This document shows positions 1 through 64,000 of a DNA stretch of 64,000 nt, in pieces. The notes below the pieces were generated by a model. That model saw only the letters and a program-made list of their open reading frames with translations, did not search any database and had not been told where the DNA came from. The DNA comes from Polytrichum commune (Eukaryota > Streptophyta > Polytrichopsida > Polytrichales > Polytrichaceae), in contig OX485804.1 of NCBI GenBank assembly GCA_950295325.1, positions 9,362,001-9,426,000 of the forward strand. Direction: 5' to 3'. The position numbers and the translations under genes were made by a program. Each line of letters starts with the position of its first letter. Within the stretch, counting starts at the first letter, position 1.

Positions 1-1
1 G

Positions 2-505
2 TTATTGTAGAAGATCAAAATCTTGGAGAACCCTTAAAGAAGCTAATGCCGTCTTAGTAGCTTGGGCATAACTGGAGAGTGGGAAGATCATGCTTGATGT
101 ACTTGCGGATGCAGAAGTAAGAACTTTCTCTTTAGGTTCACCAGAGAAGGTCCCTTCTAAATCCACTACAAAGACGCCCTCCGCTTTGTCCGTCTTCACC
201 ACATGAACGGCTAATGAATTGGAAATTGCGCAATCCTTGTATGCGGAAACCAATTCCACTCGAGTCTCCTAGTATTGCTCCACATGACGCAACTCCATCT
301 CTCCAATGCTCATAAGTCTAGAGCACTTCGTACTCCAAATATTGGAGCAGAAGCTCAAACGCATACCAGCTATTAAAATTGATATTGCATTGACGTTTCT
401 CTTGCATCCACGTCCTAAATCGAATATTCCAGTCTTGCAGGGGAATGGTCCATAGTCGACCATAATACTGATATCGGATTTTTTCTCGTGTTTTCTTCCC
501 CATAT
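2..505 (-). pseudogene. Degenerate coding-like stretch, minus strand
   Basis: Two adjacent open stretches on the minus strand read like decayed protein sequence. The first begins at an ATG near 503 and stays open to 318 (61 codons, rich in W, Y and R). The second is open from about 270 to a stop at 2-4 and ends with the residues ALASLRVLQDFDLLQ. A CTAG just upstream of the second (near 270) could be a splice acceptor. The second stretch has no ATG, so it cannot be a complete CDS. A faint resemblance to plant retroelement RNase H (a DGVASCGAILGDSSG-like string in another frame near 220-290) suggests LINE or retrotransposon remains, but this would need a frameshift. I do not recognise a host gene. 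The window edge cuts off any continuation below position 1. Confidence 0.25.
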
Positions 506-1440
506 CGTTTAAGGCTCTTATCCAAAGAACGTAAGACCGAATGATAGTTCCTCACGCCGATGTAGGCTAGAAAACCTCGTAGGGTGCTACCACTAGTTCA
601 ATGTCTGAGAAGGCAAATGATCGACCTTTCGATGTCCTTAGAGATGAAAAACAAGGGTTTCGTTGGTCATTATTTTGATCTTACCCCTACGATACCCTAT
701 CACAAACTAATACAAAATAAAATGGGCAATGCTGGCAATGTCTAGCAATATAGCCCGCCACGAAGAAATGTACCACAACAAAATACGGAAAACAATGTAA
801 TGCCAATATTGGATCCTCTTCCCCAAACAATAATTAAGGAAAAATCCAAGTTGACCACACACAACCGGTATTCACTTGCGGCTGGTGGTCAAACATGAGA
901 TACACCTATTGTTGTGGAAAAGAAATGGCATATATGCACATCTCTTATCTCCCACTACAACAAAAAAATTCCCACCTCACATGATGATCTGGAATTTATG
1001 TTTCTAAATACAATTTGACCTTAATAATTATATTATTAAATCGAATGGTAATTCCATGTGCCAACGATGACAATTCCTCGGCAATCCCATACACATACCC
1101 CTAGGTGAATGTCAATGCTCGCCAACTTGACTCTAAAAAATTCAAGTATATGGTTGTTTAAATGCCTTCTCCTTATTTTTCTCTTATGCAAACAAAAATG
1201 AAAACCCCCTTGTATGTCAAGTACCTTTCCCAAGTCGATGTAGAGGAAAAATAAGCCAATCGCAAATTCGCCGCAATTCCACGCCCTCCACATGTTCCTA
1301 GATGATTCCACAAATTATCTTTGTGGTGGCCCACGTCTTCCGGACCCCAAAACCTTAATATCTCATAAGTTGTTTGTGAAGGCCGGTATCGGATCGTGTT
1401 CAAGCCCTTATTTTATTTTTGATTAATGAAAACAACCTTG
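506..1440. other. Unassigned AT-rich sequence with weak minus-strand ORFs
   Basis: No convincing gene. Two overlapping minus-strand open frames (1036-1403) contain a WDCRGIVIVGTW string of the kind seen in plant retroelement RNase H domains, but the frames are short, have no upstream partner and could be chance. No terminal repeats were found here. Confidence 0.3.
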
Positions 1441-1850
1441 GCAAAAATGCTCTTGCAAAAATGTATCTTTCATTAACCAAGAATGTGACCTCCAGCCCGT
1501 GAGATTTTTGAATGCCTCCCCCTAATATATGAGTTTATTTTATTTCATTTTCAATCATTTTTTTGTAATCATGAAACTCACATATTTGTTTTTTTTAAAT
1601 AAAAAATAAAAAATGTTGGTGTTTCCCACAGCTGCTGCCTGCTAGGCAGCCATGGGGGGGGGGTAAGGCTGGGACCTAGGCCTAGGGGGCTGGGGGTAGG
1701 TTAAGGGCCTAGGGGGTAGCTAGGCCTAAGGGGGGTAGGAGGGAGGAAAGGGTGCCCGGGCATCCTGCTTGCCGCCGGCCGCCGCAACCCAGAGTTACAG
1801 AACAATTGCTCCCGGAGGGCTCCTCCGTATTTTTTTATTTTATTTTATTT
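1441..1850. repeat. G-rich low-complexity block with short hairpins
   Basis: A run of ten G (1654-1663) is followed by repeated CCTAGG/GGGGTAG-type words to about 1760. A perfect short hairpin (GCTGCC..GGCAGC) lies just before it at about 1634-1650. A second hairpin (CGGAG..CTCCG, about 1814-1828) is followed by a T-rich tract and (TTTTA) repeats. No coding signal. It may be the edge of a mobile element, but no partner end was identified. Confidence 0.5.
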
Positions 1851-2039
1851 TATTTAAAATTTCTAATGAATATCTTTCTAAATTGGAATAAAAAAATTTC
1901 TTCACAAGCTCAATGATATAAATTTAAGCTTGCAAGTGAACAAATGCCAAGAAATTCGGTGAACAGTTCAATAATTAATCATCACAATTCACCTTGATGT
2001 GTCGTTCACAAGCAAGAATTCTTCTTCTTCTTGCTCCGC

Positions 2040-3850
2040 AAATCCGTGGTGTTCTTCACTCTGACACTCCACAACTTCATCACTGTCAGCCATAAACCCC
2101 CACCCTTGTGCGTCGTAGTCCGGGAGGGGGCCCATGACTCACATGTACTTGCTTGATGTCACTCAGCCCTTAGGATTGAGCTTCCGTTACTCCAATGACA
2201 TGAACATTAAGCACACAACTCTTATTCAAGAAAAATGAAGTGTCAAGCATTTCAAAATACTTCACTTCATTTAGTAGTTGCCACACCAATCCATAAGCCT
2301 CTATCCCACAAGAATGAGATTACTAACTAATCAAAACCCTGTCCTAATGGTAGCAAGGCGACACCCTAACATGCAGTTGGTGGCCTCTGCTTGTTCCTTC
2401 AATTCACTAATCTCCTAATCTTCACCCTACCAAATCCCTAATTAGCACTACACACTTAACCCAATACTCCATAGACTAATAGGGCTCGACTTCAATTTTG
2501 CATTGATCTGACTCGCCCTCCGCTGACCAAGCTCCCTCCCCTGCCTTCAACAATAACCATAGCTGCACATCTTTGGCAGCTAACGACTCGACTTCAATTT
2601 CCTCCAGTACCAATGTGGGTTTGTAGTTGCCTACACTCAATGAGGAAGCTTCTGTGCCACCCCAGATTCCCACTTCGGAGCTGCAGCCAAGGCCAATGTT
2701 AAAACCTCGCTGCATTAGTCCTTGTGGTTCCGATTCTGAGAAGTCTCTCAGCTGCTTCGAAATCCTAGGAACCGACACCTTGTCAGCATTGACCTCAGGC
2801 CTTGTGAGCCCCAATCAATCTCATAACTCAAGCCAGTTGTTTCCACTTTGACCCTGTTGATGCCAGCTCCAAGGTTGTTGTCTCCCTGTGAGCTGAACCT
2901 CCACCCCCTCTCCTCAATTGTGAATTAGCCATGTCTGACACCTCACCTGAACTCAAACTGCCACTCTTCCAACACTTCGCAGGGGAAAGCTTAAGGATCT
3001 GTTCAATCAACACAACACCAAAATTCTCGCACAGCCGTTCAATTCGATTATGGCTCCCAGTCAATTGCTCACACCGGCAGGCTTTCCAATTCGAGCAGGG
3101 AAATCTACTTGCAAGTGCCCAAGTGACGAAGTTGCCTCACCGACTTTTACTGATGACAACATTGCCTAGCTACATTAAGTGATATCACTCTGATGCAATT
3201 AGCGCTTCTCTGTGCGGTCACAACCATAGCTGCAGCCTCCTCTGCAATTCACACCCTAGTCGCATTCTGCAACCAACTGGCAGTCGACTCTGTGACCGCC
3301 CCTTGTGTGTAGATAGAGTTATGTGCAATTCCCTCGCCGCACACCAAAATTCCTGCTCCTCTGCAATCTGGAGCAAATGCTCCGCCTTCCGAACCCCTCC
3401 AGAGGTTGCTTGTTTGAGTAGCTTCTCCGGTTCCTCCGACTGTTACCCCTCGCAGGACTTTGAACTTTTATGAATCATGTGCATTCAAAGCTGCAAACTT
3501 GCAGCTGCAACGACTTAACTCCCACCATTCCCACTCGCACCAACGCAACCTTTCACCTCACCTCCCTGTGACATCGCCAGTCACCCTCTATCCAGCACAC
3601 ACATCCCAGCGCTCTCCCAACATAAAAAACATCAAATAGGAGCCCATCTTCTCCACCGCAACAAGGCTCTGCCCCTGTTTTTTCCTCCGCGCTCTCAAGG
3701 TGAGAGAGAGTTTGTTTTTTTGAAGACAGTTACCTCAACCGCCCCCGTCCGAGTCCCTGGATCCAAAATTAATGCAATGGTCCCTTGCCTAATTCGAACA
3801 ATCTCCAAGCCCATTCTAGTTGAATAAAAACCCAGATTCAGAAGGCCTAA
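2040..3850 (-). repeat. Repeat family P, minus-strand copy
   Basis: Read on the minus strand this block matches the plus-strand block at 4550-5830. The best part is the distal end. Both carry a CTTGAATAA..TTGTGT polyadenylation-like segment, then CATTGGAGT, GGCTGAG, AAGTACATGTGAG, a GGACTAYGACGCA word and GGTGGGGGTT, in that order. The body contains open minus-strand frames (2476-2814, 2828-3064) with no recognisable domain. It could be a decayed LTR or another retroelement segment, but I could not identify primer-binding site, polypurine tract or pol motifs. Similarity in the proximal part (about 3650-3800 against 4640-4720) is weak. Confidence 0.45.
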
Positions 3851-4040
3851 GCTCTAAGGCCTAAGGACCCCCCTAACTAACTCCTAAGAAAATCCCTTAC
3901 TCATCCTTCTACCCTACAAACACTAAAGCACTAACATCCTATCTTTAATTCTAATTCTAATACAACTCAAAGCCTCCACACTTTTTATGTTTTGAATAAT
4001 TGATGAAAAATCAAAGCCTAAGTTTTAATGGACTTTTTAG

Positions 4041-4384
4041 CTTAAGAACACATGTGGGCACAGAATTTGGGCTCACAATCACTCTTTGTCCTCATGCCCC
4101 TCCTTACGTGTCATATATCAAGAATGAAGAAGAAAAAAAATAAAAATGAAGGATTCTTGCCAAGTGAGAAGGAAGAGAATCAAACCCATGTAAGAGTTAT
4201 AATTCTCTCTTCAAATGCACACAATAAGTCAAGTTATCTCTCATTCCACCACGGGAGAATCCAAGAGTGTAAGTAGGGGAAAAAAAAAGCTCAAAATTTA
4301 TTGCAAAAACATATAATCTTCACCTCATACAAACTCTCTCCACACACTGTGAGCCCAAAAGCATGTGCCCACAGGTGTTTTAAG
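4041..4384. mobile_element. 344-bp MITE with ~36-bp terminal inverted repeats
   Basis: The left end (CTTAAGAACACATGTGGGCA, continuing into TTTGGGCTCACA) is the inverse of the right end (TGTGAGCCCAAAAGCATGTG, then CCCACAGGTGTTTTAAG). The element is flanked by TTAG on both sides (4037-4040 and 4385-4388), a possible short target duplication. It has no transposase. It sits between two inverted copies of repeat P. The superfamily is uncertain because a 3- or 4-bp duplication can be read in more than one way. Confidence 0.7.
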
Positions 4385-4549
4385 TTAGAATTGATTAAGG
4401 TTTGAGTTAGGATTTATTATTACTTTATCAAAACATTAAAAAAATGAAAATTTGGATTGGATTAGATTAAGGTTGAACAAAAGGGCTAGGCTTTGATAAT
4501 GGTAGGAGTTGTGTAATCAATGGGGAAGTTAATAAAGAGGGGGAGGGCT

Positions 4550-5830
4550 AAGGTGTTGAGGTCCCCACCCGCACTCCGGGTTGTATTTGGCTTAAGTAGG
4601 ATGGGTAGGTGACCATTCAAGGACGGGGGCACTGTCGGCCCTAGAAAAATCCAGTTCCAGGGACCTTGAGACGGTTAGGAGGGTGCGGCCAGAAAAATGC
4701 TCTCTCTCTCGGAAAAACAAGGTTGTTGAGCTCCAGGGGTGAAGCCTCTGCCGAAACGGGGAAAACGATTGCTGGTCAAGGCCAAGGGAGGCGCGGCCAA
4801 ATTGACTGACCTCGGAGCTGGGTAAGGAGGGAGATCAGGCTCCCTCTCGGGAAGAAAGCAGGCCGCACAACATTCGGCCAGGGCAGAGTCCTGGTGTATT
4901 TTCGCACCTTGTGACCTGAAGCTCCGAAGGCCCTGAAGATACAAGGAAAAATCCAGCCAGGAGCGGGTACTGGGGTTAGAGTGGTAAGGAGGCAGCCACA
5001 TTGCGGTGGCAGGGGAGGAATCGGATTAAGTCTGCAGCCGCAGCACCAATATTACACATGAGAAGCGACATTGATCAAGAATCTAGAGGAGGGAACGGAT
5101 GCACTCCCTGGGAAAGATTTAAGGCAGTGTATCTAGACTGAAAAATTGGTTTGGAGGGATGAGGGTGGCAGTCAATCCAACTAGTTCGAAGGTTTCGGGA
5201 CCAGGGGGGAATGTTCAGGCAAGCCAGAGAAGGTGATGGTCGGGATGCAAAGTGTGGGAGTCCACCAGAGTGCCAAGTGCAACAGGCTTGATGAGGGAAG
5301 GTCACGAGGACAGGCAGGTGGAGTTCTTGGTGCGGAGGACTTACTGTGACGGGCATTGATGGGCGTGCCTTGAGGAGAACAACGCAAATTACCGGGACCG
5401 GGGCAGCTACTGAGAGCCTGGAAGGGAGGTCTATCAGAAGAACCATTGATTATGTAACCGGGGGTGGAAGGAGTTTGGGTAGAAAGAAAGGTATTAGGGG
5501 GTTGGGGATAGAAATTAGGTTAGTAAGTCTTAGTTAGTGTAGGTGTGGTGTGGTGATCCGAGGGTGGGGATATCCACATTACATGTCTTAGGGAAACATT
5601 GTGCTGAGGAGGTGCAAGGTGCAATGTATTACATCAATACTATTGGCCTTGTACTACTTGAATAAAGATTGTGTATTGGATTTCACACGCATTGGAGTTT
5701 CATAGGCTGAGCCATTGGCCAAATGGGATGGGAAGTACATGTGAGCTACAGGCCTCCCCCCAGGACTATGACGCAAAGGGGTGGGGGTTAGAGTCTCACA
5801 CACACTCACTCAAAAGGCTTGACTTGGCAA
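4550..5830 (+). repeat. Repeat family P, plus-strand copy
   Basis: Plus-strand counterpart of 2040-3850, so the two copies form a large inverted pair. This copy is unusually GC-rich for the window, and has an AATAAAG polyadenylation-like signal at about 5661. Several open frames (for example 4675-5001 and 5075-5446 on the minus strand) run through it but contain no domain I recognise; they are proline- and serine-rich translations of G-rich sequence and are probably not genes. Confidence 0.45.
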
Positions 5831-5949
5831 GAATGCCAAGCCAAGAAGGAGGCTCCTCACTTAAAAGCATCTCTCCAACTTCTAAGATTCATTCATCCAA
5901 ATCTAAGTGGATGAAACCTCACGGATAAGGTGTGGCCGCCAACGCCACA

Positions 5950-6140
5950 TACCGTGACAGGAGGCATTTATCACATTAAATTGAAAAACTTAGTATAAAT
6001 ACCTAAGTTCATTTTCTAGGATGTCATTAATACGTATGCATTTGTTTTTCTTTACAAACCTCTTGTATATAGGAGGTTTAATTCATAGTGACCCATGCAA
6101 GTCATTTAGGTTTCCAATAAAAAGTCCACCACATGAGCTG
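5950..6140 (+). repeat. Dispersed repeat H, copy 1
   Basis: The stretch from TCACATTAAATTGAAAA to GTCATTTAGGTTTCCAAT matches 63395-63530 in the same orientation, with scattered substitutions and small indels. No ORF and no identified termini. Confidence 0.6.
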
Positions 6141-6776
6141 CTAGAATAACAACTACGTAAGATTTATGGACAACATAGGGTTATATGAGTTGAGATTGAT
6201 GGTGGCACATATTGACAAAATGGCCAAACCAAAGCAAAACCTATTGAGTTAAAATCAGCCTTAAGGTCCTTCCACACCTGCGGTGGTAGGCCATGTTAGC
6301 ATGCCAAAATTTATAGTAAATTTATTCTGTATTCACATTACAAGTGGTATGAAACACTATGCAGACATGGAATCCGAGTTGGACAAGCGATGGTTGCAAT
6401 ATAAAATGTGTAACTCCGCAGTTAACGCAATTTCAGAGATTTTTATTAAATCTTCAAAATTCCTAGATTTAAGAGAAATCAGCGAGGTGTTACGTAAAGC
6501 ACCTCCTTCCCCCCCCCGTTACATCATTTGGGCGCAAAAGTGACCTCGCACTTGCTTCTGTTTTTGGACTGCTCTATTGTTTCTTGTTCTTGCTTAAAAA
6601 AAAGTAGCTCCAGTGTTCTTGAACCTTTGCAAATTGAATCTTTCTACTCACTAGTATGTGATTTTTCTGTTGCTACTCCTGTGAATCTTTGTTTCTTGCG
6701 GCTTTATTGCTACAACAAAAAAATCATTACAACAAATTTTCTATCCTAAAAGAGAGTTTGCTTTGCACAAATCTCA
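6141..6776. other. Upstream region with no confident gene
   Basis: Short open frames exist (6283-6543, 6528-6749) but have no recognisable domains. A small hairpin (GAGGTG TTACGTAA AGCACCTC, about 6484-6505) is followed by a C run. The stretch from about 6560 to 6776 is pyrimidine-rich and lies directly before the exon candidate at 6777, so it may include its 5' leader. Confidence 0.3.
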
Positions 6777-6909
6777 ATGGACTATGATAGTGATTCATTG
6801 ACGGATTCCAACGCTCGCCGATACGATGACAATCCTTCCGTTGCTGAATCTCTTGCTCGTGAAGCCAGTGCCGCACTTTTTGGAGCATATGCTGCAAACA
6901 CCAATGACG
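6777..6909 (+). CDS. First-exon candidate, unknown protein (partial)
   Basis: An ATG at 6777 opens a frame of 44 codons beginning MDYDSDSLTDSNARRYDDNP and ending GAYAANTND. It is followed directly by a GGTACG splice-donor-like site, which leaves one extra base (133 nt in all). The composition is balanced, acidic at the N-terminus and then alanine-rich (ESLAREASAALFGAYAA), and much more protein-like than the repeat-derived frames around it. I do not recognise the family. No matching second exon was found downstream on the plus strand. Beyond the donor the sequence becomes AT-rich and then runs into the minus-strand SR45-like pseudogene, so this may be an isolated, captured or truncated first exon rather than a working gene. 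Confidence 0.4.
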
Positions 6910-7387
6910 GTACGATTGCAAGTCCATTTCCATTGTTGTTTCAAGTTTCATGACGAATATAAATAAATTGATCAAAGAAATTAAACAAGTTCTTGAATTA
7001 ATACTTTTTGGTTTAAGTAATATCTCTTGTTGTCAATTCTTTGCTTCAGTTTTGGAAGACTCTTCTCTAAAGAAATAGTTCTTGAAATCTTGACACTATG
7101 CAGACCTTGCTAGACAATCCATCACAACACACCAAAGAGTAAGACCTGAAAAAGTTTGCCTGGAAACAAGAATACATGTTCCATAAAGCAGGAAAAGAAT
7201 GAATAGAGCTAGCATGAATAGGATGAATAATAACTGATCATACAGCAGCTACAGTACACAATCTCCAGCCACATGTATTTTAAGTGAGCCTATGAAGTTA
7301 GGAGAGGCACCCCCAAACTCGAAGGTAACCTCAAGAGACTGCAATAAGCAAAATAGCTCAGCCTTTCCACTCAGTTTAAGGATTTAC

Positions 7388-8475
7388 CCCATCCATATGC
7401 TGCAAGGCCTTCTCAGCATCTGTCCTTGTCTTGAACTCCACATAGCCGAATCCCTTGGGCAGATTAACCTGTAAGGTGAAGCATTGAGTTCATTCCCGTT
7501 CCATATATATTTTATGATGCCATAAAGTAACAAACAAAATTACAGACAGCAGGACTCCATGGAAGAAGGTTAAATACATACAGTGCGATCCATAGCTAGC
7601 TCCACATTTACAAACTTCACCATAGTTGCCTGAATCATAGCAAACAGACAAAGTTCAGTACATTCACATAAAAGATTAATATCATGAACCTAAGCTATTT
7701 TCAAATTGTAATTACATAGAAGTTCTGCACTATGAAAACACTAAAAACCATGAACTACTCAGTATTATTTGGTGCAGTCAATGAGAAAATTCCAAAGTGC
7801 AAGCATACCAAAGATCTCTTTCAGGTGTGCCTCGTTTACATTGCGAGTGAGGCACCCAACATGCAACACAGTGGATTCTGGGGTTGGAGTTCGCAATTTT
7901 TTGTAGTTGAATAATGATAAAGCACAAAACAAAGAGTCAGAATATCCTGATTGATCCTATTTAAGCAATTCTGTAGAAAATGTTTTGCTAATACTGGTAG
8001 TGCATCTAACTAGGCTCCTATTTCTCATCCTAAATTTCAAAAAGAGCACATGTAAGCATATTCACATTTATCAACACACAACAATGCTTTCAGACAGTGG
8101 CTGGCCAAACACTTACTTGACAGGTGAAAATTTCTTAGGTGGGGGTGATGAAGATATGGGTTTCTTTGCACCTGACGCATCACTGCACGCCACAACAAGG
8201 AGAGGTGAACGATTTTCCCAATAATACACTGAGTTCAAATTGTGTATCCTCTAAAGAAAACCAATCTAATATATCCTGAGTACCAATCTTTCTCTCTTCA
8301 ATTCAACAGCAATCATGCTCGAGCTGAAATAAAAAAACAACATTTCAGGGATATGTAAAACAAAATACCTTATTTTGGCAGGAGGACTGCAACTTCTAGA
8401 AGTCTCACTCCCAGAAGATGAGGATGATCGTGACCTTGATCTTGAGCGTGATGCTGAAGATGAGCCTGTTTACGA
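7388..8475 (-). pseudogene. SR45-like: SR45/RNPS1-like splicing factor pseudogene (five exons, broken)
   Basis: Five exons on the minus strand match the plant SR45/RNPS1 layout, an N-terminal RS domain followed by one RRM. Exon 1 (8470-8369) encodes alternating S/R residues. Exon 2 (8182-8117) encodes a proline-serine linker and is in phase with exon 1. Exon 3 (about 7900-7809) encodes LTRNVNEAHLKEIFG. Exon 4 (7629-7582) encodes GNYGEV and VNVELAMDR. Exon 5 (7468-7388) encodes NLPKGFGYVEFKTRTDAEKA and ends MDG at a GT donor. SR45 and RNPS1 act in splicing and the exon junction complex. Defects: a stop (8470-8472) in the RS region, a one-base insertion in exon 4 (48 nt where 47 keeps frame), AA instead of AG at the exon 3 acceptor, and no recognisable end of the RRM or C-terminal RS domain. 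A retrocopy is ruled out because introns remain. Confidence 0.8.
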
Positions 8476-8629
8476 AGATGAGCCAGTAGTGAAACCCTTA
8501 TTGAAACGCCAGAGAAGGACAATAACACCAGGTAACATCATTCATCAACGATAATAATGCAAGAAACCCAAATGCAAGTCTCTTAATCTTCTTGTACTGT
8601 CCGTCACAAACTGCTCACATCATTTTGGT

Positions 8630-9110
8630 CGATGAACACCTTCATACCGGAAAGGCTGGGCGCCATTCTCGCAAGGTCCTCTGCAACTACCTTACATTTA
8701 GGTCACAAGACAGGAATTGACAGAAAAGGAAAAGGAAACACACACACTCAACATTGTGCATGACGTATGGGTAGAAGTGGAGACGATGGCATCAAATCGT
8801 CATCACATTTGACACATTCAAACCCAGGATGCAAACCCGATAAAATCTATCCCTAGAGAACTTGCACTCTGAAGGCAAGAACGGGAGAAGTTCATAATTT
8901 TTTCAACCGAAGGGTGCGTAAATCTTCCCTACACAAGTCAACACCTTGGGTGGGTTGTCTGCTGAAAGTTTCACAAGTGCACCAATTGCTGCACGCTGCT
9001 CCTTCTCCACTCCAGCCCTGATTGCTCCCTTTTTCCCTGAAATAGAAGAACCATAGATCTGGTTATAGATCGTATTGCACGCGAAAGAGACAAAAGACGA
9101 CGGGAACATG
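8630..9110 (-). pseudogene. Unknown gene fragment, at least two exons
   Basis: An AG acceptor (TTTCAG) at 9037-9038 starts a 104-nt exon (9036-8933) that translates to AIRAGVEKEQRAAIGALVKL followed by SADNPPKVLTC and ends at a GT donor. A second exon-like piece near 8690-8632 reads EDLARMAPSLSGMKVFIDQN. The lysine/alanine-rich helical character would suit an alpha-helical repeat protein, but I cannot name the family. An ATG at 9109 begins a short frame that reads through the putative intron, so the true first exon is unclear. It lies just upstream of, and on the same strand as, the SR45-like pseudogene. It may be a separate gene remnant or part of a chimeric transcript. Confidence 0.4.
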
Positions 9111-9340
9111 GCAGATCTACTTGCAGCACAGCACCTTCGGATCTTTCCGGGGAACGCAGCTTCCTCCTCGATTCATCCTTGAATTGGAGCGCAACTTCCT
9201 CTTCGATTCATCCTTGGAGCGACGTGCAGTGTTGCGGCGGTGAATGAAATCAATGTGGGCTTCTGTAACGTGAAGTGGATGAGTGTTTAGGGTTTGGAGA
9301 GATCTGTGTTTCCTTCTCATAAACTCATCAGAGAGGAAAA
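9111..9340 (-). promoter_or_regulatory. 5'-UTR/promoter-like segment with telo-box
   Basis: On the minus strand the motif AAACCCTAA (9287-9295) lies about 180 bp upstream of the ATG at 9109. This telo-box is common just upstream of, or within, the 5' leader of plant genes for translation and RNA-processing proteins. The segment also holds two imperfect copies of a GATTCATCCTTG-containing 30-bp direct repeat (about 9160-9215). It probably belongs to the fragment at 8630-9110. Confidence 0.4.
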
Positions 9341-9809
9341 GAAACCTTAAAGGACCGCGAAGGCACGATATTCAAACATCGGTGTGGTGCAAGACATCGC
9401 TTTTCTGATGTGAAAGGCCGTTACGCGATCATGAGGTGTTACACAGATATAGGGCAGATACGGCCATAGGTGTGTACAGACAATATATATCATCGGTGTT
9501 TCGTATCATACAAAATCCGTAATATCTCGTATTCTTGTCCACCGTGTGAACGAATATGGTTTTTTAGTCAACAGCAAATGTTTGAAGATAACATTTGTCT
9601 GCTACCTTCGTTAGGTGTGGAAGGACCTTTATGGATAGAATTAATGTTAGATCCCAGAAGAACATCACATTAGAGCATGCTACAATCTTCCATACATCAA
9701 CATTGTTGCATGGTCAAATCTTCTGATGCATTGAAGTGAAAGTCTAGGCCCATTGTTCATCACTGAAAAGCATCTGAATACAAAATTACAGTTGCCATTA
9801 AGCAATTAT
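9341..9809. other. No gene seen
   Basis: Mixed sequence with short open frames on both strands and no recognisable domain. Words of the type ACATCGGTGT and ATCGGTGTTTCG recur around 9380 and 9492. Confidence 0.4.
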
Positions 9810-9813
9810 AGCC

Positions 9814-10300
9814 TATGTACTCGTCCACTTCACACACGAGCCAAGAGCCATGACCATGAAATTGTGAGAGCCCAAAAGAAAGTGCCCCAAGGCCGTCCCA
9901 ACACACCTCCAAAATCATGTAGTGTGAAGTCATATGTGAGCAAGCCCTCAACCGAATGCTCTTTCAATGAGTTTTTATTCATGCAGACCCTCACACATGA
10001 TAAGAGTAGAATAAATCAATGGTTATGAATGTTCGGAATGCCATGGCCTCCCGGTTTTGTGTTAGGCTTACCTTCAAGAGGTGGTTTTTGAAAATAGTCC
10101 AAGTGACCATGAAGCACGATCCATTCGATGCCATGTAGGAATCCATGTAGACTTTACATCCATCTTGCATTCACATACTTCGTTGGTCCCTCAAGCGTAG
10201 TGTGAAGCGAACTTGGACCGGCTCCGCCTTTTCCACCAATGAGAGTGCTTGAAGTGTAATAGTCACGGGCTCTCAGTCTAGTGTGTGAAGTGGCCCTAAG
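9814..10300. mobile_element. MITE family D, copy 1 (interrupted at its right end)
   Basis: The left end reads CCACTTCACACACGAG and the right end GTGTGTGAAGTGGCCCTAAG. The body (for example the segment around 9965-10060) matches the copy at 24597-25083 in the opposite orientation over almost the whole length. No transposase. A hAT-type element has inserted immediately after the right terminus, duplicating GCCCTAAG. Confidence 0.7.
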
Positions 10301-11402
10301 CAGGGCTGATTTTTCACAAAGTTTTTGCCCGTCCACATCCAAAAACCTTGAATTGAAAGGCAAAATAAATTGCAATCCGTCCCAAAACCGGTAGTTTCTA
10401 AACCAACCCGTTCATGGAAAGGTTAAAGAAAAAACAACCCATCCCAAAACCGGTTTGGAAATGAACATACCCATCCCGCAATACGTATAAATAAGTCTCT
10501 TACAATGTTGGTAAAAATATTTAAAAACAAAAAAACAAAAAGATATTGACATGTGACTGTTTGCACTTGGAAACAATAGGATCTTCACAAATTATGCCTT
10601 CAATGCCCGTCAGTTATCTGTCTTTTGCTGTCGATTCTCATCTTTCTAGTACACCCCATTCTAATTTCCTCTGCCACCATCATTTCTTTTTATTTCTTGT
10701 CCTTCAATCTCCCATTTCTTTCCCCACACTCTATCCTCGAGGTGTTTCCATCACCCGTTACCGCCCGTCCGTCACCACCCGCATTCCCTCCACAAGAGAG
10801 GTTATTCTAGACAAAACCTAATCAAAAGTCATCTACATGCTAGTTTGAAGTTAGAGACTTTAGATGCTTTGATGCGCATTTCATGTGCAAATATTCTAGT
10901 TGAAAACATCAATTGGAATGCAGTGATGCTTGTTTGGAGAAACATAAAGGATAGGAGAATTCATCCACTTCTTTGAAGGGTGAGTAGCTTTTTATTTTTA
11001 AACTTTTGAACATGTTTATATATATTAATTCTTATTCAATTGCTAAGTTTACCTTCAATTATAATCTTTGACATTATGTTAAAAAGGTTTTAAATTTTGT
11101 GGTTGATGAATTAATGTATGCAGGTGAATTAAGCACTTCAAGATGGATATTTTGATTGGGTATTAGTGGTTTGATTGCATTATGCTTATATTCACATGTC
11201 ATATATGACATAATGTAACTGATATTTGTACCATTTATTTTTTGGAAAAAAAATCAAAAAATTGTTATTTTTAAAACCCGTCCAAAGTGAATTTGACACG
11301 TCCAAAAACCGGTTCATTTTCTAAGAACCTGTCCACTGGAAAGGTTTTTTTTTTAAAACATGTCCTTGGACATGTTAGGGACCTTGTGAAAAATCACCAC
11401 TG
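10301..11402. mobile_element. Non-autonomous hAT-type element with 8-bp TSD
   Basis: The left end CAGGGCTGATTTTTCACAAA pairs with the right end, whose reverse complement is CAGTGGTGATTTTTCACAAG. Both sides carry GCCCTAAG (10293-10300 and 11403-11410), an exact 8-bp target duplication as made by hAT transposases, and termini starting with CA fit that superfamily. Near both ends, words built on CCCGTCCAAA, AAACCGGT and GGAAAGGTT recur in inverted orientation, like the subterminal transposase-binding repeats of hAT elements. The interior (frames at 10546-10821 and 10625-10810) has no transposase domain, so it would have to be moved in trans. Confidence 0.85.
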
Positions 11403-11410
11403 GCCCTAAG

Positions 11411-12560
11411 CAACCTTCTTACATGTCCATGCAACATTTATGTATGTGCTGCAATTTGCAAAAGATCAATGCCTCTACCATGCCTCGCTACTCTTGGCAA
11501 TTCTCAGCACATCAATTGCTCTACCCTGCTTTAACCTGGTCTATAATGTAAAATGCATCGTTTCGGTTGAATCGTCGCCTTGAAATCTTTGCAGGTTGGA
11601 TGTTGAGGTAGCTCGCGAATTGCTCCTCCTTGTCATACAACCATCTGCTCCCTTGCCCCGTCCCAACATACCCACTGGGAATTGTTGATGTCGAAGATAA
11701 ATTGGTGTTGGCATTGTCAACGAGACCTTCCATGTTCATCTTCCAGACCCTTGCCATCTCCGACCTGTATGGGGATGGATTTGTGAACTGGGTTGGGCTT
11801 GTGTAGCCTCCCTCAGCTCAAGTAAAGTCTCCTGACTCAAATTTGGATGGAATTTTGTTGGGAGCAAGTTGGGTTCAAGTTCAGTCATTCCTCTTCTGGA
11901 GCCTCACAAGCATTTCCCTCTTGCCGCAAAGTTTAGTATTCCTGGCTTGTGGATCAGCCAAGGATACGAAGTGGATCCTAAAAGTGGCATTGCAGCTCAG
12001 TCATGGAGGACTTGGGCCTTCAATCTTGTGGCCTTCACCATCTCCATGGACGCCACAACGTGTGCCCTGACTGCTTTCTCTCTCGTCTTCTGCTTAAGGA
12101 AATCTTCCCTGGCACGCTTGCCTCATGCAGGCCTCCTACCGTGACCCTGTGACGTCGGTGCACTACTCGCAAGATCGCACTAGCTATGGCGGAATTGGTT
12201 GCTAGTGTCAGGGCCCATGGCGGAATTTGCCCCCGAAGGTGATCGAGTTGATAAAGCTCATGCCTCCTGCGAATCAAGTCCTCATCACTTGAGTCCCCGT
12301 CTCTTTCAACTCCTTCTCACTTGAATGCATATATCCTCGAATTTGCTCACATCATGTTTGCTCCCCCTCAATTTCGTTCCGAGACTTGTCGTTGTCTTCT
12401 CAGCAAGGCCTCTTGGCTGCTTCGCATTGGAATGACCCCTCACCCAAAACTTGTCCTTTCGGTGTGTTGTTGTGATAGGATCCTGAGAGATGATGAGGTA
12501 AGAGTGGTAGAGACACAATTCCTTACATGCCACAGATTTTTTTTCTTTTTCTCTTGGTTG
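11411..12560 (-). other. Coding-like but broken minus-strand region
   Basis: Base composition is more balanced than in the surroundings, and three minus-strand frames follow one another: about 12533-12306 (lysine-, threonine- and serine-rich), 12277-12035 (RRRHELYQLDHLRGQ near its start) and 11757-11521 (ends NRNDAFYIIDQVKAG). They lie in different frames separated by stops, as in a decayed gene or retroelement gag region. No zinc knuckle, protease or polymerase motif is visible. Plus-strand frames here (11843-12144) are probably shadows. Confidence 0.3.
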
Positions 12561-12604
12561 AACGGCTTGTTGCTTGAGCTTCAGAGGCGATGGAGTATGA
12601 GGGA

Positions 12605-12770
12605 CTGATCACACGGACTAGTTCAAACACCATCCGTCCGCATCTCCGGCTGCAATAATGTGAAAACTGGTGGGCTAGCATATGTTTTCACAACATAATT
12701 TCAACAATTTCACGGCTGGAATCGGATGAAAATTTTGGCATGATCGGGCCATGAGAGGTAGTAAACCAAA
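12605..12770 (-). repeat. 154-bp repeat family, single copy (minus orientation)
   Basis: From GATCACACGG to GGCATGATCGGGCC this segment is the reverse complement of one unit of the array at 34250-35173. It shares the CATCTCCGGCTGCAATAATG, TGTGAAAA, CAACATAAT and CAACAATTTCACGG stretches. It shows that the satellite unit also exists as a dispersed single copy. Confidence 0.7.
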
Positions 12771-12879
12771 TAGCTGCTTGCCATAGGAGAGGACTCCGGG
12801 AAGACTTTCTTGGGTTCTAGAGTGGGAGAGCTTGATGCACCGTTTTTCCTCCCAAGCCAAGATAGTTCCATTGCATGCA

Positions 12880-14370
12880 TGTGTGAGCATGCCCTTAGCG
12901 GTCGGCGTACAACATGTGGTCATGCCCTTGCTCTCAACATACAAATCTAGTTCTCATGGGGATGCTTTTAGCAAAGCACTTTGTGGCCTTTCAAAATTGT
13001 GAGATTCTAAGAATTTATTTTCTTATAAAGAAGACAAATGTCCCCCTCTGTAAGTTCCATATTCAAAGGACTGGAATAATTAAGAATGGGAGAGAGCACT
13101 TCTACATTGGTGACAATGAGAACCACTTGAGCTGCTTACTTTATTGCAATTCACCTCCAAAATTGGCGGTATGAGTTAAGATGTGTCCATAATGGGTCTT
13201 GTCCATAATGGGTCTTGTCCATAATAGTGCTTGGCGTACATCAACTGGTCATACCCTTTACCCTCAGAGCATGTTTACACGTTGTCCATCAAACACAAAA
13301 ACAAAGGGGTGAAAAATCGGATATAGCATTATTTTAGAGTGGAGTAGTCTTGTTATGTGTCCCACACGCTCACTCTATACGAGCTTTATAAATTGAGGGT
13401 TCCATTGTCGAAACTAATATCTTACAACACATAAGGCTTTACATAGAAATAGGTGAAGCTAAGATTCTATTTGGTCAAAGATTTTGAAGTACTAATAGTT
13501 GATTCCCATGTAGAGGAATTGAAACGTTCACTGTCTAAAAGGTGAATATTTGAAGGGACAGAAGGCTTTAGAGGGGAGAGAGCACTCTAAACTAGTGAGG
13601 TTGAGAATGTGTGGAATCCTTCTTTTTATTTTATTTTTTAGTTTTCTTTAAATCCCTCTAATTTGGCAGAAAGTGTTTAGAGGGGTATGTATTGATAACA
13701 TGTGAACATGCTCTCAACATGCAAATGTGGTTCTAGTGGGGGATGCTTTTGACGGAGCACTTTGAAACCTTTAAAAAAATCTAAAAATTAAAAATTAAAA
13801 ATCTAACAGTTGATTCCCTTATAAAAACCTAAAATCTTGCCTCTATAAGTACCATATTCAAAGGAGCAGAATAATGTAGAATGGAGGAAACACCTCTATA
13901 TTGGCGACAATAAGAATGCATGCATTGCTTACTTTATAATATTCACCACCAAAATTGGCAGTACGGATTCACATGTGTTTGTAATGTGCCTTGCACATAG
14001 TGCTCGGCGTACAACGTGCGGTCATACCCTTACCCTTAATATGCAGGTTTGGTGCTTGTGGATATGCTTTTCGTGGAGCACTTTGTCACCTTTCAAAAAT
14101 CGTGAGATTTTCACAATTGTTTTCTTTGTAACGACCTCAAAAAACTTCCCCTTTATAAGTTACAAAGCCTCCATATTGACAACAAGGAAAACACGTGCGG
14201 TGCCTACTCTTCATTAAAATTGACCACCATAATCAACAGTATGGGTTTAGAGGTGTCTGTAATGGGGTCTTGCTCTTAGTACGTGGCGTACAACATGTGG
14301 TCATATCCTTTACCCTCAACATGCAAAATTTGGTTCTCGTGGGGATGTTTTTTATATATAGAGAACCTTG
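12880..14370. repeat. Degenerate ~300-bp tandem repeat, four units, one interrupted
   Basis: A landmark reading GGCGTACAACATGTGGTCAT (with variants) recurs at about 12903, 13235, 14007 and 14286. Each time it is followed by CAACATGCAAAT-type and GGGGATGCTTTT-type words and then by a CCTCTATAAGT..ATTCAAAGGA block. The 772-bp gap between the second and third landmarks contains an extra ~430-bp segment (about 13275-13690) related to 30590-30760, so a dispersed repeat seems to have inserted into the array. No coding content. Confidence 0.6.
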
Positions 14371-14990
14371 TGGCATTTGACTTGTATACGGCAAATGAAG
14401 GGCCCGGGCGGGCACGCATGCATGAGGTACTTACCAACCCACTACCGCCATTCTAACACACTCGAATTACTTCGTTTGATTTCGGGCTCTTCAGAAAAAA
14501 ATCGAAGGGGCGTGAAAGTAGTACAAATCATGAATCGATCGTAATCAACGTGGGCCTCAAGTAGTAGTAGTCCCATGGCCACATCAATTGACTCGGTCAG
14601 AGCAAGGCTTAGTTATAGGACCACCACGGCGACGTAGGAAGGGGCTAGTTCACTTACTGAGTCACGGGTCCTGCAAGGCTCTTTCTTAGTTTCCTTTTCT
14701 ATCAACTTCTCATTAGTCTTGTGTACTCTTGTTAGAATCCCGGGGCCTATGAGTCTTCTGCTGCAACTTCACCCACATTAGATAGATCAGTCAGAAGGAA
14801 AACGATTTTCAGGTGTTCCGTGAAACATGGCAAGCAGACAGCCCTGGAGAAGTTGAAAGACCCAACATGACCAAGTTCTTTGGTCAACCTTTCGTAGGTA
14901 TTGTTGAATTACTAAACGTTGTATTTAATGTCACTTGCTATTTGGAATTGCGGATTGGTAAAACTATACACTGTGTATCTCTATTTTATT
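14371..14990. other. Unique-looking sequence, no gene recognised
   Basis: Moderate GC, with ATCGATCG and a short TAGTAG run. No open frame over about 60 codons with coding character and no repeats matched elsewhere in the window. Confidence 0.35.
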
Positions 14991-14994
14991 TTTT

Positions 14995-15243
14995 TTGCCA
15001 ACAAAGGTCAAATCAGTTGTGGAATTGGTTGTTTATTCCCCAGGGGTCTTGTCAAATCAAACAATGGTCAAGGACGAAGTTGAATGTCCAGTCCACTGGG
15101 ACAACCTTGAGGTTGGGAAGGATTCGATGCTTATTGATCTAATGAAATCTCGATACACTCTAGTAATGAAGGATTATGTCAAGTCAAATAGAAGTCCGTT
15201 GTCTGTAAGAAGAGTATTAAAACTTTTTGCGTGCTACACCTAA
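14995..15243 (+). pseudogene. Coding-like ORF, possibly transposase-associated
   Basis: An 82-codon frame runs from an ATG at 14995 to a stop at 15241-15243. Its C-terminal half reads VHWDNLEVGKDSMLIDLMKS followed by RYTLVMKDYVKSNRSPLSV. The pattern of a tryptophan followed by acidic and basic helical segments is loosely like the small domain next to CACTA (En/Spm) transposases, but the match is too weak to name. An overlapping frame at 14813-15142 shares the same DNA. No CACTA termini were found nearby. Confidence 0.25.
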
Positions 15244-16032
15244 GGATGTTCATGGTCGAACAAGGTCTATAAACAAGCACTTGGAGGTTCTAGCATGGAC
15301 CTTTGGACAAACAAGCTCTAATTCACGTCATGGTGGGAAATTTTTATTTGGTGTGGAAGCATTTTTTTTATTTGTTGTTTTGGTTTGCTTGTTTGTTGAC
15401 TTTATTTCTATGTTTGATGTTTTATGTTGTTTTCAACTTTTCTTCTTGCATAATATTACCAAGGAGCTTCAAGCCACTCCTTCCATAGGATCTCATTAGC
15501 CTAAACAAGTGACCGAGTACATTCTTATTCGTCTCCAAAGAAAAAGAGACCTCGCTCACCACTCAATGTGATGTAGTAAGAAAATGGATCATTTAGAATA
15601 ATAATTAGTGGGCATTCTACGGGCTTTTCCCCCACCTTAGATACGTCCCGACATCGACACCATACTTGACACTCAAACTTCACTTGAGAATAAGAAACAT
15701 GTAAGGAAGTTTTGCAAGGCGTCAGGGGGGTTTTAGATTGTAGGGTCCTTAGACCTAAAAGTAGATTATTGACTCTCCAAACACATGGGCCCAAAATAAT
15801 GTGTTTGGTGGGAGGAAAGCGTACGTGGGCTCCATAAGAAAGGAAATAAAGTATTTCCTCCAACCATGAGTATGTATGTCATCCATTTGTGCAATTCAAC
15901 ATAATGGCTTGTATTATGAACTAGCACCAACCCCGAGCAACTCACCTTGCTAAGCTCCATATAACTTACTCAATACTCATAGCAAAGGTAAGGAGAGAGC
16001 CCACCTTGAGAATCCTTAATATCCTCTTATGT
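15244..16032. other. No gene recognised
   Basis: Two overlapping minus-strand open frames (15525-15863, 15766-15960) lack any recognised domain. The text is otherwise unremarkable AT-rich sequence. Confidence 0.35.
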
Positions 16033-16544
16033 CCGTGGAGCAATGAACGGGGAGTACCGAACTTTAGTTACGAGCTAGCCGAAATTTTTTGGAGATTTCC
16101 GAATGAGTTCACAATGATTCGGACGAGGTACCGACTTAAAATTGTTAAAGTCGGAAATTGACCGGTTCAAATGAGAAAAGATCGACAATATAGCCGGTTG
16201 AGGCATCATATTTTAGGATATTTACCGAGCCAATTTTTAAATTTTAGGCAAGTAGCCCAAGGAACTAGGGATAGGGCGGAAATTTCTACTAGGGTAATAC
16301 TAGAGTCATGACTCATAAGGTCAAGAACCATGGAGGCTAATTAATTTAGGATTGGTTCCGTTCACTGGGCTGATTAGGATTTTGAGGCTCTAAGCACCCA
16401 AGGACCCTCTCTCACGAGTATAAGGAGTTTGAGTCCCTTGTGCAAAGTATCTCACTCCTCTCACTCCTCTATTGGGATTTCTCTTTGTGCTCTTTCGCTA
16501 CTGCTCTTCCGCTTCTGTTTGTTTCTGCATCCACCTGCGGCGAT

Positions 16545-16750
16545 CCACCTGCAATCTAGTTGGAGACATCTGTTTCGAAGGTCCAGTTCGGTAAGGTGAT
16601 CCACCTGCGATCCAGTTGGTGACATTTGTTTCGGAGGTCCAGGGTGAAGGTCCACTTCGGAGGTCCAGTTCGGTGCGGCGATCCACTGCGATCCAGTTGG
16701 AGACATTTGTTTCGGAGGTCCAGGGTGAATTTCTAGCGTGAATTTCTAGC
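16545..16750 (+). repeat. Short minisatellite inside the hAT element
   Basis: Words GCGATCCACCTGC, GATCCAGTTGG, GACATTTGTTTCGGAGGTCC and GGTGAATTTCTAG are repeated two to three times in mixed order. Both the CAGTTGG and TTTCGGAGGTCCAG blocks recur at about 60- and 115-bp spacing. It lies just before the coding exon and probably falls in an intron or leader. Confidence 0.6.
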
Positions 16751-17174
16751 TTTCAAACTACAAGCCACCACTGAATGGGGAGATAAGACTTGTGGAGATT
16801 TATGGGGCATGATCACATGGAATCATTCTTTGCAAACCCGATATCCTAATTTGCTTGTCCTTGCTGATTTGGCTAGAGTACAATGTGTATCAACATCCAC
16901 TTGTGAAAGGGCGTTTAGTGTTCAAAATTTGATAAAAACACGAGTGAGAAACAGACTTGGAAGTAAAAATTTGGAAGCTATGCTTAGAATTGCTTTAGAG
17001 GGACCAGATGAAAACTTTGATAATATTATTGAAGAGGCAATTCCTTTGTGGAAAACTGGAACCAAATACCGGTTTTTATATGCTAATCCTTCACGTTATG
17101 TGTCTTCTGCAAGTGATGCATCTTGTTCAGTAAGTTCAACTATGTTTTCTAATTCTGAGGATACGGATGTTTAA
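16750..17174 (+). pseudogene. hAT transposase C-terminal dimerisation domain (partial)
   Basis: The open frame reaches upstream of the ATG at 16809 to a TTTCTAG acceptor-like site at 16743-16749, so it is probably a last exon and not a complete gene. It contains EWGDKTCGDLWGMITW, then YPNLLVLADLARVQ, the diagnostic STSTCERAFSVQNLIKTRVR and NRLGSKNLEAMLRIA. This is the hAT-family C-terminal dimerisation region; in full transposases it follows the RNase-H-like catalytic core. The cysteine-glutamate-arginine motif and the NRL..L..R block are intact. The zinc-finger and DDE core are absent between the element ends, so this copy cannot encode an active transposase. The serine-rich tail ends at TAA 17172-17174. 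Confidence 0.85.
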
Positions 17175-17599
17175 AAGTTGCATGTAGCGTTGTACTAACT
17201 AGCCTCTAAATAATGTATGAACCCTTTTTGGATTTTTTTTTTTTAAAGGCTAAATCCTTGGCCCCAAGTTGGTGGGGGCTTGGCAAGGTTCAAATCATTC
17301 CAAGGATACTTGGATTTTCTATCAACACAAATTCACCCCTTTAAAAACATAACACCAATTTTTTTTTACAATATTTAAAAGAAATCCGACATACAATACA
17401 AATCTTCGGAAACATACCGAAATGAAATTCAGAAAGTCGGAAAATTACCGAATGGTAAAGTTAAATATCGGTTTTTTACCGAGAATAAAAATTGGATTTA
17501 GGTAGCTTCCGAGCAAAAAAATAAAAATCCGAATGTCTTTATAAAAGATCGGAAATGTACCGATTTTTGTATAAAACTCCCCGGACTGTGCCATGGAGA

Positions 17600-18790
17600 C
17601 TACATCGATTTTCCCAATTAGCGAGGGAGGGCTACTAGAGTGCGTGTGGGAAATTAGTGAAAGGTGATATTAAATTACTATACACTATGTAATTAGTGCC
17701 AACCAAATGTCTAAGAAGCATTGTTCATCTCGACATTATTCACCAAGAATACTATTCATTGACAAGCAATGTGTTGGCATATAATTATTTGTATCACTCT
17801 ACAAGCACCTTAGAGCACATACTAATTTTCTTGAGTAGTATGTACTATGAAATAAGTATCACTCAATAGAAAAAAAATCAGCCCTCATTGATTTTGAGAT
17901 TTTGGAACAGTCGTGCATGGTTCGGAATTTAGTACCATATGCATTAATTGGGATAATCAATAAACCATTGTTGGTTTAACCCCTAAAGGTTTGCAAACAC
18001 CAATCTAGGTGTAACTTTTTGTATATTGAGACATAACATAGCTAGATGATGTCCTCTTTCCAAAGAAAGATGTTGTGTTTAAAAAAAGTGATAAGATAGA
18101 GTTTCTTGTTGAAACTCTACAGTACATAGCTTGAGTGCTCTCCATAAAGAGGGAAACATGTAATGAAAAGGGAATTATGCTCATCATATGCATGGTTTCA
18201 CAAAACACAGCCAAGGAGATGAATATTGTTATGAATTGTTCAACAATGGCATTTGTGATTGGAGTAACTCAAAATTATGAATATATAAGTACAAATGTCA
18301 TACGTTCCCATCTTGTTTAAGATTTTTTTTTGAGAATAACCATTTTTTCAATGTCTAATCCTTGGGCTTTTGAGTTCACGTATTGAATGTGTGAAATAAT
18401 TAGCCTAGTTCAATTTTTATTACATGGTATGGACATATGGTTGAATCTTGCATATGTTCATTGCATGTAGAACAACTAGCCACTCTAGTCATATTGTGGT
18501 TATGTGACATATACCAGTCTTCTTTCCTAGGGGACACACTTACAAAATATTAGTACGGGACTATGTGGAATGAAAGATAGGGTGGATATACATGGCACCG
18601 TTGTAGAATCAACACACGTGATAAAACGTAACAATATGTGTATTCTTAATTATTATCTTAAGTTACAAATGTGTTGAAGATTTGTATACATTCAAATGTC
18701 GATAAATTAGTGTGGGGCAACAGATTTGCACATATCAGTGTAGAAGTGAAGTAGGGTGAAATCAAAGACCCAATGTTTTAAAGATAACAT
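17600..18790. other. AT-rich sequence, no gene seen
   Basis: Only short open frames on both strands (for example 18005-18214 on the minus strand) and no domain, terminal repeat or tandem structure that I could detect. Confidence 0.4.
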
Positions 18791-18807
18791 GATATACCGT
18801 ACGTTAA

Positions 18808-20272
18808 GGGCAGCTTCGGCGCTCTCTTGCCGAATAATTATTAAAAGTTAAAAAACAGTGTCCGGCGGCAAAAAAAAAATTACTAAAAATTTCGGCATTC
18901 TAAATAGTTTAATAATGCAATTTCGGCATACATCCAAGAAGTTATTATCTAACAGTAAACAAGGATGTTCATTCACGATTTCACAATTTGTGTGAAGAGT
19001 TTTACAAAAGATATAAATCTTTCACAATTTTGTGAAGAGTTGAGAATGCTCTGTGCTTTATACAAGTAGAGTGGAGTTGTGTTCAACAATGCATATGGGA
19101 TATGTAAAGTTTGAGGTGAAGAGTCTTCAAATGACATAAAATTTGTTGGAGGTGAAAGATTACTTGATTTCTAAACTTTTCTTAGAGCAACAAAATTCCA
19201 AAAAGTTGATCTTCTATGCACAAATGAGCTCCGAAAAACTGTTATGAACGCATTTTAATTTTTTGATCTTTACACAGCTGCAATGTTTTGTCCATATCTT
19301 TTGCATAAAGACTTATTTTGACACAAAACTTGTTGGAGGTGGAAGATTACTTGATTTCTAAACTTTTCTTAGAGCAACAAAATTCCAAAAATGTTGATCT
19401 TCTATGCACAAATGAGCTCCGAAAAACTGTTATGAACGCATTTTAATTTTTTGATCTTTACACGGCTGCAATGTTTTCTCCATATCTTTTGCATAAAGAC
19501 TTATTTTGACACAAAACTTGTTGGGGGTGGAAGATTACTTGATTTCTCAACTTTTGTTAGTTGGACAAAATTCTATAAAACTTCATCTTCTATGCACAAA
19601 TGAGCTCCGAAAAACTGTTATGAACGCATTTTAATTTTTTGATCTTTACACGGCTGCAATGTTTTCTCCATATCTTTCGCATAAAGACTTATTTTGACAC
19701 AAAACTTGTTGGAGGTGGAAGATTACTTGATTTCTAAACTTTTCTTAGAGCAATAAATTTCCAAAAAAGTTGATCTTCTATGCACAAATGAGCTCCGAAA
19801 AACTGTTATGAACGCATTTTAATTTTTTGATCTTTACACAGCTGCAATGTTTTGTCCATATCTTTTGCATAAAGACTTATTTTGACACAAAACTTGTTGG
19901 GGGTGGAAGATTACTTGATTTCTCAACTTTTGTTAGTTGGACAAAATTCTATAAAACTTCATCTTCTATGCTCAATTGGACTCCAAAAAATTGTGTACAA
20001 CACATTTGAAAAGCCTCACTTAGAGTCTTGCTACTTCTTAACCCATATTCTTTGTGGACTAATGTAAGTGAGCTTGATTACAAAAGGAGCACCTTCTCTC
20101 CTTCAGAGTTCATATATGCTTCCAGTGTAAGTAAAATTCTAGTGAGAAGTAAAAATTTCTTACTTTTCGGCAATTTTGAAAATTAATTAATTTTATATTC
20201 GGCAAAAAATGTCAATAATTTTCTAAAATTTTCGGCGTCTATTTTTAGAATTATTTTGTGCCGAAGCTGCCC
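18808..20272. mobile_element. TTAA-flanked element with GGGCAGCTTCGGC termini
   Basis: The left end GGGCAGCTTCGGC (18808-18820) and right end GCCGAAGCTGCCC (20260-20272) are exact inverses. TTAA adjoins both (18804-18807, 20273-20276). The inverted identity continues outward through CGTACGGTAT, giving 27 bp of perfect inverted repeat (18794-18820 and 20260-20286). Many TTCGGC words in both orientations lie near each end. There is no transposase. A TTAA target is typical of piggyBac- and Kolobok-type elements, but the identity outside the TTAA also permits a longer terminal repeat with a TA or no visible duplication. Confidence 0.75.
19143..20015 (+). repeat. 188-bp tandem repeat, about five units, AABAB order
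   Basis: The landmark TTGTTGGAGGTG (or TTGTTGGGGGTG) occurs at 19143, 19330, 19518, 19706 and 19894, spacing 187, 188, 188 and 188 bp. Units 1, 2 and 4 share one variant (CTAAACTTTTCTTAGAGCAA). Units 3 and 5 share another (CTCAACTTTTGTTAGTTGGA with CTATAAAACTTCATC). The AB pair is therefore itself duplicated as a ~376-bp higher unit. The array lies wholly inside the TTAA-flanked element and has no long ORF. Confidence 0.9.
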
Positions 20273-20289
20273 TTAACGTACGGTATGCA

Positions 20290-20715
20290 ACACATAATAT
20301 CCTGTTCAGAGCTCATGTCTGGAAGTTGCATGTTGTTCTTCAACGCAACCCTGCATGATTGGAAATTAATGTGTGTGTGTGTGTTCTTCAAACCGAAGGT
20401 AAGTACTATGTCTTTGGGTCCATATATCAATCACTCGGGCACTTTAGCTACAATTGTTCACAAATCTCCTAACATGCAGGAGAGGGGGAATTGTCGCATA
20501 CGAGTGTACGTCTCCTTCATCCAATGTATAAACCTTAAAATAGAATGTAGCCCAGATGTTACTATTGTTGGTTGATTTGACACCGGAATTAGTCTCAAAG
20601 ACCTCAAAGTAGTCTAGTTCAAGTCATTTGAGATGAATTGGTCACAAACCTATCATTACAAGGATTATGGGGGTCCTGAACACACAACCCGTTTGACACG
20701 GGCGGTCATCAATAC
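20290..20715. other. No confident gene
   Basis: A 105-codon plus-strand frame (20258-20575) begins within the terminal repeat of the neighbouring element, so it cannot be an intact host gene. No domain recognised. Confidence 0.35.
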
Positions 20716-20717
20716 CT

Positions 20718-20957
20718 TGTCCACAGTAGGCGCAACCACTAGCGCACACCGGTGGGAAATTTTCCATCTTGATAAGAGTTTTTGTCTTGTATGCATTGGT
20801 GAAACTGCAGTATGTTACATTTAGTGAGATTACTGTGAGTAAGACAAATAACTCTTAGCGGTGGCAGTAGATTACAAGAAGAAGAAAAAATGCACTTTCC
20901 CTATGAAGAGGACTCCTCCTACTGCCCAAGTTCAGTGACCGGCCCTAGTGTGGGCAT
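20718..20957. mobile_element. MITE family F, copy 1
   Basis: The right end GGCCCTAGTGTGGGCATG and a diverged left end (TGTCCACAGTAGG) match the termini of the copy at 30025-30262, which lies in the opposite orientation. Shared interior words include CATCTTGATAAGAG/CTCTTGATAAAG, ACATACAAGACAAGAA and GTTACATT. About 240 bp, non-coding. Confidence 0.6.
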
Positions 20958-20989
20958 GGTAGAAGAGATGATACCATTGCACAAGTGTC

Positions 20990-21180
20990 GAGTCCAATCT
21001 ACGACAAAATTAACAAGGGGTCATTAATTACAACATGACCCCGTTTACAAGTCTGTAAGCCCAATCTATGGCGATCATAGATTGAACTCGCACACTTGTA
21101 ATTGAGGTCTTGTCTTAATGACCCAATGTCAAATGAGAAGTGTGTTCTAGGCCCATGTTTCCAGGTAGCATATAAGGGAT
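20990..21180. repeat. Repeat family G, diverged partial copy
   Basis: CCAATGTCAAATGAGAAGTGTGTTCTAGG near 21122-21151 matches the terminal block of the short inverted-repeat elements at 50399-50745. Two inverted words, CAATCTATGGCGAT and ATCATAGATTGA, make a weak local hairpin. Confidence 0.5.
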
Positions 21181-21594
21181 CACGTGTCGATGTCGGATGG
21201 ATACGAGAGGTACGCTTTGTATGCGATTGTTAATTCCCTCTCTTCCAAAATGCTGAGGTGTGTCTTTTTGCCAGTGCGTCACGAAGCAGGTGTGTTAAAC
21301 ATTAACATATATGCTTGGCCTGTGGCTAGCTAGGGCGGCCCGGTTTGGTGAAGAGGGGGACCACAGAAACCGACCAGAAGGCCAAGGGTCCTTAATTTAA
21401 TACCCACAAACACTTGGGGAGCATTGAGGTTCAGGCATTGTCTGCCTGCTTCTTGCATAGCCCCAACAGACCAGCGAGCGAGGCCTCACAGAATCCGCTT
21501 GCTGGGAGTGGCGATGTGTCTGTCGGAGGTCGTGTGTGTGTGGCAAAATCATGCCCCGATCACACCAACCTCTCCATGCGCTTCCCACCGTGTA

Positions 21595-21725
21595 ATTGCG
21601 GGGGATTATGTTGAGAAGTAGATGTTGTTGGCCCACCATTTTTCGCACTACTACAGCCGTAGATGCCGAAGGGTGGTGTCTGGACTAGCCGGTGTGATCA
21701 GCCCCCTCAACTGTAGGCGGACGCA
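21595..21725 (+). repeat. 154-bp repeat family, single copy (plus orientation)
   Basis: From GTAATTGCGGGGGATTATGT to CCGGTGTGATCAGCCCC this segment matches a unit of the 34250-35173 array in the same orientation. It is the second dispersed monomer of that satellite in the window. A 17-nt G run (21784-21800) lies 60 bp downstream. Confidence 0.7.
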
Positions 21726-21822
21726 GGGTGAGGAAAAACTCCTCCGATAGATTGTAAGATGAGCATGTTTGATTTGGGTTCTTGGGGGGGGGGGGGGGGG
21801 AGGGGGGTGCCTCAAGCACCAC

Positions 21823-22245
21823 ATACACCGTTTATGGTATTGGTGTCACGTGAGTAGTAGCGTCACTTGCCCTCATTGGAGGTGTGTGTTAGGTTACACT
21901 GATGATCGACAACTTCATCATTAGTGTCACTGCATGATATTGGCGTTCAAGTGCACTTATTGATATCTTGGCACGAGTATGTTCAACAGTGTTATGAGGT
22001 GAAACTGTGTATGCATATGTTACACAATGGTCTACAAGTTGACTAAAGTGTACACACATGACACTTGGCATTAGTAAAGTCGAGAATGTCTTCCCCTTGC
22101 ATACTAAAACGCAAAACTATCATCTCAAATAGCCTAGTGTGTTACACTAAATATCATCGTGCTAATAATGTTTCGCTTAAAACAATTACTTATGTTGACG
22201 AATAGTCCCATGTTGACGATTAGAGGACGTGACACGCTAGATTGT
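21823..22245. mobile_element. MITE family A, copy 1 (right end lost)
   Basis: It begins ATACACCGTTTATGGTATTG, the family A terminus. The order of interior blocks (GATCGACAACTTC, TGGCACGAGTATGTTCAA, CACAATGGTCTACAAGTTGA, CTTGCATACTAAAACGCAAA) is the same as in copies at 33009 and 48420. It fades out after GACGTGACACGCTAG without the closing inverse terminus. Confidence 0.65.
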
Positions 22246-23190
22246 CATGTCATGAAACTACCACATTTATGTTAGTGAAGTTGGCAACAAAAGGGAATTA
22301 TCACTTACGAGCATATCTCTCACTCATCCAAGCAAACAAAAAAAATCATGAAGGAGAATGCAATCCAAGGGTTATTATTTGGGGGTTAATTTGACACCGG
22401 ACATAACATTATAAAGTCTACATGCTCAACTCCCTTTGTAAAGGAGGAAGGACCGTGAAGTGTTGTAGCAATAGCTCTATTTCTTGGCGTAGATTCTAAC
22501 CTACATTACATTATGTTAAATACAACCAACAAAGTAAGTTTGGAAGACAAGAAGGCAAACATGTTTAGAGGTAAACCCTTGGATAATCATCTTGTAATAG
22601 TTGACTGTTGAATGTCATAGGAGAAGTGGTCTAGTGGGAAAAATAACCATGTCATACATGTCTACCTTATATATTTAGTATGTAAGAGCTGGAAGATTTG
22701 TGAACGACATAAGCCTCACTAACACTCACTACTATGTTCATAAATATGACAATATGTTGTAAATGGCAAGCACTAACATCAAGGGTTGTAAAATTGGGTA
22801 ACTTTTATTGCCATTACGGACACCTTGTACCTTATGCCTCAACTTCAAAGTTGAAGTTCAATGTAATAGTCGCCCATGAGTTTTCTTTATCATGCAATTA
22901 GAGGTGCTCTCTCCCATGTACCATTTCCGCCCCATCAAACATGCAATGTCTAGACAAAGAGACTTTCAAACCTTCAATCAAGATCAAACTCTAAATATCT
23001 ACCAATATTTGGTTGAAGATACTCTTACATTCAACATTTTCTATGTAGAATATCATGTATTTCAAGAAACTAGAACCTACTATAGTACACACACCTCGTA
23101 GTGCTCCTGTAGAGTGATCATGTCAAAGTATACGCCAAATATATTAGAACCATTGTCCTCTTCACCAAACTTACCTAATTCAACATCCCT
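22246..23190. other. AT-rich, no gene seen
   Basis: No frame with coding character and no recognised repeat termini. A short frame at 22892-23101 has no domain. Confidence 0.35.
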
Positions 23191-23850
23191 TTATGTTAGT
23201 ATTATATGGTCTTGCCCTTAAAGAAATTTTCCCCTCTATATGCTTCATATGTTCACTCCATATGAGTTTTCCAAGTTGTGGGCCTCATGATCTAAACTTA
23301 TTTATTACAATACACATGATTGGAACACAATTCTACATACAAGTACAACAAGTGAAAATCAACAATCTATTTAGTGAAAAATAATCATGTATTGATAATT
23401 GATTCCCTTATGAAGAAGTTGTATCTTTCTCATATATGTGTTTGATATGTAAAGGTGAAAGAGTTGGAAGGGTAGAGTATAACCCTAATTAGTGATTATT
23501 GAGATTTTATGGGCAAATACTTTGATGAACTCACCCTTAAATTGGTAGATGAGTTTAGAGGTTTTCATAATGATAACATGCAGGGCTACTCTTTTAGAGC
23601 ACATATCACCTAAGTTAGTTGGTGCTAAAATTAATGGTCCACCCAAAATCAACAACCTAAAATATTGCACAATTAATACATATTGATTATGATAATGTGC
23701 ACCACCTTAATATTAGGATACCGTATTGATTTTGGATCATCTACCCATAAAACTTTGAAACCCAATAAATTTTGCATATGGAAGTCACATAAAACATACC
23801 TCGGTGCATTGGAATCCCTTGTCAATTTTTCATTGTAATCATTTAACGAA
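23191..23850. repeat. Dispersed repeat segments, including H2 copy
   Basis: 23215-23480 resembles 13340-13560 and 30600-30740 (shared TATGAGTTT, ACAATACACA and TTGATTCCCTTATGAAG words). 23655-23830 resembles 63585-63725 (CATATTGATT, CACCACCTTAA, CTACCCATAAAACTTTGAAA). Divergence is high and ends are not clear. Confidence 0.45.
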
Positions 23851-24590
23851 TTGCAATATAATAGTATTCAATATACTTGCTCAACAATCAAAGTGGTTGC
23901 TTATCTCCAAAAAGAAAAGAAAAAATAACGCCCGTATTTTCACACGAGCATGACTGCGAGCCCGTTGGCCTCATACTAATCACGGGGTTCCACTTGCTTA
24001 TCTCCACATATCTTCGTTGCAAAGGCTACACATTATTTTGATACTTTGGTGACATTTGATGCACTCCAATACCGTAGAAGCCCTCTACTTCATCTTTACT
24101 AGTGCCACATTGTAATTTTCACATAGGGTTTAAGAGGTTTGTTCACATAATTGAGAGCCCTTCAAAACACTCTTTTTCATTGTTGACACGCAAAGAGGTG
24201 GGTATTAATTTGTGCTCCACACTTGAAACATTCTAGTTACTACATCTACCATAACATCACTCAGTCGATGACTTGTGTTTGTAGGCCTGGTATGTAGTAG
24301 ACTCAAGAAAAGAAAATATGGATGCCGAAATCTCACTACAACCAGACTGAATATGAAGCAAGGGCAACTGAATACAAATTATCAATGGAGTAATGTTATG
24401 ACACTTGTTAGTGCCTTCTTCATCATGTTATAAAAAACTTACTTCTAATTAGTGTCGGGTCATTATTGTAAAACCATGGTCTATAAGATCTACAAATCTT
24501 ACATTTACAATGTAAGTTCTTTCTACCACCATGAGATTGGATTCCACTAAATGCCTCGTCTACCAAAATTGCATGGAATGATGCACCCAG
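23851..24590. other. No gene seen
   Basis: AT-rich sequence. A minus-strand frame starting near 24644 (24423-24644) reads into the neighbouring MITE and has no domain. Confidence 0.35.
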
Positions 24591-24596
24591 CACTAA

Positions 24597-25083
24597 GGGC
24601 CACTTCACACACGAGGCTGAGCGCCCGTGACCATTGCACTTCAAAGCACTCTACAAGGTGGAAAAGGTGGAGCCGGTCCAAGTTTGCTTCACACCACGCT
24701 TGAGGGACCAATGAAGTATGTGAATGCAAGATGAATGTAAAGTCCACAAGGATTCCTACATGGCATCCAGTGGATCATGTTACATGGTCACTTGCGTCAA
24801 AAATCATCTCTTGAAGGAAAGCCTAACACAAAACCAGGAGAACATGGCATTCCGAATGCTCACAACCGTTGGTTTATTCTAGTTTATCATGCACGAGGAC
24901 CCGCGTGAATATAAAATCATTGAAATAGCATTTGGTTGAGGGCCCGGTCACAAATGACTTCACACTACACTCGAGAGTCCGTGACCACACTATATGATTT
25001 TGAAGGTGTGTTGGGACGGCCTTTGGACGCTTACTTTTGGGCGCTCACAAGTAGTTGGCCTTTGGACGTGTGTGAAGTGGCCC
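24597..25083. mobile_element. MITE family D, copy 2 (both ends present)
   Basis: The left end GGGCCACTTCACACACG and right end CGTGTGTGAAGTGGCCC are exact inverses. The interior matches copy 1 (9814-10300) in the opposite orientation, including GGAGCCGGTCCAAGTTTGCT and ACCACGCTTGAGGGACCAAT. About 487 bp, non-coding. I could not find a target duplication, so the superfamily is open. A further partial copy of one end lies at about 48968-49085. Confidence 0.75.
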
Positions 25084-25602
25084 CAAGATCACTTTTAAGC
25101 ACTTGTCACTCCCTATCTCTATGGACAGAACAGTTGGAAGGATAGAGTTTAACACTTGGCGCACGCTAATAGGAATAAAGTGCTAGTCATTGCTTTAATG
25201 CTTGAGCAAACTTGATGATGCAGTAGAGGATATATATATTCAAAACATCTACTTGATTCACATTGACTTGTTTTTCTTGAGCTATGAGCAAAGGAATATG
25301 TGTTAGACTAAGTGACTCCAATTCCCCATTGTGTTGATTATTGACCTTAATATGGTTGTAACCATATTAAGCCTTAATGTATATATGACTCACATATAGG
25401 TGTTTGATAAGAAGAGTGAAAAAAAGAGTCTCAAGTACATTAACACAATGATATGTGGAATATAGATATATAATACTTGCATCGATATCTGCATGATTTG
25501 CAAATCACTATCTAGACAAAATCAAGTCTCAATTTGATCCATGACACAAAAATGTTTGTGGAGTTGGAAGTTTCAAGTGCGCACAATAGGACCACATAAC
25601 TT

Positions 25603-26290
25603 AAGGTATGCATGTGTTATTTGATTACCTTTATTTATTGAACACATGTATGGTGTATGGTGTATGGTGGGTGTGGATCTTAGGACAACCACCATAAGCT
25701 GAAAGGTGCATGTTTTTAAGAGATGAACAACATTTTCATCACTTATTAAGTACACTACGCTCAATAGTCACTGCAATTAGATGCTAAGGGGGAGAGGGGT
25801 ATGTATTCATCAAGGAATTTATAAAACAAGCACTTCCAACAACCATAGCTAAATAAGGGGGTGGGTCCAATTTTTATTCCAATTTTCGGAGATGTTTCAT
25901 AATAAATTTTCGAACGCAACTTAGTTCTCCACTTGTAAATTTGATCATGACAAGATGGAGAACAAGAAGCCACCCGCATAAGGTATGCATGTGTATTTAA
26001 TTATGTTCCTTGATCGGACACATATATTTGATTGGTGTGTAGTTTAGTGAGGATCAAAGAGCGAACACCATAAAGACACGTGTTTAAAAGAGACTGGACT
26101 ACATTTTCAAGTTTTAGTACACATTCTGCAATCAATAGTGAACACGGTTGGGAGGACCCATGTACTTTATTCAAGCATCAACAAACACCCCCTTCCGATA
26201 ACCATAACTAATGCATGGGAGATCATGTTTCCAATACGATTTTTGTTGATTTCTCTCATCTTAGATTTGCTGATAGAGTTATGCAAATAG
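25603..26290. mobile_element. MITE family B, two abutting copies
   Basis: Copy one (25603-25980) begins AAGGTATGCATGTG and ends GCCACCCGCATA. Copy two starts at once with AAGGTATGCATGTGTATTTA. Both carry GGTGTAYRGT..GGATC, a GAGATGAACAACATTTTC or GAGACTGGACTACATTTTC block, CAATAGT and a GCTGATAGAGTTATGCAAAT-like end block. They match single copies at 39715-40090 and 47966-48372. Head-to-tail abutment is unusual for MITEs. Confidence 0.55.
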
Positions 26291-26323
26291 TCCCGGGATT
26301 ACGCTCCCGTTCAATACTCCACA

Positions 26324-26797
26324 ATGGATTCTTCACAGTACAAAAGCTTGTGTAGAGTGAGAACTTACCACATTCTTGCAAAAACATGTGAAACGAATCA
26401 AAAATTATTGCAGCAAATTGTGTCTATCATTTGCGAAACAATCTCACATTTCTTTTTTACAATTATTTTGTGCCGGACCGGCTATCAAGCTACGGTATAC
26501 CTTATGTTACCACCCGAGCGTGAGACCAAGTGGCCATTTGATGCCTCCAATGGTCTGCAAGTTGGTGGTGATTTGAGAGGGAGGGGCCCTTGTCTCATGG
26601 GCGGCCGTGTCAGTGCTCCACCTGCCGCTTTGTCATTGGATGTGACCCCGACATCACGAGCTTTGCCGTGGACATTGAAATTATTAGGCTTGGGACTGTG
26701 TGGTACTACACTGTTGTTCCCATCTTGGCAGGAGCAAATTGTGACACTTGCAAGGAAAGCCTTACATATGTTTAGGAAACTAAGAAGTTGTTTATAA
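26324..26797 (+). CDS. 157-codon ORF, unknown
   Basis: This is the longest uninterrupted frame in the window (ATG 26324, stop 26795-26797). The local sequence is more GC-balanced than its surroundings from about 26500 to 26760. A second frame over the 3' half (26590-26775) reads more like protein: CQCSTCRFVIGCDPDITSFA, then a hydrophobic stretch and ILAGANCDTCKESLTYV, with paired cysteines. The two frames cannot both be coding in the usual way. A true gene fragment in the second frame with the first as its shadow is as likely as the reverse. No domain is recognised in either, so this should be treated as a candidate only. Confidence 0.25.
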   Translation: MDSSQYKSLCRVRTYHILAKTCETNQKLLQQIVSIICETISHFFFTIILCRTGYQATVYLMLPPERETKWPFDASNGLQVGGDLRGRGPCLMGGRVSAPPAALSLDVTPTSRALPWTLKLLGLGLCGTTLLFPSWQEQIVTLARKALHMFRKLRSCL

Positions 26798-26819
26798 AGT
26801 TACCTTACTTTAGAGCACC

Positions 26820-28035
26820 GCCCATGGTAAGTTAATGGCAAATTCCACACTGCACCGCCCCGCCCCGCCCTCCTCCGTGACTTGAGGGTCTCCAATCACA
26901 TGTGACGGCCGCCGGTACACTAAACATCTTATTTAGTGTGGCCCACATTATTGATTAACAATCCACATTAATCGTCTTGGAACAAGAGAGGGTGTCGTAT
27001 GACACTTGTTGCTACGTGACAAATCCCAAACAAAATTCTATTCTCGACAGGGAACACCAATGTCAATGCCACACTGACTAAGATGTTTCGTGTAGACCGC
27101 TTACGCGTTGCTACAAACGTTCACGTGTTTGTTTGAGGCACTGAAATGAACACCGATTGTAAAGTTGTGGTGATGTTTTAAAAACTGTAGCATGTCTCTT
27201 CATTCCGCAACTAAAAGTAATAATAGAATTGTACACTAGTAGCCAATTTTGTTAATTGTCCGTTTGAGGCTCACATATCTTATGTATAGTGAAGCTAAAG
27301 ATTGGTTTTTTTTGGATTGCGCGTGCCTTTCATCCACTCACTCACCTTTTCATCACCTCTTACATACCCAACCCTGCCCAATAACCTTACAACTTATCAC
27401 ACTCAAGAGATATCGTCTTTGGATCCCAAGGAAAGCCCCCATCAACAATATGGAACGATGCAAGATATGCACACCTCCGCTGACCACCAAACCGTAACCA
27501 AATTCATACGAGGCCATATTGGCAACCAAGGAAGACCCTCGTAGCACCACCACAATGCCTTAAAGCACAAAATAAATTGGACACCTTAAAAACTAGAAAC
27601 AATAACACAACATGACATACACATCTCAGCAACCATCCCAACATATGCCATTAGATACCCACCCGCACCATCATGGCCCTCATACTACAACTGACTAGAA
27701 ACCTCACCCGCAACATATCTATAGTCAAGAAATCATGCCCACACAAAAGATAAGAAAAACAAAATTAACTTTGATGTTAATATTGATGTGACTTTCATGC
27801 CATTGGCCCTATTATGTTTGAGAGGAAGCTCATAGTATATTCATGCCAACATGAACCCCAATAAACATCATAAAACCTTTTCAATGAGAACCTCAAATAA
27901 ATGGATAAACTTTCCAAGAATATCATACCCCCTCCACATGTTGCGCTTCAATAACCCCTCACCCCCACTACCAGAAAAATTCTACACCCTAAACCCTCCC
28001 AGATATTACCCATTCAAGATTATGTATATACATAT
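26820..28035. other. No gene recognised
   Basis: A short CCGCCCCGCCCCGCCC tract (about 26858-26873) stands out. Overlapping frames near 27250-27550 on both strands carry no domain. Confidence 0.35.
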
Positions 28036-28037
28036 AG

Positions 28038-28038
<1 letters not shown>

Positions 28039-28084
<46 letters not shown>
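28039..28084. repeat. (TG)23 microsatellite
   Basis: 46 bp of perfect TG dinucleotide repeat. Open frames through it translate to poly-Val-Cys and are artefacts. Confidence 0.98.
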
Positions 28085-28085
<1 letters not shown>

Positions 28086-28569
28086 CTATTTCATCCCCCA
28101 AATGGAGAAGGAAACGAAATTTTTCTTGGATCTAGAGTATACACCCAAATCAACAAGACGCAAATAACCACAACATTCCTTGGGTTTCAAAACATTCTAA
28201 GTGCAAAACTCTACGCCATATGATCAACACTTCCCATGACGTCCACATATTTACCGATAGCTTAAATATCACCTACCTAATAAACAACCATATAAGACGC
28301 CTATCCTCTTAGCATAACCACCCCAATTAACTCACCATGACATCCATTGTCCACTATGAAAACTTGGTTTTGACACAAAATCACAATCCCAAAAGTTGGA
28401 GCTCACACGTATATCTAAGGAAATGACCTCGTAGACAAACTTGTAAATGGAGTCAACATACAAGTGATAATTATCTATAAGGTTGTAGAAATTTGAGCAT
28501 GTTAAAAAGTAGGCAATTACATGGTTTAAATAATTCAGAACATAAAGTCATACACTTAAGTACCTCAGG

Positions 28570-28960
28570 TTTAAAAAGTTCATAAAGTTAAGGTATGTGG
28601 GTGACATTCGGTTAGTGTCTTGTTCTCCACCTTCTATTGACAAGTCTCCATAAATCAGAGGGCCTAAGGTATGTGGCTGTTATTCGGTTCGTTTTTCTGT
28701 GCTCTCCAATTCTACCGATTAGATTTACGCAACAATACTTGTTTTATAATAGCAAATCTACAATGAAGCATCAACAAAAATTGGATTGAAACCCAGTCCT
28801 CTCCTGATTTGGTTGTAAATAATGAAAGTACATGTTTGTTGATTTTTTGATTGATTACATAGGTCCTTCCAATTGATTATGCTCACTATTGAATGTGGAA
28901 GCATTTATCATAATCGAAGACATAGTTGAACATGTGTCTTTCATGGTGTTTGTTTCTTGA
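28570..28960. mobile_element. MITE family B, inverted copy
   Basis: Read on the minus strand, the segment 28960-28660 follows the family B order: GACTGGGTTTCAATCCAATT-like, CATTGTAGATTTGCTA and GCACAGAAAAACGAACC-like blocks, then a TACCTTA end. A second partial end (AAGGTATGTGGGTGACATTC) at about 28590 lies ahead of it. Confidence 0.45.
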
Positions 28961-30020
28961 TCCTCACTTAACTCCCAAATCTCTGAGAGACCCAAAATGT
29001 CCAATTTTTTTGTGGTTTTTGTTTCAAATGAGACCTTTGACTTTTTTTGATGGAGATGAAACTTTTTGTCTAAATTAATGAATTTCATTTTGCATCCAAT
29101 GAAATGTGTTAGATGAGAAATCGATACTCATATGTACTTGGAAAGCTATAAAAATTTGCAAGGATTTAGTTTATTTTATGTTTCAGATATCCATTGTTGG
29201 GATTGGTAATTGGAGTTCTTGTAGTTACTTTCAAAAAGAATGTAAGATTGGATGTAAAACGAAGTGCTACACATTACAAGGGCTCTCAAAAAAATCGCAT
29301 AAGTTGCAAACATAAAAAGGCTCATAATGTATTCAAAAATCTTATGCAAAAAATTTCATCCCAATTGGGTCTCATTCTGTAATCCAGGTGATGATGTTAG
29401 TAGGGTTAAAGTTTGTTTTCAATCATCTACCCCACCCATTATACCTTCACAGGTGTACAAGTTTCTCATTCACATTGCCACAAGAACGGTTGATATTTTT
29501 TTGGATAGCTCATAGAAAGGCTGATATCACATCCGTATAATTGGATGCTCAAAAGCACCTACAAATTGAAACCTAAATTATCTCTCTTAGAAATAATGAG
29601 ACTGACTTTGAGAAGAGTGGTGCTTAGGGATAAAGGGGTTAACTACACACCAATCAACTGTAGGTGTCCGTTTAAAAAAAATTAAAAAAATGAACAACAC
29701 CCACATACCTTAGAGGAGATTGAGTCCAAAAGGTTGTGCCCAATAACCATACTTGGCCCTCCCGGACCGTGGGAGTTACCTTGTCCATAACGGACACTTC
29801 AAATCTCAAAGTAAGAATTACTCACTCAATGAGACTAACCCTCAACGTAAGATTTTAAATGAAATATCAAGTAGCCATGGTAATTAAGGTAGAAGTAGCT
29901 CCTTGTTGATCTTTGTATGTTAAATGATTTTCCTTGTTAGATATGATCTCCATTCAACTTAACATAGAAGCCTACCCAAAGAAGAACCCAAAATAGGTGT
30001 TCAAATTAGCCTTCTCTACT
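28961..30020. other. AT-rich, no gene recognised
   Basis: Frames at 28855-29088 (minus strand) and 29106-29515 (plus strand) are lysine- and serine-rich with no domain. A family B-like end (ACACCCACATACCTTA) lies at about 29698-29713. Confidence 0.35.
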
Positions 30021-30024
30021 TATG

Positions 30025-30262
30025 CCATGCCCACACTAGGGCCAGTCGTTGGTCATGGGCAAAAGAAGGAATCCCTCTTGATAAAGAAAGTGCATCTCAT
30101 TCCCTAATCTATTGCTATCAGTAAATAACTTTCATCATACTCACAATTAACCTCATTGAATGTAACATGTTGCAGGTTTGCCAATACATACAAGACAAGA
30201 ACTTCTTTCAAGATGGGAACCCTCCCACTAGTGCATGCCAATTGTTAGTCCTAGTGTGGACA
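30025..30262. mobile_element. MITE family F, copy 2
   Basis: The left end CATGCCCACACTAGGGCCAG and right end (reverse complement CATGTCCACACTAGGACTAA) are inverted. The interior matches 20718-20957 in the opposite orientation. About 238 bp, no ORF. Confidence 0.7.
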
Positions 30263-31985
30263 TGATATTACTCTAAAATATCACAAACTTTCAAGAATCC
30301 ATGACACACACACAAGATGAGTTTATGTTCAAATCCTCTGTGAAGATAATGCCACTCTAGGTTGATAAGAACAAAATGCCATTATATGTCTTTTTGGTAC
30401 ATGTTTGGTACATAAATGATAAACAATGTCTCGAAGCTGCAGAGAAACCAACCGTAACATGTGGGAGGCAGCCTTCATTGCAGTGTATCAATGCTGCTAA
30501 AACTTTATGCCTCACCGCCTTGGAGGAATTTAGGGCATTTCACACGTTGTAAAGGGATGCTAAATTATTATTTAGAGGGAGTAGTCTCAATATATGCCCC
30601 ACTCTATATGAGTTTCATCAAATGTGGGTCAAGTGATCAAAACTAATATCTTACAATACACAAGGCTTTACATAGAAATAATTGAAGCTAAGATTTTGAT
30701 AGTTGGTCAAAGATATTGATAGTTGATTCTCTTATGAAGGAGTTGAAAGTTGGGCCGCAATAGAGGCAAGATATTCCAGTCTAGGACAACGTTTTGGGTC
30801 CCGCCATCATTACAACAGCAATTGGGCCTAGTGCATGGTCTAACTCCCAGACTAAACTTGGCAGTGTCCCGTTGTTGGGCCATGTATCGATAACAAGTGA
30901 ACATGCAATGAACATAAGGTAATGTGACCTTAAAGTAACACCTTCGTTTTGGTGACATCTATTTTTAATCCTTAAGCCCTCAACAAGTGAGTGCAATGGT
31001 GTCATCGAGGAAGTCATTGTTAAAGCAGTTAATCATAAGTTTGCATTAAGTATAAAATAGCACCGTTTCAACCATTCATAATAGCGGTGTATGAAGGATG
31101 CAAGAACATTTTTAGAAGAACACCAACTTTGAGCAATCACAATGGTTGATTAGGGATCTATCCACTCAACGAGGCAATGTAAGAAGTGATTCACAAAAGG
31201 GGGACAACATCTTAAATTTAATAGAAGATCCTAATCTGCAATAAGGTTGATTTTGTGATTATTGTCAGTTAGCAGATCCCCTAGTAGAGAGTGTAGGGCT
31301 CTTTCCTTTAGATGATTTTGCAAATTTATGTAGGTTGCATACGAATTTGTTAATATTTGATTCCCCCCCTCTATAGACTATGTATAGATTCACTAATCTA
31401 TGGATTTTTTCTTGAAAATTTTCAGAGCTACTTAACCTTCTTGAAATAGCAATTTTTCTTCTCAAAGTATCGTTTTAAAACCTCAATACCTTAACACAAT
31501 GAGTCTCAAGAGGTACTCAGTGGCCAATACAGGACTAAAGGTGAGCATGCCTAATTCAGTTACATATCTCAATTGGACACTTATATTTAAGTGATGTGTG
31601 ATTAGGTGTGCATTTAAGAACACACACCAAAAATACATGTGCGTGAATGATTGAACTACATAGATTGTGGTACACCCTTACCTCCGTAATGTCACTCCCT
31701 CTCTTATATCTCAAAACCTTAGGGATGTGCTCATTTTAAATCACCTTCCTTGTTGTCACATTTCCCTTCCATATATCACAATTTTTTACATTAAAATAAT
31801 CCACCAAAGAAAACAGATCATGTGCTTGCACACATCACATTGTCATCATTGTCATTATTGCAATGTTGACTTTGTATTGTTCCATATTGTCACACAATAC
31901 ACTAATTCTTTATTAACACGCATCCATGTTAACACAACAACCCTCCTATAATAACACGTGCACTTTTGGTTGCCACATGCATGAT
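30263..31985. other. Mixed repeat debris, no gene
   Basis: 30590-30760 is a copy of the segment inserted at 13340-13560. 31540-31680 resembles family B sub-copies at 32585-32725 and 58640-58840 (CTCAATTGGACACTTATATTTAAGTG words). The remaining frames (for example 30707-31017 on the minus strand) have no domain. Confidence 0.4.
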
Positions 31986-31989
31986 ATTA

Positions 31990-32381
31990 GGGAGGTTAGA
32001 GTGTATTTAGTGTCACTTACTATGTTGTACCATGTTGTACCATGTTGTACCTTTGTACTTATAATGAACTTTTATATCAAGTGAAGATGCTTGTCATAGC
32101 ATTATGAAGCAATGTGCATTCATTCATATGGGCCCCGAGATTATAATTATGGGATGCTGCAACTAATGTAGATTTAGTCTAAATCTGCACTAGCTATGGC
32201 ATCCCATATTCTCGGGGCCCACATGAACGAATGCACAGTGGCTAATGATGCTATAGTGTTTTACAATGTCTAAACAATTTATTCGACCTTTGTTGGTAAC
32301 ACATGATATCCATACTAAAAAAAAGCTATAGCATTGTGAAATACCAAATAGTAGGTGACACTATATACCACAAATGGTGTA
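31990..32381. mobile_element. Family A-like foldback element with internal hairpin
   Basis: The left end has GTATTTAGTGTCACTTACTA. The right end, reversed, reads TACACCATTTGTGGTATATA then GTGTCACCTACTAT, which is the family A terminus. Three tandem copies of the 10-mer YATGTTGTAC follow the left end (32031-32060). The centre is an almost complete 123-nt hairpin (32114-32236). Confidence 0.6.
32114..32236. repeat. Long hairpin (~60-bp arms)
   Basis: The arm starting GTGCATTCATTCATATGGGC folds back on the arm ending GAATGCAC, with GGGCCCCGAGA/TCTCGGGGCCC and GGGATGC/GCATCCC fully paired. The tip is GATTTA GTC TAAATC. Only a few mismatches and small bulges occur along roughly 60 bp. A related hairpin lies at 62788-62953. 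Confidence 0.85.
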
Positions 32382-32389
32382 CCTCATTT

Positions 32390-33005
32390 CGATAAGAATT
32401 CAAAAATCAATAGTTCATATAGCCTTGGAGACCTATATGATTGTTTCAGAAGAAAAATAGTCCTCACTTTGATTATGAATAAGTCATTCATATGAGCTTC
32501 GATATTATGAGGAAAATTGCTACACCCTCGTCTTCACTACAACAATTACGTGGACAAAAGCATGGGTCCCCAACCACTAGATGGTAATGTAGATGTGTCC
32601 AATTCATGTACTAATCTTAATTGGACACCTACATTTGAGTGGTATGTGGTTTGATGTGGCTCTAAGAACAGACACCCAAAAGTTGTGTGTTCAAAAGTTG
32701 TTGGATTAAGTGCTCAAATATGACAAGCATTCTCGGAAAAATAATTAGTATATTGGTGGGGGGGGACCTACATGACCATTTAATGAGAAAGAGAATGTTC
32801 ACCTTAATAATGATTAAAATGTTCATATGAGCTCCAAATATTATGAGGAGAGTGACTATGGCCTTGATTTGGATTTGCTAATCATCTTATACTAATTGCA
32901 AGTTTTATTAAATCTTAGGAGAAGTGGAAAAGATAACTATTAAAAACCTATCTTAGTCTTAGTTGGAAAATACAACTATCTAAAACCTATATGCCTTATC
33001 TAAAT
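32390..33005. other. Repeat debris, no gene
   Basis: Contains a family B-like partial copy (about 32585-32725) and a short G run at about 32757-32765. No coding signal. Confidence 0.4.
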
Positions 33006-33008
33006 CTA

Positions 33009-33754
33009 CTACACCGTTTGTGATATTTAGCATCACATGCATAATAAATTCACTTACCCTATTTTGAGGTGTATGCTAGGTCACACTAATGATCAACAAC
33101 TTCACCATTAGTGTCAACTCATGACACTTGGCGATCATGAATATCTTGACATGAGTATGTTCAATAATGTTATGATTAAAGTTTTATCTCACAATGGTCT
33201 ACAAAGTTGACTAAAGTAAGCACAAATGGCACATGGCATCAATGTGCTCAAAAGTATCTTCCTCTTGCATACTAAATGTAAGCACATGCACACTTGCCAT
33301 TAGTATGCTCAATAACATTTGCCCATTGCATACTACAACGCAAATCTAACATCTCAAGTATCCCAATGTGCTACTCTAAATTGGAGGGAATTATTGTATA
33401 TGAATGTACCTCTCATCCATCAACATAAAAACTTGACCCTAAAGGTTTGTTGCCAATTCTTCTTAATGACCTCAAGAAGAGTATCTCGGGGTCTTTATAG
33501 CCAATTCCGCTGTAAAATCAACCTAAAAAATAAGCTCTACACAACATACTTGTTTTACAACTTTTATATTAGATGATTGAGAGGTACACTCATATACAAT
33601 AATTCCCTCTCTCCATCTAAGTGTCATAATGTAAGTACATTTTCACTTGAAAAAGTTACTTGTGTTGACAATTAGTAGCATTGAAACCTCTAGGCATCTA
33701 GTTTAGGCTAATTGCAAATAGTATATGTGACATCAAATACCATGAACGTTGTAG
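33009..33754. mobile_element. MITE family A, copy with both termini
   Basis: The left end CTACACCGTTTGTGATATTT and right end (reverse complement CTACAACGTTCATGGTATTT) are inverted repeats of about 28 bp. TA flanks both sides (33007-33008 and 33755-33756), a possible Tc1/mariner-type duplication, but other copies do not confirm it. The interior blocks match copies at 21823, 40635, 48420 and 50901. An 85-codon frame (33319-33576) has no domain. Confidence 0.7.
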
Positions 33755-34014
33755 TATGGTAAATTAAGCACCATTTAGTGGCCATGGATCTGTGTTTCAC
33801 CTACGTGATCCTTCTAGTGTTTGGATTTGCTAATCATCATCTTGCATTAATCACGTGTTTCATATACTAAGAGAACTGGACTAATCAGAAAGAGGATAAA
33901 ACACAATGTGAGACCCATGTACGTTATTGTGAGTCATGTGTAGTGGACGCCCGGGGACTCGGCATTACTTATTTACTTATCCACTTTGATCTCACAGACA
34001 AGGAGCCAACCAAG

Positions 34015-34180
34015 GGGTTGATCACACCAGCCACTTCTAGCCCCATTTGTAAGCATCTCCGACTGTAATAGTGTGAAAAGTGGTGGGCAAACACCTATTT
34101 CTCAACATAATCCTCCAACAATTTCATAATTAAAATTGGATGGAAAGTTTGGTGTGATTGGGGCATGAAGGCTTTGATGT
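34015..34180 (-). repeat. 154-bp unit in inverted orientation beside the array
   Basis: GATCACACCAGCCACTTCTA through GGTGTGATTGGGGCATGA is one unit reversed relative to the array that begins about 70 bp downstream. Unit and array therefore form an inverted repeat able to fold. Confidence 0.75.
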
Positions 34181-34249
34181 GTATGTAATAAGTTATGTGG
34201 AGATGCCCTTCCCCCAGCCAACTTGAGTCTCGCAGAGGTTCATGCCCCA

Positions 34250-35173
34250 ATCACACCAAACTTTCTATCCAGATCTAGCCGTGAAATTGTTGGGGATCAT
34301 GTTGAGAAATTGATGTTGACGCACCACTTTTCACATTATTACAACCGGAGATGTTGACAGATGATGCCATAAGTGGCCGATGTGATCAACCCCTCAGGCC
34401 CCAATCACACCAAACTTTATGTCTGGATCTGGCCATGAAATTGTTGGGGATTATGTTGAGGAATAGATGTTGGCCCACCACTTTTCACACTAATATAGTC
34501 GGAGATGTTGTCGGATGGTGCCATAAGTGGCCAGTGTGATCAGCCCCTCATGCCCTGATCACACCAAACTTTCCGTTTGGTTCCAATTGTGAAATTGTTG
34601 GGGATTGTGTTGAGGAAAGGATGTTGGCCCACCACTTTTCACACTATTACAGTCGGAGATGTTGTCGGATGGTGCCACAAGTGGCTACTGTGATCAACCC
34701 CTCAGGCCCCGATCACACCAAACTTTCCGTCTGGTGTTGACCGTGAAATGGTTGGGGATTATGTTGAGGAATAGATGTTGGCCCACCGTTTTTCACATTA
34801 TTACAACCGGAGATGCTGACAGACGGTGCCACAAGTGACCGGTGTGATCAACCCCTCAGGCCCCAATCACACCAAACTTTCCGTCTGGATCTTACCGTGA
34901 AATTGTTGGGGATTATGTTGAGGAATAGATGTTGGCCCACCGTTTTTCACATTATTACAACCGGAGATGCTGATAGACGGTGCCACAAGTGACCGGTGTG
35001 ATCAACCCCTCAGGCCCCGATCACACCAAACTTTCCATCTGGTGTTGACCGTGAAATGGTTGAGGATTATGTTGAGGAATAGATGTTGGCCCACCAGTTC
35101 CCACCCTACTGCAGCCGAAAATGTTGTCGGATGGTGCCATAAGTGGCCAGTGTGATCAGCCCCTCAGCCAGAC
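34250..35173 (+). repeat. 154-bp satellite, six head-to-tail units
   Basis: The landmark ATCACACCAAACTTT recurs at 34250, 34404, 34558, 34712, 34866 and 35020: exactly 154 bp each time with no indels. Units differ only by substitutions. Each unit junction contains GGTGTGATC, a 15-nt spacer (AACCCCTCAGGCCCC) and GATCACACC, so every boundary can form a 9-bp hairpin. Open frames (34351-34539, 34967-35155) are products of the repeat. Confidence 0.95.
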
Positions 35174-35545
35174 GTACCAAATCAAACCTGGCCTTGCTTT
35201 GCGATGTCACCTTGGTGGGTGGCAGATGGAACGCATGTAACTTTAATATTTTCCTCGACTTGCAAGGCTATTAGACTCGGTTATTATTGCATGGATCCGA
35301 CTGTCAGGCATGCAGCCTCAGCTAGTCTAATTGCTGCCCCTTTTCTGACTGAACTCTCTGTCATACTCATTCACAGCTACAAGGGATCACGGGTTCTTTG
35401 CCATGGCACGGTAGATTTTAGAAACTGAGATCTACGGCACTGGAGGATTTTGGGTATCCGTAATCTACCTCATACTGAGTGGCAAAAGAATCAACGACAA
35501 CGACCTGCGATTCTTGTAGAGATTGTCTCCCGATCTTGCACAACA
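35174..35545. other. Unique-looking segment, no gene named
   Basis: A 74-codon plus-strand frame (35204-35428) includes VRHAASASLIAAPFLTELSV and is moderately protein-like, but shows no known domain and has no supporting splice context. Confidence 0.3.
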
Positions 35546-35551
35546 TGTTTC

Positions 35552-36000
35552 GGCCAGGGATTCGTGGCAATCAAGTAAAGTCATCCAGTAACAAAAACCA
35601 TGTGAGTCCATGAACATGCCTGGATGGAGCTCGGTCTCGGTAAGCACCTTCGAGTTGGTATGTAAGACGCCTTTGTCCCCTCTTAGTTGGTGTTATGCAT
35701 TTGCTATTTTGTGAATAGCAAGTAAATGGGAAGGGGACATGATGGCTGGGGTGAACCAACCCGCACACTGGTTCCTTGGAGGCAAGGGTTTAGGCACCCA
35801 ACAAGGAACGAGTATATGGGTTGGTTCGCCCAAATCGGGCCATGATGTGGATGTGGATGTGGATACTTTACGTATATATTCTAACCTTCCACGAGTTGTC
35901 GCCAAGGCCAAATGTGGCATTGGATTTCACGTGGCTATTTTGATCAATAATGTAGTTGTCCATCTGTGTAACATGTCACTATGACATATCATCACATCAT
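35552..36000 (+). mobile_element. Mutator-like family E, left part of copy 1
   Basis: It begins GGCCAGGGATTCGTGGCAAT and then tracks the left 330 bp of the complete copy at 43386: TCAAGTAAAGTCATC, CGAGTTGGYATGTAAGAC, CTATTTTGTRAATA, AACCTTCCAYGAGTTGT and GTGGCTATTTTGAT. A short (GGATGT) run lies at 35843-35863. No inverse right terminus was found downstream. Confidence 0.6.
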
Positions 36001-37240
36001 CTGTGTAACATGTTTGATTATTCAATTATTTAATTTGCATGGAATTTTTAAAATATTATGATATATCTAATAAAACATTAGAATGTGATCAACATAAACT
36101 ATTATACACATACCATAATGTATTTTTATGTTTACACTATCAAAGCATGTTGATATCGGATAAAATATAAATGATTCTATATATAGATATATCATATCTC
36201 TTGACATGTATCACAATCATTCAATCAAATATTTGTATTATGTCAACACAACAGATCATGTCCACAGAGAGGATATCTTTCAAATTTGATTTTTTGACAA
36301 TACCTTATCCTTATGAATATCTTAAGGATATGGATACTAGTATGCTCATAATAGGCTATAGGCTAAAAAATTCCATCTTGGTTGAATACATTAATTTAAT
36401 TAACTTGAAGTAATTCATGATTATTTCAAAACATTATTGCATAGATAAAGATGTCAATGTGATCATGATAGGTCATAGTCATAGAATGATTAAAAAAAAC
36501 CATCTTTGCTACTCGTGAGAGGAGCAAAAACGATTGATTAGGTTGAATGAATTTAAATGAAAGAAATATCATGATTATTTTCAATGATAAAATGTGATTG
36601 TTAAGAAGAAGGGAAATCAATCGTTGAATTATTTATATTGTTATATCAAGAAGGAACATAAATAAATGATTTTAAGAAATAAGAAAACATTAAATATTTA
36701 GGAATAAGATGATAAATGTGACCTTAACAATAAATACACTACCAAAATAATTGAAGAAAGCTTATCTCTAAATCCAAGAGGACAAAAAAATCAAATCAAA
36801 TAAAAAATCATCTTAATTACAAAATCATCGTTGAGATGCAAAAGTCAAAAATACCATATTTAAGATTACTTTCCTCTTCATACCATGACTCACATGAGAA
36901 CTTTCAATTATGTTACGGTATCTATATTTTGCACACATACTGTAAGGTGCTTTGTATTTCGCATAATTTTTAATGTTGAAAAATAGCAATACATGAGATG
37001 TGGATGGGTTCACAAGCACTACAAGACTCCATTTCACAACATCTCATGTGCGATTATTTATTCAAAGTCTGAGTAGGAATCACCCTACGGTAGTCTAATC
37101 TCATCATAAGGTGTATCTTTTTGATGTCCATTCTTAATCGCAAGCTTTATCATATACCACTCAAACATAGACGTTTGATTAAGAAGTTTGACCACATAAG
37201 GTCCACATAGGTGCCTCAGGGTGGCTCCCAAGTGTGTCTA
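36001..37240. other. Very AT-rich sequence
   Basis: No gene seen. May include the decayed interior of family E copy 1. Frames at 36171-36413 and 36426-36620 translate to low-complexity I/L/N/K-rich text. Confidence 0.4.
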
Positions 37241-37261
37241 CATTAGGGTTTAAATCCAAGA

Positions 37262-37332
37262 AAATCTTCCAGCTTGGGTCTCAAGATTGGTGTAACTCTT
37301 GGACTCAAGATTGGACCCAAGCTGGAAGATTT
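37262..37332. repeat. Perfect 19-bp-arm hairpin
   Basis: AAATCTTCCAGCTTGGGTC (37262-37280) is exactly inverted at 37314-37332. The 33-nt loop itself contains the direct repeat CTCAAGATTGG. Confidence 0.95.
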
Positions 37333-37639
37333 GTTTCTCAAAGTAGGAGGAGCGGGGACCAAACACTTCCTTGAGTTGAGTGGGGGGCTGACAAATTTAA
37401 CAGGACAACGATGCCACATTAACACCATGACTTCAATGTTTCATACTTTGGACCCGGTCCATAGTGTGCACATGCCTTGGATCCAAAATCCCATCTCTAT
37501 TGGCACCAACTATGGCAATTTGACCGGTGCTTTGCATAGGTTTATGGACTCGTGTGATTGTTCCACGATTGACATCACAAAAGTGTATGCGGAGGAGGCA
37601 CCAAAGCACAACGTGAACTTGAAAAGTTGTGAAAGCTGA
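37274..37639 (+). CDS. 121-codon ORF, unknown
   Basis: The frame starts inside the hairpin loop and stays open to 37639. Its second half (HTLDPVHSVHMPWIQNPISI, then NYGNLTGALHRFMDSCDCST) has the mixed composition of real protein and is unlike the repeat frames nearby. The first 20 residues repeat LGLKIG because of the direct repeat in the hairpin, so the natural start is probably further in (an ATG lies near 37430). I do not recognise the family. A 16-A run at 37958-37973 lies about 320 bp beyond the stop, which would fit a retroposed transcript, but no polyadenylation signal or target duplication was established. Confidence 0.3.
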   Translation: MGLKIGVTLGLKIGPKLEDLFLKVGGAGTKHFLELSGGLTNLTGQRCHINTMTSMFHTLDPVHSVHMPWIQNPISIGTNYGNLTGALHRFMDSCDCSTIDITKVYAEEAPKHNVNLKSCES

Positions 37640-38004
37640 CATCTAGAAGATCTCATGACAAAGCCGAGCAAGTGAAGGGAGCCCCATTCGGAATCGGGGC
37701 TGCTTAGGGCCAAGGTATGCAAGACTAATAAGTGAAGTTCAAACTCTCACGAAATCGTCTCAAAGTCGGCGGAAAAAGTATACCAAACTTAGTCTTGGTG
37801 CCTCACCCCATCCAATCTGACTTCACACATGAAGTCCTCACGATTCACTTCAGACAACTAAAGCTTGTCCCCAGCGATCTCGCTTTGCAAGTGTTCTTCC
37901 TTGCGTGGGTCTATTTTCTTAAGCAACTTAATCTTTCAATTTGTTATTCAGTTTATTAAAAAAAAAAAAAAAACATTGGGTTTCGTGCACCATTGTGAAT
38001 ACCA

Positions 38005-38354
38005 TCATGGGCTAGATCACATCTTCATTTGGCTAGGTCCTTCCCATGTCTTTTTCACTGCCCGGTCTTCCTGCCTGCACTTGCGTGGGAACTCTTCTCT
38101 GTTGGGAATCAATGTGACAAAACCCGGTCAAAAGTACAAATGTTCAAGTTTAACATCACTTTCATTATTCCCAAGTTAATTGGTGGAGTTCCTTCACATG
38201 CCAGAGGAGCTTAATGGCTTAAGTGACTAGGTATTGTCACATTGCTTTTCGACAAGGAGAAATTCCCACTCAGGTGCGAATAGGAAGACCGGGCAGTGAA
38301 GGAGGCGTGGGAGGGGCAAGGCCCAGCTGAATGAAATTGTGATCTAGCCTGGGG
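38005..38354. mobile_element. 350-bp Mutator-like MITE with 11-bp TSD
   Basis: Two arms of about 110 bp (38005-38115 and 38240-38354) are inverted: GGCTAGATCACA, TTCACTGCCCGGTCTTCCT, GGGAA and AATGTGACAA appear in both. TGTGAATACCA occurs directly at both edges (37994-38004 and 38355-38365), an exact 11-bp duplication. Long inverted ends with a 9-11-bp duplication fit Mutator-like elements. Non-coding. Confidence 0.85.
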
Positions 38355-39310
38355 TGTGAATACCAATCCGTTCTCCTTATATCGATCATGATTGTAGATC
38401 TAGTGCATGGTGTAGTGCCTTCCTTTCAAAAGATGGGCTCTGTACAAAATTCACATGTATAACAAAAAAAGAAGTTTTGAATGGAGATTTAGTGTCTTTA
38501 TTGTTGGGCTTTTATAATATAGTTTGTGACAATCTAAGGCACTTTGAAATTAAACCTCTGAGCTTCCGCTAAGCTGCTACATGGAGGTGGCTTAGGAATA
38601 TCTAAGATGGAGGTCAGTCTTGGAAAATGAGCCTAAATTCATCTCATAGTATGATAGTTGGTGGAAGTATTAGTCGAGGCCACCCCATCTAATCAAACTT
38701 TCTACATGAACCCACAATCCAAACACTAAATTTTCATGTGGGGATTTGGTGCGTTAGTGGCTCCTATAAGACATTTTGATGACAATCCAAGGGTAGCTCA
38801 AAGCTTGAACCTCTTATAAGCTTCTTCACAGAGGTTACTTAGGGTAACCTTATGATGGGCACAAAGCATACATGAGCCAATTTGTGTAAGTGAATCATTT
38901 GATATGTCCATCCAAGCTGAACTTACTTTGGTTTGAAAATCTATAGTATCTATATCTAGATTTGTATATACAACCTCTTATATGATTATTTCACTTGCAT
39001 ATAAGGAGTTAATTCAAAATCCACATTTTTAGGATGCAATTAAAGTCCTTGGTCAGAACCACACATGCAAGTTTCCTTGCATGTGGCTCATTCGTGATAA
39101 CTTCTTCAGGTTTGCATCCTATTCAATTTGTGGGAATGTGAGTACAAAAATCCCTGCCATAGTTTGTCAAGTCCATGATACCCCTCGGGATAGGAGCCCA
39201 ACAATCAAATTGGGTATATTAACCTGGTAACCACCCACATTCAATGTTTGAGGTTTCGATGATCTAGTGTTCTAGATTTGAGCACAAACCTTTGTGAAGA
39301 AGTCTGTAAG
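38355..39310. repeat. Two diverged ~250-bp direct repeats
   Basis: Blocks near 38505-38640 and 38755-38880 share the order TTATAAGA/TATAATA, TGACAATC, AACCTCTgAGCTTC or AACCTCTTATAAGCTTC, ACAGAGGTTACTTAGG or ATGGAGGTGGCTTAGG. They are diverged and non-coding. The sequence to 39310 holds nothing else recognisable. Confidence 0.4.
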
Positions 39311-39714
39311 AGAATTTTATATTATAGTGATGACAATGATTGGAAGAATTTGACCAAACCATCTCTTACCAAGAAAAATGACAAAACCCTTCATTATGAA
39401 TTTCGATAATAAAAGCAAGGTGGGAGCCCAGTAAGAGTGGAATTTGATGTCCACCACCAAATAACATTTATGGTCATTTGACAATGATTTTGATCTACAT
39501 GATCTATGAATAACAAAGCTCACATTAGCATGTTCATGCACATTCAATTTTAGGAACCAAATTTCTTAAGAAAAGAATGATGCATTATAGTGATGACAAT
39601 GATGGGAGGAATTTGACAAATAGAATGTATGTTGGGGAATACATTGTGGATCAGTTTTAAGCACCAAAGGTACCTTAAAAAACCCATGAAATTTTCACAT
39701 GCATTGCCTTGTGG
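39311..39714. repeat. Direct repeat pair around 39318 and 39575
   Basis: ATTATAGTGATGACAATGAT followed by GGAAGAATTTGAC or GGGAGGAATTTGAC occurs twice, 257 bp apart. No gene seen. Confidence 0.5.
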
Positions 39715-40090
39715 TAAGGTAGATGGGTCTTAACATGCTCAATTTCTTTAATCAAAGCCCTAAATTTGATTGGTATACGGTTCAGTGAGGATCAAATAGT
39801 AAATATCATATAGACACATGTTTAAAAGAGATTGGCCTATGTCTTCAAATGTTAATAACTACTCTACACTCAATAATGAACACAAGTGGGAGGACCTATG
39901 TATCCAATTAAGAAATCGACAATCATACACTTCCAACAACCATGACTAAATCAAGGGAAGTCCGAATTTCAATCTAATCTTTGCATATGTTTCATTGTAG
40001 ATTTGCTGATGCGATACGAGGTTATGCAAATCTAATTGGTAGAAGTTAGAGGACATGAAAAACGAACCAAATGACACCCACATACGCTAC
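39715..40090. mobile_element. MITE family B, single copy
   Basis: TAAGGTAGATGGGTCTTAAC to GACACCCACATACGC. The order of blocks is that of 47966-48372, including TTTGATTGGTATACGGTTCA, GTGAGGATCAAATAG, ACATGTTTAAAAGAGATTGG and GTGGGAGGACCTATGTATC. Confidence 0.65.
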
Positions 40091-40634
40091 ATGAGACCCA
40101 TTATAGGTGGCGTTGAGCCGACTGGTGCTGATATATTCTTATCAAAGGGGAAGGAATTCGTTGAATACACTACCAACATTGGATACATCAACTGGACAAA
40201 GAAAGGAAGTTTAACATTGGGTGGGGGGAGATTGGATCAATCTTCTTTGGCACAAGGCCAATACCAAGAGATTTCACATTTTATCTTCACAAAATAATTG
40301 GAGGGCTCCCAAATGATATTTGAAGCAAGTGCATGAGCCATGTTGTGAAATGCTTGCATTGTGACCATCTACAAGAAAAAGATAAATGCCTTAAAAAATA
40401 CTTCATAAAATGCACCCATATTGTAATTTCCCAAGGAATCATTGGAGGACTTTCAAAGGAACAAGGAGGAGTTTTGGCAAGTTTCATGTTATCCCTTCAA
40501 AGGTAGATGCTACATTAGGGATTATCATAGGCAAGTGACATGCCAATAGGCAAAGACTTAAGGTATAGGTATAGGGGACTAGCAACCTGGCTTTGCTTAG
40601 GATATGCTTAGTGCCTCCTCAGTGGATATAGTAT
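40091..40634 (+). other. ORF-containing segment, no family recognised
   Basis: A frame starting in the MITE at 40055 continues to 40297, with GGVEPTGADIFLSKGKEFVE and YINWTKKGSLTLGGG. It is moderately protein-like but unnamed. Because it begins inside a MITE it is probably chance or a remnant. Confidence 0.25.
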
Positions 40635-41140
40635 CTACACCGTTCATGGTATTTAGTGTCAGATACACTATTTGCAAAGGGCCTAAATTAGATGCCTAAA
40701 GGTTTCAAAGTGTCGCATCCGCTAGTTTTTGATGTGATACTATTCGTCAACATAAGTAGCTTTTTTAAGTCAAACATTATTTACATTATGACATATAGTT
40801 GATATTAGCACATTGGGTACTTGAGATGATGGTTCTTCTTTTGATATCCAAGGGAAAGATATTATCGAGCATATGAATGGCAAGTCTCAAGGTACTTATA
40901 TTTTAACAAGTAAGAGGAAGATGTTGTTGAACACACTAATGACAAGTGGTCATTTGTGTACACTTGAGTAAACGTGTGAACCCGTTCTGTAACATAGACA
41001 CACACCTCATCACATTATTGAACATACTCATGCCAAGATATTAGTAAGTGCACTTGAATGCCAAGTGTCATGAGGTGACACTGATAACGAAGTTGTTGAT
41101 CATTAGTGTAACCTTGGATACACCTCAATTCATTAGGTTA
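40635..41140. mobile_element. MITE family A, copy with left end (right end lost)
   Basis: Begins CTACACCGTTCATGGTATTT then AGTGTCAGATACACTATTTG and runs in the orientation opposite to the copies at 33009 and 48420. It fades after GGATACACCTCAA near 41128. Confidence 0.65.
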
Positions 41141-42090
41141 CGGGTCACGGGGAAATCATCAAGTTGTGTGTGGATGACCTTTCTTACCTTCAATGGAAGT
41201 TCATCCTACCTCTTGTCACCACTTATGGTTGTTCTCACCCCCGGAAACTAAATTCTTGTGGTTGGCTCACTTTTGGGTGCATGGTTGCGATTCAATAATT
41301 TTTGAAGAATAAAAGAACGGGTGTGAAGCCATCCAAAGTGGAACGAGACATTGAGGCCTATGCATCCATCCCAAAATTGTTCCTCCATGTCCTGACTGAT
41401 TGGTCTATTATTGGATTAACACTACACTGACTATCCCATTTAGTGCGTGTGGTACTAATTCCCGAAACACACTCTTTTGCCCAAATTTCATAATTACTGA
41501 GGGCTGAATTTTTATTGAGTGATACTAAATTCATGAATACATGCTCATTTATCATACATTTCAAGAAAATTGGTGAGTGTTTTAAGGTGTTCGTAGAGTG
41601 CATAATTTGATTTGGTGAGTTCGAAGAGTTTTTTTTTGTTTCTATTTTTGTAGGTCAACATCATTCACTCATGAGGTATCTCCTAACACTAGAAATCAAA
41701 GAGAGCTTGCATTGGGAGCTTCAAACACTTTGACATGTAAGGCTTCCGAAACCCTGAATCCTCTTGTGGCACTAACTTCATAGCGTAAAGAAAATTTGAT
41801 ATCACCTTCACTAATTCCCCACACACACTATTAGGGTGAGTTTCCATATGAGCCATTTGTCCACTAGATTATAGTGTGAATAAGGACACACCCACCCAAA
41901 TGTAGAGGGAATCTGGTGGGGGAGGGTTCACATGTGCTAACTAACTCCTCCCATCCTCTCAAATATGGACCCACCTACTAACCTCCTCCTCCATGCTAAA
42001 ACCCCCTCTTCCTTTTCAACCCCGTCTTTCAAAACTTTCGGTGACCAACACTCATAGGTTAAAAATTCTTTAACGGACCATGCCCATGTC
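41141..42090. other. No gene seen
   Basis: No coding frame of note; 41358-41603 on the minus strand lacks a domain. Confidence 0.35.
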
Positions 42091-42099
42091 CCTCCACAT

Positions 42100-43130
42100 T
42101 CTCACCCACTAGATGACGGCTTGCGCCGAAGTACATGCGAACACCTCCCACCCACTATTTTCTAGCATCTAGCAGGCGAGCGACGCGAGTACATGGGGAA
42201 CTCGCCCCTCGCCCACTGCACGCTCACTGAATGAGACGATCGATCGGTGTACCTAGCTACCCTACATAAAACCCACCCCGAGGTCCCAAAGTTAATACCA
42301 ATGTCAAATCCAACCCCAAAAAGGTGAGTTATGGGCTCATCTCATGTCACTCCTGCTTTTGAACACGTGTGTAAGAAGTACTTATTAAACATTCTTACCA
42401 CCACCTCCTCCTCCTCCTCCTCCTCCTTGATCTCCTCGGGCGAAGAAGAAGAAGCACGCGCACACACAGTGGGCCTCAGAATAAGTTAATAGTATATAAG
42501 TTAAGCCAACCCCCCACCCCAAATCGCATGTCTAGAGAGAGAGAGAGCCACTTCAGACGATTTGTAGGAATGGGGAGGAACATGTTGTTGACGGTGTCAG
42601 AGTGTGGCTGCGGCGCAGGGCTAGTTTCTGAATGCATTGTCTGGGGGTTGTCTAAATTTGGCTAAGTTACGAAGCCTCATCTCCCTCCCTCCCTCCTACC
42701 TAGCTTCCACCTGCTCCAGTTGCTCATCTCTAGCTCCTCCTTCTTCTTCTTCTTCTTCTTATTAATCTAATACCATCACAGCTCACATGTTTGTTTACTA
42801 TATAGGCCAACTTCATCGATCGACAAGCCTATATAGCAGCAGCCTAGCTACTCCACCTGCAGTGCGTTCCCATAAAATTAGATTAGATGACAACAATCGG
42901 ATTACGTCTGGTGCCATGATCTCATGATCCGAGAGATCGATTGAGCAGCTCTTCTAGCTATATAGTTCTGGCCCTTTGCATTCTACTAATAATATAACTT
43001 AAAGGTTTTATAATCCACACTACGGACACCTCCAAGTTCCGTCTCCCATGTACTCATTCGTTTGACCATTGAATGGGGAAGTGAATTGTCTCGTCTGATT
43101 CGCAATCGTGAAGGATGGGTGGGTGGGGAG
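42100..43130 (+). promoter_or_regulatory. Promoter-like unique island with TATA box and pyrimidine tracts
   Basis: This kilobase differs from its surroundings: higher GC, ATCGATCG and CTAGCTA words, and several microsatellites. These are (CTC)n 42406-42427, (GA)n about 42533-42546, (CCCT)n about 42682-42697 and (CTT)n about 42741-42760. TATATAAG at about 42493 lies 75 bp ahead of a short ORF. Pyrimidine tracts of this kind are common around plant transcription starts. No repeat family of the window intrudes. Confidence 0.4.
42570..42665 (+). CDS. Small ORF downstream of a TATA box, 31 codons
   Basis: ATG at 42570, stop at 42663-42665. The peptide begins MGRNMLLTVSECGCGAGLVS and holds three cysteines; it has no known family. 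Its position about 75 bp after TATATAAG, inside the only clear promoter-like island on this side of the window, is the sole support. It could equally be an upstream ORF, the start of a spliced gene, or chance. Confidence 0.2.
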   Translation: MGRNMLLTVSECGCGAGLVSECIVWGLSKFG

Positions 43131-43137
43131 CTAGCTA

Positions 43138-43260
43138 GGCCACACACATTCGAAAACGCCGGTTTCGAAATGGCGTTGGTTCAACCAAGGTGAAAGGAAT
43201 TTCAGCCTTGACATGTGCCTAACTTCGAGGAGTTTGGTTTGAAGGTTGTTGCTCCCTTTT
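43138..43260 (+). repeat. Fragment of foldback family K
   Basis: GGCCACACACATTCGAAAAC, then CGGTTTCGAAATGGCGTTG, CAGCCTTGACATGTGCCTAA and CTTCGAGGAGTTTGG match the reverse complement of 60305-60433. An isolated end of the element described at 59714-60433. Confidence 0.7.
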
Positions 43261-43385
43261 TTTTAATATATAATATAAGTCATTGTAGCCATGTTTTCTG
43301 TATGACCTTTCCGGCGTATACACGTGATCGGAGTTTATATGATTTGTTTATTTCTCACTGGTGTATGTAGTTGAGGGAGTTTTTT

Positions 43386-44837
43386 GGCGGGGGATTCGTG
43401 GCACTCAAGTAAAGTCATCTGGTAACAAAAATCGGATGAGTCCATCAAGAAGCTCGGATGGAGCTTACTTTAGTGAAACATCTCCGAGTTGGCATGTAAG
43501 ACCTATTTTCTCCCTCATAGCTATTGTGAACTACTAGCTATTTTGTAAATATCAATTTGTTGGCAAGGGGCAATGATGCGCCTTGGATGCTCTAAGCCTA
43601 TTTTCTAACCTTCCATGAGTTGTTTCCAAGGCCATGATGTGGCTTTGACTTCCACATGGTCATTTTGATAAATATCACAAGATATCAACGTGTGCAACAT
43701 ATAATTATGATGTGTTGTCATAGACATTTTTTTGTTCATAATTCATTTATTTTGCACAGGTGTGATTGCTCAAACATTTATGATATGTCAAAATAATATA
43801 TAACAACTTATGGTAAATTAGTGAATTAAAAAATAGATTAAAAAATAATATTATTAACATATAATATAATTTACTTGAAAATAATTAATATACACTATGT
43901 GATTTTAAAAATAATACAATATGTGATGAGGATAAAATATTACAATATTTCAGATAGGCTATAGTCAAAAACTTATGATTTTCTGAGTATACTCCATCCA
44001 TAATGTTGTCCCACAAGTCTAATTCCAAATAACATACTATTTATTTATAATTCATATTATATTACCTAAAAATAAATTTAATTTTTATTTAATTTTTGTT
44101 GTATGTTTTATATTCTATGTTCATTGTTTCCTTTTGGGCATCTTATGAACATTTGCATTTATCTATCATTAGGATGACAAAGATAATTTTAAATGGTAAG
44201 TCACAAAACTATAACCTCAATATTAATGAGGATTTTGTAATGTTTTTGACCTCCAAGTTAATTACGTGCTTCATTGATGGTTTCACTTCCGGAATGAAAT
44301 CCCAATCAATTGCTTATTCACTAATTGGAAGTGCACATATATTTTGGATTTTAGACCTTGAAGGTGAAGTGCACTCAATATGGGATTTGTAGTCAAGTGG
44401 CCTTCAAGAATGCAAGGGCAATGTTTTTTTTCGAAGTTGGGCGGGATGGGCAACAATTTTCGATCGGGTTCAGAAATTTCTTTAGAGGGTTGCCCTAGCC
44501 CAAATTTTAGACCCTCAAAAGTTCGTGAGGGGGTATTCAATGTCCGCCCATATTAATTTCTTAATAATAACCTGACTAGTAATTATAGGTTGGCAATGCA
44601 TGATGCACCCACTTGTTTCTATATAAGGCATTTTTATTTTATCTAACCCCCTTTGTATTATTGCCTTAAGTATTAGATTAGACTAGAATTATTTAGAACT
44701 ACTAAAACTTGGTATTTTTTAAACCCTTGAGACAAGGAGCCGACGACTTGAGGTAGTGTCTAAAGTGGTTCATCTCATCCGCAAAGATGAATGAACTCTC
44801 ACTAATGAAAATACATGAGTGCCACGAATCCCCGGCC
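43386..44837. mobile_element. Mutator-like family E, complete copy with 9-bp TSD
   Basis: The left end GGCGGGGGATTCGTGGCACT and right end (reverse complement GGCCGGGGATTCGTGGCACT) are inverted, continuing to about 25 bp. GAGTTTTTT (43377-43385) and AAGTTTTCT (44838-44846) flank it, a plausible 9-bp duplication with two mismatches. The interior is AT-rich. No MURA-type transposase is visible, so it is non-autonomous. Confidence 0.7.
44096..44392 (+). pseudogene. Possible Copia gag-like remnant inside family E
   Basis: A 98-codon frame holds KIILNGKSQNYNLNINEDFV followed by MFLTSKLITCFI, reminiscent of the N-terminal gag region of Copia retrotransposons (an LNG..NY..W..DF..FL pattern). The expected tryptophan is missing, and nothing of protease, integrase or reverse transcriptase follows. 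A chance match is quite possible. Confidence 0.2.
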
Positions 44838-44846
44838 AAGTTTTCT

Positions 44847-46884
44847 AGCTACGTATTATACATATAGCATTTTAAGAGGGAGGAGATCTTGTATACTATG
44901 GTTATTAGTTTCAGGGTCATGCATGTAGGTGGTTCCTGGTTGCAACAATGGGTGCACCCCCCATGGGTCTTTTATGAGCTTCAAAAAAACGTTGGAACAT
45001 TGTTCTCGTTCAAATTAAAAAATAATAGGAGAATCGAATGAGACTCGCACCTATCTAAGTCTTAAAACATTAAAGAATCTCCTTGGCAAGTGAGGAATCT
45101 GGAGGAAGACATGAAGTGACTCCACAATGACTTCTCTTTTAGAGAGCATGTGGGGTTTCTCTCTAGAATGAAAGGCTTAGGCGATCACATAGGCCCACAT
45201 AGGCCTTCCCGATTGTATTTGACTATTCAGAGCCTATTTTGAATACATAGTTGAAACTCATCATAACATGTGTATTTATGGTGCTTGTTCTTAAACACAA
45301 GCTTTGCCATAGACCCCTCATACATAGATGTCCGCATAAGAGTGGTGTTGGGTTAGGGCATGTGTGCCTTAATAGCATAATTTCCTTCTACACTAGAGTT
45401 TTAAGTCAAAAGCTTGAACTTGCAATTTCCAAGGTTATGATATTTGGAACCAACAAGCTTTTAACCTAGCCTCAAAGTATTGAGTTTGATCAACCCTCAA
45501 AACTCTTATTAGTTTCAACAAGTGTAAACATGAAACTTGGACCCTTATGAATATTGAATATGGAATTCAAATAAGCCAATCCATAATGGGTTAACAAAAA
45601 ATTATCAGATTAAACAAATAACAATACCCATGTTCTGTGCTAAAGTTAAAAGTGATGGTCTTAGGTCCATCTACCATAGGGTTGCTTTACACATGAATAA
45701 AGAGTTGTCACAGTGAATTTCTAAGGGCCCTTGAAACTCATCAAATTCTATACCGTGTGCAATTGATGGACCCTCAAGCTGAGTGTAAATTGGAATTGGA
45801 CATGTTTAATGGACATCAACATATTGTATGCACACTTCAATATGGTAGACCCTATTATTATCTATGTAACTTACATTTTACTCATCATTTAAACATTTTT
45901 GTATTTTTACCTCTTTTATGGCTTCTATTTACCTTTGCATTCTTCACCAAGCCTTTCCACATAGTTACACACATTCTTCAATTCAAATAGAAAGAAGGTT
46001 TTAGAGCTAGAAGGTACCAATTTTCTAAAAAGAAAACTTGTTGATATCAAATTTTGTCTTCAAGGTATTTGTCCCGGGGTGGAAACTCTCCGATTTAGAA
46101 CAACCAATCCTAAATCACCTCTAATACTTCTAATGAATTTGATGATTTGTTGTTTGAGAAAGAGGAGTTGAACATGCTTGGAAAGAGGGCATTGAGAGGA
46201 ATCCATTGAACAATTTGTGTCTAATTTGGAAAGGACCTTGCATTTTAAAATGTTAATTTTAATAAATGTATCTATTTAAAGGAGAAATTACTATAAACAT
46301 GGGTCACTATCCAGACCCCCTAGATATTGAAATTCACTTCTAAGAGAATCTATAAAATTTCCTAGAATTTAAAGTTAATTCACTTTTAAAGTTTAAAGTG
46401 CTTAAGATGCAGAAAAAATTCAAAAATAATAGAGTTATCTTAAAGTCTTCAAAGAATGATGAAGCCGTGGTTTTGATCTTCATTGAGGAAAATTTCTATT
46501 AAGAGCTCTATAGGTTGTGATATATCAAAGCTTGTTTTGAAAGTTGGGTGAAACTTTGGGACCTCCTTTGTCCACCTCTCTAACTTTGAGAGCATTTTAG
46601 GATCTAAAATATGGTATGTGCATGGGACTTGCTATCCTAAATCCCATATTAGCTCATGCAAGGCTAGCTTGACCCACCCATCCCAGTAGGATAAGCCAAA
46701 AAACTAGTTTTTTATAGGATGGCACCACTCTTTATGTATGCCAGTTCAAGCATCAAGAAAACTTAGGTGACTTTGTGTTAATTCTCATAGACCCTGGGTT
46801 TGGTATTAAAACTAGTTTTGCCAGCTTTTCTATACAAATTACTCTAATGCTTCTTAGAAATGAATTAAGAGCTCCAAACCAAAT
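44847..46884. other. AT-rich, no gene recognised
   Basis: Several short frames (45251-45469, 45757-45990) without domains. No repeat termini found. Confidence 0.35.
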
Positions 46885-46892
46885 GCTACAAA

Positions 46893-47311
46893 CACGGGGA
46901 GGTCACTCCATTGTAAAGTTGAACAACCACGTGTGAACACTTTACATGTAAAAAAATCCTACTTTTTAACATAAAGCATCACCAAAGTGAGTCAAACTTT
47001 TATCAATTTTTTTCATGAGTAGATATACGCGGTACCTATTACATAGTAAAAAATGGTAACTAAATTTGATGATTTGTTTTTTTTTCAATAAAACATACCG
47101 TTTCTAACTATAATGATGCAGAATTGAACTAAAACAATTACTACAAAAATGAGGATGATTATTTAAAAAAAATTCAAAATATACTATCAATGGTTATGTA
47201 CATGTAGAGAAAATATCATAAATTTTAAAATTATATATAGCATGTAATATAGGGGTAGCAAACCTTGTTCACACGTGGTGTTCAACTTGACAATGGAGTG
47301 ACCTCCCCGTG
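46893..47311. mobile_element. 419-bp hAT-type MITE with 8-bp TSD
   Basis: Both ends start CACGGGGAGGTCACTCCATT when read inward. The inverted identity continues through GTTGAAC and CACGTGTGAACA to about 46 bp, with only a substitution and a one-base indel. GCTACAAA lies exactly at both sides (46885-46892 and 47312-47319). CA termini and an 8-bp duplication fit hAT. No ORF. The ends are well preserved, suggesting fairly recent movement. Confidence 0.9.
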
Positions 47312-47685
47312 GCTACAAACATGACCCTTGTAAGTGCTACAAATAGTTCCCACCTGAGACTTATGTGATTCCTTGCATTTTTGTTGCATTTATATTTTAC
47401 CACATATATATAAACCTAAGGCTTGACAAATTATCTTAAGGCTTGGAAAACGTACACTTTTGACCCAAAGAAACCCCAGAAAGGTTAAAATATGCATTGA
47501 AAGTAAGAGGGACAACAAAGTGGACATGATGAAATTGGCTAACTTTGGGTTACGTACAACTTCGGCAAGTTCCTTTTCAACATGTGAGAAAGTGACGTGG
47601 TGGTCTATCCTAAGCTCCCTCTTTAGAGTGTTTGGTAAGACGGTTATCAAGTTCCATAACATTACTTACTTTAGCCATGGCATTG

Positions 47686-47770
47686 TGTGGGTCATGGCTA
47701 AGATTCTCGAATATTTGGTGGCTTGAGTCTAAACTCACCAAATAATCAAGAATCTCGGCCATGGCCCACA
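47686..47770. repeat. Strong 85-nt hairpin (35-bp arms, 15-nt loop)
   Basis: Arm TGTGGGTCATGGCTAAGATT (47686 onward, to 47720) pairs with 47736-47770. Only five positions differ, and two of these would still pair as G-U in RNA. This is microRNA-precursor-like geometry, or the core of a very short MITE. Confidence 0.85.
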
Positions 47771-47965
47771 TAACGATATGTTATGTTATGTCGGGACCTC
47801 ATCAAGGCAATGAAATATATATAGTTGCCTATGATACTTACTTAATTGTTTGCCAAGGTCTAACGAATATTGTGTTAGACTCACCTCTTTTATGTGGCCA
47901 GGCACAAATTCTTTTAAAAGTAGACCATAAAACATTATCATGTTGTTGTCATGTAGGACTCCATA

Positions 47966-48102
47966 TAAGGTAGATGGATCTCAAGTGGCTTGTATTCTTA
48001 ATCGGGATTTGGACCCCTAGATTTGATTGGTATGTGGTTCGGTGAGGATCGAAGAGCAAACATCATGAAGACACATGTTTAAAAGAGATTGGACTATGTC
48101 TT

Positions 48103-48136
<34 letters not shown>

Positions 48137-48372
48137 CACTACATTACACTCAATAATGAACACAAGTGGGAGGACCTATGTATCAAGTTAAAAAATCAAC
48201 AAACTTGCACTTTTGATAATCATAACTAAATTAAATGAGGTTGATTTTCAATCCGATTTTTGCAAATGGTTCATCGTAGATTTGCTAATGCAACACAAGC
48301 TTTGTTGTACAAATTGATTTAGTAGAAGTTGGAGAACATGAAAAATGAACCAAATAACACCCGCATACCTTA
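47966..48372. mobile_element. MITE family B, best-defined copy
   Basis: Begins TAAGGTAGATGGATCTC and ends CACCCGCATACCTTA, giving short TAAGGTA inverted ends. An (AT)13 microsatellite occupies 48105-48130. The body matches 39715-40090. Confidence 0.65.
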
Positions 48373-48419
48373 GATATTTCATCCATTCAAATTTCCTCAA
48401 TCCCTTAGGCTCTCAAGGT

Positions 48420-48967
48420 CTACATCGTTCATGGTATCTGGTGTCACATGTGTAATAGTCATTGTCACGTACTCTACATTGAGGCAATGTATGCTAGCAC
48501 ATGATCAACAACTTCACCATTAGTGTCACTTCATGACACTTGGTGTTCAAGTCTGCAACATAAAATCTTGGCATGAGTATGTTCAATATTGCTATGAGGT
48601 ATATGCCAATGTTACACAATGGTTCACAAGTTGACTACAAGTAAATACAAATGGCAAAATTTAACATTAGCATGCTCAAGAATTTCTTCTTCTTGCATAC
48701 TATTATGTAAACACATGACACTTGCCATTAGTGTGCTCAATAATACCTTCCCTTACATGCTAAAATGTCAAACTATCATTTCAAGTATCCCAATGTGTTA
48801 TGCTAAATGTCACAATATAAGAAAATTCACTCCAAATTTTCACTTATTTTAACAAATAATGTCATGTTTATAATTAGCAAACATGGCAATTTGAGACCTC
48901 TAGACATGATCTTGTTTAGGTGCTTCGCCAATAGCATGCGTGACACTAAATACCACACACAATGTAG
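48420..48967. mobile_element. MITE family A, both termini present
   Basis: The left end CTACATCGTTCATGGTATCT and right end (reverse complement CTACATTGTGTGTGGTATTT) are inverted. The interior carries all family A blocks. No matching target duplication at the edges. A family D end fragment follows directly (about 48968-49085). Confidence 0.7.
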
Positions 48968-49089
48968 TGTAAAGCGAACTTAGACCATCTCCAACTTCCC
49001 CACTAGTGAGAGAAATTGTATATTATGGGTCAAGAGCCCTCATGCTCTAGTGCATAGTGGCCCTTAGTGTAGAAGGGCCTAAGATTTGC

Positions 49090-49640
49090 CCCTTGTGAAC
49101 TACACTAATTATCCCATTTAGTGCGTGTTACTATTGAGAGTTACGTAGTGCTCTGACTACTGAACGAGAGTGTAATATTATTGTACCAAGCAAAGTCATT
49201 CAAGTTCTATGATGTCCGCAAATCCTGTCGAACTCTTGTTAGTAAAAAGTAGAACTCCTGAGTTTAAAGACATTATTGCATTGTGTAATTCCAAATAGTA
49301 ACATGGGATAATCAGTGTACTTGTGTCAACTTCTAGCCTTAGAGAACACATGAAACTTGTTGCTACGGTCCACTCACTCTAACTTAAAAAATTTCCACCT
49401 CGATTTGTTTTATTTAATTCTGAGACAACCGACAGAAAGTTTCTCACCTCATTGAAACCCTACTAGACTGTGAGAAGGTGTGGCCATGTTACAGGTAGGC
49501 TGCCAACACACTTGACATTCTTCTTGATGGTGTGAAGATACTACTTGTATGTGACCAGGATTGCAGCATGCTTCGAATTCAAGTTGTGTATTGAGTCGGT
49601 TTACCTGCCTATTTGCACAATCCATAGTAGTAAATAACTG
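49090..49640. other. No gene recognised
   Basis: A minus-strand frame (49449-49643) with several cysteines (CCNPGHIQ, HHQEECQVCW) is not a known zinc motif and has no context. Confidence 0.3.
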
Positions 49641-49739
49641 CACTGGTTGTTAGAGAGGATGGGCACGAGTTCCGAGGCCGCCTCGATCCGCTTGCAACAC
49701 ACCACGCATTGTTATGATGGCTTTCTCATCAATCTGGAC

Positions 49740-50335
49740 AAAAGCTTCCACCAAATTTCGAATGATTTCTTCCACCATGGAAGGGAGGGAGGGACTTTTG
49801 CTGCCAATTCGACGACTACAGGATCATTATCGAGCGCTCACAATTCGAGCCGTGAGAACCACTGTAACGTAGCCAGTCGAAGGCAATCTTCTCCAATCTG
49901 CGAGTTTGGTAGACATTCAAAATACGTATCTTACACCACAGGAAATCTGGTTAAGGAGCTGATGTGTGGAGAAAAACTAGTATCATCATGTCAAGGTCGC
50001 ACCGAATTTGCCGAATGATCTGTTCCACCATGGGAGTAACTTGGTTTTGCTGCTGTGGTGACTCTAGGACCATTATTGAGGGCTCGCAGTTTCAGCTGTG
50101 AGATCACCGACTGTAACCCGCAAAAGATAATCTTCTCCAACCCTTGTAGACATTCAAAATACATATCTTACCCAACAGGATTCCCAGTTAAGCAAGTGTG
50201 CAAAGAAACTAGTATCAGGTCCAGAGTACACCAAAATTGCAAATGATTTCGTCCAACATGGAAGTGACCTACTTCTGCTGCTTCAGCCACTCTACAAGTC
50301 TAGTAGCAAAGGCTCACTCTTGTCAAAGACGTGTC
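49740..50335 (+). repeat. ~250-bp tandem repeat, two units plus a partial third
   Basis: CGAATGATTTCTTCCACCAT (49759), CGAATGATCTGTTCCACCAT (50012) and CAAATGATTTCGTCCAACAT (50240) mark the units. Each is followed by TTTTGCTGC or TTCTGCTGC, a GGACCATTATYGAG block and, in the first two, TAGACATTCAAAATACRTAT. A 123-codon frame (49647-50018) spans unit one, but the frame is not kept in unit two, so coding is unlikely. Confidence 0.7.
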
Positions 50336-50398
50336 AAATGTGTCTCGGGATGCACATTTTCAATCTTCTCCAATCTTCAAGCACTAGTAGGAAGCATT

Positions 50399-50552
50399 GG
50401 CCCTAGAATACTCTTTCCATTTGACACATGCGGTCATATGAACACGATCCAATTGACAAGTGTTCATCAAATGTCATAGAATTCACTTGATTGTTGTAGA
50501 TTGGTTGTGTGCTAATGTCCTCATGTGTCAAATGGGAAGTGCATTCTAGGAG
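50399..50552. mobile_element. Short inverted-repeat element, family G copy 1
   Basis: Left CCTAGAATACTCTTTCCATT then TGACACATG; right CATGTGTCAAATGGGAAGTG then CATTCTAGG. About 35-bp inverted ends, ~154 bp in total, with a weaker pairing core (CCAATTGAC, ATTGGTTG). Confidence 0.65.
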
Positions 50553-50584
50553 AACATTTTCCTACTCCTACTAGCACTAAGTAG

Positions 50585-50745
50585 GAGAAGTGGTTCTAAC
50601 ACATACTTCCCATTTGATTTGACACGGGCGATCATTAACGCACGATCTAGTCAAGTGAAATCTATAACTATTCTAGATTGGACTCGACTCTCATCAACCG
50701 GGTCATGGTCGAATGACCACATGTGTCGAATGGGAAGTGTGTTCT
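50585..50745. mobile_element. Short inverted-repeat element, family G copy 2
   Basis: Left CTAACACATACTTCCCATTT; right TCGAATGGGAAGTGTGTTCT. The same family as 50399-50552 and separated from it by about 30 bp. No ORF. Confidence 0.65.
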
Positions 50746-50900
50746 AGGAACATGTATCCTACTAGTTTAGTGAAGTTTGACGGAAATTCAAAAAACGTGT
50801 TATGGAATACAATGGAAGCGGAATTCTAGTTGAGTGTGAAAGAAGTCTAATATAAATCAGGATGTTTTAAACTTACATCAACATGTCATTCATGATTCAA

Positions 50901-51449
50901 CGACACCGTTTATGGTATTTAGTGTCACATACACTATTTGTAAAGGGCCTAAACTAGATGCTTAGAGGTCTCAAAGTGTCACGCCCACTAATTACCAATA
51001 CGATTCCATTCGTCAACATAAGTAACTTCTTCAATTGAAATAAAATAAATTAAAATAAATCTACATTATGACATTTAGAGTAACACATTTGGATACATTA
51101 GATGATAATCTGGAGCTCTAATATGCAAGGGGAAGATATTTTCGAGAGTGCTAAATGACAAGTGTCATGTGTTAACCTTAGTGCTTACATTTTAGTATGC
51201 CAGAGGAAGATATACTTTGAGCATACTAACAACAAGTGTCATTTGTCTACACTTCAGTTAACTTGTAAACCATTGTGTAACATACACATACACCTCATAA
51301 CCCTACTAAACCTACAAATGATTAGTCAGCGCACTTGAACGCCAAGTGTCATGAAATGACACTTACGTTGAAGTTGTTAAAACGCCTCGGAGTAGGGTGA
51401 GTGCGTGACACTATTACAGACGTGACACTGAACACCATGACCGGTGTAG
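50901..51449. mobile_element. MITE family A, both termini present (reverse orientation)
   Basis: Begins CGACACCGTTTATGGTATTT and ends ACACCATGACCGGTGTAG. The interior order is the reverse of 48420-48967. No evident target duplication. Confidence 0.7.
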
Positions 51450-51598
51450 CCCTCCCCAAGTAACTTAACTTACTTCGTGGGAAGCAGTGACAATGATAAG
51501 TTAGTGTAGTGACTAGTCTAGTCCTGGCAGGCAGCAGCAGCTGACACATGGCTCAACATAATTTAATGTGGTACCCAAAAGTATGAAAGGAGCACAAT

Positions 51599-51720
51599 GG
51601 CCTCGAAGCCCGAGATCATCATCCTTGGCACCAGTTCCTCGATCCGCGAGCAGACTGATCAAGGCCGGCGATCGAGCTAGCTAGCTAGGCGAGCGCGATC
51701 GAGCTCTGAATGAGCATATG
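51599..51720 (+). other. GC-rich first-exon-like segment
   Basis: Within an island of high CpG content, the frame from about 51598 reads MASKPEIIILGTSSSIREQT and ends after 26 codons at TAG. CTAGCTAGCTAG and GATCGAGCT words follow, and the 18-nt G run starts at 51747. The codon usage differs from the repeats around it. It could be the start of a truncated gene, but there is no splice donor in frame that I can defend. Confidence 0.2.
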
Positions 51721-51746
51721 TGTTAATTTACAGTCATGAGTGGGGT

Positions 51747-51764
51747 GGGGGGGGGGGGGGGGGG
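51747..51764. repeat. Poly-G tract, 18 nt
   Basis: Uninterrupted G18 just before the 295-bp satellite array, preceded by GGGGT. Quadruplex-forming sequence. Confidence 0.95.
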
Positions 51765-51805
51765 CATGCGGTGCGTTTGTTTGTCTGGTTTAACTTATTT
51801 AGTTC

Positions 51806-54600
51806 TCAGACACTTCTACTGACCAACCTCCGCACTGATGCAGACCCAGTCCTTCCCTTGACATCATCCATCTGGCCGCCTCTCATTCCTCGCGCATGGG
51901 CCCATATGAATGTCCCATCACGAAATTTTCTCCTCGTGTCTGGGCATAAGGTAGATGGGTCGTCGCTCGAAGCGCTGAGCATAGGTACTATTATACGATT
52001 ACGAAGTCCTTGTTGGGATTTGAGAAGGGATTCCAACGCACCCAAACATGCTTTCTTTGAATTCCGTATGCAAAAGTTATAAGGGTTTAGATTATTATCG
52101 GTACATGAACCAAAACCAACACATGAGTTGGTGTTAAGGTGGTGGACATTCTTATCATTCCTCATGCGCGACAACCATCCCAATTTCAACCATATGAATG
52201 TCCCATCACGGAATTTTCTGCTCATGTCTGGGCACATTCTGTAAGGTAGATGGCGTGTCACTTGAAGCGCTGAACATAGGTACTATTATACGATTAGAAA
52301 GTCCTTGTTGGGATTTGACAAGGGATTCCAACGCACCCAAACATGCTTTCTTTGAATTCCGTATGCAAAAGTTATAAGGGTTTAGATTATTATCGGTACA
52401 TGAACCAAAACCAACACATTAGTTGGTGTTAAGGTGGTGGGCATTCTTATCATTCCTCATGCGCGACCACCATCCCAGTTTCAACCATATGAATGTCCCA
52501 TCACGGAATTTTCTGCTCATGTCTGGGCACACTCTGTAAGGTAGATGGCGTGTCACTTGAAGCGCTGAGCATAGGTACTATTATACGATTAGAAAGTCCT
52601 TGTTGGGATTTGACAAGGGATTTCAACGCACCCAAACATGCTTTCTTTGAATTTCGTATGCAAAAGTTATAAGGGTTTAGATTATTATCGATACATGAAC
52701 CAAAACCAACACATGAGTTGGTGTTAAGGTGGTGGGCATTTTTGTCATTCCTCATGCGCAATCACCATCCCAGTTTCAACCATATGAATGTCCCATCACG
52801 GAATTTTCTGCTCACGTCTGGGCACACTCTGTAAGGTAGATGGTGTGTCACTTGAAGCGGTGAGCATAGGTACTATTATACGATTAGAAAGTCCTTGTTG
52901 GGATTTGACAAGGGATTTCAACGCACCCATACATGCTTTTTTTGAATTCCGTATGCAAAAGTTATAAGGGTTTAGATTATTATCGATACATGAACCAAAA
53001 CCAACACATGAGTTGGTGTTAAGGTGGTGGACATTCTTATCATTCCTCATGCGTGACAACCATCCCAGTTTCAACCATATGAATGTCCCGTCACAAAATT
53101 TTCTGCTCGGGTCTGGGCACACTCTATAAGGTAGATGGTGTGTCACTTGAAGCGGTGAGCATAGGTACTATTATACAATTACAAAGTCCTTGTTGGGATT
53201 TGACAAGAGGTTTCAACGCACCCAAACATGCTTTCTTTGAATTCCATATGCAAAAGTTATAGGGGTTTAGATTATTATTGGTACATGAACCAAAACCAAC
53301 ACCTCGGGGGGGGGGGGGGGCAGTGTGTTAAAAAGTTAAGGATATAGGTGCGAACAACCACTATTTTATAGGGGGGTATTACTTTCAATTCTTTTTTTTT
53401 TTTCACATGCTATCATTATGTAAATTTCTACTTTGGGTTAATAGAAAAATGGCTTGCATTACTTATAATTCCAAATTACCTATTATTCCATACCCTATAG
53501 TACTTTAAAGATGTCCAGTGCCATTTTTGATACCCTATATTACTCTTAAGTCCATTTATAATTTTTAGCCCCCATGTTTTTAAAATACCCTATCATTTGT
53601 TCGCACGTATATTGCTACTCCAACCAATGACTACCCCCCCCCCCGAGACCAACACATGAGTTGGTGTTAAGGTGGTGGGCATTCTTATCATTCCTCATGC
53701 GCGACCACCATCCCAGTTACAACCATATGAATGTCCCATCACGGAATTTTCTGCTCATGTCTGGGCACACTCTGTAAGGTAGATGGTGTGTCACTTGAAG
53801 CGCTGAGCATAGGTACTATTATATGATTACAAAGTCCTTGTTGGGATTTGACAAGGGATTTCAACGCACCCAAACATGCTTTCTTTTAATTATTATATGC
53901 AAAAGTTATAGGGGTTTAGATTATTATCGGTACATGAACCAAAACCAACACATGAGTTGGTGTTAAGGTGGTGGACATTCTTATCAGTCCTCATGCGCAA
54001 CAACCATCCCAGTTACAACCATATGAATGTCCCATCACGGAATTCTTTGCTCATGTTTGGGCACACTCTGTAAGGTAGATGGTGTGTCACTTGAAGCGCT
54101 GAGCATAGGTACTATTATATGATTACAAAGTCCTTGTTGGGATTTGACAAGGGATTTCAACGCACCCAAACATGCTTTCTTTTAATTATTATATGCAAAA
54201 GTTATAGGGGTTTAGATTATTATCGGTACATGAACCAAAACCAACATAGGAATTGGTGTTAAGGTGGTAGACATTCTTAGCATTGCTCATGCGCGACCAC
54301 CATCCCAGTTACAACTTGATGCATGGGCCCATATGAATGTCCCATCACAAATTTTTTTGCTCATGTTTGGGCACACTCCATAAGGTAGATGGTGCGTCAC
54401 TTGAAATGCTAAGCACATGTACTTTTCTTACGATTAGAAAGTTCTTGTTAGGATTTGACAAGGTATTCCAACACGCCAAAATATGTCTTCTTTGATTTCC
54501 GTATGCAAAAGCTATGAGGGTTTAAATTTTCATTGGTACGTGAACCAAAACGAACACGTGAGTTGGTGTTAAGGTGGCGGACATTCTTAGTATCAATGTG
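51806..54600 (-). repeat. ~295-bp satellite array, eight units
   Basis: The landmark TCTGGGCA(C) or TTTGGGCAC recurs at 51939, 52227, 52522, 52817, 53112, 53760, 54056 and 54366. The spacings are 288, 295, 295, 295, 648, 296 and 310 bp. The 648 is 295 plus 353, accounted for exactly by the MITE and its duplication. Long minus-strand frames (52261-51806, 52761-52501, 53146-52796) repeat SCVGFGSC and NPYNFCIRNSKKACLG. Since 295 is not a multiple of three, the frame shifts at every unit, so these are not a protein repeat. The first and last units share GCATGGGCCCATATGAATG, absent from inner units. Each unit holds the palindrome ACCAAC ACATGA GTTGGT. Confidence 0.92.
53303..53647. mobile_element. 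345-bp MITE with poly-G termini and 8-bp TSD
   Basis: The left end is CTC plus G15. The right end, reversed, is CTC plus G11 and then TAGTCATTGG. ATA(C/G)GTGCGAACAA and a following TAGGG block are also inverted, giving about 75 bp of imperfect terminal repeat. ACCAACAC lies at both edges (53295-53302, 53648-53655). Removing the element and one duplication restores the 295-bp satellite period exactly. Non-coding. Confidence 0.92.
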
Positions 54601-57600
54601 TACTTATTATGTAAGATTTTAGGGTGGTGGAGTAGTGCCCTCGACCATAGATTTTTGTACGTCCTACATGTGTAGGCAAAAAATAATAATTCTTAGGCAT
54701 ATATGTGGTCTTATTGTAGGCACTTCCAACTCCATAGACAGTTTTGGCAGTTGGATTGGATCATGAGTTGTTTCGTCCAATCAGCAGTTGCGAGTCCCAA
54801 CAATTGTTGTTTCAAGTTTTAGAATTAGAGTTGTGATACAAAAATTGTAAGAGGTCAAAATGAAGACTTTGTTTTTCTCTTCTTCTAAAAATGTTGAAAT
54901 GGTCCAATATGCCCTACTGCTTATGCCCTACTGCTTTTGTTAATAATTGAACCTATAGTGGTTAATGTGTTTTGAATCTTGAGCACATAGGCCTACCTCA
55001 AGGCAACGCATGAGAATGAACCCCATCGTGAACCGTTTGCGAACCTTCACAAACCATTGTTGCCATGAACAGTCGTGACCCATCTCAAACGCTACTTTGA
55101 ACGGTTGATACATCCTACCAAAAAGTAGTATCGTGACAACAAAAAGAGATCTTGATGAGGAACGAAAGGAGATGATACTTGCAAATGAAACTACAAATCT
55201 TGGTTAATTGAAATGTTCTGAACTAGGTTTTGAGTAGATCTAGAATTTTGCATAACTCGTGGACATAACTAGTTGTGTGTGCACACTTTCGTTGGTCAAC
55301 CTTATTATAGATATGGCAAAAAATTAAGTTAGTCTTAGATGTGGATGCCATATCTTGTCGTAGACACGTTTTAGTTGCATACACATTGTGTTTTCTCTCT
55401 CCAAAAGGCACATCTAGAGTGATTATTTGATCAATTTACTTCTCTTGTTGTACAAGTCTTTTGTCCATATATACTAAAATTCTAGTTCTTGAAACTACTG
55501 AGCATCATTGTAGAATCTAACAACATAGAAAAAACCGATCTTGCATTTTAATTCAAACTCCTTTCAAGGACCTCAATTTTGTCAACCCTAGAAAGGATTA
55601 CCAATTGCTTATGATATAGAGCCATAGGACTCTTCTCAACAAACGGAGTGCACTCAAAGTGAGATAGAGGTAGACCATGAAATATAAAATGATGAAAACA
55701 TGGTCCCATCCATCATATATTTTTAACAAGACTTAGAAGCCCTACAAACATGTAATATGGTTGGTGAGCATGTGTCAGCATAATTGAGTATATTTCTTTT
55801 GATGCTATTGGACCACAATTGGATGTGTTTAAGGCTAAATAAGGGGGCAACAATTAGACAAACATTTTGAAATTATTGGAGAATGTGTTATCATGGTAGC
55901 TTGGGGGGTGGACTCTTCATTATGTACCAATGACATGCTAGAAAATGGACTCATGTAATTATACTAGGCTTTTCAATTTAGTGTGACAAATGCCTCCACT
56001 ACATATACAAACTATACATCATGAATTACATAGGCCTTTATTACACATGAAATTCATTATCACTTACAAATGAGAAAGTCATTGAATGTATTCTCATCCA
56101 TAGCATGCAACTCAACGCTTGTATCAAACAAAGACAAGAGCACATGAACTTAGCCACACTCCGGAGAGCAAATCTCAAGGACACCCATGAGTGTTCCAAG
56201 GGCCTTGAGTTTGTAAGAACCTAAAATCCAAATCCAAATCCAAAACAAAAACATACATGGTAGTCATTAAGGACTATGACCATATGACAACAATGGATGA
56301 AAACATGAACTGGATGAGACTAACACATGTATTGTCAATTTCTCTCTAAGCTTGAGGGCCCCCTTTTGTACATCCACCTATACTTCAAAGAAATTGATAG
56401 CCTTTTCAAATGTACACACTAAAGTAACATAATACCTCTCCCTGATGTATACTATGTACGCTAATGCCTCAAATAGTACCCTTTCTTACACTCACGTTAG
56501 TTCGTGCGTGGTATGAAGAATCCACCCCCGGGCATGGTAGTGGCACAATAGTGGTCTTCTAGACAATGGAAAATTGATCCAATTTTTACAATAAAAACGG
56601 TGCTTCCAAAGTGGAGCATGTACAATAAGATCTTCATAGCACACCCTAATTTATATTCATTCACCATAAATGTGGATGCTTAGAAATAGTGTGCTTAACA
56701 TTCTTTGAAACGAGTGGTGTATTAGAATGAAATCAAAAGATCAATGAATTATTCTTTGTTACAAAACACAAATACCAACATTATAAACGTAAAATTCTAC
56801 ATAAGATGAAATTTCACATGATAAATTTTCATATGTTATAAAGACATGTCTTTTCAAATGTGAGAATTGCATATGGATGCATTAGTTTAAATTTAAAATA
56901 TCTATCATCAAGAAACAATCATCACTAGTTTGTGGTAGGAACGTGAAACACCTTCCAAACCATGAAGAAACATATTGCCCGATTTTCCACTAAAAGTATA
57001 AAATAAATAGTTCAAATATTATACACTTGCAAAGTTGCAAGTGGAAATAGGTGAGATATGAGGGGACAAAGAGAGATCATGTCTACTTTGTATTCATATA
57101 GCATCTACTTCTTTATTTGAACCCCCCGTTTTTCTAGGTATCCATGTGTCACACGAAGTGCTCGAGGTAGTGATGGACTCCCCATATTGAACCATCAACT
57201 TTGGTGCCATATATGACAGTTGGTCTTTAAGATTCTCTTCAGATTTAAGATCAATAAGACTTGAAAGGACTAATAAATACTTATAGAATCTACATGCCCT
57301 CATACGGTATATGGTTACAACGATACTCAAAATTTAGTCCTCTCGAGTCTAATTAACATTGGCCAAAATACTAAATAGCATACTTGATTATGAGATAAGC
57401 TTGAGTAGGATTGAAGTAAATCTAGACTTACACATGAATTTTGGACAAAATTGCATTGTATGCGTGTATATCTACAAACGGATTTTATAATAGAAATAAC
57501 ATGTAGTAATATATGTATCGATCTTATGTAATAATTTACTACATAATTTGGTATAATTGAAACTTACGATGTAACTTCAACATTCAATTGTTTTGACATA

Positions 57601-58640
57601 ATAAATTAGCCTATGAAAGTTTGTGATGTATGCAACGATAGCTCACCTCTTGGGTCACCTTGGACGATTAGACTGGTTAAAGTAAAGCTATGCTTTACAA
57701 ATTGATGGGCTTTGATTGATATGTAGCTTGGTTCCATGAGAGCCTGACTAAGGGTCCAACCGCACCACTTAGTTAAGAGAATTAGCTAACTCACAAGTTA
57801 GCCAACCAAGATTCTAGCAAATTAAAATCATGGTTGCACCAACACATGGAGGTGTGCAATTAAATTGGTTCACAATCCTAAATTGAACATGATTTAGAGG
57901 TGGTTTGCACCAAGACCATAAGAACACGGGGACACTTGAATTCTTAAAGTTGCGATGTCCATAACATTTGTTGTTGTTCAAGTCATATTTACACTTAGTT
58001 TTTTAAGCCAATTTTAGGCCCATGTAATTCTTCGAAGGTGGGAAGTCCACTTCGTATCTCCATGATGAAGCGAATTTCAATTTGAGGTGAACATTTCTTG
58101 AACGCCTCTTTGAGTAGGCGTAACCAAAATTCGGGAGACCAATGACGCCTTAAGTTTCAAAATTATAGCTTTTTAGCCCATAACATTGTTTGTGTGATTC
58201 ACTATATTGGATTTGTTGTTTTAAAATTGAATAGTCATACCCCCTCGTGTTATCAAGTGAACAAGCACACCCCTTCATATTTTTCAGTCGAACAATCATA
58301 CCCTTTCATAATATGTTAAATAGGTCTAGGTTGGGCATCTCAATATAACAAAGCCATATTAAGATATATATATTTGGAACCATGTTGTTTGAGACAATAA
58401 TTTCTATTAGGGTTTCCCTTGTCACAACGAATAAGGTGGGCTACCATTGAATTTTAACACTACTAGAAGGTGGTAGTCAAATACCTTCATTATTAAACTA
58501 GACTGACAAATCTACGGGGGATCAAGATTCATTGTGCCAATTTAACAAACCAGTTGTTTGGAATGGCAAACATATTGTTTGATTGCCACTTTTCTACTCG
58601 TGTATAGTGGAGACCACCTTTATATCATTTGTAATGTAAG
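54601..58640. other. Four kilobases with no recognisable gene
   Basis: AT-rich. Minus-strand frames at 55223-55411 and 57094-57330 have no domain. Segment 56470-56540, reversed, resembles 63063-63125 (GGACTCTTCATACCACATAAGAACTAATGTGAGTGT-type block, split by substitutions), so at least one more diverged dispersed repeat is present. Confidence 0.4.
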
Positions 58641-58835
58641 GTACGCAAGCTTGATTTGGTCACTTATCTTAATCGGACACCTATATTTGAGTGGTGCCAA
58701 GTGATTATTTTCAAGTGGTGGGTGATTAGGTGCAAATGTAAGGAGTCCAAGAACATATACCATGTAGGTATGTGTTTAAATTTAGATTCATAGGAGATTG
58801 GACTACGTGCTCAAAATTATGATTCATTATCAAGA
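58640..58835. repeat. Family B-related partial copy
   Basis: GGACACCTATATTTGAGTGG, GTGATTAGGTGCAAATGTAA and GATTGGACTACGTGCTCAAA match 31570-31680, 32600-32720 and the reverse of 61770-61900. Confidence 0.5.
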
Positions 58836-60268
58836 GGAGGCCACACATGCCCAAAACTAGAGATTTTCACAAAAGCCATCTCGGACGAGAGAGGTGAAAC
58901 CGGATGTTTTGAAACTTTGGGCCACACTACATGTGCAAATGAGCCATCATTTTTTGTTAGTTCTGTGACACCCCACCTCAAAGATGACTACTTCACGGAA
59001 AGATCAAAATATAAAATATAAAAACTAAGACTCGATGTTGTGTTCTTATTGGCTTCCAACACGATGGGCCATATTTTTCCCACCATTTTGCAAGAGCTGA
59101 CAATCTTGTGGGAAAGCAAACCCTTATTCCTAGTTGCCAATTTAATGAAGAATCAACTTTCTATTTAGCTCTTGGAATTTTAGAAAGGTGGCATTAGTTG
59201 GGGGGAGAACCGATAGTTTCACAGTTTTGTGAACTTCCCTTTAGTGGACTTTGATAATTCATAACACCTCAAAATCAACTCCAAAACTTTGAGAAATTGG
59301 TGTTGGCTTCTCAAAATATATTTGTAGACACGCATAATTTTCAACCTCGTTAATCTGAGTAGTGGAAGATAGCAAAACGGCAAGAAGTAGCCAAATAAGG
59401 CCCATCTACCTCATTGGAGAATTTAGTCATGTGTTGTAGGCAAACTGCAAAAGGCTTAATGCTGGTCCAAGAATTTGGCGAGGGGATCATAAGCTGTGGA
59501 TCCCAAGACTGATCCAAAAGTGTTACTGGGGATCTAATATGACGCACTAAACAAGGGAACATATTAAAAGGATTCTTTCATGCTTTTATAGCTTTGGCGA
59601 ATCTCTACATTCATGTAACTTATCCAAGTTGCAATTTAACTTTACTTGATGATTTGGGGGTTCGCAGAATCTACTATACTTATTTTGTAATCTCTAGTTC
59701 CAATCTCCATCAAGCCACACATGTTTGACAACGTTGGTTTTAAAAAGGAGTTTGGTAAACTAAGGTTAAAATTTTTTGGCCTTCACACGTATCTAACTTC
59801 GGGGAGCTGGGTTTTGAGGTTGGCCCTTTTTAGTTTGGTTAAAACCGTCTGTTTTCAACACCGTTCCAAGACAACGTTTTTGTAAAGTTTGAAACATTCA
59901 TTTATGAAGGGAGGCCACACAAGATATGAAACTATCGGTTTCTCCCACTAACGGCACCTTACTAGCATTATGGGAGCTAAATAAAAAAGTTAATTCTTCA
60001 TTGAATTGGTAGCTAGGAACACGGGTTTGCCTTCCCACTAGACTGCCAACTCTTGACAGATGGTGGGGGAAAACACAACTCATCATTTTGGGAGCCAACA
60101 GGAACGCAACATCAGGTCTTAGATGTTTAGAATTAATATTTTGATATTTTTTTAAAGTAGTCATCTTTGAGGTGGGGTGTCACTAAACTAACAAAAATGG
60201 TGGCTCATTTGCACATGTTGCGTGGTCCCAAGTTTCAAACCATCCAATTTCGGGTGTGTGTGGCTTCC
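58836..60268. mobile_element. Inverted pair of family J elements
   Basis: 58836-59245 starts GGAGGCCACACATGCCC. 60268-59909, read backward, starts GGAAGCCACACACACCC. Both follow TTTTGAAACTT, CATGTGCAAATGAGCCA, GACACCCCACCTCAAAGATG, GTGGGAAAGCAAACC-like, CAATTYAATGAAGAAT and GAAACCGATAGTTTCA in order. The right copy ends in GGCCTCCC, so each copy has GGAGGCCACAC-type inverted termini. A minus-strand frame (59898-60164) includes GRQTRVPSYQFNEELTFLFS and is partly conserved in the left copy, which hints at former coding. Confidence 0.75.
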
Positions 60269-60433
60269 ACTTGATAAGAGTTGCAAAAGGATGGTTTTAA
60301 CCAAAAAGAAAGAGGGACTAACCTTGAAATCCAGCTCCTCGAAGTTAGGCACATGTCAAGGCCAAAATTCGCTTACCTTGGCTTAGCAAATGCCGTTTTG
60401 AAACCGACGTTTTTGAACGTATGTGGCCTCCCC
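59714..60433. mobile_element. Foldback family K element enclosing the right J copy
   Basis: The left arm (59714-59850: GCCACACATGTTTGAC, CGTTGGTTTTAAAAA, TCTAACTTCGGGGAGCTGGG, TTGGTTAAAACC) is inverted at 60285-60433 (GGTTTTAACCAAAAAGAAAG, CCAGCTCCTCGAAGTTAGGC, GCCGTTTTGAAACCGACGTT, GGCCTCCC). Family J lies between the arms, so J may have jumped into K or both ends may have been reused. An isolated K end lies at 43138-43260. Confidence 0.6.
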
Positions 60434-60447
60434 TTTAATGTGTATGT

Positions 60448-60880
60448 TTGACAAATTTCATTTGGCGTCCAACTTCAAACCCAAAGTCTCATGTGATGTT
60501 TTCGAAAACAAAAATGAATCTTAATCGACATCTACATTTCCTTCTAAAACATCACTTCAATGTCAGATGCCTAGTAGTACATGCCATTTCAATTTCCAAC
60601 ATGTCAATCGACGTGTGGTTTTTCTCTTACAAGTCACACTACACGTCCGATTCCATTCCAAATCGTGTGTGTCAATTGACGTGCATTTTGTGTGTGTGCG
60701 CTCGCAACTTTTGCATGTCAAATGTCGAAAAGTTGCAAAAACTTTGTCAAGAAAACACACTGCTTCCGCTTTTTCTTCAACTTACGACGATGTGATCACC
60801 CAGCAGGCATCATTAATCCTACTTATTTGCGTACATGGACGCCTGCATAATTATGACCGTGGTACTGAATGAAGAAATCC
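60448..60880 (+). other. Overlapping ORFs of unknown meaning
   Basis: Frames of 115 (60448-60795) and 101 codons (60567-60872) overlap on the plus strand and a third lies on the minus strand (60563-60760). None has a recognised domain. At most one could be real. Confidence 0.2.
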
Positions 60881-61535
60881 TAACCTTCAAATCATCAATA
60901 TTCTGATCATCCTGACACCACTGAGGCATTGAAGAATAACCATCTTCACCTGCTCAAACTTGATTATTTATAATGGAGGGAAGTTATAGCTTCAGAAGAA
61001 AGTCGGATATACAACAACTTAGTAAGCACATGCACCAGCCGCATGCAGCTACCGTATAGATAAGCACATTTACTTTGGAGACTCGAGGCTGTGCCTAGCT
61101 AGCTACAGCACACTCACTTACTTCTAGCTAGGATGCCTTGCTTTTACCCCACTTTACCCCAGATTTGTGGCGGCGTAGTTATAGTCTGTACAGATTCGAT
61201 TCCTCAATTAGCGATCTTACTTAACTTACATGCGGCAAAATTTGCACCCTAATCGCAGTTATGTATCTTGTAGACTTACTGCAGCCTAATTAAGCGCATC
61301 TCCACATGCATGCAGTACGGTGAGGTTTTGTGTGAGTGTGCGAGAGTGGACATGTCAAGATCTCCTGATCATTCCTGAATTGCCATCCTTGGGATCTTCA
61401 CTCTCGACACCAGCAATGCCACGGCTCGATCTCGTTTGCTCAGTGCCTCCAGAGACTGTGAGTTTCATCTTTCGGAAACGACACATTGGAGACGCAGATT
61501 TGTACAGGTAGCTAGATGGGCTTTATTTGGTTGCT
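60881..61535 (+). other. Unique GC-balanced island with exon-like segment
   Basis: CTAGCTAGCTA, GCATGCATGC and no window repeats, as in the island at 42.1-43.1 kb. Frame 61320-61511 includes CQDLLIIPELPSLGSSLSTP and AMPRLDLVCSVPPET, followed at 61457-61462 by the good splice donor GTGAGT. The product is not recognised. A partial exon is possible. Confidence 0.25.
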
Positions 61536-61570
61536 GTGAAAAGAAAAGAAAAGAAAAGAAAAGAAAAGAA
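61535..61570. repeat. (AAAAG)n microsatellite
   Basis: About seven perfect AAAAG units. Confidence 0.95.
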
Positions 61571-62780
61571 CAACGTTTGCTTCTGCTCGTATCAGGAGGA
61601 TAAAATTTCTGTGTGCCTGCAAATGTATCTGAAGAAATCAAGATTACCACCTGGATCGATTTGGAGACTGAGTTGTTACGAATTACCGACTCAGTCCATC
61701 GATGATGAGTCATAAGAAGGTCACATAAAAGTTTGCTTGATTCTGTTGACTGTTGAGTCGAGAATGGTTAACCAATTTTGAGCACGTAGTCCGGTCTCTT
61801 TCAAACACCTGTCGTTTTGGTGTTTGTCCTTGGGTTTGCACTTAATTACCCACCACTCAAATATCCGGTGAAATGAAGTAACCAAATTAGGCATGCTTAC
61901 CTTTTAGAAAGAGGGCATGAAATTGGTTTTTTTTTTAAAAGGTTTGCACCTACTTCTCCGAGGCGATAAACACATGACTAGTAAGATAGACGTGTCTTAA
62001 ACAACATGTTTTTGAGATTGGCGTTGTCTTGTGGAAGATCTTCGATACTCAGATTTTTAAGTACTTGCAAATTTGTGTGTGAGCACTTCAAAGACTGTTA
62101 TAAGTTGTTCCACTTGCAAAGACCTCTCGTAAATGTGTTCTTTGTGAATTTATTTAGGAGTTGAAGTTATAATTATATAGAGGCCATGTGTTTGGAATAA
62201 AAAGAAAAGACTTGCATTCTACTTCGTCATTCATCACAAACTTCCAAACAATGGTGTATAATGTAGTGTTTTATATTGTTATCTCTATATACACTTAATC
62301 ATCAAGCAATATATGTGTTGATTATTGTATAAACTTCTTTGTAACGTTTTAGATCAATGACCTTCATAAGGTATGTGTGCCTTATGTGGTCACTTGTCTT
62401 ATGTGGCTACCTAGAATGGGGTGTTAATAAGTACAATTAAGTTGGTCAAATTTGCTTTTGCGCATACTGTATGTGATGTGAACGTGGCCATTCTAGGCAC
62501 ATAACCTACAAAAGCCTCTCCACATATAATCACTTACATTTGCGAAGTTTGAATGAGGCAGTTGAAAAATCATGGGTCTTTATGACTGAAATCACACTGC
62601 TCTGATTTTGTACCAACTTCATGCATATTAAAAGTGTTTTAGAGGTGAACCTTCAAAGGGCCTTCAAATACAATGCCTACTTGTTTGAGTGTGGCAAGGT
62701 TTTTCTCAGTAAAGAAAACTTTACCACGTGACACTTGACTAGGCACACATAAATGCCGTTTCAAGCACAAGTAAAGAAAC
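61571..62780. other. AT-rich with family B-related fragment
   Basis: 61770-61900 is a reversed family B-related fragment (ATTACCCACCACTCAAATAT, TTAGGCATGCTTACC). No gene seen in the rest. Confidence 0.4.
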
Positions 62781-62787
62781 TTTCATC

Positions 62788-62953
62788 GTGTGGCATAACA
62801 TTACTAAAGCGTTAAGCTCTTGTTCCGTGGGCCCTCATGATATAACAATGAGATGCTTGAAAAGCTACACAAGGAGACTTATATTCATACTAAATTCCCA
62901 GCATCTCACTGTTATATTTTGAGGGTTCATATATGAGTAATGTTATGGGACAC
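62788..62953. mobile_element. Foldback element related to the 32114-32236 hairpin
   Basis: GTGTGGCATAACATTACT pairs with AGTAATGTTATGGGACAC at the far end. Inside, GGGCCCTCATGATATAACAA and TGAGATGCT pair with AGCATCTCACTGTTATA and TTTTGAGGGTTC. The GGGCCC..ATGAGATGC layout parallels GGGCCCCGAGA..GGGATGC at 32134. No ORF. Confidence 0.7.
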
Positions 62954-64000
62954 TCTATGTAGCCCATAAAATATAATGTGTGTGTACAAAAGGGTATTAG
63001 TTGAAAATTTGGCTTACAAAGCATACATATGGGATGGGTATTATTCCACCTAATTTTGTGGACATAAATCAGGGGGGGTTGGACTCTTCATACCACATAA
63101 GAACTAATGTGAGTGTGGAAAGGGAGAGGTATTGTTTTCTCTAGTGTGTACGTTGAAAAGGCTATTAGGAATTTTGAAGTAAAGGTATATGTAGAAAAGG
63201 GGGCCTAAGGTTTTGAAAAATGTGCTAGTTTCATCCAATTTACGTTTTCATATACTGTTATTTATTGCCTTAGCTTCAATGATGTGTGTTTCAGGGCTAC
63301 ATTATTACGAGTTAAATCCTATAGATGAAAGTATATTGTATATGTAACAAATGCCTATTTATTTCATGATTTATATATTATATATGTAGTAGAGGCAATT
63401 ATCACATTAAATTGAAAAGCTTAGTATGAATACACAAGTCCATTTTCTAGCATATCCGTAGTACGTATACATTTGTTGTTATTTATAAATTTCTTCATAG
63501 TCACCCACACATGTCATTTAGGTTTCCAATTAAGAGTCCTTCCTTGAGATATAAATAACTTGGTAGTATAGATGTACAACACCCTAAAACCTTGCATAAT
63601 AAGTACATATTGATTGTAAGAATCGTGTCCATCACCTTAACATGTGGTTCATGTGTTGGTTTTTAGGCTATCCACCAATAGAGCTTTAAACCCCTATAAC
63701 TTTTGCCAATGGAGATCAAATAAGGGACGTTTTACACCTAGAGGCCATGCCAATTCCCCTTGAGGCCGGTTGCATGAAATTTCAGCCCCTTTTGGGTTGC
63801 AGACTGGCCTTAACTACACATTATAATAAGACTATAATGGGGGCCAATTTTCCCATATGTAAAGGCCTTAGGGCCAAGAATCTAGGCTGTATCAATAAAT
63901 CTAGCATAATCCAACGGATCTAGCATAATCTAGCATAGAGCCGTTTAGATTTCCACATAATCCAATGGATATGGTTCGCTAAAAAATCATATTTTATTAA
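62954..64000. repeat. Dispersed repeats H and H2, second copies
   Basis: 63395-63530 matches 5975-6115 (repeat H) and 63585-63725 matches 23655-23830 (H2). The rest to the end holds repeated ATCTAGCATAATCCA words (63898-63970) and no gene. Confidence 0.5.

Follow-up and report, generated by a model that had tools for sequence, protein, structure and literature searches.

The window analysed here, a stretch of 64,000 nucleotides (C2:9362001-9426000 of a source genome of 408 Mb in 64 contigs; contigs are labelled C, loci L), contains two arms of 27 nt, 18794-18820 and 20260-20286, that are 100% complementary and lie 1439 nt apart. What kind of element do they enclose, and where does it end? A sequence-only reading had reported the same inverted identity without mismatch, which we confirm, and had described a transposon flanked by TTAA on both sides; it proposed that this element either had landed in the centre of a perfect 22-bp palindrome or has a longer terminal repeat with TTAA inside it. 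piggyBac and Kolobok duplicate TTAA targets, and an autonomous relative of either kind was named there as the partner to look for.

The arms are not a chance repeat. With up to three mismatches allowed, the window holds the end TTAAGGGCAGCTTCGGC at these two places only, and shuffled windows gave a mean of 0.07 matches, two being reached in 0 of 100. A genome search with the element end, as suggested by the sequence-only reading, returned 319 occurrences of the 19-mer TACCGTACGTTAAGGGCAG (153 + 166) versus 0 for its reversed-letter control, and 128 of the 14-mer ATACCGTACGTTAA versus 24; loci were drawn from the 100 places listed per search. The shuffles and the count of 319 versus 0 thus rule out coincidence and identify a dispersed repeat family. 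In addition, the right 157 bp used as a genome query gave 581 candidate places, 40 of which were scored.

The outer limit of the repeat was read from 105 ends, collected in the retrieved loci and the window as matches to TTAAGGGCAGSTTCGNC with at most two substitutions. The nine bases outside TTAA agree with TACCGTACG exactly in 86 ends, with one mismatch in 15 and with two in 4, and conservation drops from 99% at the T of TA to 48% one base further out. Nearly all loci were retrieved through at least one matching end, so that the partner ends are the fair, unselected part of the collection. In a first comparison of 23 copies, both ends fit the search pattern in three (L001, L004 and the window copy); the partner end reads TACCG in 17 of the remaining 20, carries one inserted base (TACCCG) in L021, and is altered at the tip in L010 and L019. 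At position -10, an A stands in 50 of the 105, many loci having been retrieved because of that A; the outermost A of the 27-bp arms (18794) lies outside the repeat. The proposed landing in a palindrome did not hold, since the TTAA-centred palindrome TACCGTACGTTAACGTACGGTA has no match in the genome within two mismatches and the same outer bases stand at both ends of copies in dozens of unrelated places. The terminal repeat is CCGTACGTTAAGGGCAGSTTCGGC, and TTAA is an internal part of the conserved end, which was the second of the two proposals.

Empty sites define the target. Both flanks of 65 insertions were joined around one TA and searched among the retrieved loci and the window; for six insertions, paralogous empty sites at least 77% alike were found, with exactly one TA in each. 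Two of them have empty sites in the window (Table 1), and these insertions match additional sites elsewhere, L072 at L028 (77%) and L065 at L050 (75%). The other four are L080 (at L014 and at a repeat within its own locus, 89-90%), L028 (at L019, 89%, and at L012, 71%), L032 (at L078, 87%), and L043 (at L004, 80%). In weaker alignments (69-75%), the site of L011 and that of L067 read TA, and the expected TA is replaced by GA for L071 (74%) and by CA for L035 (two places, 71% and 75%); a self match at L047 was left out as an artefact. The joined-flank search found no empty site for the window copy and the two coding C1 copies described below.

Since the empty sites hold a single TA, insertion duplicates TA and the repeat extends past TTAA. 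Absence of any duplication is ruled out by one TA at the empty sites versus two at the insertions, and a duplication longer than TA by the flanks, where a direct repeat of at least 4 bp outside the TACCG ends was seen in 0 of 22 copies (2-3 bp in one, 1 bp in two). A duplication of TTAA, and with it the initial description of the element as TTAA-flanked, is ruled out by the empty sites, the conservation of the outer bases, and the lack of the palindrome. The alignment of copies and empty sites had itself been recommended in the sequence-only reading, where similarity starting at ATACCG, with a different duplication outside it, was named as the result that would speak against a TTAA element. 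Essentially this was observed, except that similarity starts at TACCG and the TA itself is duplicated.

A mild preference for A or C before the target TA is seen in a C1 sample (50 loci with a perfect end among the matches listed, 49 retrieved, 47 paired). Of these 94 ends, 38 have C before the TA, 32 have A, 15 have G, and 9 have T; in the window as a whole, C stands before 20% of TAs. Copies that combine A on one side with C on the other number 19 of 47, versus 12.9 expected (permutation p 0.019).

Table 1. Features of the window element and of related insertion sites in the window (positions in the window)
Feature	Position	Strand	Basis
Non-autonomous element, 1487 bp between both TA copies	18797..20283	.	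boundaries from 105 family ends and empty sites
Left TA target duplication	18795..18796	.	single TA at empty sites of other family insertions
Right TA target duplication	20284..20285	.	flank comparison and empty sites of other insertions
Left terminal inverted repeat, 24 bp, CCGTACGTTAAGGGCAGCTTCGGC	18797..18820	+	arm pairing and family ends
Right terminal inverted repeat, 24 bp	20260..20283	-	arm pairing and family ends
TTAA internal to left repeat, no target site	18804..18807	.	palindrome search and family ends
TTAA internal to right repeat, no target site	20273..20276	.	palindrome search and family ends
Left end common to two coding relatives read through, 92.6%	18795..18983	+	sequence comparison
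Right end common to two coding relatives read through, 83-84%	20217..20285	+	sequence comparison
TTCGGC/GCCGAA motifs near left end (element positions 21, 35, 97, 128), where transposase probably binds	18815..18927	+	motif distribution in 41 copies
TTCGGC/GCCGAA motifs near right end (element positions 1372, 1404, 1437, 1466)	20166..20265	+	motif distribution in 41 copies
188-bp tandem unit, 4.6 copies	19132..19994	+	repeat analysis and copy comparison
Empty site for L072 insertion (C1:2209013), 94% over 425 bp, one TA; overlaps hAT transposase fragment	16865..17286	.	joined-flank search
Empty site for L065 insertion (C1:46598920), repeat 78% alike, one TA	31690..32005	. (match runs 32005-31690)	joined-flank search

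The window copy thus has the layout (TA)CCGTACGTTAAGGGCAGCTTCGGC...GCCGAAGCTGCCCTTAACGTACGG(TA), and its longest wholly internal open frame has 65 codons. The tandem array in its interior is passenger DNA; the length differences of several other copies come to about one 188-bp unit. Paired copies measure 0.89-1.49 kb (n=41), and two further ones ~1.35 and ~1.5 kb. All 269 TTCGGC/GCCGAA motifs in the 41 copies lie within 260 bp of an end, with none in 20.8 kb of interior, a distribution that makes the subterminal zones a probable binding region of the transposase. Nearest copies differ on average by 1.7% over the left 420 bp and by 1.3% over the right 430 bp, and this low divergence suggests a recent spread of the family.

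Loci lacking a partner within ~1.3 kb were considered as coding candidates; for two pairs this failed, L036+L049 (1350 bp) and L048+L050 (~1.5 kb) being longer non-coding copies. A search for ends that then continue into different sequence found none. Fifteen further loci, 14 on C1 and one on C2, have a perfect end without a perfect listed partner (a further C1 copy was omitted). A mutated ordinary partner is present for twelve of these and absent for three (L074, L081, and L085). When L081 and L074 were extended, each proved to belong to a large element with both ends; the two elements occupy C1:69919053-69925906 (6854 bp) and C1:11292319-11300290 (7972 bp). They agree at 94% over the left 3 kb, where a transposase frame lies, broken in both, by one in-frame stop in the first and by more breaks in the second. 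Pieces of the two copies match PF03184 (DDE_1) with 27.0 bits (L089 piece) and 24.8 bits (L090 piece) at a cut-off of 22, and the second Pfam match, PF13358 (DDE_3), is sub-threshold. Elsewhere in these copies, ten open frames match no Pfam family at E 0.01, and PDB sequence searches with the transposase gave no credible match. The autonomous piggyBac or Kolobok partner envisaged at the outset is thereby replaced by coding relatives with a pogo-type domain, their frames broken in both copies read.

A genome search with one transposase piece gave 151 matches; among the matches listed, five loci (the query's own included) are at least 87% identical, and those on C3, C4, and C7 match the L089 piece at 87-91%. 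Both family ends are present at C3:32592896-32597977 and C4:20202574-20212607, each with a transposase match, and the left family end only at C7:40974688. Together with the two C1 elements, four loci thus combine both ends with a transposase match, and they measure ~5.1, 6.9, 8.0, and 10.0 kb; the Pfam scan and frame reading cover the two C1 copies, and those on C3 and C4 are known from their ends and the transposase match. L096 is more distantly related (50% identity to the query piece); it has an open frame of 630 codons and a DDE_1 match of 41.2 bits. The catalytic motifs NTDQT, L(L/I)DCWS, and QP(A/V)DV align in L089 and L096, and the last two catalytic D are 37 residues apart in both, by manual count on the alignment. 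Pfam detected no N-terminal helix-turn-helix or CENP-B-type DNA-binding domain in the C1 pieces or L096. L096 (C2:668150-670150) is the first of four transposase matches with equal scores and 630-codon open frames in an 80-kb stretch of C2; they may stem from local duplication of a related gene that is perhaps intact or domesticated.

The window element is tied to these coding copies by its ends. It is 92.6% identical to the two C1 copies over the first 190 bp and 83-84% over the last 69 bp, the common sequence being limited to ~260 bp of the ends. The coding C1 copies have a few TTCGGC/GCCGAA motifs further inward, one at ~2.2 kb and two at ~540-670 bp from the right end.

Judged from sequence comparison, the element very probably belongs, as a non-autonomous and MITE-like DNA transposon, to a pogo-like family of the Tc1/mariner-pogo group that uses TA targets in a green-plant genome. 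An intact rbcL frame on the 146,561-bp contig C8 identifies the host as a green plant. We assign it to pogo because of the TA duplication, which is shown on non-coding copies, the inverted repeats below 40 bp, the DDE_1 domain, and a D-D-D triad within the range of Lemi. The assignment rests on domain, spacing, target, and ends. The transposase would come from a coding copy with DDE_1, would bind the terminal repeats and the subterminal TTCGGC motifs, and would cut the element out and join it to a TA, with A or C favoured before it.

Among the alternatives, a plant mariner (PlantMar) or a Tc1-like group in place of pogo survives best, although it is unlikely. According to PMC4054914, the whole Tc1/mariner group would be compatible with a TA duplication and short inverted repeats, and DDE_3 is the runner-up in Pfam; however, it is PF03184 that exceeds the cut-off and PF13358 that stays below it, and the last two D of L089 and L096 are 37 residues apart, not the 39 given for PlantMar (DD39D) in PMC7325037. 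Somewhat less likely still, the non-coding family could be moved by another TA-specific transposase and have its ends in common with the DDE_1 elements by descent only. That just 190 and 69 bp are common, the latter at 83-84%, would fit such a history; against it, both kinds of element occur in one genome with the same 24-bp ends and with subterminal motifs that are alike. Finally, a TTAA-specific piggyBac or Kolobok transposon with GGGCAGC ends inside a palindrome has next to no probability, because its one likeness, a TTAA placed symmetrically near each end, is internal to the repeat, and the palindrome count, the outer bases on 105/105 ends, the TA in the empty sites of six insertions, and the transposase pieces of the two C1 copies, above the cut-off for PF03184 alone and accompanied by ten frames with no Pfam match, all point to a TA duplication and a transposase of another family.

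Closest to the present family are the pogo superfamily, its Lemi family, and plant MITEs derived from pogo, among them Emigrant, the partner of Lemi1. A pogo-derived MITE is on record from Arabidopsis. These systems resemble the present family in the DDE_1 D-D-D triad, TA duplication, inverted repeats of at most 40 bp, and short non-coding derivatives; in contrast to pogo and Lemi, the ends here begin with CCGTACG. The portions of the pogo and TA-element literature at hand contain no description of such ends, which is no proof of their being undescribed. PMC7386202 gives Lemi a TA target and a DD29-42D triad, which includes the spacing of 37 found here, and an HTH_Tnp_Tc5 domain, whereas no N-terminal DNA-binding domain was detected in our transposases; according to the same paper it is likewise undetectable in the Mover family. 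PMC7386202 also reports 1.2-5.2 kb for elements of the pogo superfamily, compared with 5.1-10.0 kb for our four two-ended loci, and describes pogo in land plants as restricted, with one small clade in 23 eudicots. A plant pogo-like transposase is also known from Selaginella, in clade 38 of PMC7325037, where groups 33 to 40 are reported as DD35D in contrast to 37 here.

The coding copies differ from one another between the transposase and the right end, where they contain unrelated DNA. The two C1 copies show no usable similarity in their middles, and C3:32595600-32597200 matches neither of them at E 0.001. In the 6854-bp copy, the middle (2.9 kb; L090:1464-4347, C1:69922014-69924897) has a 95% match at C2:25472007-25474881 and a second match, in pieces, at C2:25433292-25436130; neither place has a transposase match among the matches listed. 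We infer that the middle segments may have been captured from host DNA during gap repair; they may also be nested insertions. It is conceivable, as a tentative proposal, that these copies represent a plant pogo lineage, with the 37-residue spacing, no recognisable DNA-binding domain, and CCGTACG ends, whose coding members grow to 5-10 kb by taking up unrelated host DNA in the stretch from the transposase to the right end. If true, pogo would have its own equivalent of the gene-capturing elements of other superfamilies.

The described analysis corrects the plausible but mistaken view of TTAA as a target, and it links a family of non-coding copies with the elements from which it probably derives. 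Once placed in a phylogenetic tree, a young pogo family with some hundreds of ends and diverse related transposases (151 matches) could help to show how pogo elements spread in plants.

Several other features were observed in the window and the genome. An open frame at 16737-17174 that matches PF05699 (hAT C-terminal dimerisation domain, 31.5 bits) is a hAT transposon remnant, and its 94% paralogue elsewhere is the insertion site of a copy of the pogo-like family (L072). On the minus strand, 38999-39091 matches a group II intron (RF00029, 47.5 bits) and may be organelle DNA that entered the nuclear genome. Adjoining arrays of a 295/296-bp tandem unit occupy 51902-53302 and 53648-54589; their consensus units share text, and both are apparently one repeat. 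A 154-bp unit forms a six-copy array at 34240-35167.
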